A DNA stretch of 40,065 nucleotides from Candidatus Peribacter sp. (GTDB lineage Bacteria > Patescibacteriota > Gracilibacteria > Peribacterales > Peribacteraceae): NCBI GenBank assembly GCA_030647195.1, contig JAUSKD010000040.1, forward strand, positions 1-40,065, in the 5' to 3' direction. A program made the translations under genes and the position numbers. Under the pieces are notes generated by a model. It was given only the letters and a program-made list of their open reading frames with translations, was not told the origin of the DNA and searched no databases. Shown here one piece after another: positions 1 to 40,065 of this stretch; the stretch's first letter is position 1; each line of letters starts with the position of its first letter.

Positions 1-2
1 GA

Positions 3-983
3 TTGGCACGTGCGCTTGCATTTGGCGTGCGGCGTGTGCGCGGGACGGTTTACGAAGTCGGCGGTTTTCAGCCCAAAGTAAATTTTTCTCTCGACAAATT
101 TCCAGCCGTACTCGACCGTCTCGAACCGTTTCTCGTGCGCGGTCAGGATCTGCTTGCGGTGTCGGTGAAAGCGGGGGACCGCGGACTCTCGGTGGAAATG
201 CTGCAGAACGCACTCAAGAAGCTGGGGTTCTTCGATCAGCCCCTCACCGGTCTCTTCGGTGCGGCGACGCAGGACTCTCTCAGCCGCTTCAATGCGGCCT
301 TCGGGCTTGCAGAACCCTCGGACCGTCTCAGTGAACGCACTGCCGCGACCCTTGCGGCCGCAGTCCGTCGGGCGGATGTGGCGCCGCCCATCGCGAAAAA
401 CGTGGATAAGAGCGCGAAGGCATCGGTCATCCGGACGGCGCAGCGCACCATGCGGTTTCTTGGCTACTACAAGGGCAGAACGAACGGTGTCTACAATGAC
501 ACGCTGGCCGCTGCGATCCTCAAGTTCCAGCAGAGCGAGCAGTTGGTGGGGACGGCGCAGGATCCGGGGGCCGGACGCATCGGTCCGCTCACCCGCGGCA
601 AGCTCCAGGTGGAATGGAATCAGAAACTGGTCACCGACCTTGCCGATCGCCTGTTGATTCTGCGTCGCGTGGAAGTGCTGCTCGATCAGCGGGGGAGGAA
701 TCTCGACCAGTTCCTGAGTGAAGGCGACAGCGGGCCATCGGTCACACTCCTGCAGCAACTGCTCGCCGATCGCGGATACTTCCCGGCTGAAAAAGTGAAC
801 GGTCACTTCGGTCTGCAGACGAAAGAGGCCGTGCTCCAGTACCAGATGGACCGGCAGCTCGTGGCCGCGGAAGGCGGTACCGGGGCCGGAACGGTCGGGC
901 CTCAAACACTCAAGAGCCTGCGCGCGGAGGAGCAGCAGGAGGCCTATTTGCTGGTGAGGAGTGAGGGGTGGAGGGCGTTGTAA
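3..983 (+). CDS. Peptidoglycan-binding repeat protein, 5' partial
   Basis: The reading frame is open from the window edge, so the true start lies upstream and the TTG at position 3 is only the first possible start. Three PG_binding_1-like repeats are visible at about residues 57-103, 138-205 and 238-305. Each has the family pattern: a GDRG/GDSG-type opening, a helix with LQ, a G-Y/F-F step, then G-x-F/Y-G/N followed by a helix and, in two repeats, GPxT. Proteins of this kind bind cell-wall glycan or peptide and usually carry a catalytic domain at the other end. The first 50 residues visible here are not recognised, so any enzyme would be encoded upstream. It precedes an RlpA-like gene on the same strand, which supports an envelope role. 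Its stop codon is followed at once by a purine-rich inverted-word element. Confidence 0.8.
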   Translation: MARALAFGVRRVRGTVYEVGGFQPKVNFSLDKFPAVLDRLEPFLVRGQDLLAVSVKAGDRGLSVEMLQNALKKLGFFDQPLTGLFGAATQDSLSRFNAAFGLAEPSDRLSERTAATLAAAVRRADVAPPIAKNVDKSAKASVIRTAQRTMRFLGYYKGRTNGVYNDTLAAAILKFQQSEQLVGTAQDPGAGRIGPLTRGKLQVEWNQKLVTDLADRLLILRRVEVLLDQRGRNLDQFLSEGDSGPSVTLLQQLLADRGYFPAEKVNGHFGLQTKEAVLQYQMDRQLVAAEGGTGAGTVGPQTLKSLRAEEQQEAYLLVRSEGWRAL

Positions 984-984
984 G

Positions 985-1070
985 AAGGAGGGCAAAGAGT
1001 ACAAGGAGTACAAGGAATGGGAGGAATCTTCGTTTTCTTTGTACTCTTTGTCTTCCTCGTATTCCTCGTC
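985..1070. repeat. Low-complexity inverted-word element A
   Basis: Purine-rich words (AAGGAGTACAAGGAAT style) are repeated on the + strand, followed by their pyrimidine complement. The longest exact inverted match is AAAGAGTACAA at 994-1004 against TTGTACTCTTT at 1039-1049. Further GGAGGAA/TTCCTC words pair in several alternative registers. It begins two bases after the stop codon of the upstream gene and ends before the RlpA start. There is no terminal T-run, so it is not a textbook terminator. Confidence 0.6.
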
Positions 1071-1116
1071 AATAGCGTCAATTGCACTTCGAAGTTTCAT
1101 CGTGCAGCATGTCCCC

Positions 1117-2163
1117 ATGCGCCGGTTCGCGTTGTTTGTCGTGCTGTGCCTCCTGCCCATTTCTGCTCTCACACAAGAGGGCGGCGGCATCACGCGCCGT
1201 GATGGATTTTTGATGATCTGGGAGGGCATCCGCCGCGATCCGGATCCCACGCGCGAGGCGGCGTACCGCGACGTGCCCGAAGGCGATCTCGGGAGTGAGC
1301 AGATCACCTACGCCAAGGCGCGCGGCATTCTCGATGATGGCGAGTTGTTCCACCCCGACGAGCCGCTCCACTTCTCCGATGCCGTGCTCTGGCTTTTTCG
1401 CACGCGTAACGTGGCGGATCCCGATGACATGACGCCCGAGTCGGTGCCGCAGCTCCTGCAGAAGTATCCGTTCATCCATGCATCGCAGGATCTCACAGAG
1501 CCGGTGTCGTCGTCCGAAACGCTGCTGGGCATGGCCGCTTCACTCGATGACCTGCTTGCGGCTGAGGAGCACGAAATCAGTTTGTATTCCGAGAAATTTC
1601 AGGGCAAGGGCACGGCGTGCGGCGAACCGTTCGACATGAATGCGCTCACGGCGGCACACCGCACGTTCCCCTGCAATACGCTGGTGAAGGTGACCAATGC
1701 TGTGAATGGGCAGAGCGTCATCGTGCGCATTAATGACCGTGGGCCGTACGTCGAGGGTCGCGACATGGATTTGAGCCTCGCGGCCTTCACGCGGATTGCC
1801 CCCCGCAGTCAGGGCGTCGCGCAGGCGCGGTTTGAGCGGCTGGGGGACAGTGCGCTCGTCGATGCGTGCGATGGAACACTGCGCAGTTATCAGAAGCGCA
1901 TTACGCGAAACGTGCGCTTTGACCGCGGCGTACCGAATATGTCCCCCGTCGGCGTGCCGGTAACGCTGACGTCCATCCGTCCTTTCGTTGTCCGTTCGAT
2001 CACGTATCCCGATGGTTCCCTCGAACGCATTGAAGATTGGGTGAACCCCGGAGAGCTCTTTTCGCTGACTCCGTCCACGACGGGCAAATTTGTCTTCCGC
2101 GTCGGGACAGTCGACGGCAAGGCCCGGGAGATGCAGATGGACGTTTGGGAGTGTGCGCGATGA
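1117..2163 (+). CDS. RlpA-like double-psi beta-barrel protein, secreted
   Basis: 348 residues from the ATG at 1117, chosen because it opens a clear signal peptide (MRRFALFVVLCLLP...); the longer frame upstream translates the low-complexity repeat. Residues about 30-100 look like a degenerate S-layer-homology segment (RDVPEGDLGSEQITYAKARGIL, with a FHPDEPL motif). Residues about 150-235 form the RlpA-like double-psi beta-barrel: SLYSEKFQGKGTACGEPFD, NTLVKVTN, NDRGPY and DLSLAAF match the family, including the Asp of NDRGP. In RlpA proteins this fold cleaves or binds denuded glycan at the division septum. The C-terminal 110 residues are not recognised. The preceding peptidoglycan-binding gene supports a cell-wall role. 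Enzyme activity is not certain, because many RlpA-like proteins only bind wall. Confidence 0.82.
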   Translation: MRRFALFVVLCLLPISALTQEGGGITRRDGFLMIWEGIRRDPDPTREAAYRDVPEGDLGSEQITYAKARGILDDGELFHPDEPLHFSDAVLWLFRTRNVADPDDMTPESVPQLLQKYPFIHASQDLTEPVSSSETLLGMAASLDDLLAAEEHEISLYSEKFQGKGTACGEPFDMNALTAAHRTFPCNTLVKVTNAVNGQSVIVRINDRGPYVEGRDMDLSLAAFTRIAPRSQGVAQARFERLGDSALVDACDGTLRSYQKRITRNVRFDRGVPNMSPVGVPVTLTSIRPFVVRSITYPDGSLERIEDWVNPGELFSLTPSTTGKFVFRVGTVDGKAREMQMDVWECAR

Positions 2164-2241
2164 GCAGATGGACGCATTGGTGATCACATCATAATTTCAA
2201 TTCGTATCAAGTTGCCGTGAGGCGTCAGCAGTGCCGAAATC

Positions 2242-2250
2242 TGGTATAAT
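2242..2250 (+). promoter_or_regulatory. Extended -10 TGGTATAAT ahead of the VirD4-like gene
   Basis: TGG followed by TATAAT (2245-2250) is a perfect extended -10 box. It ends only 2 nt before the ATG at 2253, so transcription should start inside the proposed coding region. Either the real start is downstream (a TTG at 2286 and a GTG at 2319 are in frame) or another promoter supplies the message. The same 9-mer occurs at 12840-12848. Confidence 0.6.
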
Positions 2251-2252
2251 AA

Positions 2253-4889
2253 ATGGAATTCCTTGTATATTCCTCACGTTTCCATTTGTTCAACCTCCTA
2301 GAGCGCTTCTTCTGGCCCGTGACCTGGATCGTCGGTCTCACGATCGTCTCGTTCGTGCCCGGTGCCTGGAGTGCGTTCGGTCACTGGTGGATTTCAAATC
2401 CGATTCAGAATTCGGGAATCATCGTCGGGGTCTATGTGGCGTGGAAAATGGTGAAATGGAATTTCCGGTACTTCTATGCCGTCTGGAAGTCACGATCGCT
2501 CGTGATGATGAAGATCACGCTGCCCAGGTCAGATACGAAGGTGGATACCGAGAAGCGCACCGAGAAGGATTTCAAGGAGAAGGTGGCCATCATGGAGCAG
2601 CTCTACCGTGCGCTTTGGGAAGTGCAGAGCCTCACGGTCTGGCAGGAGTTACGGTACTGGTTCTTCCGCTACATCACGATCAGTTTCGAGATGTATGTGG
2701 AGAAGGGGCTTCTGATGTTCTACGTCGTGACACAACCGGAGCTGCAGTCCATCGTCGAGAAGCAGATCACGGCCTTCTACCCCAATGCGGAAGTCACGCT
2801 CCGCCCCACGCCAAATCTCAAGCCCAAGGGATCGAAACTGACAGCGTACAACATGATCACTGACAAGTCTTTCATCTTTCCGCTGCGGTATTACGAGCAG
2901 ATGCAGGATGATCCCCTCAATGGGCTCGCAAACGTCCTCAGCAAGATGCAGGAGGACGAAACGGCGGGCGTGCAGATCGTGCTTATGCCCGCATCTTCTC
3001 AGAAGTGGGGCAAGAGGACGAAGCAATACGCCTCGCAGCAGTTCAAAGGGAAGAAGGAGGGATGGTTCAGCAATGTGCCGCTCCTCGGCACGCTCTTTTC
3101 TATTTTCGGCAGTGTGGCCACGGGGAGTGATAGCACCATGGCGCCCGGCGCGAGCCATGGCGATTCCTTTGTGCGCATGATCCAGCCGGAGGAGGAGCTG
3201 TACAAGCGTATGGGCGAGAAGGCGGGCATGAGTTTCTATTACGCCTCCATCCGCATCGCATCCGCTGCCAAGACGTGGCAGCGCTCGATCGAGATCACCA
3301 ACAACCTGCAGGTCGCCTTCAACGCGTACAAGGATATCTACGGCAACTACCTGGATGAGCACCGCATCTTCACCAATTTCTTCCCGCTCGCCTGGAACGC
3401 ACCGATTCTCTATCGGCTCTGGAAGTGGCGCCTGAACGGGTTCTGGCACAAGCGCTGCATGCTCGTGGAGAAGGAGCTGGCGGGGCTCTTTCACTTTCCC
3501 GACAGCCGCTACAACAAGATTCCGAACATCGAGTGGATCAGCTACCGCGTGCTGCCGCCTCCCCCCAATATTCCCACGGAGGGCATCCTCATCGGCATCA
3601 ACAAGCATCGTGCCGTCGATACGAAGATTCTCTTCCACCCCGAGGACCGCACCCGCCACCACTACATCATCGGAAAATCCGGTACGGGAAAATCCGCGCT
3701 GCTGTCGTGGATGAGCAGGCAGGATATTCAGAGGGGCGAGGGCGTGTGCATCGTGGATCCGCACGGCGATCTGATCGAGGACGCACTCGCACACACGCCC
3801 AAGGAGCGCGCCAAGGATATCGTCCTCTTCGATCCCGCGGATACCGAGCGGCCGATGGGCTTAAACCTGCTCGAGGCCAAGACGCCGGAAGAGAAGGACC
3901 GCGCCGCGCTCGATGCGATGGAGATCTTCATCAAGCTCTTCGGCAACGAGATCTTCGGTCCGCGCATCCAGCACTACTTCCGCAACGGATGCCTGACGCT
4001 GATGGATGATGAAGAGGAAGGTGCGACGCTCATCGACGTGCCGCGCCTGTTCGTGGATGACGAATTCCAGCGTTTCAAGGTCGCCAAGTGCAAGAACCCC
4101 GTGGTCCGGAGCTTCTGGGAACACGAGATCGCCAAAACCGGCGCGCGCGAGAAAGAAGAGATGATCCCGTACTTCTCGGCCAAGTTCGGTCCGTTCATCA
4201 CGAACACGACGATGCGCAATATCATCGGCCAGCCCAAGAGCGCCTTCCAGATCCGCGATATCATGGATGCGGGCAAGGTCCTGTTGGTGAACCTGAGCAA
4301 GGGCCGCATCGGCGACGTGAACGCGCAGCTGCTGGGCCTGATCTTCGTCAACAAGGTGAATATGGCCGCCCTCTCGCGTGCGGATATGCCGCGGGCCAAG
4401 CGCCGCCGCTTCTACCTGTACGTGGACGAATTCCAGAACTTCGTCACCGATGCGTTCGCCACGATCCTCAGTGAGGCGCGCAAGTACGAGCTGGGGCTCA
4501 TCATGGCGCACCAGTACATCGGTCAGCTCGTGGGCAAAACGGAGGAGTACGGCCAGGCCAGCACCAAGCTGCGCGACGCCGTCTTCGGCAACGTGGGTAC
4601 GATCTCGAGCTTCAAGATCGGCGCGGAGGATGCCGAGTACATGGCCAAAGAATATGCGCCGGAGCTCAGTGAGCAGGACGTGATCGGCATCCCGAACTTC
4701 AACTGCTACATGAAGCTCAGCATCAACAACGTCCCCTCGCGCCCCTTCTCGATGGCCACGATCTGGGACGAGTCACAGAGAAACGAGGAGCTGGCAGGAC
4801 TCATCAAGGAGTACAGCCGCATGAAGTTCGGCAGAAAGAAAGTGTTCGTCGATCAGGAAATCGGCGATCGCATCGGGATGGTCCGGTAG
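2253..4889 (+). CDS. Membrane-anchored VirD4/HerA-like DNA-translocating ATPase
   Basis: 878 residues. Two hydrophobic segments at about residues 17-40 and 50-66 anchor it in the membrane, followed by a long soluble region. The motor domain has Walker A GKSGTGKSALL near residue 474, then the typical CIVDPHGDLIED and FDPADTERPMGLNLLE, and a Walker B-like YLYVDEFQNF near residue 724 followed by the sensor helix SEARKYELGLIMAHQYIGQL. This is the TraG/VirD4 and HerA type of hexameric DNA pump. No relaxase or other type IV secretion genes lie nearby, so a role in conjugation is not supported. Uptake or export of DNA, or chromosome handling, remain possible. It stands alone between envelope genes. 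The start is uncertain because a perfect -10 box ends 2 nt upstream of the ATG. Confidence 0.82.
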   Translation: MEFLVYSSRFHLFNLLERFFWPVTWIVGLTIVSFVPGAWSAFGHWWISNPIQNSGIIVGVYVAWKMVKWNFRYFYAVWKSRSLVMMKITLPRSDTKVDTEKRTEKDFKEKVAIMEQLYRALWEVQSLTVWQELRYWFFRYITISFEMYVEKGLLMFYVVTQPELQSIVEKQITAFYPNAEVTLRPTPNLKPKGSKLTAYNMITDKSFIFPLRYYEQMQDDPLNGLANVLSKMQEDETAGVQIVLMPASSQKWGKRTKQYASQQFKGKKEGWFSNVPLLGTLFSIFGSVATGSDSTMAPGASHGDSFVRMIQPEEELYKRMGEKAGMSFYYASIRIASAAKTWQRSIEITNNLQVAFNAYKDIYGNYLDEHRIFTNFFPLAWNAPILYRLWKWRLNGFWHKRCMLVEKELAGLFHFPDSRYNKIPNIEWISYRVLPPPPNIPTEGILIGINKHRAVDTKILFHPEDRTRHHYIIGKSGTGKSALLSWMSRQDIQRGEGVCIVDPHGDLIEDALAHTPKERAKDIVLFDPADTERPMGLNLLEAKTPEEKDRAALDAMEIFIKLFGNEIFGPRIQHYFRNGCLTLMDDEEEGATLIDVPRLFVDDEFQRFKVAKCKNPVVRSFWEHEIAKTGAREKEEMIPYFSAKFGPFITNTTMRNIIGQPKSAFQIRDIMDAGKVLLVNLSKGRIGDVNAQLLGLIFVNKVNMAALSRADMPRAKRRRFYLYVDEFQNFVTDAFATILSEARKYELGLIMAHQYIGQLVGKTEEYGQASTKLRDAVFGNVGTISSFKIGAEDAEYMAKEYAPELSEQDVIGIPNFNCYMKLSINNVPSRPFSMATIWDESQRNEELAGLIKEYSRMKFGRKKVFVDQEIGDRIGMVR

Positions 4890-4892
4890 GGA

Positions 4893-4975
4893 GATTTACG
4901 ATTTATAGATTTGCGATTTGCGATTTGGATGTGTGAAAAAAATCGCAAATCCATACATCGATCAATCGCAAATCC
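4893..4975. repeat. Low-complexity inverted-word element B (GATTTGCG family)
   Basis: GATTTGCGATTTG-type words repeated on + (4893-4929) are followed by AATCGCAAATCC words (about 4941-4975). It starts 3 nt after the stop codon of the ATPase gene. It aligns over its whole length with the reverse complement of element D at 13542-13623, including both AATCGCAAATCC boxes, so these are two dispersed copies of one element. Confidence 0.75.
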
Positions 4976-5022
4976 TTCACTCGTTCATTGCATCATCTCT
5001 CTTGCCCGGGGAGAATTCACGC

Positions 5023-5853
5023 ATGTCTTGGGGCCTGGTCCTCTCCGGCGGAGCGGCGTTCGGCATCGCGAGCGGTGGCGTCATTGAAGTACTGGGGCGT
5101 GAGGGGCTGAAGCCCGACTGCATCGCAGGCAGCAGCATGGGGGCCATCATCGCCGCGGGGTACGCATTCGGTATTCCGTTGGACCGTATCCATGATGCGG
5201 TGAGACAGCTCACCATCGTGAGCGTTGCGCGTTTCAGCGATCTGCCCCTCAGAAACGGCCTGCACAGCGGGATTTTTCACCATGAAGTCGAGCGGCTCAT
5301 GCGGCCGTTTTTCGGCGATGCCACGATCGGGGATTGCCGTATTCCCTTCGTGTGCGTAGCCGGAAAAGTGCACAAGCGCATCCACTGGTCGCACATCGTC
5401 CGGCGGACGTTCCGGCAGGAATTCGAAGAGGCGGTATCTCACCATGTTTTTCCGCCCGAAACGAGGCTGGTGGATGCCCTTGCGGCGACCAGTGCGATTC
5501 CGGTGGTGTTCTCGCCGGTCGAGATCGAGGGCCAGACCTTCGTCGATTTATGTCACTTCGGTCCCATTCCGGCACGCGCGCTCAAGGATCGCTGCCAAGC
5601 AGACCGTATCGTCGCAACCGACACGCACCCGACCTATGACACGCTGCGCACGTTTTTGCCGACGGGCTGGCGCGAGTTCCTCGAGGCGGGGGATCAGGAA
5701 ATCGCAGAGGATAAGGCGGCGTGCGATGTGATCATCAGCCCGGTGCCGCCGTACGCACTCTTCCGCTTCGACAAGGGTGAAGCGTTTTGGCAGGCGGGCA
5801 AAAAAGCCGCGGAAGAATCGCTTCCAGAAGTAAAGGCATTGATCAGCAAATGA
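5023..5853 (+). CDS. Patatin-like phospholipase / acyl hydrolase
   Basis: 276 residues from the ATG at 5023, the start that opens the conserved beta strand WGLVLSGGAAFG. It is preceded by GGGGAG nine bases upstream, one of the few plausible Shine-Dalgarno sequences in the window. The nucleophile elbow GSSMG is at residues 36-40 (Ser38) and the oxyanion-loop SGGAAFG is near the N-terminus, both typical of patatin-like serine hydrolases of the RssA type that cleave acyl esters of lipids. The catalytic Asp normally sits in DG(G/A); here the matching segment reads FVDLCHFGPIPA, so the Asp is kept but the glycines are not. Convergent with the small gene that follows. Activity is likely but the altered dyad leaves doubt. 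Confidence 0.85.
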   Translation: MSWGLVLSGGAAFGIASGGVIEVLGREGLKPDCIAGSSMGAIIAAGYAFGIPLDRIHDAVRQLTIVSVARFSDLPLRNGLHSGIFHHEVERLMRPFFGDATIGDCRIPFVCVAGKVHKRIHWSHIVRRTFRQEFEEAVSHHVFPPETRLVDALAATSAIPVVFSPVEIEGQTFVDLCHFGPIPARALKDRCQADRIVATDTHPTYDTLRTFLPTGWREFLEAGDQEIAEDKAACDVIISPVPPYALFRFDKGEAFWQAGKKAAEESLPEVKALISK

Positions 5854-5897
5854 TGTCCCGGTCTGGGATGGTGCGTTGAGATCTTCGCTCAAGAGGC

Positions 5898-6278
5898 TTA
5901 CCAGCGCCGTACGCTCCGGTATCCGTCGTGGTAACCCCTTCTCTCTTCCGTATCTTCGATGCAGTTTCCGGAAGACCGCTTCTCACTTATCGCATCACGC
6001 CTGCCCTGCTGCATTCCCCGGTCGTACAGTTGCTGTGCGCTGAGTCTGGTGTTGAAGGCACGTGGTTCGGAATGCATGTAGCGCTCCTGCTGTGCGGCCT
6101 GTTCGGCCCGTTTCGTTTCGAGCGCTTTCATGAGGCGGCGACGGTACACACTCATGCCGTGCGGCATTTGTCCTTTGCCGATATGTTGGCGCTGTGCGTC
6201 TAATTGCAGGGAGCGGCTCTCTAACTCCGACAGCGGCATGTCCGTGTAGTGCTTGTGGATGAGGGGTTCGTTGATCAT
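5898..6278 (-). CDS. Hypothetical 126-aa protein
   Basis: Not recognised. The protein is hydrophilic, rich in Gln, Arg and Glu, and has no signal peptide or membrane segment. The middle part (SVYRRRLMKALETKRAEQAAQQERYMHSEP) is predicted helical. The C-terminal part, with GRRDAISEKRSSG and a DGYRSVRRW end, could be an extended basic tail. A weak -10-like TAACAT lies about 18 nt upstream of the ATG at 6278 and no Shine-Dalgarno is visible. It follows another small unrecognised gene on the same strand but is separated from it by a strong terminator, so the two are transcribed separately. It could be a small nucleic-acid-associated or structural protein; nothing in the sequence decides this. Confidence 0.6.
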   Translation of the reverse strand: MINEPLIHKHYTDMPLSELESRSLQLDAQRQHIGKGQMPHGMSVYRRRLMKALETKRAEQAAQQERYMHSEPRAFNTRLSAQQLYDRGMQQGRRDAISEKRSSGNCIEDTEERRGYHDGYRSVRRW

Positions 6279-6348
6279 GGTACAGGGGAAAAATGGATGT
6301 TATTCTTTGCCTTGTATCCACGGGAGTCAAGAATTCTTATTGCGCTCC

Positions 6349-6382
6349 AAAAAACCGCGCCCTTCTCAAGTGAAGAACGCGG
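6349..6382 (-). terminator. Rho-independent terminator of the 6417-6719 gene
   Basis: Read on the minus strand, a stem of CCGCG/CGCGG with an inner CTTC/GAAG pairing is followed directly by six T (the A-run at 6349-6354). It lies downstream of the stop codon at 6417. Confidence 0.85.
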
Positions 6383-6416
6383 CAGATGTCGCAAGGTAAT
6401 TCTTTAAACGGAGTGA

Positions 6417-6719
6417 TCAGATCTCCAGCAATGTTCCAAATCTCTGTCTCGTTTGCTGGTAAATTCTGTAGCGCTCACGCACCTGAGGAAGCATTTTTTC
6501 CCATTGTGCGCGATAGGCTTGCACATTGATCCCGGCGGCTTCGGCATTGGCAAAACTCTGTTCAACTTCCACGGTGATCTCGTCGGGATTCCTTGGTTGA
6601 CCTCCTTTGCCTGCTCTCTTGAGAGTCGAGGCGTAATACATCATGCCGTCGAGATGCTGCTTCAACCGGGCTTCAACCGGGTGCATCTGCTGACCGCTTT
6701 GCACTTCAGAATTTTGCAT
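6417..6719 (-). CDS. Hypothetical 100-aa helical protein
   Basis: Not recognised. 100 residues, no membrane segment, mostly helical in appearance (VEARLKQHLDGMMYYASTLKRA, then PDEITVEVEQSFANAEAAG and WEKMLPQVRERYRIYQQTRQRF). It is bounded by clear transcription signals: a TACAAT -10 box at 6750-6745 with a 20-bp perfect palindrome immediately upstream, and a strong terminator after the gene. That supports a real, separately regulated monocistronic gene. The leader is about 20 nt without a Shine-Dalgarno. Confidence 0.65.
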   Translation of the reverse strand: MQNSEVQSGQQMHPVEARLKQHLDGMMYYASTLKRAGKGGQPRNPDEITVEVEQSFANAEAAGINVQAYRAQWEKMLPQVRERYRIYQQTRQRFGTLLEI

Positions 6720-6744
6720 AAGAGAATTGGAAAGGAATACATAT

Positions 6745-6772
6745 ATTGTATACTTATTTATAAATAAGTAAA
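6745..6772 (-). promoter_or_regulatory. Promoter with 20-bp perfect palindrome (possible operator)
   Basis: Minus-strand -10 TACAAT (6750-6745) is joined directly to a perfect 20-bp palindrome at 6751-6770 whose core is CTTATTTATAAATAAG. A TTTACT -35 candidate (6772-6767, spacer 16) overlaps its far end. The palindrome therefore fills the -35/-10 spacer, the usual position for a repressor operator. It is AT-rich, so a DNA-structure effect is the alternative. Confidence 0.5.
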
Positions 6773-6831
6773 TAGTCCTTGAAATAGCAATATATAGAAG
6801 AATGCAGCATTGAGATGACGATGAACGATCC

Positions 6832-7602
6832 TCACGCCTGCACCTCGCCCCCGTCTGTGCGGAAGGGGAGCTTGCGCGTCAGGACTTCTGCCATTTTCGG
6901 ATTCGTCTTCGGATCGAGATCGATCTCCACGAGATCAAAGAGTTCCTCCGGCAGATCCGGGAACCAGTTTTCCACCCTGCGGATGACCTTTGCACCGTAT
7001 TTCTGCTCGTAGAGGGGCACCAGGTTCTCGCTGACACGGCTGTGAAAGACCATCTTCTTATAGCCGCCCTCCACGGCTTTCTGGATTGTGGCGGGATAGA
7101 GGAGCGTCGTGAAGAGATGTTTCTGCTGGTGCTTCGGCGTGATGCTCACGTTCCAGACGTACAGCACATCATCTTTGCAGTACTCTTGTGTCTCTTCGGG
7201 CTTGCCGAAGAAGCCCTCTTCCGGATCATCGTCCTCCTCCAGTGTTTCGGGGAGCGCGGAACCGCTGCAGCTCGAGACATATCCTGCAATCTCATCTTTC
7301 ATATTGAGCGTCATGAGGGGGCCTTTGGTGGCGATCCATCGCAGGTGTTCTTCCCCATCGCGCATGTCTTCCGGGTAGCAGTCCTCCTCAGCTTTGAGCA
7401 GGGCGGGCATCACCGCATCCAGCTGCTCGGGTGTGACCATCGATGTTTCGTATTTCATGATTTCCGCAATCGCGTCGTGATTGCCCTTCATCATTCTCTC
7501 GAGTGTCGCGCTTGGAAGAACCTCGCGTGCACGTTCAAGTAGGGGACCATGTTCCCCCGCGGCGGGAACAGCTTTCGCGTCCGTTGGCTTTGTTGGCTCC
7601 AT
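6832..7602 (-). CDS. GNAT-like acetyltransferase
   Basis: 256 residues from the ATG at 7602. An ATG nine bases further upstream overlaps the perfect TATAAT box and is unlikely to be transcribed. The C-terminal half resembles the GNAT fold: a strand DVLYVWNVSITPKHQQKHLFTTLLYP matches the beta4-P-loop region, with the Q/R-x-x-G-x-A loop degenerate, followed by a helix, a strand (KKMVFHSRVSENLVPLYEQKYGAKVI) and an aromatic end. The N-terminal 80 residues are helical and unrecognised, and an acidic insert (EEDDDPEEG) interrupts the domain. Substrate unknown. GNAT is the best match but the acetyl-CoA loop is weak. Confidence 0.6.
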   Translation of the reverse strand: MEPTKPTDAKAVPAAGEHGPLLERAREVLPSATLERMMKGNHDAIAEIMKYETSMVTPEQLDAVMPALLKAEEDCYPEDMRDGEEHLRWIATKGPLMTLNMKDEIAGYVSSCSGSALPETLEEDDDPEEGFFGKPEETQEYCKDDVLYVWNVSITPKHQQKHLFTTLLYPATIQKAVEGGYKKMVFHSRVSENLVPLYEQKYGAKVIRRVENWFPDLPEELFDLVEIDLDPKTNPKMAEVLTRKLPFRTDGGEVQA

Positions 7603-7609
7603 AAGTGAC

Positions 7610-7615
7610 ATTATA
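7610..7615 (-). promoter_or_regulatory. -10 TATAAT of the GNAT-like gene, leaderless
   Basis: Minus-strand TATAAT (7615-7610) ends 7 nt before the ATG at 7602, which places the transcription start at or next to the start codon. A TTGCAA -35 candidate lies 16 nt further upstream. Confidence 0.65.
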
Positions 7616-7674
7616 ATGTAAAATTAACAAATTGCAACTATGTTCACAATTAATTCAAATGGCAAGAACCATGA

Positions 7675-9558
7675 TTATTGGGCGCTTTTGAGCGATTGGA
7701 GGAACAACTGAACACGCTCGTCGGATGCCACACTGTCTTTGAGGGAAGAGACGAACGCTCGCACATGAGCAGGGGATGAATCCGGATTGGCATAGTACCT
7801 TCGGAGCAGCGTTTCTCCATGCTTAGCGAGAACCTGGAGGCCGCGTTCAGGATCCCGAATCGCGTACCGGTTTCCCTCTGGGACGATGATGCTCTCTGCG
7901 AGAAGGATTTGGAGTTGGGCCAGTCCGGTGAAGTAATAGCGCTCGCCGCTGCCCTCGGGGGATTTCTGCGTGATGTAGTAGAGGATCGAAGAGAGTTTGG
8001 CGGCCAGCTGTTCCCTTGCATCCAGATCTCTCTGATTTTGCAGCCGTTGATGGAGCAGGTGTGCCCCTACTGTCTCTGCCTTGAGCTCTTCCAGTACCCA
8101 TGCCTCGCTCTGTTCGTTGAGCCCGATACGGTTGCTGATGGTCTGATCCATCCACGTAAAGAGCATATGGCCCGTTTCGTGCGCATCCAATTCTGTCAGT
8201 GCAGCTTGCGCAAAACGGTCCGGCGCCATCGTGATGCCGAAGACTTTTTGGAGCTGAGGCAGGTCTTCTTTGGCGGATTCCATCACGACGTCGGGATGCA
8301 GCAGCGAGTGGCCCGGTCTCTGCTCCGCATCCACGCGCCAGTAGAGGTTCGGCCCGAATCCCAGGGCGTGTGACGTGAGCACGGCGGGAGCGACCGTGCG
8401 GTATTCATCCACGAGGTGTTCCTTGCCGACGAGCAGCGAGTCGAAGAGTTTCTGACCTTCGCTGTGCGTGGCCGCAAGGCGTCCCATCAGATTCCGTGTA
8501 TGTGTATCCGTGAATCCGAGGCGCAGCTCCACGTCGACTTTGTTCGCGTCGCCGGCCACCGTGGGAATCGCCTGTGCGATCACCGCAAGCGGGCAGCCAT
8601 TCAGACTCAGTGCCGCCCCGGATTCATAGACATCTTTCCACAGGGCAGCGAGCGCTTCGGGGTTTGTGAGTGATGAGCCGTAGGCGGCGGCGAGCTTGCG
8701 CAGGAATGCAGGCAGATTCGCATACTTCTCCTGCGGCAACTGTCTTGCTGAAAGCAGTTGTTCTGTTTCATCCGCCAGTCGTTCGAAGTGTTTCTGGATT
8801 CTCGGCCATTCGAAAGGAAACACCTGAGCGTAGGTGAGAGGCACGATTTCATCGCTCTGCTCCGAAACGTACGGATCGTACAGGTACTGTGCCCCTTTCA
8901 TTTTTTCCTTGCCGAGGCGGGTAGCCGTGCTGCCGCCGGGCAGATCGGCGAGTTCCATCTGCTTGATGAACGCGTGATCGAAATACTTTCCGAGCGAGGC
9001 ACCCATCTCGAGGAGCAATGCGATTTCTGCACGCTCAACGCCCCACTCGGTCAGTTTTGCTGCGGGAATTTCTTTCAGCCACTGGCGTAAGAGACCGATT
9101 ACAGAAAGTTGCCGTTCCGAAGAGAGAAGCAACAGTTTTTTCCACGCGTCGGGCAGCGCCGTGCGCAGGGGCTCGAGCGCCCCCATTTGTCTACTGGAGA
9201 GGAGTGCATTGATGCGTTCGGGGTTGTGCAGAATCTCGCGGACCTCTTCAAGCCCAGATGTATCGGGGAGGGACTGGAGCCATTGCCCGGATTCCCGGGC
9301 GAGGAAATCAGGCAGCGGAGATGTGTTCCACTGCTCGCCGATGGTCCTCGTCGCGGCGCCAAACAGATCGTCGACCGAGTGAATCGTTTCGAGAGGGCAT
9401 GGAGGAGTTGTGCGTTCCAGGGATGTTTGAAGCATGCGTCGAACATCGTGCGTCACGGAACGGATGCTTTCGGGCAGGGATTCTACATGCAGAGGGTCCA
9501 GCCGGTTCGTTGGGTCGGGTGTGAGTTCAGCGACAGTGAGGAATCGCTGTTCAGACAT
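7675..9558 (-). CDS. HExxH zinc metallopeptidase-like protein, 627 aa (M49-like?)
   Basis: A large soluble protein without a signal peptide or membrane segment. The motif HETGH is at residues 460-464 and EELKAETVG follows at 490-498. HExxH plus EExKA(D/E) about 30 residues later is the zinc-binding pattern of gluzincins related to the dipeptidyl-peptidase III (M49) family, where the second Glu is the third zinc ligand. Classical M49 has a longer HExxxH, so membership is tentative. The region after the site (SSILYYITQKS, then YYFTGLAQLQILLAE) also resembles the helical end of M49 proteins. The N-terminal 400 residues are helical and unrecognised. It has its own TATAAT promoter. The likely role is cytosolic peptide hydrolysis, but the substrate is unknown. 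Confidence 0.7.
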   Translation of the reverse strand: MSEQRFLTVAELTPDPTNRLDPLHVESLPESIRSVTHDVRRMLQTSLERTTPPCPLETIHSVDDLFGAATRTIGEQWNTSPLPDFLARESGQWLQSLPDTSGLEEVREILHNPERINALLSSRQMGALEPLRTALPDAWKKLLLLSSERQLSVIGLLRQWLKEIPAAKLTEWGVERAEIALLLEMGASLGKYFDHAFIKQMELADLPGGSTATRLGKEKMKGAQYLYDPYVSEQSDEIVPLTYAQVFPFEWPRIQKHFERLADETEQLLSARQLPQEKYANLPAFLRKLAAAYGSSLTNPEALAALWKDVYESGAALSLNGCPLAVIAQAIPTVAGDANKVDVELRLGFTDTHTRNLMGRLAATHSEGQKLFDSLLVGKEHLVDEYRTVAPAVLTSHALGFGPNLYWRVDAEQRPGHSLLHPDVVMESAKEDLPQLQKVFGITMAPDRFAQAALTELDAHETGHMLFTWMDQTISNRIGLNEQSEAWVLEELKAETVGAHLLHQRLQNQRDLDAREQLAAKLSSILYYITQKSPEGSGERYYFTGLAQLQILLAESIIVPEGNRYAIRDPERGLQVLAKHGETLLRRYYANPDSSPAHVRAFVSSLKDSVASDERVQLFLQSLKSAQ

Positions 9559-9567
9559 TCAATTGTT

Positions 9568-9573
9568 ATTATA
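9568..9573 (-). promoter_or_regulatory. -10 TATAAT of the 627-aa gene, leaderless
   Basis: Minus-strand TATAAT (9573-9568) ends 9 nt before the ATG at 9558. No Shine-Dalgarno is present in the nine intervening bases. Confidence 0.6.
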
Positions 9574-9644
9574 ACACATAATATTAATATTTGCGATCAG
9601 CGGGTGGGATAGCAATCTCCAGTGGCATCGTCATTTTCCTATGG

Positions 9645-9653
9645 TGCTACAAT
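9645..9653 (+). promoter_or_regulatory. Extended -10 TGCTACAAT of the DUF4349 gene
   Basis: TGC plus TACAAT at 9648-9653. The predicted transcription start is near 9660 and the ATG is at 9682, giving a leader of about 22 nt that is C-rich and has no Shine-Dalgarno. Confidence 0.5.
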
Positions 9654-9681
9654 CACCCCAATTCATTCCACCCCTCTGCCC

Positions 9682-10605
9682 ATGAAAAAAGCTTTGCTCT
9701 GGATTGGCGGAATCGCACTTGTTCTCGTCCTCGCATTCATTGCCGTTGTGATTCTTGTGGTTGCCAATGTCCTCCCGGCATCGGTGACGAAAACCTCTCT
9801 TTCGCAGGAGTACGGATACGACGGCGCCTACGTTCCACCCGAGTCCCCCATGCCACGCGAATGGGATGCACGACCCGGTTCGGCCGCAGTAGGGAGGGTT
9901 TATGATGAATCGGCAAAAGTGCAACAGGGGGAGCGCGTCATCATCCGTTCCGCCAGAATGTCTCTGGTGGCATCGGATGTGCAGAAGACGGTGTCCGCAC
10001 TCAGGACATACACCGAGGAGCACAGCGGGTTTGTGGTGAGTGCCGAGGTACAGACGCAGAAGGGTACGGCCCCGCGCGCCACGGTATCGCTGCGTATTCC
10101 CGCAGAGAAGCTCGATGCCGCCCTTGCCTTCATCCGGCAGCAGGCGCTGCGTGTGACGAGCGAATCGGTTTCCGGTGAAGATGTGACCGAGGAGTACGTC
10201 GATCTGAAGGCCAGGCTCTCAAACCTCGAAGCCAGCGAGCGGCAGTTTCTCACGATCATGAAAGACGCCCGCAAGACGGAGGATGTGCTTTCTGTGCAGC
10301 GGGAGATCGAGCGCGTACGCGGCGAGATTGAATCACTGACGGCGCGCAAGAAGTATCTGGAGGAGTCCGCGAAGCTCTCTTCGGTCACAATCTCGATCGC
10401 GACGGACGAGGCGTCGTTACCCGTGGTGGATTCGGGAGACGAGTGGCGACCCTTCGTTGTTGCAAAGGCCGCCGCCTCCGCGTTCTTGGGTGTGCTGAAG
10501 TTCCTCGTGAACGTCGTCATCTGGGCCATCGTCTTCGTGCCGGTCTGGGGAACGGCCTGGCTCGTCGTGCGCTACTGGAAGAGGAGACGCATGCGTGCCT
10601 CGTAG
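9682..10605 (+). CDS. DUF4349 domain membrane protein
   Basis: 307 residues from the ATG at 9682, which opens a strong N-terminal membrane anchor (residues about 5-30, MKKALLWIGGIALVLVLAF...). The extracytoplasmic part has the DUF4349 layout: beta-rich segment IIRSARMSLVASDVQKTVSAL, the ATVSLRIPAEKLDAAL signature, then a coiled coil (EEYVDLKARLSNLEASERQFL to TARKKYLEESAKLSS). A second membrane segment at about 270-300 and a basic RYWKRRRMRAS tail follow, so the tail should be cytoplasmic. The family is common in bacteria and of unknown function, with a suggested envelope scaffold role. It is followed 53 bp later by ybaB. Confidence 0.85.
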   Translation: MKKALLWIGGIALVLVLAFIAVVILVVANVLPASVTKTSLSQEYGYDGAYVPPESPMPREWDARPGSAAVGRVYDESAKVQQGERVIIRSARMSLVASDVQKTVSALRTYTEEHSGFVVSAEVQTQKGTAPRATVSLRIPAEKLDAALAFIRQQALRVTSESVSGEDVTEEYVDLKARLSNLEASERQFLTIMKDARKTEDVLSVQREIERVRGEIESLTARKKYLEESAKLSSVTISIATDEASLPVVDSGDEWRPFVVAKAAASAFLGVLKFLVNVVIWAIVFVPVWGTAWLVVRYWKRRRMRAS

Positions 10606-10658
10606 GAAACCGGGAAATATTTCCGATTTTCGGTCTCTCTGCTGTACCCTGCTTACCT

Positions 10659-10970
10659 ATGCCATCATTCTCTCAAATCAAGGACATGTTCCGCATGCAG
10701 CGCGAGGCGAAGAAGGTGAAGAGTGAGCTGAAAAAGATCCATGTGGAGGCGGAGGGGCGGGGAGTCAAGGTCGTCGTCTCGGCGGACATGGAGGTCGTCA
10801 GTATTGAGATCGCGCCGGATGCCGCACGCGAAACGCTGGGCCGCGAAATTGCCGATTGTCTGAATCGTGCGCTCAAGAAGGCGCAGGTTGTCTCGGCCGA
10901 GAAGATGCAGGGCGTGATGGGTGAGATGGGGTTTCCGACGGATAGCGGAATGAAGGGGATGGGGCAGTGA
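10659..10970 (+). CDS. YbaB/EbfC family DNA-binding protein
   Basis: 103 residues, the usual family length. The sequence has the YbaB pattern: an N-terminal amphipathic helix (KDMFRMQREAKKVKSELKKI), a beta sheet (VEAEGRGVKVVVSADMEVVSIEI), then a helix (REIADCLNRALKKAQVVSAEKM) and a GMKGM end. These proteins form dimers that bind DNA as nucleoid-associated factors, usually next to dnaX and recR; neither is here. The ATG at 10659 is preceded by TGTACCCT, a weak -10 ending 8 nt upstream, and no Shine-Dalgarno is visible. Confidence 0.88.
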   Translation: MPSFSQIKDMFRMQREAKKVKSELKKIHVEAEGRGVKVVVSADMEVVSIEIAPDAARETLGREIADCLNRALKKAQVVSAEKMQGVMGEMGFPTDSGMKGMGQ

Positions 10971-11030
10971 TGGAATGAATGAAGAAGCCATTTTCTGTTT
11001 CTCTATGAAGTAATCCGTCAAAAGCCATTA

Positions 11031-11058
11031 TTGACAATATATATATTAGTATTATAAT
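11031..11058 (+). promoter_or_regulatory. Strong promoter TTGACA-N16-TATAAT
   Basis: TTGACA at 11031-11036 and TATAAT at 11053-11058, both perfect consensus with a 16-bp AT-only spacer. The predicted start is near 11065, leaving a 25-nt AT-rich leader before the ATG at 11090. Confidence 0.8.
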
Positions 11059-11089
11059 AACATCCGTACTTCCATTTCCAATTATATAT

Positions 11090-11659
11090 ATGGAGAATCC
11101 AAATAAACCGATTGAGTCCAGCAATGGTGCCCCGGCAGGGGCGGATGTCCCAAAGCAGGGTAGTCTGCGAGATGCTTTTGATGTGGTGGGTCCCGAATTC
11201 AGCCGGTCGGGCGGAAAAGGGGTAAGAGCACAGATGGTATTCAAAGGTTTTAGAGTTAGAAGCAAGAAGGACGGCGCCGAGACGTTATTTTCCGCGAATG
11301 CGATTCCTCTCTCTTCTGGTCAGAGACAGTTGATTGAGCTGAATCATCAGCGTTGGAATCAATTGCGTGATGCGGTACAGGCAGAGAGGAGTGCTCTTCG
11401 TCAGCAGACGGGGGAGACAAGAGGAATGATGGGGAAATTGCTCGGCGCTTTGACCCAAAGGTCCCCAGTGCTGGTACCAGATTCTCCGAAGATTATTCGG
11501 GCGCTTGAAGCAGCAAATCAGCATTATCAGTCAATGGAGAGTGCCATCTATGGAAGCTCCATCGGGCTCGCGCAAGCTCCGAGTCAGGCAGAGGTTGAGG
11601 GTGAATACGAAAAGATGCAGCAGGAACTCAGTGGAGGGTCTGAGGTACCACAGGCATGA
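11090..11659 (+). CDS. Hypothetical 189-aa helical protein
   Basis: Not recognised. The protein is soluble with a polar disordered N-terminus (MENPNKPIESSNGAPAGADV) and a long helical middle (LIELNHQRWNQLRDAVQAERSALRQQTGE, then SPKIIRALEAANQHYQSMESAIYG). No catalytic motif is visible. It has the strongest consensus promoter in the window and its own rho-independent terminator, so it should be a well-expressed monocistronic gene. High expression together with no recognisable domain makes it a reasonable target for a structural or abundant small protein. Confidence 0.65.
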   Translation: MENPNKPIESSNGAPAGADVPKQGSLRDAFDVVGPEFSRSGGKGVRAQMVFKGFRVRSKKDGAETLFSANAIPLSSGQRQLIELNHQRWNQLRDAVQAERSALRQQTGETRGMMGKLLGALTQRSPVLVPDSPKIIRALEAANQHYQSMESAIYGSSIGLAQAPSQAEVEGEYEKMQQELSGGSEVPQA

Positions 11660-11686
11660 TTCTGGGCATCAGTTTATTGAAATAGA

Positions 11687-11713
11687 GGGACACGGCAGCC
11701 GTGTCCCTTCTCT
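11687..11713 (+). terminator. Rho-independent terminator after the 189-aa gene
   Basis: A perfect 9-bp stem GGGACACGG/CCGTGTCCC (11687-11695 and 11699-11707) with a 3-nt loop, followed by TTCTCT. Confidence 0.85.
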
Positions 11714-11714
11714 G

Positions 11715-11723
11715 TGATACACT
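11715..11723 (+). promoter_or_regulatory. Extended -10 TGATACACT of mltG
   Basis: TGA plus TACACT at 11718-11723. The predicted transcription start is near 11730, about 40 nt before the preferred ATG at 11772. Confidence 0.45.
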
Positions 11724-11771
11724 TCAATGTGTCATGGTGAGCGTAGACGAACAATGGATGCGCAATTTTTT

Positions 11772-12776
11772 ATGAAGAAGCTTCTTCTCTTCCTCCTCGG
11801 CCTCTGCATTGTCGCGTATGCGTGGTACCTGCACGAGCTCTCGCCGTTCGGCGGGACTGCTGCCGTGCGCGTGAAGGTCGAACAAGGGATGAGCGTGGCG
11901 CAGGTGGGAGCGCTGCTGGAGGAGAAAGGTCTGATCCGCTCGCTTTCTGCCTTTAAGCTCTACATGAAGCTCAATGGGGCCGAGGCGGGTGTGCAGGCGG
12001 GGACCTTTATCTTCCGGCCGAATATGAGCGTCGAAGAGATTGTGAATGTTCTTCGATCCGGCAAGTCGGAGGAGGTTTCACTCACGATCCCGGAGGGATG
12101 GACGGTGACGGATATTGACGCGCTTATTGCATCCAAGGGACTTGCGGAATCAGGTGCCGTTCTCGATTGTCTGCATCGCTGCGACTTCTCGACGTTTGAT
12201 TTCCTGCCGCCTGTTTCCACGCAGGGGCTTGCTGAACGCGGCGGACGCCTCGAGGGGTACCTCTTCCCTGAAACCTACTTCGTGAATGAAGCCGAGTTTG
12301 TTCCCAAATTCTTTCTCGAGCGCCTGCTCGGCACGTTCCGTACGCGCGTGATCCAGGATCACAAGGACGAGATCGCCGTCTCGGGTCACTCTCTTCACGA
12401 AATCATGACCATGGCTTCGCTCGTCGAAGCGGAAACGCGCACCGATGCGGAGAGGCCGATTGTGGCGGGCATCCTCTGGAAGCGCCTTGAGGCCGGTATG
12501 CCGCTCGGGGTGGATGCTACTGTGCGCTACATTGTCGATAAATCGACGGAACCGATTACGCAATCCGACCTCGAGACGAAGAGTCCCTACAACACGCGCA
12601 AGTTTAAGGGGCTGCCACCGGGGCCCATCGAGAGCCCGGGGCTGACGAGCATCCTCGCAGCGCTCAAGCCGCAGGAGTCTCCCTACTGGTACTACCTGCA
12701 CGACAGCAAGGGCGTCATCCACTATGCAACGACGAATGACGAGCATAACGAGAATCGGAGGAAATACCTGAGGTAG
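11772..12776 (+). CDS. mltG: Endolytic murein transglycosylase MltG
   Basis: 334 residues from the ATG at 11772, chosen because it directly opens the membrane anchor (MKKLLLFLLGLCIVAYAW). In-frame ATGs at 11754 and 11727 are possible. A LysM-like subdomain covers about residues 30-100 (VEQGMSVAQVGALLEEKGLI, then GTFIFRPNMSVEEIVNVL). The YceG/MltG catalytic domain follows with RLEGYLFPETYF, the catalytic Glu region MASLVEAET, then GVDATVRY, SPYNTR, GLPPGPIESPGL and the YWYYLHDSKGVIHYATTNDEHN end. The enzyme cuts nascent glycan strands at the membrane and sets chain length. It fits the other wall genes in the window. Confidence 0.95.
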   Translation: MKKLLLFLLGLCIVAYAWYLHELSPFGGTAAVRVKVEQGMSVAQVGALLEEKGLIRSLSAFKLYMKLNGAEAGVQAGTFIFRPNMSVEEIVNVLRSGKSEEVSLTIPEGWTVTDIDALIASKGLAESGAVLDCLHRCDFSTFDFLPPVSTQGLAERGGRLEGYLFPETYFVNEAEFVPKFFLERLLGTFRTRVIQDHKDEIAVSGHSLHEIMTMASLVEAETRTDAERPIVAGILWKRLEAGMPLGVDATVRYIVDKSTEPITQSDLETKSPYNTRKFKGLPPGPIESPGLTSILAALKPQESPYWYYLHDSKGVIHYATTNDEHNENRRKYLR

Positions 12777-12826
12777 CTGTAAGCTTCAAGCAGTCTGCTT
12801 TTGGCTTATCGCTTCAAGCTTAAGTC
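12777..12826. repeat. Low-complexity inverted-word element C
   Basis: TAAGCTTCAAGC at 12780-12791 pairs with GCTTCAAGCTTA at 12811-12822 with one mismatch, around an inner AAGCAG/CTGCTT pairing. It starts immediately after the mltG stop codon and lies upstream of the next promoter. No T-run of terminator length follows. Confidence 0.6.
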
Positions 12827-12839
12827 TTTCGTGCAAATG

Positions 12840-12848
12840 TGGTATAAT
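12840..12848 (+). promoter_or_regulatory. Extended -10 TGGTATAAT of the LOG-family gene
   Basis: TGG plus perfect TATAAT (12843-12848), identical to the box at 2242-2250. The leader to the ATG at 12896 is about 40 nt and has no convincing Shine-Dalgarno. Confidence 0.65.
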
Positions 12849-12895
12849 ACTCTTCGACGCTTCCTATCAATCACAGATATCATTCTCCTTACGCA

Positions 12896-13540
12896 ATGAC
12901 CCCCGCACACAAGCTCAAGATCGGCGTGATGGGTTCGGCCAGTGGGCCGCAGATTAGCGATCCCCATGCGCGCGAGATGGCGAAGAAGCTCGGAGCGGAA
13001 ATCGGCAGGCGCGGGTACATCTTCATCAACGGCGCGTGTCCGGGACTTCCGCATGACGCCCTGCTTGCGGCGAAGGCCGCAGGTGCCTTCTCGCTGGGGA
13101 TCTCGCCGGCGTTCTCGGAGTACGAGCACGTGAACGAGTATCACTCGCCCCTCGAGAATGACATGATGATTTACACGGGGCAGGGATTCATGGAGCGCGA
13201 TGTTGTGAATATCCGTTCCTCTGACGGCGTCGTCTTCATCGGCGGCGGCATCGGCACCTTGAACGAGCTCACGATTGCCTACGACGAGGGCCGGCCCATG
13301 GGCGTACTCACCAATACCGGCGGCATCAGCAATGCGATCCAGGAAATCATCACAAAGCTGTGCTTGCGTACGATTCCGCCGAATATGGTGTTCGACGATG
13401 ATCCGGCCAAGCTCCTCGATAAACTGGAAGTCGCCATCCGGGCGTTCCCGCTGCCCATTCACGAAGACGGTCGCGTCGTCGACCATTCAGAGGGCAATCG
13501 CGAAGCCCCGCCGCATCTGCAGGAGCGCAAGCCGGGATAA
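12896..13540 (+). CDS. LOG family (lysine decarboxylase-like) protein
   Basis: 214 residues. The nucleotide-binding Rossmann-like fold of the LOG/YvdD family is clear: GVMGSASGP at the start, GACPGLPHDALLAA, and the signature GGGIGTLNEL near residues 118-127, which corresponds to the PGGxGTxxE motif. Members are phosphoribohydrolases that release nucleobases from nucleoside monophosphates (cytokinin activation in plants), and many bacterial copies were named lysine decarboxylases in error. The C-terminal 40 residues are polar and probably disordered. It is followed within two bases by repeat D and is convergent with der. Confidence 0.85.
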   Translation: MTPAHKLKIGVMGSASGPQISDPHAREMAKKLGAEIGRRGYIFINGACPGLPHDALLAAKAAGAFSLGISPAFSEYEHVNEYHSPLENDMMIYTGQGFMERDVVNIRSSDGVVFIGGGIGTLNELTIAYDEGRPMGVLTNTGGISNAIQEIITKLCLRTIPPNMVFDDDPAKLLDKLEVAIRAFPLPIHEDGRVVDHSEGNREAPPHLQERKPG

Positions 13541-13541
13541 C

Positions 13542-13623
13542 GGATTTGCGATTCAACGATTTCTGGATTTGCGATTTGATCTGCAAAAAAAATCGCAATT
13601 CGCAAATTCATAAATCGTCAATC
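13542..13623. repeat. Low-complexity inverted-word element D (GATTTGCG family)
   Basis: Inverted copy of element B. Left words GGATTTGCGATT and GGATTTGCGATTTG are followed by AATCGCAATTCGCAAATT words. It fills the whole gap between the convergent LOG and der genes, starting one base after one stop codon and overlapping the other by two bases. It may serve as a bidirectional terminator, with a run of A in the loop. Confidence 0.75.
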
Positions 13624-14959
13624 ATGCTTTCGTGATCCACCGTACCGGCGTTCCCGTGAAGTCGAACATCGAGCGGAGTCTGTTTTCGAGGAACCTGAGT
13701 TCGCTTGGGCGGATATCCCGTGGATGTTTCACAAAGAGTACGAATGTCGGCGGTACATCATCCGCCTGCGTCAGGTGCTTTGTCTTGGAGAGTACTTTGA
13801 GCGGTTGTCCGTAGACGGCATCCGTGAACCAGCGGTGGAGCTCCTTCGTCGGGATGCGGCGCATGCGGTTCTGCTGCACCTGCGCGATCAGGGGGAACAC
13901 TTTCAAAAGTCCGTCGCGGGTAACGGCGGAGCAGGGGAGCATCGGGGCGAACCGGCAGAAGGAGAGGGAGAGCTCCACCTCGGCGATCTTCGCAGCACGG
14001 GCTTCGGTTTTGAGTGTGTCGATTTTGTTGAGGAGCAGGATGAGACCCTTGCCCGCCTCGGTGGCCAGCGCAGCCAGCCGTTGGTCCTGGTGGCTCACGG
14101 GTTCCGTTGCCGAGAGCACGAGCAGAGCCACGTCACACTGTTCCAGTGCCTGAATGCTCCGCAGCACCGCATAGTGCTCGATGCCCGCCTCCACATGGGT
14201 TCGCCGTCGGATGCCTGCCGTGTCGATGAAGAGGAATTCCTGCTCATTGAAACGGATGATCGTATCGACGGCGTCGCGCGTCGTGCCCGGGATATCCGAG
14301 ACGAGCATGGGCGAGACTAAGCGCTGCGGGTCAGACATGAAGGCGTTGATGAGCGAGCTCTTGCCAACGTTCGGCTTGCCGATGACGGCGACCTTGGGCG
14401 GATCGGATGCCTTTGCCTTCTCCTGTTTCTTGAAATGAAGCTTCTTCAGCTCCTTCACGGTCGCATCGACGAGCTCCTCTGTGCCGATGGCATGCGGTGC
14501 GCTGACGGGGATCACCATGTCCGAAATGCCGAGTGCGAGGTATTCCACCAGTTTGTCCTCGATGGTTTCGGGATTGTCGCATTTCGTCGGCACGAGAATG
14601 ACGGGCACGTGGCGGCGGCTGCGACGGCGCAGCAGGTCGATGATGACGTGATCGCTCTTCGTCAGTTCCTCGCGGCTGTTGATGGTGAAGAGGATCAGGT
14701 CGGCGTTCTCGAGCGCGAGCATCGATTGGCGGTGCACGTCCTGCTCGAAGCCCTTGTCGTCGGTCCCGCCGCCCATGCCGCCGGTGTCGAGCAGCAGAAA
14801 ATCCATCGTCTTCGTTTCCATGCGGTGTGCCACGTGGTCGCGGGTGGTGCCTGCCACCTCACTTTCGATTGCCTTGCGCTCGCCGGCGAGCCGGTTGAAC
14901 AGGGTGGATTTGCCGGTATTCGGCCTGCCGATAATGGCAACGGTGGGTAATTGGGACAT
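13622..14959 (-). CDS. der: Ribosome-assembly GTPase Der (EngA)
   Basis: 445 residues from the ATG at 14959. Two tandem G domains are present: G1 GRPNTGKS at residue about 10 and GKPNVGKS near 205, each with a DTGG/DTAG G3 motif (LLLDTGGMGG and FIDTAGIRRR). G4 is PTKCDN in the first domain, where NKxD is usual, and LNKIDT in the second. The C-terminal KH-like domain ends with RFLENRLRSMFDFTGTPVRW. Der binds GTP and helps mature the 50S subunit. Upstream lies a 28-codon open frame beginning with the same nine residues as Der, and a hairpin, so expression may be controlled at the leader. Convergent with the LOG gene. Confidence 0.96.
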   Translation of the reverse strand: MSQLPTVAIIGRPNTGKSTLFNRLAGERKAIESEVAGTTRDHVAHRMETKTMDFLLLDTGGMGGGTDDKGFEQDVHRQSMLALENADLILFTINSREELTKSDHVIIDLLRRRSRRHVPVILVPTKCDNPETIEDKLVEYLALGISDMVIPVSAPHAIGTEELVDATVKELKKLHFKKQEKAKASDPPKVAVIGKPNVGKSSLINAFMSDPQRLVSPMLVSDIPGTTRDAVDTIIRFNEQEFLFIDTAGIRRRTHVEAGIEHYAVLRSIQALEQCDVALLVLSATEPVSHQDQRLAALATEAGKGLILLLNKIDTLKTEARAAKIAEVELSLSFCRFAPMLPCSAVTRDGLLKVFPLIAQVQQNRMRRIPTKELHRWFTDAVYGQPLKVLSKTKHLTQADDVPPTFVLFVKHPRDIRPSELRFLENRLRSMFDFTGTPVRWITKA

Positions 14960-14963
14960 TGGC

Positions 14964-15050
14964 TTATGAGCGGTAAGGCCGACTTGCCCGGCGTAGCCTT
15001 GCGTGAGCAAGGCGAAGTCGGGTGATGGCGACGGTCGGCAGTTGAGACAT
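14964..15050 (-). other. Leader ORF (28 codons) repeating the Der N-terminus
   Basis: Starts with ATG at 15050, reads MSQLPTVAI exactly as Der does, continues as an Arg/Leu-rich tail and stops (TAA) 4 nt before the der ATG, in another frame. The nine shared codons differ at six bases, all synonymous. The tail overlaps the hairpin at 14979-15021. This could be a partial duplication of the gene start interrupted by a hairpin element, or a translated upstream ORF that controls der. Confidence 0.5.
14979..15021. repeat. Nested hairpin in the der leader
   Basis: The outer arms CCGACTT and AAGTCGG (14979-14985, 15015-15021) enclose a perfect inner stem CCTTGC/GCAAGG with a 4-nt loop. It contains the word CGGCGTAGC, also found in the hairpin at 31861-31888. 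Confidence 0.65.
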
Positions 15051-15075
15051 ATGGCGCGCAACAGAATTGCACCTG

Positions 15076-15084
15076 ATTGTATCA
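15076..15084 (-). promoter_or_regulatory. der: Extended -10 TGATACAAT of der
   Basis: Minus-strand TGA plus TACAAT (15081-15076). The predicted start near 15069 gives a leader of about 110 nt to der, long for this window, covering the leader ORF and hairpin. The stretch 15085-15299, up to the GNAT gene stop, holds no gene that I recognise; it contains one copy of the 22-nt direct repeat. Confidence 0.5.
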
Positions 15085-15244
15085 CGTCACAGGCCATTGC
15101 CCCTCAGATAGGCCCGATTCCTTCCATTGCATGCACACAGGTTCCTACGCGGCGTCAGCGGCGAAACTGCCATCCAGATTCTGCTTTCTGTGCTGCTGCA
15201 GATGCTGTGATCGTTGTTCGAGTAGCAGTGAAGCCTCTCCGGTT

Positions 15245-15266
15245 GCGGTTACTCCGCAAGAGCGGT
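15245..15266. repeat. 22-nt direct repeat, left copy
   Basis: GCGGTTACTC followed by CGCAAGAGCGGT. It matches the copy at 16407-16428 at 20 of 22 positions. The two copies lie just outside the GNAT gene between them. Confidence 0.6.
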
Positions 15267-15299
15267 CCGCAGTCTTGATGGCCATTATCACTGTCGTAT

Positions 15300-16373
15300 T
15301 CAGGTCTCCTCCCCATCGCCCCAGAGCCCGTATGGATCATTCTTTGTGAGATCGTCGGGTGTCCAGGGCCGGTCGTCGTCGTTGTTGGAGTTCCGCTCTA
15401 CGGCGAAGCGATCGCATGCGGGATTGGTGAGAGATGACAGCCCATGCGCTGTGTTTTCTCTGGGCAGGAGGATGGCTGGCATGCGGTCGATGCAGTGTTC
15501 CAGCAGGTGGCCGTCTTCGTCGGAGTGGGGCACGGCTGCCACTGCCTGAAGTTGCTGATTTGCAAAGAAGCATGGGTTGGAGAGAAAACTGCTATCTGGG
15601 AGCGGGAGGAGCAGACGTCTGCGCCGGGTTGCATGGAGTTTGTCGTATAGTTTTCGCACCAGTGCCGATCCGATGCCTTTCCTGCGTTCTTTGGGCTCCA
15701 CGGCAAACCGCATCGCAAGAATCAACTCATCATGCAGCTCGTAGACCATGGACCCCATGACGCGATCGTCCCGCTCGGCAACCATGCCAACGCATTGGCG
15801 AGCCTTTCGGTTTTCCAAAAATTCCTCTTCAAGCCATGGGGCTTCAAAGCTCTCCTCGTCCATCGCCAGCACGGCAGGCATATCTCTCGGTATCATCCAG
15901 CGGATATGGATGGCATCCTTCTGATAGGTCGAAGGCTCATAGATCGGCTGAGTGCACAGACGGTGGCGCAGGCTCCTGCGTGTCGCCCTGATCAGGAGCG
16001 CGGCCATTCTGGCTGTGCTGCGCGTATTGCAGAAAAATCTGCAAAGAGCTGCGTTCGGGGTGTTGCTATCGATGAGGGCATCGGCTCTCTCGGATAAGTT
16101 AATGGAGAATTCGCGTGAGAGGCTGCCGAGATCGTAGCGATCATTTCCGTCCATCCAGGGCAGGAGGTCTGGTTGCGACAGGATGCCCGCTATGGTCTGT
16201 CTGCAGTCTTCGATACCATCGTCGACCGTCCCAACGATGTCTCTGGCTGCGTCATCTCTGTTATTCGCAAAATGCATACCCGTCAGGCAGCGTCGTTCAA
16301 GGCTCTCGGCTGTGTTCGCTGCCTCCTCCAGGAGGCGCGCGTTTTCCGGTGAGAGCGTCGGTTGTCTGTCCAT
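15300..16373 (-). CDS. GNAT acetyltransferase (RimI-like) with extra N-terminal domain
   Basis: 357 residues. The first 150 are a helical region of unknown type with several Cys. The GNAT domain spans about residues 155-265: IHIRWMIPRDMPAVLAMDEESFEAPWLEEEFLENR is the classic RimI opening, VAERDDRVMGSMVYELHDELILAMRFAVEP the central strands, and ERRKGIGSALVRKLYDKL the acetyl-CoA loop (R/Q-x-x-G-x-G/A). After the domain comes a 90-residue tail with no known motif. The protein probably acetylates a protein N-terminus or side chain; the target is unknown. A TAGACT -10 (16399-16394) lies 20 nt upstream. The gene is flanked by 22-nt direct repeats and is divergent from leuS. Confidence 0.8.
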   Translation of the reverse strand: MDRQPTLSPENARLLEEAANTAESLERRCLTGMHFANNRDDAARDIVGTVDDGIEDCRQTIAGILSQPDLLPWMDGNDRYDLGSLSREFSINLSERADALIDSNTPNAALCRFFCNTRSTARMAALLIRATRRSLRHRLCTQPIYEPSTYQKDAIHIRWMIPRDMPAVLAMDEESFEAPWLEEEFLENRKARQCVGMVAERDDRVMGSMVYELHDELILAMRFAVEPKERRKGIGSALVRKLYDKLHATRRRRLLLPLPDSSFLSNPCFFANQQLQAVAAVPHSDEDGHLLEHCIDRMPAILLPRENTAHGLSSLTNPACDRFAVERNSNNDDDRPWTPDDLTKNDPYGLWGDGEET

Positions 16374-16406
16374 GGGAACGAGTCAAGCACGAGAGTCTAC
16401 GACGGT

Positions 16407-16428
16407 GCGATTACTCTGCAAGAGCGGT
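16407..16428. repeat. 22-nt direct repeat, right copy
   Basis: GCGATTACTC followed by TGCAAGAGCGGT, in the divergent intergenic region between the GNAT gene and leuS. On the minus strand it contains the small hairpin CTCT-TGC-AGAG. Confidence 0.6.
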
Positions 16429-16474
16429 TATCGGCCTTTTCAGGGAGGGGCGGCTCTCGTAGAGTATCGGGCAT

Positions 16475-18901
16475 ATGGAATTCGACCCGTCCAAAATCGA
16501 GGCCAAGTGGCAGCAGAAGTGGGAGGAAGCCAAAATTTTTGAGATCGATCTCAAGAAGGCCAAGAATCCGTACTATTCCCTCGTGATGTTCCCGTACCCG
16601 AGCGGGGACAAGCTGCACGTGGGGCACTGGTACAATTTTGCGCCGGCGGATAGCGCGGCACGTTTTATGCGGATGAAGGGCAACGATGTGATGACGCCCA
16701 TGGGGTTCGATGCCTTCGGGCTGCCGGCCGAGAATTATGCCATCAAGAGCGGCATTCACCCCGATACCTCCACGCGCAGTAACGTGCAGACCATGGTGAA
16801 GCAGCTTCGGCGCATGGGCTGCATGTACGACTGGTCCAAGATGGTCAATACGTCCACGCCCGAGTACTACCGGTGGACGCAATGGCTTTTTCTTCAGATG
16901 TACGAGCACAAACTCGCCTATAAGAAGGAGGCCCCCGTGAATTTCTGCCCGAGTTGCCAGACGGTGCTGGCCAACGAGCAGGCGCAGGACGGCACGTGCG
17001 AGCGCTGCGGGACGACCGTCATCCAGAAAAATCTGAGCCAGTGGTTCTGGAAGATCACGGACTACGCCGAAAGGCTGCTTCAGGGGCTTGGTGATCTGGA
17101 CTGGCCCGAGAAGACCAAGATCATGCAGCAGAACTGGATCGGCAGGAAGCACGGCATCAACATTGCGTACGACGTGGAGGGGACAAAAGAGAAGATCGTC
17201 TGCTTCACCACGCGACCGGATACGAACTTTGGCGCGACGTTCGTCGTGCTTGCGCCGGAGCATCCCTTCGCTATGAAAGTGATGGATCGGCAGATTGTGC
17301 CGAACACGGGCGAGGATCGTTCCAAGCATGTGCGCTGGTATTACGAGCAATCCCTCAAGAAGACGGAGCTCGAGCGCCAGGAGGAGGGACGCAAGAAGAC
17401 GGGGGAATTCACCGGGTTCTATGCGATCAATCAACTCACAGGGTACCGCATGCCTGTCTGGGTCTCGGATTTCGTTCTCGGCGGATTCGGGACCGGAGCG
17501 GTCGTGGGAGTGCCGGGGCATGATGTCCGCGACTTTGAATTCGCGCAGCAGTTTAAGATTCCCGTCATCCGCGTGGTGGTGGCAAGCGACGGCGATGCGT
17601 CTCCGATTGAACGCATCGAGCAGGTGCAGGAAGAAGAGGGGACGATGATCAACTCCCAATTCCTCGATGGCCTGAATATTCACGAAGCGACCAAGCGCAT
17701 CATGAGTTACATGGAGGACAAGGGCATCGGTCAGATCGTGACCACGTACCGTATCCGCGATTGGCTCGTGAGCCGGCAGCGCTACTGGGGCGCACCGATC
17801 CCGATTGTCTACGATCCCGATGGCAAACCCCATCCCGTGCCCGAGAAGCATCTGCCCTGGCTGCTCCCGACGGATGTCGCTTTCAAGCCAACGGGCAAGT
17901 CGCCGCTCACTGAGAGCAAAGAATTCATTGAGCGCACCGAGAAGCTCTTCGGCAAGGGATGGACGCCGGAATTCGATACCATGGATACCTTCGTCTGTTC
18001 CAGTTACTACTACCTGCGCTACCTTGCGGAAGGCGACGAGAAGCACCTTGTCGATCCCACGATCGAGAAACGCTGGATGCCGGTTTCCACGTATATCGGC
18101 GGGCCGGAGCACGCGTGCATGCATCTGATCTACGCACGGTTTGTGATGATGGCACTCAAGGATTTTGGCTTCGTATCGCACGAAGAGCCGTTCAAAAAAT
18201 TAGTACATCAGGGACTCATCACCAACAAAGGAGCCAAGATGAGCAAGAGCAAAGGCAACGTGGTGAGCCCCGACAGTCTTGTCGAGTGGCACGGTTCCGA
18301 TGCTTTCAGAATGTACCTGATGTTCATGGGTCCTTTCACCGAAGGAGGGGATTGGAGCGACACCGGGATAAAGGGCATAGATCGCTTCGTGAAGCGGATT
18401 CATGCCATGTGCACGTCGAATGTGAATAAAAAAGTTGATCAACCAGAGGTGATTGCCGCGCTCCACCGCACGATCAAGAAGGTGACGGAGGATATCGAGG
18501 GACTCCGGTTCAATACCGCCATATCCGCGCTCATGGAATTATTGAATCTTCTGGAGCAGGAAGGGGGAGTGAGCAGCGAAACCGCCAAGACCTTTACGCT
18601 CCTGCTGGCCCCGCTCGCTCCGCATCTCTCTGAAGAACTGTGGGAGTCGCTCGGTGGAAAAGATTTCGTGATCCGGCAGAAGTGGCCGGTGTTCGATCCC
18701 GCACTGATCAAAACTTCGACGTTTGTTATCGCGATTCAGGTGAACGGCAAATTGCGCGGCGAGATCGAAGTGGATGCAGGAGCCCCGAAAGAAGAAGTCC
18801 TCGCGAAGGCCAAGGCACACCCGAACGTGCAGAAGTTCCTCGCAAGCCGGGTCAAGAAGGAGATTTACGTTGCAGGCAAACTCGTGAGCCTGGTGGTGTG
18901 A
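16475..18901 (+). CDS. leuS: Leucyl-tRNA synthetase
   Basis: 808 residues, a normal length for bacterial LeuRS. Class I signatures are present: HVGH at residues 48-51 (HIGH) and KMSKS at 588-592. The PYPSGDKLHVGHWYNFAPAD opening, the zinc-like CPSCQTVLANEQ...CERCG pair in the ZN1 insert, the CP1 editing domain with TTRPDTNFGATFVVLAPEHP, and the MNKKV-like C-terminal anticodon region follow in order. It charges tRNA-Leu in the cytosol and proofreads mischarged amino acids. The start is supported by a TAGAGT box ending 9 nt upstream. It is divergent from the GNAT gene, and its stop codon abuts repeat E. Confidence 0.98.
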   Translation: MEFDPSKIEAKWQQKWEEAKIFEIDLKKAKNPYYSLVMFPYPSGDKLHVGHWYNFAPADSAARFMRMKGNDVMTPMGFDAFGLPAENYAIKSGIHPDTSTRSNVQTMVKQLRRMGCMYDWSKMVNTSTPEYYRWTQWLFLQMYEHKLAYKKEAPVNFCPSCQTVLANEQAQDGTCERCGTTVIQKNLSQWFWKITDYAERLLQGLGDLDWPEKTKIMQQNWIGRKHGINIAYDVEGTKEKIVCFTTRPDTNFGATFVVLAPEHPFAMKVMDRQIVPNTGEDRSKHVRWYYEQSLKKTELERQEEGRKKTGEFTGFYAINQLTGYRMPVWVSDFVLGGFGTGAVVGVPGHDVRDFEFAQQFKIPVIRVVVASDGDASPIERIEQVQEEEGTMINSQFLDGLNIHEATKRIMSYMEDKGIGQIVTTYRIRDWLVSRQRYWGAPIPIVYDPDGKPHPVPEKHLPWLLPTDVAFKPTGKSPLTESKEFIERTEKLFGKGWTPEFDTMDTFVCSSYYYLRYLAEGDEKHLVDPTIEKRWMPVSTYIGGPEHACMHLIYARFVMMALKDFGFVSHEEPFKKLVHQGLITNKGAKMSKSKGNVVSPDSLVEWHGSDAFRMYLMFMGPFTEGGDWSDTGIKGIDRFVKRIHAMCTSNVNKKVDQPEVIAALHRTIKKVTEDIEGLRFNTAISALMELLNLLEQEGGVSSETAKTFTLLLAPLAPHLSEELWESLGGKDFVIRQKWPVFDPALIKTSTFVIAIQVNGKLRGEIEVDAGAPKEEVLAKAKAHPNVQKFLASRVKKEIYVAGKLVSLVV

Positions 18902-19002
18902 GCAGGAGGATGTCGACGACGCAGAGGATGCCGAAGAGTCCGAGGAGAACATTTTCCGTGCCTCCTCGGCATCGTCGGCTTCTTCGGCATCCTTATCTTC
19001 TT
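18902..19002. repeat. Low-complexity inverted-word element E
   Basis: Exactly fills the gap between the convergent leuS and DUF5671 stop codons. AGGATGCCGAAGA at 18925-18937 is exactly complementary to TCTTCGGCATCCT at 18981-18993. Further GATGCCGA/GACGACG/GAGGAG words repeat within each arm. The loop is near AACATTTTCCGTG. Its position suggests a role as a shared transcription end. Confidence 0.7.
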
Positions 19003-19959
19003 CTATTGCACCGGGACAGCAACCGGTGCAGGCGGGAATTTACCCGTCCTGTCGCGGTAGAGATCCGGATCGATCGTCCGCTCGAAGCACACTTTTCCCG
19101 TTCCGTGATCCCAGAAATCCATGCCGCCCTGTTTCACGGGGTAGGTGTCGCGGTTCTTGCTCGCGGAGTCGGACGTTGTATCAAACACGGCGCAGAGCGA
19201 GAATTTGAGGGAACCCAGCCGTTCGAATCCGTACGCCTCGTGCGTACTCGGGTCTAAGGGGAGGACAAAACCGATCAGCGGGTTCTGTACATCGACGAGT
19301 GTTGCCGGAAGTGCCTGTTTGGCGATCCAGTATTCGGTGACCTGGTATTGGATTTGCTGCAGGTCACTCAAGCGTTGCTCATCGAAGCGCACACGTCGCT
19401 GCTCAAAAGGCGAACCGCTCAGGTAGAATCCGGCGATGACAACAACAAGAACGACTCCGGCAAGGCTCCAGCTGATGGCGCGATTTCCGGACGTCGCCTG
19501 GAAATCAGTCCGGCGGACATCCCAGAGCTCATAGCCAAAGACGAGCCCGGCTACGAGTCCGACAGACAGGATCTTGAAGAGGAAGCGGATCGTCAGGTCC
19601 CCGTTCAGAAAGTTGTAGAGCAGGGTGATCAGATCGCCGATGATGAGAAGTGCGGCCACGAAAATCGTAAAGTACAGCAGCCACTTGCGGATGCGGTACT
19701 CCGCTTTTTCGGGGTGGCTTGTCAGATCGCGGTGGAGGAACCGTGTCGTGAAGGCGAACACGGGGAATAAGATCGTCAGCATGGCTGCCCCCCAGCGGAT
19801 CGAGTCGCGCACACCCTGCGCGTAATCGAGAGGGTCGGGGAGGGCGAGATTGATGAACTGAAAGAGGAGCATGAGCCCGCCCACCACACTGACGTAGAGG
19901 GTGACCGTGACGAGCAGGTAGAGGAAGAAGTCACGGGGATAAGTGTGTGAGTCGGCCAT
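19003..19959 (-). CDS. DUF5671 multi-pass membrane protein
   Basis: 318 residues. Five or six hydrophobic segments cover roughly residues 10-230 (FFLYLLVTVTLYVSVVGGLMLL, WGAAMLTILFPVFAF, LLYFTIFVAALLIIGDLITLL, ILSVGLVAGLVFGYEL, AISWSLAGVVLVVVIAGFYL). The C-terminal 110 residues form a soluble domain starting RRVRFDEQRLSDLQQIQYQVTEYW, which resembles the pilin-like C-terminal segment seen in other DUF5671 proteins of Patescibacteria. Function is unknown. An extended -10 TGTATACT at 19989-19982 gives a leader of about 16 nt without a Shine-Dalgarno. Convergent with leuS across repeat E. Confidence 0.82.
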   Translation of the reverse strand: MADSHTYPRDFFLYLLVTVTLYVSVVGGLMLLFQFINLALPDPLDYAQGVRDSIRWGAAMLTILFPVFAFTTRFLHRDLTSHPEKAEYRIRKWLLYFTIFVAALLIIGDLITLLYNFLNGDLTIRFLFKILSVGLVAGLVFGYELWDVRRTDFQATSGNRAISWSLAGVVLVVVIAGFYLSGSPFEQRRVRFDEQRLSDLQQIQYQVTEYWIAKQALPATLVDVQNPLIGFVLPLDPSTHEAYGFERLGSLKFSLCAVFDTTSDSASKNRDTYPVKQGGMDFWDHGTGKVCFERTIDPDLYRDRTGKFPPAPVAVPVQ

Positions 19960-19981
19960 GGTGATTGGGGAAGGAAGCGTC

Positions 19982-19987
19982 AGTATA
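19982..19987 (-). promoter_or_regulatory. -10 TATACT of the DUF5671 gene
   Basis: Minus-strand TATACT (19987-19982) preceded by TG. It ends 22 nt before the ATG at 19959; the leader is pyrimidine-rich. Confidence 0.5.
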
Positions 19988-20005
19988 CACCTTTTTCCTC
20001 TTCTC

Positions 20006-20707
20006 TCACGGCGACGAGGTTGTACTGGTCATATTGAAGGCAGCGCCCAGCTTGATCGGATCGTGTAGGGGTGCTGCAGGAGCGGCGATGGTGTGTTCTG
20101 GTACGGTGAGCACTGCGGCCCGAATACCGAAGGTATCGAGCGGAGCTGCGTGCCCCTGAATCCGATGCCCGGCCGCATGAACGAATTCCTCGAATGACTC
20201 TGCAGTGAATCTGCGGCGCGTGGAGGCGAAGCTCTGATCGCCCATGCGTTGACGCCACTTTGTTTCCTCCCGGGACGTGAGCAGATTCAGTACTTCCATC
20301 TGCGATCGGTTCTTCAGCGTGTAATCGACGATGAGAAGCTGCGCCTGTGGTTGGAGCACATGGAGGTCATGCAGAATGCGTTTTCCCTCTTCCGGCGTGA
20401 CGCAACAGAGCACGTAGGAGAGTGCAACGAGATCGAAGGGGATGCTGTTTGCGGAAAATATTTCCGGATTTTCAACAATCCGTTCATTCGGACTTCTTGG
20501 CTGATGAATATCACAGATCGGATCGAACAGTGCCAGTCGATCACAGGCATTCTTCGTTCCTTCAAAGATGACGCGCTGCACACCCCGCCAGCCGCATCCG
20601 TAATCGAGCAGATCCAGATCCGGTTTTCGTTGATGATGCGTATGGATGAGCGCTCTCGTCAGTTCACATTGCCGCGTGTATGCCTCTTCGTGACCGGCCT
20701 CTGCCAT
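20006..20707 (-). CDS. Class I SAM-dependent methyltransferase
   Basis: 233 residues. Motif I of the Rossmann-type methyltransferase fold reads LDLLDYGCGWRG near residues 33-44, motif II-like RLALFDP at about 58-64, and motif IV-VI SANSIPFDLVALSYVLCCVTPEEGKRILHDLHVLQPQAQLLIVDYTL at about 85-131. This is the UbiE/small-molecule type, which transfers a methyl group from SAM. The substrate is unknown. A TACTGT box (20721-20716) ends 8 nt before the ATG, with no Shine-Dalgarno. It is divergent from the RNA methyltransferase gene, with only 82 bp between start codons. Confidence 0.8.
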   Translation of the reverse strand: MAEAGHEEAYTRQCELTRALIHTHHQRKPDLDLLDYGCGWRGVQRVIFEGTKNACDRLALFDPICDIHQPRSPNERIVENPEIFSANSIPFDLVALSYVLCCVTPEEGKRILHDLHVLQPQAQLLIVDYTLKNRSQMEVLNLLTSREETKWRQRMGDQSFASTRRRFTAESFEEFVHAAGHRIQGHAAPLDTFGIRAAVLTVPEHTIAAPAAPLHDPIKLGAAFNMTSTTSSP

Positions 20708-20772
20708 AGCGCGCGACAGTAGAAGCTCAGAAAGTCCGCGTCAATTCCATGCAGGGTTTTCCTCCCTTCCTC

Positions 20773-20778
20773 TACAAT
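20773..20778 (+). promoter_or_regulatory. -10 TACAAT of the RNA methyltransferase gene
   Basis: TACAAT ends 11 nt before the ATG at 20790 (a GTG at 20784 is also in frame), predicting a leader of only about 4 nt. Confidence 0.5.
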
Positions 20779-20789
20779 CCCCCGTGCCC

Positions 20790-22226
20790 ATGCATCCATT
20801 CGACCGTTACGCACCGTTTACCGACCTCGAAGCGCTCAATACCGCGAGCGATCGCCCGCTGCGCAAATCTGTGCGCGTGAACACGCTCAAGTGCTCCGTT
20901 TCCGACTTCAAAGGTTGGGCAAAGGAGCAGGGATGGTCCCTGACGCCGGTTCCCTGGTGGGCGGAGGGGTTCTTCATCGACCGCACAGACCTCACCACAG
21001 CCCTCGGCCGCGATATCCGTCACCTGCTCGGGCACTTCTACATGCAGGAGGCGGCCAGCATGCTGCCGGTGGCCCTGCTCGATCCCGCGCCCGGCGAGGC
21101 GATACTGGACCTGTGCGCGGCGCCCGGCAGCAAGACCACGCAGATTGCGGCTCGCTTGCAGGGCAGGGGAGTCGTCATCGCGAATGACATGCAGGAGAAG
21201 AGACTTCGTGTGCTGAATGATGCTCTGCAGCGCACGGGGGCGACTTCGGTCGTCATCACGCGCAAGGTCGGCCAGTGGTTCAGTAAGCATCTGACCGAGC
21301 GCTTCGACCGTGTGGTTTGTGATGCGCCCTGCACGGCGCAGGGAACGGCGCGCAAAGATGCGACCGCGCTTCTGTACTCCTCTCAGGATTCCATCGGAAA
21401 GGCGGCACGACTCCAGTATCAATTGCTTGAAGCGGCGATTCACGCGGCCAAGGTGGGAGGGCGCATCGTCTATTCCACGTGCACTTTAACGCCGGAAGAG
21501 AACGAAGGAGTGGTTCTGGAGATCTTGAACAAATTTAGTGATCAACTGGAAGTCATCCATCCAAAGGAAGCGCTTGGATCAGGGCTCGACTGGGATATGA
21601 GTGCGGCAATTTCCGACTCCGAAATCGTCCAGAAATCCCTGAACCCTAACCCTAACCTTCATCCTTTCCTCCGTCTCTGGCCCCAGACCTACGACACCGA
21701 GGGATTTTTCTGCGCGGTCCTGAAGAAGGTGAAGCGCACGCGCGAGGTGGAGCCGCTCGAGATGTATCAGCGAACCGCTCTGCCATTTGGCCGAAAGTCG
21801 ACCGAGGCAGTTTCAAAGATCTTTCTGGAACAGTTCGGTGCGGATTTTCGCCTGCCCGGAGAATGCCTGATCGAGAAGGGGCAGCAGCTTCTGCTCTCGG
21901 GCGAGGATGCGTACGGATTCCCGCTCCCGGTTACGGAGTATGCCTCAGGCATTCCCTTCGCGAAGATTCTTCCTGACGGACGTTTTCGCATAACGAACGA
22001 GCTGGCATCGCTGCGCGGACATCTGGCGACTTCCGGCGTCATGGAACTTTCACAGGATCAGCTGGATGCGCTCCTTGCCGGAAAAGATATTTCCGTCGAT
22101 CCCTCCCTGCGCGGGGATACGATCCTCCGGTTCCGCGGGATATCCCTCGGGCTCGGGTTGGCGAAGGAGGGAACGCTCCTCAATCGATTGCCGCGGTGGG
22201 TGGTGAAATTAGGGAGTAGGGGATAG
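20790..22226 (+). CDS. RNA (cytosine-5)-methyltransferase, RsmF/NOP2/Sun family
   Basis: 478 residues. SAM-binding motif I is ILDLCAAPGSKTTQIA; the family's two catalytic cysteines are Cys181 in DAPCTAQGTARKD (motif IV) and Cys231 in YSTCTLTPEENEGV (motif VI). RFDRVVCDAPC and FFCAVLKK are also typical. The C-terminal 170 residues match the RsmF-type PUA-like tail (YQRTALPFGRKSTEAV, GVMELSQDQLDALLAG, RGISLGLG). The enzyme methylates cytosine C5 in rRNA or tRNA; exact site unknown. An unusual NPNPNLHP stretch near residue 285 is encoded by a short CCCTAA tandem. The stop codon lies inside a TAGGG-rich run. Confidence 0.88.
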   Translation: MHPFDRYAPFTDLEALNTASDRPLRKSVRVNTLKCSVSDFKGWAKEQGWSLTPVPWWAEGFFIDRTDLTTALGRDIRHLLGHFYMQEAASMLPVALLDPAPGEAILDLCAAPGSKTTQIAARLQGRGVVIANDMQEKRLRVLNDALQRTGATSVVITRKVGQWFSKHLTERFDRVVCDAPCTAQGTARKDATALLYSSQDSIGKAARLQYQLLEAAIHAAKVGGRIVYSTCTLTPEENEGVVLEILNKFSDQLEVIHPKEALGSGLDWDMSAAISDSEIVQKSLNPNPNLHPFLRLWPQTYDTEGFFCAVLKKVKRTREVEPLEMYQRTALPFGRKSTEAVSKIFLEQFGADFRLPGECLIEKGQQLLLSGEDAYGFPLPVTEYASGIPFAKILPDGRFRITNELASLRGHLATSGVMELSQDQLDALLAGKDISVDPSLRGDTILRFRGISLGLGLAKEGTLLNRLPRWVVKLGSRG

Positions 22227-22239
22227 GTGTAGGGTTAGG
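22209..22239. repeat. TAGGG-rich run at the end of the RNA methyltransferase gene
   Basis: Words TTAGGGAG, TAGGGGATAGG and TAGGGTTAGG follow each other and include the stop codon. The complementary words CCCTAACCCTAACC lie 560 bp upstream in the same gene (21644-21657). It resembles a single arm of the inverted-word elements. Confidence 0.45.
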
Positions 22240-22240
22240 C

Positions 22241-22246
22241 TATACT
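22241..22246 (+). promoter_or_regulatory. dnaG: -10 TATACT of dnaG, leaderless
   Basis: TATACT ends 9 nt before the ATG at 22256. The 11-mer CTATACTGCTC is identical to that in front of rpoD (24162-24172). Confidence 0.65.
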
Positions 22247-22255
22247 GCTCTCCCC

Positions 22256-23995
22256 ATGGACGAGGTTTCCGAAATCAAAGCGCGCCTGCCGATCGAGCAA
22301 CTGGTCGCACAGTACTGCCAGCTCAAGAAGAAGGGCCGCACCTTCGTTGCGCTCTGCCCCTTCCATAACGACTCGCATCCCAGCCTGCAGGTCTCGCCCG
22401 ACAAGGGAATCGCCTACTGCTTCGCGTGCCGCAAGGGCGGCGACATCTTCAAATTCTATGAGGAGATCGAGAAGGTGGATTTCAAGCAGGCGCTCAAGGA
22501 TCTGGCTGAGAAGACCGGTGTGAAGCTGGAGGAGAGATTGGAGAAGGTCAGTCTGCCCAAAGACGAGAAGGAGCGCCTGCGATCCTGTCTCGAGGCCGCG
22601 CAGGCGTTCTTCGTCGAACAACTCAAGAAGACTCCGCGGGCGCAGGAGTACATCCAGCGGCGCAAGGTTCCGCAGGAACAAATCACATTCTTCGGCCTCG
22701 GCTACGCGCCCGATTCCTTCTCGCTGACGTACGAACATCTGCTGAAGCAGGGGTTCAGCAGGAGCGAGATCGTTGCGGCCGGACTCGGGGTCCAGAAGGA
22801 TCTCAATGACGGACGGATCTACGACCGGTTCAGAAATCGTCTGATGTTTCCGATTTTCGATCATCAGGGCAACCTGGTCGCCTTCGGCGGGCGGGCCGTA
22901 GGGGAGGAGGATGCCAAGTACGTCAATTCCGCAGAGGGGCCGCTCTACAACAAATCCGCCGTACTCTACGGGCTCAACTGGGCGCGCGAGGCCGTGCGTG
23001 AGCGCAAGGCCGTCGTGCTGGTCGAGGGGTACTTCGACCTTTTGGCCTGCCACAAAGTGGGCTGCACGCACGCCGTCGCCGTCAGCGGCACGGCGCTCAC
23101 GGAGCAGCACGTGAAGCTCCTCAAGCGCTCCGCGGATACAGCGATCCTGTGCCTCGATCAGGATCGGGCAGGGCGCGATGCGTCGGAGCGGGCGTTCATG
23201 CTCCTCGCGCACGAGGGGTTTCAGGTGCAGGCCGTCACCATCGACGCCAAAGATCCCGACGAGGCCGCACTTGCCAAACCCGAGGTGCTCCGACAAATCC
23301 TCCTCGATGGTGGCGTTCCGTATCTCGATTTCGTTCTGGAGGATTTGAAGAAAGGAGATACCGCATCGGTACAAGGCAAGCGCGCTCTGCTGCAGCGGCT
23401 CATGCCGCTTCTCGATGCGCTCGTATCGTCGGTGGAGCAGGGGCACTACATCGCGCGCATCGCAGCCGCCATCGGTTCCACCGAGACGGCCGTCCGCGAT
23501 GACCTGAAGCGCCTGCCGCAATTCAGTCCTCCCGTGTCCGGGGCAGCGGGCGACGAGAGCGCGAAATCGGATCAGTTCTCGCCGATCGAAATCGCACTGG
23601 GGCTGTTTCTGGTCTACCCGGAGCATCGCGTCCTCCTGCCGGAGTTGATCGAGCCGGAAGAGGGATTTGCCAACGTACTCTATCAGGCGCTCAAGGCGGC
23701 TCCCGCGGGCAAAATCGATGTAACGACGCTCCCGCTTACGACGGAGCAACGCGAGCGCACGGCCATTCTGCAGCTCTTCTGCGAGATGCACGGCTTTCAG
23801 GATTGGTCCGATTCGCTGGCGACCCGCGAGATCCGTAAGAACTGTCAGCGGGCGAACCACATCACCCTTAGGCTCAAGCAATTGCAGATCGCGCAGCGTC
23901 TCAAAGAAGCCCATGCCGAAGGACACGCCGTTGAAGAGGCGCAGCTCTCGACGCAGTACCAGCAGGTGCTCAAATTGGCAAAGATGGCGGGATGA
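22256..23995 (+). CDS. dnaG: DNA primase DnaG
   Basis: 579 residues, the usual length. The CHC2 zinc finger has C34, H37, C55 and C58 ([14 protein letters not shown] ... [10 protein letters not shown]). The primase catalytic core follows ([40 protein letters not shown]), then the Toprim domain with [23 protein letters not shown] and [16 protein letters not shown], whose acidic residues bind metal. The C-terminal 170 residues are the helicase-interaction part and are diverged. It makes RNA primers at the replication fork. It precedes rpoD, as in the classical macromolecular-synthesis operon, but a repeat element and a separate promoter lie between them. Confidence 0.97.
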
Positions 23996-24146
23996 AGTGA
24001 GGAATGAAAGGGAAGAGAGGAAAGAAAAGAAAGAAAGGACGATGTGGGCATGGGGGAGAGCCAGCACATTTTGCATGCGCTGCTTTTCCGGTTCGTTTAT
24101 TTCCTTTGTCTCCTTTCCATCCTTTCTCTCCCTTTTTCTCTTGGCG
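23994..24146. repeat. Low-complexity inverted-word element F
   Basis: A purine arm (GAGGAAAGAAAAGAAAGAAAGG type, about 23994-24043), a 45-nt loop with GCATGC, then a pyrimidine arm (TTTCCTTTGTCTCCTTTCC type, about 24089-24146). AGAAAGGA on the left matches TCCTTTCT on the right. It overlaps the dnaG stop codon and ends 16 bp before the rpoD -10 box. The largest element in the window. Confidence 0.65.
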
Positions 24147-24162
24147 TCCAGGCGAAATTGCC

Positions 24163-24168
24163 TATACT
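24163..24168 (+). promoter_or_regulatory. rpoD: -10 TATACT of rpoD, leaderless
   Basis: TATACT ends 8 nt before the ATG at 24177. The box and its downstream bases (CTATACTGCTC) are the same as for dnaG. Confidence 0.65.
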
Positions 24169-24176
24169 GCTCGCAC

Positions 24177-25643
<1,467 letters not shown>

Positions 25644-25741
25644 CACGCTCAATGGATCAGAGAATTTGACGTATGTGTAGAAAAACCTTCGATTATGCTC
25701 CCTTCTCATAATTGTGTAGTTCCATTCACTATTTGTTATTT

Positions 25742-25761
25742 TACCATAAAAATGGTATTAT
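25742..25761 (+). promoter_or_regulatory. Extended -10 TGGTATTAT with overlapping palindrome
   Basis: TGG plus TATTAT (25756-25761). The perfect inverted repeat TACCAT-AAAA-ATGGTA (25742-25757) overlaps its upstream half, a possible regulator site. The leader to the ATG at 25793 is about 25 nt with no Shine-Dalgarno. The rest of 25644-25741 shows only a weak ATTATG/CATAAT hairpin. Confidence 0.5.
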
Positions 25762-25792
25762 AGAGGTCCATACACACATACCCCCCATATTT

Positions 25793-27449
25793 ATGTCCGG
25801 GCACTCTCTTACCGCTTTCCGCATAATCTCTCATTGTGAGGACTCTCTGCGGTCGAAATTATTCAAAGGAATGCTGCTCATACTCCTGGGTCTTTCCATG
25901 GTAGTACCCAGTGTGCCTGCAGCGCATGCCGCTGCTGGTACGGCGCCGGGCCTTGGTACAGCTGCCAGCTATGCCATCTTTGGTGCGGCGGGCGTGACGA
26001 ATAACGTCGCCTCACCGACGCACATCTGGGGAAATGTTGGTGCCGATCTCCTCGCTTCCATCACGAATCTTGATGATGCGACGCAGGTGGATGGAACGAT
26101 CATCGCCCCGACACCTGCCCAGCTCCTGACCGACATCACCACTGCATACAATGCGCTGGCAAGCCAGCAGCCCGGCACGACGATCAGCCTGAGTGGACCC
26201 GCCGTAACAGTCACGCCAGGCGTCTATACCGTCAGCGCGGCGGAAACGTTGAATGGTACCGTCACGCTCGATGGTGCGGGGGTCTACATCTTCGGCAGCG
26301 ACTCCGCTTTCACAGTGGGGAATGGGGCGAAGGTTCTGCTGACGAATGGAGCAACTGCCTGCAATGTGTTTTGGCAGATTCCCTCCGCCATGACGATCGG
26401 CACCACAGCGGAGATGGTAGGAACGATTATTACAAATTCCGAGGCCATCACGCTCAATACGAGTGCAACCCTGCAAGGACGAGCCCTTTTCGAGGGTCGC
26501 CGCAGTGACGTTATTGAGCAACCAAATCACCGAGCCCACATGTGTCGCGGACGCTGCATCGACTGTTCAATATGGTCGAACGCTGCGACGCGGCCTGATC
26601 AGCGTGACAAAAATACCGGAGCCTTTGGCACTGCCCGGACCGGGATCAGTGACCTATACCTATAAAGTTGCGAACCCGGGACTCTACGAGCTGGACCGTG
26701 TTTCGCTTCTCGATAACCGGTGCAGTCCCGTGGTCTACATTTCCGGCGACACTAACGATGATGCACTGCTTCAAACCACTGAAGAGTGGACGTACCGTTG
26801 TACGGCAAATCTCTCGCAAGACACCTTTAACGAAGCTTTGGTCCTTGGGTATTTCAACGGTCTGCCCGTGACTGACGAGGCCTATGTCACCGTTCGTGTC
26901 GGCTCGCAGCTCCCGCCACCCCTGATTCACGTTGTGAAAACACCGAACTTGTTCCTTCTGCCGTTTGGGGGTGGAAAAGTGACGTATACCTATGAGGTCA
27001 GCAACCCCGGCGTTGTTGCATTGCATTACGTGCAGGTCACTGATGATACATGCGGTTCTCCCCGCTATGTTTCCGGTGATAGCAATGAAGACAACGCGTT
27101 GGATATGGACGAGACGTGGACCTACACCTGCCAGTCGGCCCTGACATTGACTACGACAAACACGGTCACCGTCACAGGAAATGCCAACAATGAGACGGCT
27201 AAAGACGTGGCATCGGCTACGGTTGTTGTCTCTCCCCGTCCTGTTGTTGTTGTTCCCGAGGTTCGCTTCCGGGCAGCTCCCATTCTTCCCCCTGCCCCGA
27301 CGCCTGAAGTGCCGCTTCTGCCCAATACGGGAGTGGGGCCTGAGGCAGCAAGTATTCCTTGGGGGATGATCGCGTCCGGTTTGTTCGTGACATGCGCATC
27401 TGTGTTTGCCACGTTCCAGGCAAAGCGCCACTTGTCGTCCAAGAACTAA
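25793..27449 (+). CDS. Ice-binding-like (DUF3494) LPNTG surface adhesin, apparent frameshift
   Basis: Two overlapping frames together encode one protein of about 550 residues; the frame changes at the T-run 26487-26490. The first part has a signal peptide (LFKGMLLILLGLSMVVPSVPAAHA) and a DUF3494 ice-binding-like beta-solenoid (AASYAIFGAAGVTN, GPAVTVTPGVYTV, LDGAGVYIFGSDSAF, then LQGRAL joining SRVAAVTLLSNQIT in the other frame). Two DUF11-like repeats follow (GSVTYTYKVANPGLYELDRVSLLDN and GKVTYTYEVSNPGVVALHYVQVTDD). The C-terminus has LPNTG, a membrane helix and a basic tail, a sortase signal. The sortase gene follows directly. If the extra T is real the protein is truncated and cannot be anchored. 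DUF3494 proteins bind ice or act as adhesins; adhesion is more likely here. Confidence 0.8.
26487..26490 (+). other. Frameshift point in the adhesin gene (TTTT)
   Basis: Removing one T joins the DUF3494 half (frame of 25793) to the repeat/LPNTG half (frame of 26463) and restores the family sequence GRAL-SRVAAVTL. It could be a sequencing error, a mutation, phase variation or +1 frameshifting at CTT TTC. Confidence 0.75.
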
Positions 27450-27464
27450 ATACGATCTGAAGAT

Positions 27465-27498
27465 GCCCCGGATGAGAACCACTCTTCCGGGGCTTTTT
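27465..27498 (+). terminator. Rho-independent terminator after the adhesin
   Basis: A perfect stem GCCCCGGA/TCCGGGGC (27465-27472 and 27486-27493) followed by five T. It separates the adhesin from the sortase gene. Confidence 0.92.
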
Positions 27499-27516
27499 CC
27501 TCTCTTATGAGCCACT

Positions 27517-28128
27517 ATGTACAATAAAACAATCTTCAGAGCGGCAATGCTCGTCGGCGCGAGTACCGGATGTGCGCTCTTGCTTCTGATGATTGGGTTG
27601 GCTCCCCGATTGGACATGCAGGCAGCTCTGCAGAGGCCCATGCGTGGTACCAGTTTTCTGCGACAGCCACAGGCGGATGCGGGTCTGCCGGTGCGCCTGA
27701 GGATTCCCAGTATCAAGGTGGATGCCGCCATTGAGTCTGTCGGTCTCACGTCCAAGGGGGCAATGGATGTGCCGAAAGATCCGGATAATGTTGGGTGGTA
27801 CAGCCTCGGATCAAAGCCGGGCGAAAAAGGCAGTGCGGTGTTTGCCGGACATCTGGACTGGTATAAAGGAAAAAAGGCGGTGTTCCAGCAATTGAATAAA
27901 CTGCGCAAGGGGGATCTCCTGTCCGTCGAGAACGACAAAGGCAAGTTTCTCACTTTTATCGTTCGGGACATCCGAACCTATGAGCCCAATGAGTATGCTC
28001 CTGATGTATTCCTGAAGAATGATGTAAGTCATCTCAACCTTGTGACCTGCGGCGGAGTCTGGGATACCGCTCGAAAAATCTATCGGGAGCGTCTGGTCGT
28101 CTTTACGGATCTGGTTGAAAAGATGTAA
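27517..28128 (+). CDS. Class E/F-like sortase
   Basis: 203 residues if started at the ATG 27517; the in-frame ATG at 27547 is favoured by a -10 box that overlaps the first one. An N-terminal membrane anchor covers about residues 8-30, then the sortase beta-barrel: LRIPSIKVDAAIESVGL, VGWYSLGSKPGEKGSAVFAGHLDWYKGKKAVF, LVTCGGVWD and RERLVVF. The catalytic triad is His112, Cys178 and Arg192. The enzyme cleaves LPxTG and links surface proteins to the wall. Its only visible substrate is the LPNTG adhesin directly upstream, and the two form a pair with separate transcription. Short length and the GHLDW context fit the class E/F group known from Gram-positives and Patescibacteria. Confidence 0.92.
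   Translation: MYNKTIFRAAMLVGASTGCALLLLMIGLAPRLDMQAALQRPMRGTSFLRQPQADAGLPVRLRIPSIKVDAAIESVGLTSKGAMDVPKDPDNVGWYSLGSKPGEKGSAVFAGHLDWYKGKKAVFQQLNKLRKGDLLSVENDKGKFLTFIVRDIRTYEPNEYAPDVFLKNDVSHLNLVTCGGVWDTARKIYRERLVVFTDLVEKM
27518..27525 (+). promoter_or_regulatory. -10 TGTACAAT overlapping the first sortase ATG
   Basis: TG plus TACAAT (27520-27525) begins inside the ATG at 27517, so a transcript from it would start near 27532 and use the ATG at 27547. Confidence 0.4.
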
Positions 28129-28197
28129 TGGGACGGAGCGGGGCCTCGCTCTTGCACTGCAAGACCGTGGTTCATTGAGACACCTCAAGCAATGGCG

Positions 28198-28203
28198 TAG
28201 AAT
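28198..28203 (+). promoter_or_regulatory. -10 TAGAAT of the LysE-family gene, leaderless
   Basis: TAGAAT ends 6 nt before the ATG at 28210, with no Shine-Dalgarno. Confidence 0.5.
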
Positions 28204-28209
28204 ATCGCC

Positions 28210-28842
28210 ATGTCGCACCTTTCACAGTTTTTTGCCGTTGCCGTCATTCACTTTCTCGCGCTCGTGAGCCCCGGGCCGGATTTCGCGATGATCAGCAGAA
28301 GCAGCCTGGTCTACTCGCGCCGGACGGGCATCTATTCCGCTCTGGGGTTGGCGCTGGGGATTCTGGTGCATGTCACGTACTCGCTTATCGGCATCGGTCT
28401 GATCATTTCGAAGTCCATTCTTCTCTTCTCGATCATCAAATATCTGGGCGCAGGATATCTGATCTACATCGGATGGAAGTCGTTGCGTGCCAGGCGTGTG
28501 ACTCAGTCGGCACATGATCCTGTGGCATCGGAACGCCATTTGCCCGCGTTAGCTGCATTGCGCATAGGATTCCTCACGAATGTCCTCAATCCCAAAGTTA
28601 CACTTTTCTTCTTAGGCCTCTTCACGCAGGTCATCCGGACGGATACCCCCCTCTGGCTTCAGGTACTCTACGGTCTCGAGATGGCCACGATGACCTTCGT
28701 GTGGTTTGCGTTCGTCGCCTCGGTACTCTCCCATTCGATGATCCGCAGGAGATTCATTGCAGTGCAGCACATCGTAGAGAGGTGCTGCGGCGGACTCCTC
28801 GTCGCATTGGGAGTGCGAGTGGCTCTCGATCAGACGCGCTGA
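28210..28842 (+). CDS. LysE/RhtB family amino-acid exporter
   Basis: 210 residues, normal length, with five to six hydrophobic helices. The opening MSHLSQFFAVAVIHFLALVSPGPDFAMISRSSL contains the family signature SPGPDF, followed by GIYSALGLALGILVHVTYSLIG, YLGAGYLIYIGWKSLRAR and GFLTNVLNPKVTLFFLGLF, all hallmark positions of RhtB-type exporters. It sits in the inner membrane and exports amino acids or related small molecules; the substrate cannot be read from the sequence. It lies between the sortase and the beta-helix gene and has its own promoter. Confidence 0.93.
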   Translation: MSHLSQFFAVAVIHFLALVSPGPDFAMISRSSLVYSRRTGIYSALGLALGILVHVTYSLIGIGLIISKSILLFSIIKYLGAGYLIYIGWKSLRARRVTQSAHDPVASERHLPALAALRIGFLTNVLNPKVTLFFLGLFTQVIRTDTPLWLQVLYGLEMATMTFVWFAFVASVLSHSMIRRRFIAVQHIVERCCGGLLVALGVRVALDQTR

Positions 28843-28913
28843 GTGCTATGTTTCATTTGATTTTTGTCTGGTTTTGACGAAATGAGGTTCGAGGTAGGAT
28901 GAAATAATGTTGT

Positions 28914-28934
28914 GGGGGGGGCGCATGGTACACT
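28914..28934 (+). promoter_or_regulatory. Promoter with G8 tract upstream of TGGTACACT
   Basis: TGG plus TACACT (28929-28934). A run of eight G at 28914-28921 lies in the expected -35/-10 spacer. A GTG start codon (28941) follows 6 nt after the -10 box, matching the leaderless spacing of other genes here. Confidence 0.5.
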
Positions 28935-28982
28935 GCGTCTGTGAGTGGTAACGATCTACCAGCGAGAAGAATTGTTTCCCTT

Positions 28983-28994
28983 GGGGGGGGGGGG
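28983..28994 (+). repeat. G12 homopolymer tract
   Basis: Twelve consecutive G between the leaderless GTG at 28941 and the beta-helix coding region. Frame 28941 stays open across the tract and stops at 29037. The beta-helix frame is open from 28952 through the tract. With 10 or 13 G the two frames would join. Confidence 0.85.
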
Positions 28995-29026
28995 CTCACT
29001 GTTGCAGCGGAAGCGATAGTGCGTTC

Positions 29027-31810
29027 GTGGGTAGATTGAGGGCTTTTTTTCTGCGGTGCACGCTCCTCCTCTCCGGCATTTTCCTCTCCCTCGCCGTCCC
29101 GTTTGTCGCACGCGCAACCGACTATTACGTCGATGCCACCGGTGGCATCGATGCCAACGCAGGCACCTCTCAGGCGGCACCATGGCAAACACTCGCAAAA
29201 GTAAATGCCTCCTCCTTCCAGCCAGGCGATCAGATTCTCCTCAAGAAGGGCGAGGTTTGGCGTGAGAAGCTGTTAATCCCTTCCTCGGGTGCGGCAGACA
29301 ACCGCATCGTCTTCGGGGCATACGGTTCTGGCGTCAATCCCAAGATTAACGGCTCGGCGCTCGTCAGTAATGCCGGATTCTCTCCGTACGCCGTATCGGG
29401 AGCAGCAGTATACAGCGCTACCACGACCACGGTTGGCGCCGCGGATGGCGGAGCGCGCAATTACCGCCAGATCGCGACAGTGAATGCAGACAGCTCTACT
29501 GTGACGATTCGCCTCACCGCTGCAGATACGCGCGATTGGGTGATTGCGGGCTGTGCGATCGGCCTGCGAACCTCCGGGGCATCGGCCTCTTCGCTGACAC
29601 GCATCACCTTCGGAGGTGGCAACAACGGCGTGACGATTACGGCGGGCGGATACGTGGATAGCGACCAAATTTCATTCTCTGTCGTTTCGGGGCAGACGTA
29701 CCTCATCCACGTGTACATGACGGAGCGCAGTTACAAACAACAAGCATCCGGTGCGGAGGGTTTTTACTACGACGCCCTCGCCGCCGATGAGACGCTGGTG
29801 GCAGCACCGACAGGAAGTCAGCTCATCTCGCTCAGCTCTGGCACGAGCTTCGTCACAGCGATTTATGGAGGTAACAAGACGATCTGGGCTTCGACGACCC
29901 TTCCATCCCATGCCGTCAGTTCCCTCACTTCCGCCAGTACGACGGCGACGGTCACCACTCCTTCTGCCCATCATCTTTTCGCAGGTCAGTACGTGACCAT
30001 GAAGGGCGCTACGCCAACCGGCTACAATATTACGGCGCAGGTCGCCAGTACGCCCAGTCCGACCCAATTCACATACACCGTTCCTGCAGGCCTTGCCTCC
30101 CCCGCAACCGGGGACATTTCGTATGAACTCAGCCATCCGGTTGCAATGTGGGAGAACAACGTCTTTCTCCTCAAACAGTCCTCTACCGGCGCTGTTGCCA
30201 GTGGGGCGGGGAAATGGTACTTCGACACTGCGACACGCACGCTCTATGTCAATGGATGGGACCAGAATAACCCTGCCACGAACGGAAAAACGTACGAAGT
30301 CGCGCATCTCGTGTACAGCATCTACGACAATGGGAAAAGCTATGTCGAAATTAAGGACATCAATTGCTTGCAGAGCTACGGATCGGCGGATGCCGACGGC
30401 GCGCTCACTGGTGTCTACATGAGTGGCATTTTTCTCGGTGGGAGCAATAACGTCGTCCATGATCTGGAGACGTACAACCACGCCCGACACAACTTTTTCT
30501 TCTACACGGGCAGTACTAATAATCTTGGATACAACCTGACGATTCGTGATGCAATCGGTACCACTCCTTTTGGAACCTTCTCAGGGGCGAACAACAATGT
30601 CCTCCGCAATAGCACGATCTATAACGCTTGCTCTGCCTGCACGGACGCTGGTCTGATCGTTATGCACGGTGGAGCCCACGATAATATCGTGGAGAAGAAC
30701 TACCTCTACGTCTCGGTTGGAGTACCTAGTTATTTCATCATCCAATATGACGCTGACACGGACAGAAACGTATACAGGTTCAACCGAATCCGTTTACTCA
30801 GTTCAGGGGGGACAGCAGGGATTCGCTTGACTACTTCGGACGACACCGAGATCTACGGGAATCTCTTCGAGATGTCGCCCTCGACATCCGCTGTCATCAA
30901 CATTCAAAGCGGCACAGGAGCGAAAGTATACAACAATACGATCATCGCCAATTCGACACTCTCTGCTTCCAACTATCAACTGTATGTCGCAAGCAGCCCG
31001 AACGTTGTGGTGAAGAACAACATTTTCAATGGTGCGTATGCCATGAAGCTGGATGCCGCCTCTCAATCGGGATTCGTTTCGGACTATAACGGCTTCTACA
31101 ACGCAAGCGGCGTGAAGTGGACGTGGGGTGCCAGCGACTACACTTCTTTCGGGGATTGGAAGTCGAACAGCGTGCAGGATAGCCACTCGTTCAATGCGGA
31201 TCCGCTCTTCACGGATGCTGCCAGCGATTATACGCTTCAATCGGCCTCACCAGCACGAGATGCCGGCGGCGATCTAGGTTCTTCATATGCGAATGGCCTT
31301 GATCCGGTGTCGACATGGCCAAGCGATGTCCGTTTGCTCGATCAGGGTCTTCACGGATCAGCGTGGGAAATCGGTGCCTACGTCTATTCGGACCTCCGTC
31401 CCACGCCCGGTGCCGGTGGAGCCGCCAACTACTGGCGTCGCCTCTACGAAAACGGTCTCGCCCCTCCCGATTTCGTGGAATGGTGGGAAGGGGGCAGCCA
31501 AACCTCCTCATCCTCCTCCGCTTCGTCCGTTTCTGCTTCATCCGCGACAAACGGACCTTCCTCTGCCATTACTCCAGTAAGTGTTCCATCTCCTCTTTCC
31601 TTTGCTGCCCCGCTCTCTCCTGCGGTGTCTGCTTCACTTCCTTCCATTTCTACACTTCCTCCTTCCTTTCAGCGTGTCCTGGAGCGCCTTCAGGAGCGTA
31701 TCAATCGTCGGCTGCGGGATCATCCTGAGCTGAAGACTTTCTTCGATCGGGTACTTGAGCGGGCGATGGCACGCCTAGAGCGGGCGGCTGCTCACGGGCA
31801 GACGCGCTGA
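29027..31810 (+). CDS. Secreted right-handed parallel beta-helix protein
   Basis: 927 residues from the GTG at 29027, which opens a signal peptide (FFLRCTLLLSGIFLSLAVPFVARA). The mature protein begins DYYVDATGGIDANAGTSQAAPWQTLAKVNA, the standard start of pectate-lyase-like and parallel beta-helix surface proteins. Repeated coils such as NNVLRNSTIYNAC, DNIVEKNYLYV, DTEIYGNLFEM, AKVYNNTIIAN and NVVVKNNIFNGA occur between about residues 470 and 680. A central insert with beta repeats precedes this. The C-terminal 120 residues are a Ser/Pro-rich linker and a charged helix (FQRVLERLQERINRRLRDHPEL); there is no LPxTG. The protein probably binds or cleaves polysaccharide outside the cell. Poly-G tracts upstream suggest on-off expression, in which case translation would begin at 28941. 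Confidence 0.85.
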   Translation: MGRLRAFFLRCTLLLSGIFLSLAVPFVARATDYYVDATGGIDANAGTSQAAPWQTLAKVNASSFQPGDQILLKKGEVWREKLLIPSSGAADNRIVFGAYGSGVNPKINGSALVSNAGFSPYAVSGAAVYSATTTTVGAADGGARNYRQIATVNADSSTVTIRLTAADTRDWVIAGCAIGLRTSGASASSLTRITFGGGNNGVTITAGGYVDSDQISFSVVSGQTYLIHVYMTERSYKQQASGAEGFYYDALAADETLVAAPTGSQLISLSSGTSFVTAIYGGNKTIWASTTLPSHAVSSLTSASTTATVTTPSAHHLFAGQYVTMKGATPTGYNITAQVASTPSPTQFTYTVPAGLASPATGDISYELSHPVAMWENNVFLLKQSSTGAVASGAGKWYFDTATRTLYVNGWDQNNPATNGKTYEVAHLVYSIYDNGKSYVEIKDINCLQSYGSADADGALTGVYMSGIFLGGSNNVVHDLETYNHARHNFFFYTGSTNNLGYNLTIRDAIGTTPFGTFSGANNNVLRNSTIYNACSACTDAGLIVMHGGAHDNIVEKNYLYVSVGVPSYFIIQYDADTDRNVYRFNRIRLLSSGGTAGIRLTTSDDTEIYGNLFEMSPSTSAVINIQSGTGAKVYNNTIIANSTLSASNYQLYVASSPNVVVKNNIFNGAYAMKLDAASQSGFVSDYNGFYNASGVKWTWGASDYTSFGDWKSNSVQDSHSFNADPLFTDAASDYTLQSASPARDAGGDLGSSYANGLDPVSTWPSDVRLLDQGLHGSAWEIGAYVYSDLRPTPGAGGAANYWRRLYENGLAPPDFVEWWEGGSQTSSSSSASSVSASSATNGPSSAITPVSVPSPLSFAAPLSPAVSASLPSISTLPPSFQRVLERLQERINRRLRDHPELKTFFDRVLERAMARLERAAAHGQTR

Positions 31811-31860
31811 TACGGCTCCGCGATAAAAACATCACCAATGACTGCTTTGAAGTATTCCTT

Positions 31861-31888
31861 AATACCGGCGTAGCGCTTCGCCGGTATT
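31861..31888. repeat. Perfect 10-bp inverted repeat after the beta-helix gene
   Basis: AATACCGGCG (31861-31870) and CGCCGGTATT (31879-31888) with an 8-nt loop. There is no T-run on either strand, so it is a weak terminator candidate. It contains CGGCGTAGC, shared with the der leader hairpin. Confidence 0.6.
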
Positions 31889-31942
31889 CGTGATGCATCA
31901 CAGGCCATACACATGTTGATCATCATGCGAAGCCGTATGAGG

Positions 31943-31951
31943 TGCTATGCT
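31943..31951 (+). promoter_or_regulatory. Extended -10 TGCTATGCT of the helicase gene, leaderless
   Basis: TGC plus TATGCT (31946-31951) ends 6 nt before the ATG at 31958, which therefore fits better than upstream in-frame ATGs at 31913 and 31925. Confidence 0.5.
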
Positions 31952-31957
31952 TCTGGC

Positions 31958-34936
31958 ATGCCGAAGAAGCAGAACGCATCCATCCGCACCCAATCAACCA
32001 AGGCGTTCGATGAGCGCTTTGCCGGCCTGAATGAAGGGCAGAAACGTGCGGTCGAGACGATCGAGGGGCCGGTGATGGTGGTGGCCGGGCCGGGGACGGG
32101 CAAAACCGAGGTCTTGGCCATGCGCACGGCGAATATCCTGCGCCGCACGCAGATGCGCCCGACGAACATTCTCTGCCTCACCTTCTCTACTTCCGGGGCG
32201 AAGGCGATGCGCGAGCGGCTCAGGCAGATCATCGGTCCCGATGCGTACGGGGTCACCGTGAGCACCGTGCACAGCTTCTGCAACGATCTGATTCAGCAGT
32301 ACCCGCACGTGTTCGTGAATTTCCGTGCCCTTGAGCAGGTCAGCACCATCGAGCAACTGCAGATCGTTCGCAGAGCGATCAAAGAGCTTGGGCAGCGGTC
32401 CGAGCTCTACACACCCGTCGCGGAGCACGATCGCGCCGCGGACGTGCTGGATCGCATCACGCAGATGAAGAAAGAGGGGATCAACCCTGACGACCTTGTG
32501 AAACACGTGGAGGTCTACGCCGAGGAATTGAAGAAGACGCCCACTGGCCGGGAGAGGGATTTGAGCAGCAAGGCATACAAGGATGATCTGAAGAAGGTGC
32601 AGCAGTTCCGGGAATTCATCGCGGTCTACAGGGCGTACATCGGGGAGCTCGCGGCCACCCACCGGTATGATTTCGATGACATGGTGCTCATCGCGCTTCA
32701 GGCGCTGAAGGAGCACGAATGGCTGCTCGAATCACTGCAGGTGCGCTACCAGTACATTCTGGTTGACGAGTTTCAGGATTTGAACGGAGCGCAGAACCGT
32801 CTTCTCGATCTGCTCACGACGTATGCGTACGTGCAGCAGGATCCCAATATCTTCGTCGTCGGGGATGACGATCAGGCGATTTTCCGCTTTCAGGGCGCGA
32901 ATATCGGGAATATGCAGTCATTTCTCGAGAGGTTCCCCAAGACGGCGGTGATGACACTCGTGACGAATTACCGCTCCACCCAGCCGATTCTGGATGCCGC
33001 TTCCGCCGTGATAGCCGCGAATGAGGAACGTCTGGCGAAGGTGATCAAGGGTATTGAAAAAAAACTGGTTGCGGGCAGGCAGAAGGGCGGCGTCAAACCG
33101 CAATTCATCCGCTATCCCGATACGAGCACGGAGTATGCGGGGATCGCGGGTATGCTCCAAAACGGAAAGAAAGAGGGGATTCCCTGGAAAGAGATGGCGG
33201 TTATCTGCCGCAGGAACGAAGAAGTGCTGGAGATCGCGGATACGCTGACTGCTGCCGGTGTTCCCACGGTGGTCGCCGCCAAGCAGGACCTGATCCAGCA
33301 CCCGCAGGTTTTGCACGCGGTGGCACTGCTCCGTGCCATTCATGAACAGGAGAATTCCAGTTTGCTTGCGGGAGCGTTGGCTCTGCCGTGCTTTCAGTGT
33401 CATCCGGCGGAATTGGGGAGGCTCTTCATGGATTTCCGCACCTTTAAGCGCACGAAAGAGAAAGTCAGCCTGCACGAGTATTTGCTGAAGGAGCCGTCAC
33501 TTCCCGCATCAATCAGGAAAGCGCATGAGTTCATCATGAAAATGCATCAGGGCATTCCCAGCGTCACGCTCACGGCGCTGGTTGCGGATGTCCTGACACA
33601 TTCAGGTCTCTTGCCGCCCACGGAGGCAAAGCAGGCGGACCCACGCATTATCGCCGGACTGCATGCGTTCTACGAGTATGTGAAGAGCCGTTGCAGTGAA
33701 GTGAAAACAACGTCGTTAGCCTCACTGCTGTCCGATATCGATCAGTACATGAACGAGAAGAAACTGAGACTGGAGTACGACCTGCCGCATCTGACGCAGG
33801 ATGGCGTGCAGCTGATGACCGGCCACGGGGCCAAGGGGCTGGAGTTCGATCTGGTGATCGTGCCGGATGTGCGGTACCGCAACTGGGGCAACAGGAACAG
33901 CGGCAATTCCCTCGCGCTTCCCGATCACCTGATCATCGGCATCGACAGGGAGGTCGAGAAGAGAGCGGGGCAGGAAGACGAGCGCCGGCTCTTCTTTGTT
34001 GCCATGACGCGTGCAAGACGCTCGCTCTCCCTCACCTTCCCCGAGACGTACCGGAGTGGAGCGCAGATGCGCGATGCACAGGTGAGCAGCTTCGTTGCGG
34101 AGGCAGGAGATCACGTGGACGAAGTCACGCTGTCCCAGGATCAATTGCCGACACCCATCGAAACCTTGCGCACACCGCCGCTGGTGATTGATTCGGCGTT
34201 TCGTGCATTCTTACAGGAACGATTGGAGGAATATGAATTGTCGGTTACGGCTCTCAACGTGTTTCTGGATGGGGAGACAGGTCCGCAGAAATTTCTCTGG
34301 GAGCAACTACTCCAAATGCCCAGTGAGAAGAAACCTGCCATGGCATTCGGGACCGCTGTTCATGCGGCCCTGGAAGAGAGGAACGTCGCATGGCAACAGG
34401 GGGAAGCATTTTCGGTTGATGCGCTGGTGGATGCCTTTCAGAATCATCTGAAGAGAGAAATCCTCACGCGCGAGAAACTGGAGCACTATCAGTTGATTGG
34501 CGGTGATATCGTTCGTCGGTACGGCGAACAGACCTCCTCCGGCATTCCACTCGTGCTCTCGACGGAACGGACATTTCACGCGCTCGTGGATGACGTGCCG
34601 ATCAAAGGCAAGGTGGACCGCATCGACCTCTTTGAGCCAAACGGCAGGGAGTGCCGCATTCTGGATTACAAGACCGGCCAGACCAAGAAGACGGAGGACG
34701 CCGTCCGTAAGAAGGAGGATCTCTTCAGGCAGCTGACGTTCTACAAGATCCTCTGCGATGCGGATCCCAAGTTCATTCACGAGGCGAAACGCTTCACCTT
34801 AGACTTCATCGGCAATGAGGATGAGGCGCGGCGCGAGATCAGTTTTGAGATCACGCAGCAGGAAGTGCAAGAGCTGAAGACTCTTATCAAGAAGGTCTGG
34901 ACCAAGATCACCGCGCTGGATTTCACGCCACTGTAG
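31958..34936 (+). CDS. UvrD/Rep-family helicase fused to PD-(D/E)XK nuclease
   Basis: 992 residues from the ATG at 31958. The superfamily 1A helicase motifs appear in order: LNEGQKRAVETIEGPVMVVAGPGTGKTEVL (Q motif and Walker A near residue 43), FSTSGAKAMRERL (Ia), YILVDEFQDLN (motif II near 269), GDDDQAIFRFQGAN (III), TNYRST (IV), MTGHGAKGLEFDLVIVP (V) and RRLFFVAMTRARRSL (VI). The C-terminal 230 residues hold a Cas4/RecB-like nuclease: AFGTAVHAALE, GKVDRID (near 884) and CRILDYKTGQTKK (near 902), then a QLTFYKIL helix. This resembles AddA/AdnA-type helicase-nucleases that process DNA ends for recombination. No AddB partner is visible. It is monocistronic. Confidence 0.93.
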   Translation: MPKKQNASIRTQSTKAFDERFAGLNEGQKRAVETIEGPVMVVAGPGTGKTEVLAMRTANILRRTQMRPTNILCLTFSTSGAKAMRERLRQIIGPDAYGVTVSTVHSFCNDLIQQYPHVFVNFRALEQVSTIEQLQIVRRAIKELGQRSELYTPVAEHDRAADVLDRITQMKKEGINPDDLVKHVEVYAEELKKTPTGRERDLSSKAYKDDLKKVQQFREFIAVYRAYIGELAATHRYDFDDMVLIALQALKEHEWLLESLQVRYQYILVDEFQDLNGAQNRLLDLLTTYAYVQQDPNIFVVGDDDQAIFRFQGANIGNMQSFLERFPKTAVMTLVTNYRSTQPILDAASAVIAANEERLAKVIKGIEKKLVAGRQKGGVKPQFIRYPDTSTEYAGIAGMLQNGKKEGIPWKEMAVICRRNEEVLEIADTLTAAGVPTVVAAKQDLIQHPQVLHAVALLRAIHEQENSSLLAGALALPCFQCHPAELGRLFMDFRTFKRTKEKVSLHEYLLKEPSLPASIRKAHEFIMKMHQGIPSVTLTALVADVLTHSGLLPPTEAKQADPRIIAGLHAFYEYVKSRCSEVKTTSLASLLSDIDQYMNEKKLRLEYDLPHLTQDGVQLMTGHGAKGLEFDLVIVPDVRYRNWGNRNSGNSLALPDHLIIGIDREVEKRAGQEDERRLFFVAMTRARRSLSLTFPETYRSGAQMRDAQVSSFVAEAGDHVDEVTLSQDQLPTPIETLRTPPLVIDSAFRAFLQERLEEYELSVTALNVFLDGETGPQKFLWEQLLQMPSEKKPAMAFGTAVHAALEERNVAWQQGEAFSVDALVDAFQNHLKREILTREKLEHYQLIGGDIVRRYGEQTSSGIPLVLSTERTFHALVDDVPIKGKVDRIDLFEPNGRECRILDYKTGQTKKTEDAVRKKEDLFRQLTFYKILCDADPKFIHEAKRFTLDFIGNEDEARREISFEITQQEVQELKTLIKKVWTKITALDFTPL

Positions 34937-34939
34937 TAA

Positions 34940-34970
34940 TTGACAAAAATTAATTATCTGATAGTATCAT
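34940..34970 (+). promoter_or_regulatory. Promoter TTGACA-N16-TAGTAT, leaderless
   Basis: TTGACA at 34940-34945 and TAGTAT at 34962-34967 (TATCAT at 34965-34970 is an alternative). The -10 box ends 7 nt before the ATG at 34975. Confidence 0.65.
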
Positions 34971-34974
34971 CTAT

Positions 34975-36027
34975 ATGCCTGAATTTTCCCATCATGTGGG
35001 ATGGCTCCAGGATGTTCTTGATACTGCTGATGCTGCAGAGAAAGTTGCTGGAAGCTTACAGGACCAAATGCGTCGGAAGCTTGAAGAAGGCATAAGTGTT
35101 TGCGAGGCAGTTTTGAGTCAAAATCCGGAGAGCACGATGGCAAAGCACATTAAGGAGCGGATTGACCGTCTTCTTGCAGGTAGTACCGTTCCGTCCGACA
35201 ACGCAGGATCAGAGCGAACGATTACGGAAGCGGATGCATCGCATTTGGACCGAATCATCGAGGGTGTTGAGTTGGGGGTGGAGCAGATGCGTGTGCGACT
35301 TGAGCAACAGGAACGTGCAACGCCGAGAGAATACTGTCCCCATGCCTTGTCTGTTCCATTTACGCTGGTAAATCGCAATCAGCCGAATTCATTCAAGAAC
35401 TTTCCGCGCCACTGGCTTGATGCAGAGGGTGGTCGTGCACCGAGAACGTACTCCCTGCAACACGGACAATTTTCCTATGATATTGTTCCGGAACGCTTCG
35501 CCCGCGAGCGGCAGGACGTGTTCGGCCAGTACGATGCCCGATATAATTTGGTGCGGATGCCGGAGGGGTTTAACCCTTCCTCGCCCTTCGCGCTCATACC
35601 GTTCTATCACGAGATGGTACACGTCGCTCAGGGGAGTCAGCTGCGTGCGCGCATGGGCGAAGAGGCCTTCAGAAACTTCTATGACGGGAGCAAACGCATC
35701 ATCCTTCCCTTCGAGATTGAGGCATATGGACTTCAATTCGAGATGATGGACCGATTGCTTGGCGGATGGCTGCGCGCCGGTGCTGCGGCAGGCGCTTCTG
35801 CAGAGCGTATGAATGCACTGATGAGCCAACTGAAAGCGCAGGAGCAGCATCGTTGGCTCGCGCAGAACATTCTTGCGGGCATGAAAATCTTCTTCCCACA
35901 CGGCTGGAGAGATGATCGTTCTTCATCTTGCTCGTCGGCGTTTGCCGATGCGATGCGCCGAACGTACGCTCCCGAGGGTCAGCTGTACACGCTGGATGCA
36001 CGGGGTTTACCCGTTCCTCTGCGCTGA
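34975..36027 (+). CDS. Hypothetical HExxH zinc metallopeptidase-like protein, 350 aa
   Basis: No close family recognised. The motif HEMVH is at residues 212-216 and EIEAY at 247-251; HExxH with Glu249 about 33 residues later fits the gluzincin zinc site (two His and a Glu, with Glu213 as base). Residues 1-110 are helical (VGWLQDVLDTADAAEKVAGSLQDQMRRKLEEGISVCEAVL), possibly a pairing or regulatory part. The region before the site (YDIVPERFARERQDVFGQYDARYNLVRMP) looks like the substrate-side sheet, with an N-rich opening. There is no signal peptide or membrane segment, so the protein acts in the cytosol or is released in another way. Substrate unknown. Confidence 0.65.
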   Translation: MPEFSHHVGWLQDVLDTADAAEKVAGSLQDQMRRKLEEGISVCEAVLSQNPESTMAKHIKERIDRLLAGSTVPSDNAGSERTITEADASHLDRIIEGVELGVEQMRVRLEQQERATPREYCPHALSVPFTLVNRNQPNSFKNFPRHWLDAEGGRAPRTYSLQHGQFSYDIVPERFARERQDVFGQYDARYNLVRMPEGFNPSSPFALIPFYHEMVHVAQGSQLRARMGEEAFRNFYDGSKRIILPFEIEAYGLQFEMMDRLLGGWLRAGAAAGASAERMNALMSQLKAQEQHRWLAQNILAGMKIFFPHGWRDDRSSSCSSAFADAMRRTYAPEGQLYTLDARGLPVPLR

Positions 36028-36061
36028 AGTGTCTCTTGGGAGATGGTTTGGAGTGAACGTA

Positions 36062-36658
36062 TTATTCTGGCATCTTGCTGAGAAAATTCCTGAGTTGAAC
36101 TGCCGCACGACCCCTATGGCTCGTACTATTTTTTTGTTCAATTGTTAAGGCTGAGAATACACGAGAATGACCTTCTGGCTTAAAGCAGGCGGAGATCGGC
36201 AATCCGGGTAGATAGTCTGCTTCAAGCGTTGGCGTGATGATGCCTTCGCAGCGTCCCTCGAAGGTATACGTCGCGCCCAGCTGATCCACATAGGCGAGCA
36301 CGCAGACGAAGGCGGCGCGTTTGTTTTCCTCGTCCCTCATGCGCTCCAGAAAATGAGCGATCCACTCGCTGTCCGTCGCGTCGGGCCCCGCACCCCAGCG
36401 GCGCGTGTGGATGCCCAATTCGTCTTTCAGTGCTTCCACCATGATGCCCGAGTCATCTGCAACGGTTGGCAGTTGCGTGCGCTCGAAGTAAAAGTGCGCT
36501 TTCTCACGCGCATTCGCTTCGAAGGTCTTGCCAGTCTCTGGGGGTACTTCGGTGAGTCCGACATGTGCAGGCGTCAGTACCTTCAGGGGTAAGCCCTGCA
36601 GCACTTCCGAAATTTCGATGACTTTGCCGGGATTATTTGTGCCAAGGAGAAGTTTCAT
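36062..36658 (-). CDS. rdgB: XTP/dITP diphosphatase (RdgB/HAM1 family)
   Basis: 198 residues, normal length. The N-terminal LLLGTNNPGKVIEISEVL matches the family nucleotide loop, followed by GKTFEANAREKAHFYFERTQLPTVADDSGIMVEAL with the catalytic ADDSGI motif, then RRWGAG. The usual GFGYDPIF segment is degenerate (YLPGLPISACFKPEG), but the C-terminal SHRGRA is kept. The enzyme removes non-canonical purine triphosphates such as XTP and dITP to prevent their incorporation. Its TATTCT -10 (36673-36668, 9 nt from the ATG) lies inside a repeat arm of TGTATTC words. Convergent with the HExxH gene. Confidence 0.9.
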   Translation of the reverse strand: MKLLLGTNNPGKVIEISEVLQGLPLKVLTPAHVGLTEVPPETGKTFEANAREKAHFYFERTQLPTVADDSGIMVEALKDELGIHTRRWGAGPDATDSEWIAHFLERMRDEENKRAAFVCVLAYVDQLGATYTFEGRCEGIITPTLEADYLPGLPISACFKPEGHSRVFSALTIEQKNSTSHRGRAAVQLRNFLSKMPE

Positions 36659-36666
36659 AACTGTTT

Positions 36667-36737
36667 AAGAATACAAGAATTCAGGAATACAAGAATACAG
36701 GGAGGATTTCAGGGAAAGAAGGTATCAGGGTTCTTTG
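36667..36737. repeat. Left repeat arm of the four-helix-bundle gene
   Basis: Words such as AAGAATACAAGAATTCAGG and GAATACAGGG repeat, ending with GGATTTCAGGG at 36704-36714. That 11-mer is exactly complementary to CCCTGAAATCC at 37138-37148 in the right arm. The arm overlaps the last codons and stop of the four-helix-bundle gene and the promoter of rdgB. Confidence 0.65.
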
Positions 36738-37120
36738 GTTTGTGCTGCTGTGGAAGTCAGCTTGGAGACAATACTTGAAAAGATGAAGAGGAATTGCTGA
36801 GCTTCTGAGGCAAGCGCACATCGTCGCTGTTCAAGAGCGGGTTGGTTGTCTGTATTGACGAGTTGCAGCCAGTAATGGCTTTCCTTTGATTCTTTCCTAC
36901 ATATTTTCAAAATACGAATAGCATCCTTTTTACTCATTGCCTCACTTGCCTCCAGGTAGTTTGCTCCGATGGAGCCGGAGGATCGAATGAGTTGCTTTCC
37001 ATCCTCGATATTTGCCATCGATCGTGAGAGGTCCCGCACGAATGAGCGGATATCTTTTGCGAAGCAAAAAGTTCTCTCCTGAAGATCCCTCTGCGCTTTG
37101 CGGAACTCGGTTGTGACCAT
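36725..37120 (-). CDS. Four-helix-bundle protein (S23 / 23S rRNA intervening-sequence protein family)
   Basis: 131 residues. The family pattern is clear: KAQRDLQERTFCFAKDIRSFVRDL, SMANIEDGKQLIRSSGSIGANYLEASEAMSKKDAIRILKICRKESKESHYWLQL, where IRSSGSIGANYLEA is the signature turn, then a last helix (ALASEAQQFLFIFSSIVSKL). The family is encoded in intervening sequences of 23S rRNA genes in some bacteria and as stand-alone genes; the Avd protein of diversity-generating retroelements is a relative. There is no rRNA or retroelement here. The gene has an extended -10 TGCTATAGT ending 6 nt before the ATG and is bracketed by two inverted arms of low-complexity words, like an independent inserted unit. 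The molecular role is unknown. Confidence 0.88.
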   Translation of the reverse strand: MVTTEFRKAQRDLQERTFCFAKDIRSFVRDLSRSMANIEDGKQLIRSSGSIGANYLEASEAMSKKDAIRILKICRKESKESHYWLQLVNTDNQPALEQRRCALASEAQQFLFIFSSIVSKLTSTAAQTKEP

Positions 37121-37126
37121 TCAGGC

Positions 37127-37135
37127 ACTATAGCA
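37127..37135 (-). promoter_or_regulatory. Extended -10 TGCTATAGT of the four-helix-bundle gene, leaderless
   Basis: Minus-strand TGC plus TATAGT (37132-37127) ends 6 nt before the ATG at 37120. It lies just inside the right repeat arm. Confidence 0.6.
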
Positions 37136-37198
37136 GTCCCTGAAATCCTGAAGCTTCCTTGGACCCTTGGATCCCTGTAATCCTGGCACCCTTGCCGT
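37136..37198. repeat. Right repeat arm of the four-helix-bundle gene
   Basis: Read on the minus strand: CCAGGATTACAGGGATCC, AAGGGTCCAAGG and CAGGATTTCAGGG words. CAGGATTACA on this strand resembles CAGGAATACA on the left arm, and GGATTTCAGGG is exact in both. It sits in the gap between the ftsK stop and the four-helix-bundle promoter. Confidence 0.6.
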
Positions 37199-37248
37199 GA
37201 CGTTCTATCGCATTATGGAACGCCAAAATCCACGAATAGAAGCCATAA

Positions 37249-39522
37249 TCAGGGTGTGGCCATTTTTTCGATATAGACCTTCCGTGCCTTTGCACCTTCC
37301 ACCGGTCCGATCAGTCCTTTCTGTTCCATGATGTCGAGCAGCTTGGCCGCGCGGGCGTACCCAACACTCATGCGGCGCTGCAGCAGGCTGGCCGAGGCCT
37401 TGCCCGTCTCCTGTACCACTTTCACCGCTTCGAAGAAGAGATCGTCGCCGCCGTTATCGTCGGCTTCGAGATCGATCTGGGCGTAAGGCCGCGAGAGCGT
37501 GGTGGCACCTTCCGGTCCGTCCTCCCCAGTATTCACTCCCTCCTCATCCTCCTCCGCGAGGGCGATCTGCTCGGTGATGCGGCCGCCGCCGGCGATCTTC
37601 ACCGCGTTGATCACGCGCTCCACCTCCTTCGTGCCGACGAAGATGCCCTGAATGCGCACGGGATCGGGCGTGGATGCGGTCATGTAGAGCATGTCTCCTT
37701 TGCCGAGCAGATCCTCGGCACCGACGCCGTCCAGGATCGTCCGGGAATCCACCGAGCTCACCGTGCGGAAGGCGATGCGCGTGGGGATATTGGCCTTGAT
37801 GAGGCCGGTGATGACATCCACGCTCGGGCGCTGGGTGGCGATGATCAGGTGCATCCCCACGGCACGGGCCATCTGGGCGATGCGGGCGATCATCGTCTCG
37901 GTGTCGCGCCGGTACTGGCGCATCATGAGGTCCGCCAGCTCGTCCACGACGATGATGATGCGCGGCAGCAGGTTGGCTTCGTCCGTCTGCTTCTCGTTGT
38001 ACTCATCCAGGTTCCGCGCGCCTGCGTCGGAGAAGCGGTGGAGACGACGGCCCATTTCGGCCACCGCCCAGCGCAGCGCCTGCAGGGCTTTCTCCGATTC
38101 GGAGATCACGGGCGTGAGCAGATGCGGGATGCCGTCGTAGGGCGTCAGCTCGACGCGCTTGGGGTCGATGAGGATAAACTTGAGCTCGTTCGGGGCATTC
38201 TGGTAGAGGAGCGACGTCAGGAACGTATTCATGCACACGGATTTGCCCGATCCGGTGGCGCCGGCGATCAGCAGGTGCGGCATGTCGTTGAGAGCGGCCA
38301 CGACGGCCAATCCCCCGACATCGCGGCCAAGCGGAAGCGAGAGCTGCGAGGTTGATTGAGTGAATTCCGGGCTCTCGAGGATTTCGCGCAGGTGCACGGT
38401 GGTGCGTTTGCTGTTGGGCATCTCGAGGCCCACGAGCGATTTGCCGGGGATGGGCGCCTGGATGCGCAGGCTCGGCGCGGCGAGGGCGAGAGCCAGATCG
38501 TCCTTGAGACTTTCGATGTGACTTAATCGAACACCTTCGGCAGGTTCAAGCGTGAACTGCGTCACCGTGGGACCGGGGTGGGCATCGCGCATGGTCACGC
38601 TGATTTCGAATTCTTCCAGCTTCTCCTCGATTTTCTTGGCCTGCATTTTCAGCTCCTCGTCATCGATGGCAAGTTCGCTGTGTGTGTCTTCCAAAAGCTC
38701 CAACCCCGGGAATGTCCACTCCTCGAAGCGGGTATCCTTCATCTGCAAAATATCTTTGATCTTCGCCTTTACGTTCTTCTCGCTCTTCTCGGCGGCAATC
38801 TTCTTGGCCATTGCCTTCTTATTCTCTTTCTGCGCGAAGGCCGGACGGACGATGTTGAGCTCGGGCGCTTCACGATCCTGTTCCACAAGATCTTCCTTCG
38901 CTTCCTCCTCCTCTTCTACCTGCTGTCTCTTTACATCTTCGGTTCTGGGCGTGCGCACGGTTCGGGGCTTCATCTCGACACGCTTGGCTGTCAGATCACG
39001 GACTAACTGCCAGATCGCGCCTACGTTGGGCTCGAACGCAATGACGACGCCGATGAAGAAGAAGGCCCCCAGCACGGTGTAGCCCACAGGCCGCGAGAAG
39101 AAGAGCAAGAAGGGCACGCTGGCAAGAAAGCCGATGGCGCCGCCCAGTTCCTCCTTTTTTGTGGCGATCTCCTGAACGGGCGCGCCGATGTGCATGAGCC
39201 CGAGGAAGGTTACGAGGCAGAGTACCAGCCCCACGGACCGCTTCGTCTTGAAGTGATCCTCGCTCGTGAAGAAGTGCAGGAGGGCAGAGACGATCAGGAC
39301 AACGGGGAAGATGATGCTCCACTTGCCGAAGAAGAACGTGAGCACCGAGCGCACCGCACCGCCGGCACTGCCGGCCTGTTCCCGGAGCGAGAGAGCGATG
39401 AGCATGCCCAGCATGAACTGGACAACGCCGCTGACTTGCCTGCGCGTGGCCGGACTCATCTCGATCGCGGGCGAATTTTTTCTGCTTCTGGGCCGCTTGA
39501 GTTTTCGACGGTGTCGGGGCAC
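37249..39522 (-). CDS. ftsK: FtsK/SpoIIIE DNA translocase
   Basis: 757 residues from the GTG at 39522, chosen because TACAAT ends 7 nt upstream and codons above it translate a repeat element. Four membrane helices lie between about residues 25 and 170 (VVQFMLGMLIALSL, IIFPVVLIVSALLHFF, VGLVLCLVTFLGLMH, FLLFFSRPVGYTVLGAFFFIGVVIAF), followed by a charged linker. The motor has Walker A LIAGATGSGKSVCMN near residue 420 and Walker B IIIVVDELADLMM near 524, with the FtsK signature ATQRPSVDVITGLIKANIPTRIAF. The C-terminal gamma winged helix (LLQRRMSVGYARAAKLLDIMEQKGLIGP) reads orienting DNA sequences. It pumps chromosomal DNA at the division septum. Confidence 0.96.
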   Translation of the reverse strand: MPRHRRKLKRPRSRKNSPAIEMSPATRRQVSGVVQFMLGMLIALSLREQAGSAGGAVRSVLTFFFGKWSIIFPVVLIVSALLHFFTSEDHFKTKRSVGLVLCLVTFLGLMHIGAPVQEIATKKEELGGAIGFLASVPFLLFFSRPVGYTVLGAFFFIGVVIAFEPNVGAIWQLVRDLTAKRVEMKPRTVRTPRTEDVKRQQVEEEEEAKEDLVEQDREAPELNIVRPAFAQKENKKAMAKKIAAEKSEKNVKAKIKDILQMKDTRFEEWTFPGLELLEDTHSELAIDDEELKMQAKKIEEKLEEFEISVTMRDAHPGPTVTQFTLEPAEGVRLSHIESLKDDLALALAAPSLRIQAPIPGKSLVGLEMPNSKRTTVHLREILESPEFTQSTSQLSLPLGRDVGGLAVVAALNDMPHLLIAGATGSGKSVCMNTFLTSLLYQNAPNELKFILIDPKRVELTPYDGIPHLLTPVISESEKALQALRWAVAEMGRRLHRFSDAGARNLDEYNEKQTDEANLLPRIIIVVDELADLMMRQYRRDTETMIARIAQMARAVGMHLIIATQRPSVDVITGLIKANIPTRIAFRTVSSVDSRTILDGVGAEDLLGKGDMLYMTASTPDPVRIQGIFVGTKEVERVINAVKIAGGGRITEQIALAEEDEEGVNTGEDGPEGATTLSRPYAQIDLEADDNGGDDLFFEAVKVVQETGKASASLLQRRMSVGYARAAKLLDIMEQKGLIGPVEGAKARKVYIEKMATP

Positions 39523-39529
39523 GGTGGAG

Positions 39530-39535
39530 ATTGTA
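39530..39535 (-). promoter_or_regulatory. ftsK: -10 TACAAT of ftsK, leaderless GTG
   Basis: Minus-strand TACAAT (39535-39530) ends 7 nt before the GTG at 39522. Confidence 0.6.
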
Positions 39536-39570
39536 GACGTGTTGGGATGGGTTTTGAAATAGGTGTTTTG

Positions 39571-39670
39571 GGTCGGGATTCGGGAAATAGGGAAGTAGGG
39601 AATTTGGCGTTTACGATAGAACCGCGAGCATTTCCGAGTTCCCGAATTCCCCAGTTCCCTGTGCTCTTCC
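39571..39670. repeat. Low-complexity inverted-word element H
   Basis: GGGATTCGGGAAATAGGGAA-type words on + (39571-39607), a 23-nt loop, then TTCCCGAATTCCCCAGTTCCC-type words (39631-39670). ATTCGGGAA at 39578-39586 is exactly complementary to TTCCCGAAT at 39639-39647. It lies between two divergent genes, the one element not next to a stop codon. Confidence 0.65.
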
Positions 39671-39673
39671 TGA

Positions 39674-39711
39674 TACAATTTCTTTGTCAGCCCTCTCTTC
39701 GTCGCTAGGAT
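39674..39711 (+). promoter_or_regulatory. -10 candidates of the RmlD-like gene
   Basis: TAGGAT (39706-39711) ends 6 nt before the ATG at 39718. TGATACAAT (39671-39679) is a better box but leaves a leader of about 30 nt. Confidence 0.4.
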
Positions 39712-39717
39712 AGTTTC

Positions 39718-40065
39718 ATGAAAGTTCTCCTCTTCGGCGGACGGGGATACATGGGTGAACAATTTCTGAAGATCTTTCCGAAAGCGCTCATTCCGCCAGT
39801 GGACATTGCCGACCCTGCAGCCGTTGCGGAGGTGCTTGATCGCGAAAAGCCAGACGTCGTCATCAATGCTGCAGGAAAGACGGGCGTACCCAATGTGGAC
39901 TGGTGCGAGGATCATAAACTCGAAACGATGCATGCCAACGTCCTCGGTCCCATTGTGCTTGCTGAGCAGTGTGGCAAGCGAGGGATCTACTGGGTGCACT
40001 TGAGCTCCGGCTGCATCTACGAGGGGCAGAAAGGAAAGAAAGGGGAGGAAGGTAAGGAAGGTAAG
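39718..40065 (+). CDS. RmlD-like sugar-nucleotide reductase (NAD(P)-binding), 3' partial
   Basis: 116 residues visible; the gene runs off the window. The Rossmann opening MKVLLFGGRGYMGEQFLKIF, the segment DREKPDVVINAAGKTGVPNVDWCEDHKLETMHANVLGPIVLAEQC and YWVHLSSGCIYEG match the dTDP-4-dehydrorhamnose reductase/RmlD-type short-chain dehydrogenases, which make activated deoxysugars for surface glycans. The Ser-Ser-Gly is the catalytic Ser/Thr strand; the Tyr-x3-Lys part would come next. The last codons translate a purine-rich run (GQKGKKGEEGKEGK), which looks like an arm of a low-complexity element inside a surface loop. Divergent from ftsK. Confidence 0.8.
   Translation, partial: MKVLLFGGRGYMGEQFLKIFPKALIPPVDIADPAAVAEVLDREKPDVVINAAGKTGVPNVDWCEDHKLETMHANVLGPIVLAEQCGKRGIYWVHLSSGCIYEGQKGKKGEEGKEGK

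Follow-up and report, generated by a model that had tools for sequence, protein, structure and literature searches.

A candidate poly-G phase-variation cassette upstream of a secreted beta-helix-like protein gene in Candidatus Peribacter

The stretch of DNA analyzed here (the window) comprises 40,065 nucleotides of contig JAUSKD010000040.1 from Candidatus Peribacter sp. (assembly GCA_030647195.1), and the locus of interest is read from its forward strand. A secreted right-handed beta-helix-like protein of 927 residues is predicted at 29027..31810, beginning with the signal peptide VGRLRAFFLRCTLLLSGIFLSLAVPFVARA (29027..29116), which was recognized by inspection. According to a phmmer search, the N-terminal part of the protein is related to GH136 lacto-N-biosidase beta-helix chains (best E value, 2.7e-13), a match that covers residues 29 to 109 and hence part of the protein only. 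No domain was matched in a Pfam search, the beta-helix-like repeats are visible by eye only, and an AlphaFold2 model of the whole protein computed without an alignment had a pLDDT of 37, i.e., an uninformative single-sequence fold. The C-terminal region (31409..31807) consists of the motif YWRRLYExGLAPxDFVEWWE, a Ser-rich stretch, and a helical tail. The motif and the Ser-rich part are common to secreted proteins of two related genomes (G002, locus L095; G004, locus L097), and this C-terminal module is possibly a surface-retention or anchoring domain. The module ends with RICARVDxWIP...SPRR in G002 and G004 and with a different helical tail in the window. The genes directly upstream encode a sortase and a transporter of the LysE type, and we infer that the protein may have a carbohydrate-active or adhesive role at the cell surface. 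Between rpoD and the sortase gene (25712-27449), the window also encodes a protein with an ice-binding-like domain and DUF11/DUF7507 surface repeats; neither feature is present at the sister loci in G003 and G004. On the downstream side, the synteny of the locus is fixed by a uvrD/RecB-like helicase-nuclease gene (31958..34936, forward strand), whose product is 80-91% identical across the genus.

In the region 5' of the secreted protein, a sequence-only reading of this DNA had recognized a G8 run in the promoter spacer (28914..28921) and a G12 run (28983..28994), and both positions proved exact to the base. The G8 run is located just 5' of an extended -10 element, TGGTACACT (28926..28934). As that reading had it, a GTG at 28941 follows the last T of this element after 6 nt and opens a leader ORF (28941..29039) that traverses the G12 tract, 39 nt from the GTG, and stops at TGA 29037-29039. 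At the assembled length of 12 G, the ORF encodes 32 residues with the translation MSGNDLPARRIVSLGGGGLTVAAEAIVRSWVD. Likewise, the beta-helix frame is indeed open from 28952. The segment 3' of the tract, TCACTGTTGCAGCGGAAGCGATAG (28996..29019), reads HCCSG in the frame of the secreted protein. A frame table for tract lengths (n) of 7 to 14 indicated that GTG28941 joins the beta-helix frame at n = 7, 10, and 13, in agreement with the earlier proposal that the two frames fuse with 10 or 13 G and remain separate with 12. Given a start at GTG28941, the length of the tract thus alters the reading frame, and in the assembled sequence this frame is OFF for the secreted protein. Several potential starts had escaped the earlier reading. 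A second GTG, at 28945, joins the beta-helix frame at n = 8, 11, and 14; no upstream start in the window joins it at n = 9 or 12. In addition, GTG29027 and TTG29036 are in-frame starts located 3' of the tract and before a good signal peptide. It had likewise been missed that, with 12 G, TTG29036 shares bases with the TGA 29037 that ends the leader, an overlap that makes translational coupling conceivable.

Homopolymers of such length had been described as rare in this DNA, a statement borne out by run-length statistics for 906 kb of the organism's own genome, sampled by region and including the window. The counts of G/C runs were 1468 for runs of at least 5, 289 for at least 6, 34 for at least 7, and 7 for at least 8 nt, and two of the last seven are the G8 and G12 tracts described here. 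Run counts drop about 4- to 8-fold per extra base up to length 7, and a rough extrapolation of this tail gives an expected ~0.01-0.05 runs of 12 per genome. By this estimate, which is rough, chance is a poor explanation for G12. The whole genome of 1.35 Mb holds only nine runs of at least 8, two of which sit 61 bp apart at this locus, and G12 is the longest of all. It is therefore long enough to slip, far above chance for this genome, and far outside its run-length distribution. The other G-runs of at least 8 found in the genus were set aside, as most of them fall in low-complexity coding sequence or in G/C-rich repeat elements between genes, and their layout is different. Some intergenic G/C-rich elements contain G-runs followed by GGGTGAGGC-like sequence (contigs C35 at 5184 and C38 at 7624 of the window's own genome, C9 of G002, and C12 of G004) and possibly constitute a REP-like family.

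A promoter scan of the same 906 kb yielded 488 TGnTAnnnT sites, and the starts opening at least 120 codons were sorted by their spacing from these sites. At a spacing of 6 nt, 26 ATG and 8 GTG starts were found, compared with ~1-3 at most other spacings. Since starts peak at 6 nt after TGnTAnnnT genome-wide, GTG28941 is a credible start, and leaderless translation appears to be common in this organism. The uvrD gene is itself preceded by TGCTATGCT, 6 nt, and an ATG. We infer that the mRNA of the secreted protein is probably leaderless and begins at GTG28941.

A related cassette was found in Candidatus Peribacteraceae isolate STB_147 (G002), which belongs to the same genus and to a different species. 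It aligns with the window over 162 bp (71% identity; E value, 1e-11), occupies the same place 5' of uvrD (whose products are 91% identical), and holds in succession G8, TGGTACACT, 6 nt, GTG, G10, and TCACTGTTGCAGCGGAGGCGGTAG. The -10 element and its 6-nt distance to the GTG are thus kept in both genomes, and the conserved segment 3' of the tract differs at 2 of 24 nt. A long tract is also kept in place with a different length, G12 in the window versus G10 in G002; this comparison involves one relative only, and the exact length of the G002 tract is uncertain because that genome was assembled at 3.6x coverage. In G002, the cassette is followed by a gene for a secreted hydrolase of the GDSL/SGNH type (PF13472; E value, 6e-8) in place of the beta-helix gene. 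No ATG, GTG, or TTG was found between G10 and the signal-peptide core of this secreted frame, a possible exception being a CTG preceded by GGAGG. Because no such codon exists 3' of G10, the canonical start would lie 5' of the tract and the tract would be translated; this gap provides the strongest indication that the reading frame includes the tract. The leaderless GTG/ATG of G002 joins the secreted frame at 9 and 12 G, and an internal ATG joins it at 7, 10, and 13 G. With the assembled G10, the leaderless frame is OFF and the secreted protein is in frame only from the internal ATG, from which it may be ON. Between the tract and the mature protein, the window and G002 are 52% identical, with 24, 16, and 20 changes at the three codon positions; translation of this stretch gains no independent support, since changes are not in excess at third positions. 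Given that the same 5' cassette precedes a different secreted protein in G002, the switch appears to have been kept while the exported cargo was exchanged at the locus. At the G002 locus (L095; contig C19), the 3' end of rpoD occurs a second time, at ~7985-8060 on the minus strand between a secreted-protein gene and the cassette, which suggests insertion or recombination at rpoD.

The cassette was seen in these two genomes only. Neither it nor such a gene was found at the uvrD locus of the other three species of the genus (G001, G003, and G004). A pattern of G8 or longer within 36 nt of a leaderless start matched a single locus among 353 genomes of the class, namely the G002 cassette; the window cannot match this pattern because its start-to-tract gap of 39 nt exceeds the 36 nt allowed. 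A candidate third cassette in G063 was rejected, as it has different surroundings, no G8, and no conserved tail. The viral contigs searched contained no copy of the cassette.

Mononucleotide and dinucleotide repeats slip far more often once MutS is lost. The MutS_V domain had no match in the window's own genome (G000), in G001 to G003, or in most relatives tested, with a control search positive in 11 of 14 known genomes. Two weaker matches were obtained in G004, inside a 1266-residue frame. A simple-repeat scan of 906 kb of the own genome returned only one repeat comparable to G12, a (GA)22 that lies where a DGR reverse-transcriptase gene begins (contig C47, 9436-9479; locus L171). This locus bears the hallmark of a DGR, i.e., a template-like copy (10702-10833) and a variable copy (12418-12550) separated by 20 substitutions, all of which fall at T of the template-like copy, corresponding to A on the other strand. 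A 5' repeat is carried by all four DGR reverse transcriptases of the family that were examined (L171, L241, L242, and L096): (GA)22 in G000, (GA)20 in G016, which belongs to another genus, (CT)16 in G002, and C10 in G001. No comparable repeat was found in ~16-18 reverse transcriptases from other families of the class, one of which has T8 before its ATG, and the repeat is also absent from other, more distant reverse transcriptases of the family, which may or may not belong to DGRs. In all four DGR genes, no canonical start was found between the repeat and the conserved first reverse-transcriptase motif. The ATG nearest the promoter is in frame in two of them (G000 and G002) and out of frame in the other two (G016 and G001); in G016, another in-frame ATG overlaps the -10 element. 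G000 and G016 have a leader in common, and their reading frames are shifted relative to each other because the repeats differ by two GA units. It is thus possible that the DGR reverse transcriptase is phase variable by means of its repeat, and the (GA)22 would then couple two localized hypermutation systems in one genome. A literature search returned no paper combining a DGR with slipped-strand switching.

The best-supported reading of the locus, and one that we consider probable, is that G12 is a translational contingency (phase-variation) tract acting by poly-G slippage. Transcription from the extended -10 element would yield a leaderless mRNA beginning at GTG28941, and translation from this codon would run through the tract. 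Replication slippage to n = 1 modulo 3 (10 or 13) would carry the frame into HCCSG, the signal peptide, and the beta-helix protein (ON), whereas translation at n = 12 would end at TGA29037 after 32 codons (OFF, or low if TTG29036 or GTG29027 allows re-initiation). In G002, the corresponding cassette at this locus would drive another secreted protein. That the tract slips in living cells, that expression is switched ON and OFF, and that the protein is exposed at the surface are all predictions from the sequence. The phase-variable expression put forward by the sequence-only reading is thus backed in part, by the leaderless GTG, the control of the frame by G12, the tracts conserved in a sister species, the MutS-less background, the similar repeats at other genes of the lineage, and the secreted beta-helix-related product. 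Findings that speak against it include the assembled lengths of both tracts, which leave the leaderless GTG frame OFF, the occurrence of the cassette in two genomes only, and, in the window, a downstream GTG29027 with a good signal peptide.

The last of these underlies the main rival, namely constitutive synthesis of the protein, with translation starting at GTG29027 or TTG29036 or coupled to the leader stop TGA29037; the tract would then be a hypermutable yet unimportant part of a 5' region or leader peptide. GTG29027 is in frame before a complete signal peptide, and the TTGA overlap at n = 12 could permit re-initiation. However, the nearest purine-rich sequence, GGAAG (29008-29012), is separated from GTG29027 by 14 nt, more than is usual for a ribosome-binding site, and the G002 gene lacks ATG, GTG, and TTG 3' of its tract. 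A neutral G12, moreover, should erode over time, whereas both tracts have been retained in the two species; we regard this rival as rather unlikely. It is improbable that errors of assembly or sequencing account for the tract lengths, or that a long tract is fixed without biological switching. In MAG assemblies such as these, nothing is less reliable than the length of a homopolymer, the G002 contig has a coverage of 3.6x, and neither assembled length puts the leaderless GTG in frame; nonetheless, long G tracts occupy the same two places in the genomes of two species, so that error may have changed a length and could hardly have invented both tracts twice.

A transcriptional switch, in which the length of G8 would set the spacing of a -35-like TTG to the -10 element, is quite improbable. 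The G8 run does lie in the promoter spacer, as proposed, directly 5' of the -10 element and conserved in both species, and the TTG starts 19-20 nt from the -10 element, where three to four additional G would reach the spacing of a mild genomic enrichment of TTG. As a switch, though, it is only a weak candidate. An extended -10 element (TGn) usually makes a -35 element dispensable, and the tract numbers eight in both species. A sigma-70 consensus was looked for and not found, and since few extended -10 promoters in this genome show a -35 signal, a strong switching effect of the G8 spacer becomes less likely. Finally, a structured RNA leader (riboswitch or attenuator) pairing the G tract with a C/U-rich segment 5' of it was rejected as highly improbable: the window leader can be folded with the G tract in a stem, but the folds are neither stable nor common to both species (z-scores, -1.25 for the window and +1.70 for G002), and Rfam gave no match above the gathering score.

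As a translational contingency tract, G12 would resemble the poly-G/C loci near the 5' end of surface-protein genes in Campylobacter, Neisseria, Treponema, and others (PMC5084427, PMC7168839, PMC7864442). Shared features are a long run of G within the promoter or the opening codons of a gene for an exported protein, a frame or spacing set by tract length, and an expectation of reversible slippage. The locus differs from them in its leaderless GTG, its extended -10 element, the lack of detectable MutS, and its Patescibacteria host, and its length variation is a prediction. In Gracilibacteria BD1-5, a gene with a hypervariable 9-mer repeat, in a region encoding PTD, likewise represents repeat-driven variation of one gene in a Patescibacteria lineage (PMC6851277). 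The 9-mer repeat varies protein content, and mononucleotide frame switching is not reported in the portion of that article considered here. The DGRs of Patescibacteria are also localized hypermutation systems, and the own genome carries one on contig C47; they act by adenine-directed mutagenic homing rather than slippage (PMC8144416), and the reverse-transcriptase gene of the own DGR bears a repeat at its start.

More tentatively, and at somewhat less than even chances, the Peribacteraceae, most of which appear to be without MutS, may use 5' simple-sequence switches at surface and self-diversification genes. These would include a portable leaderless promoter plus poly-G cassette with exchanged cargo and a DGR reverse transcriptase that is phase variable through (GA)n, (CT)n, or Cn. 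If such DGR switching is true, hypermutation of the target protein would be switched on stochastically in a fraction of the cells only. Most Patescibacteria are uncultured, with a presumed host-associated lifestyle, and a literature search found no earlier report of classical phase variation in this group. A frame switch conserved in place while its cargo is exchanged would, if true, mean that classical phase variation operates in Patescibacteria.
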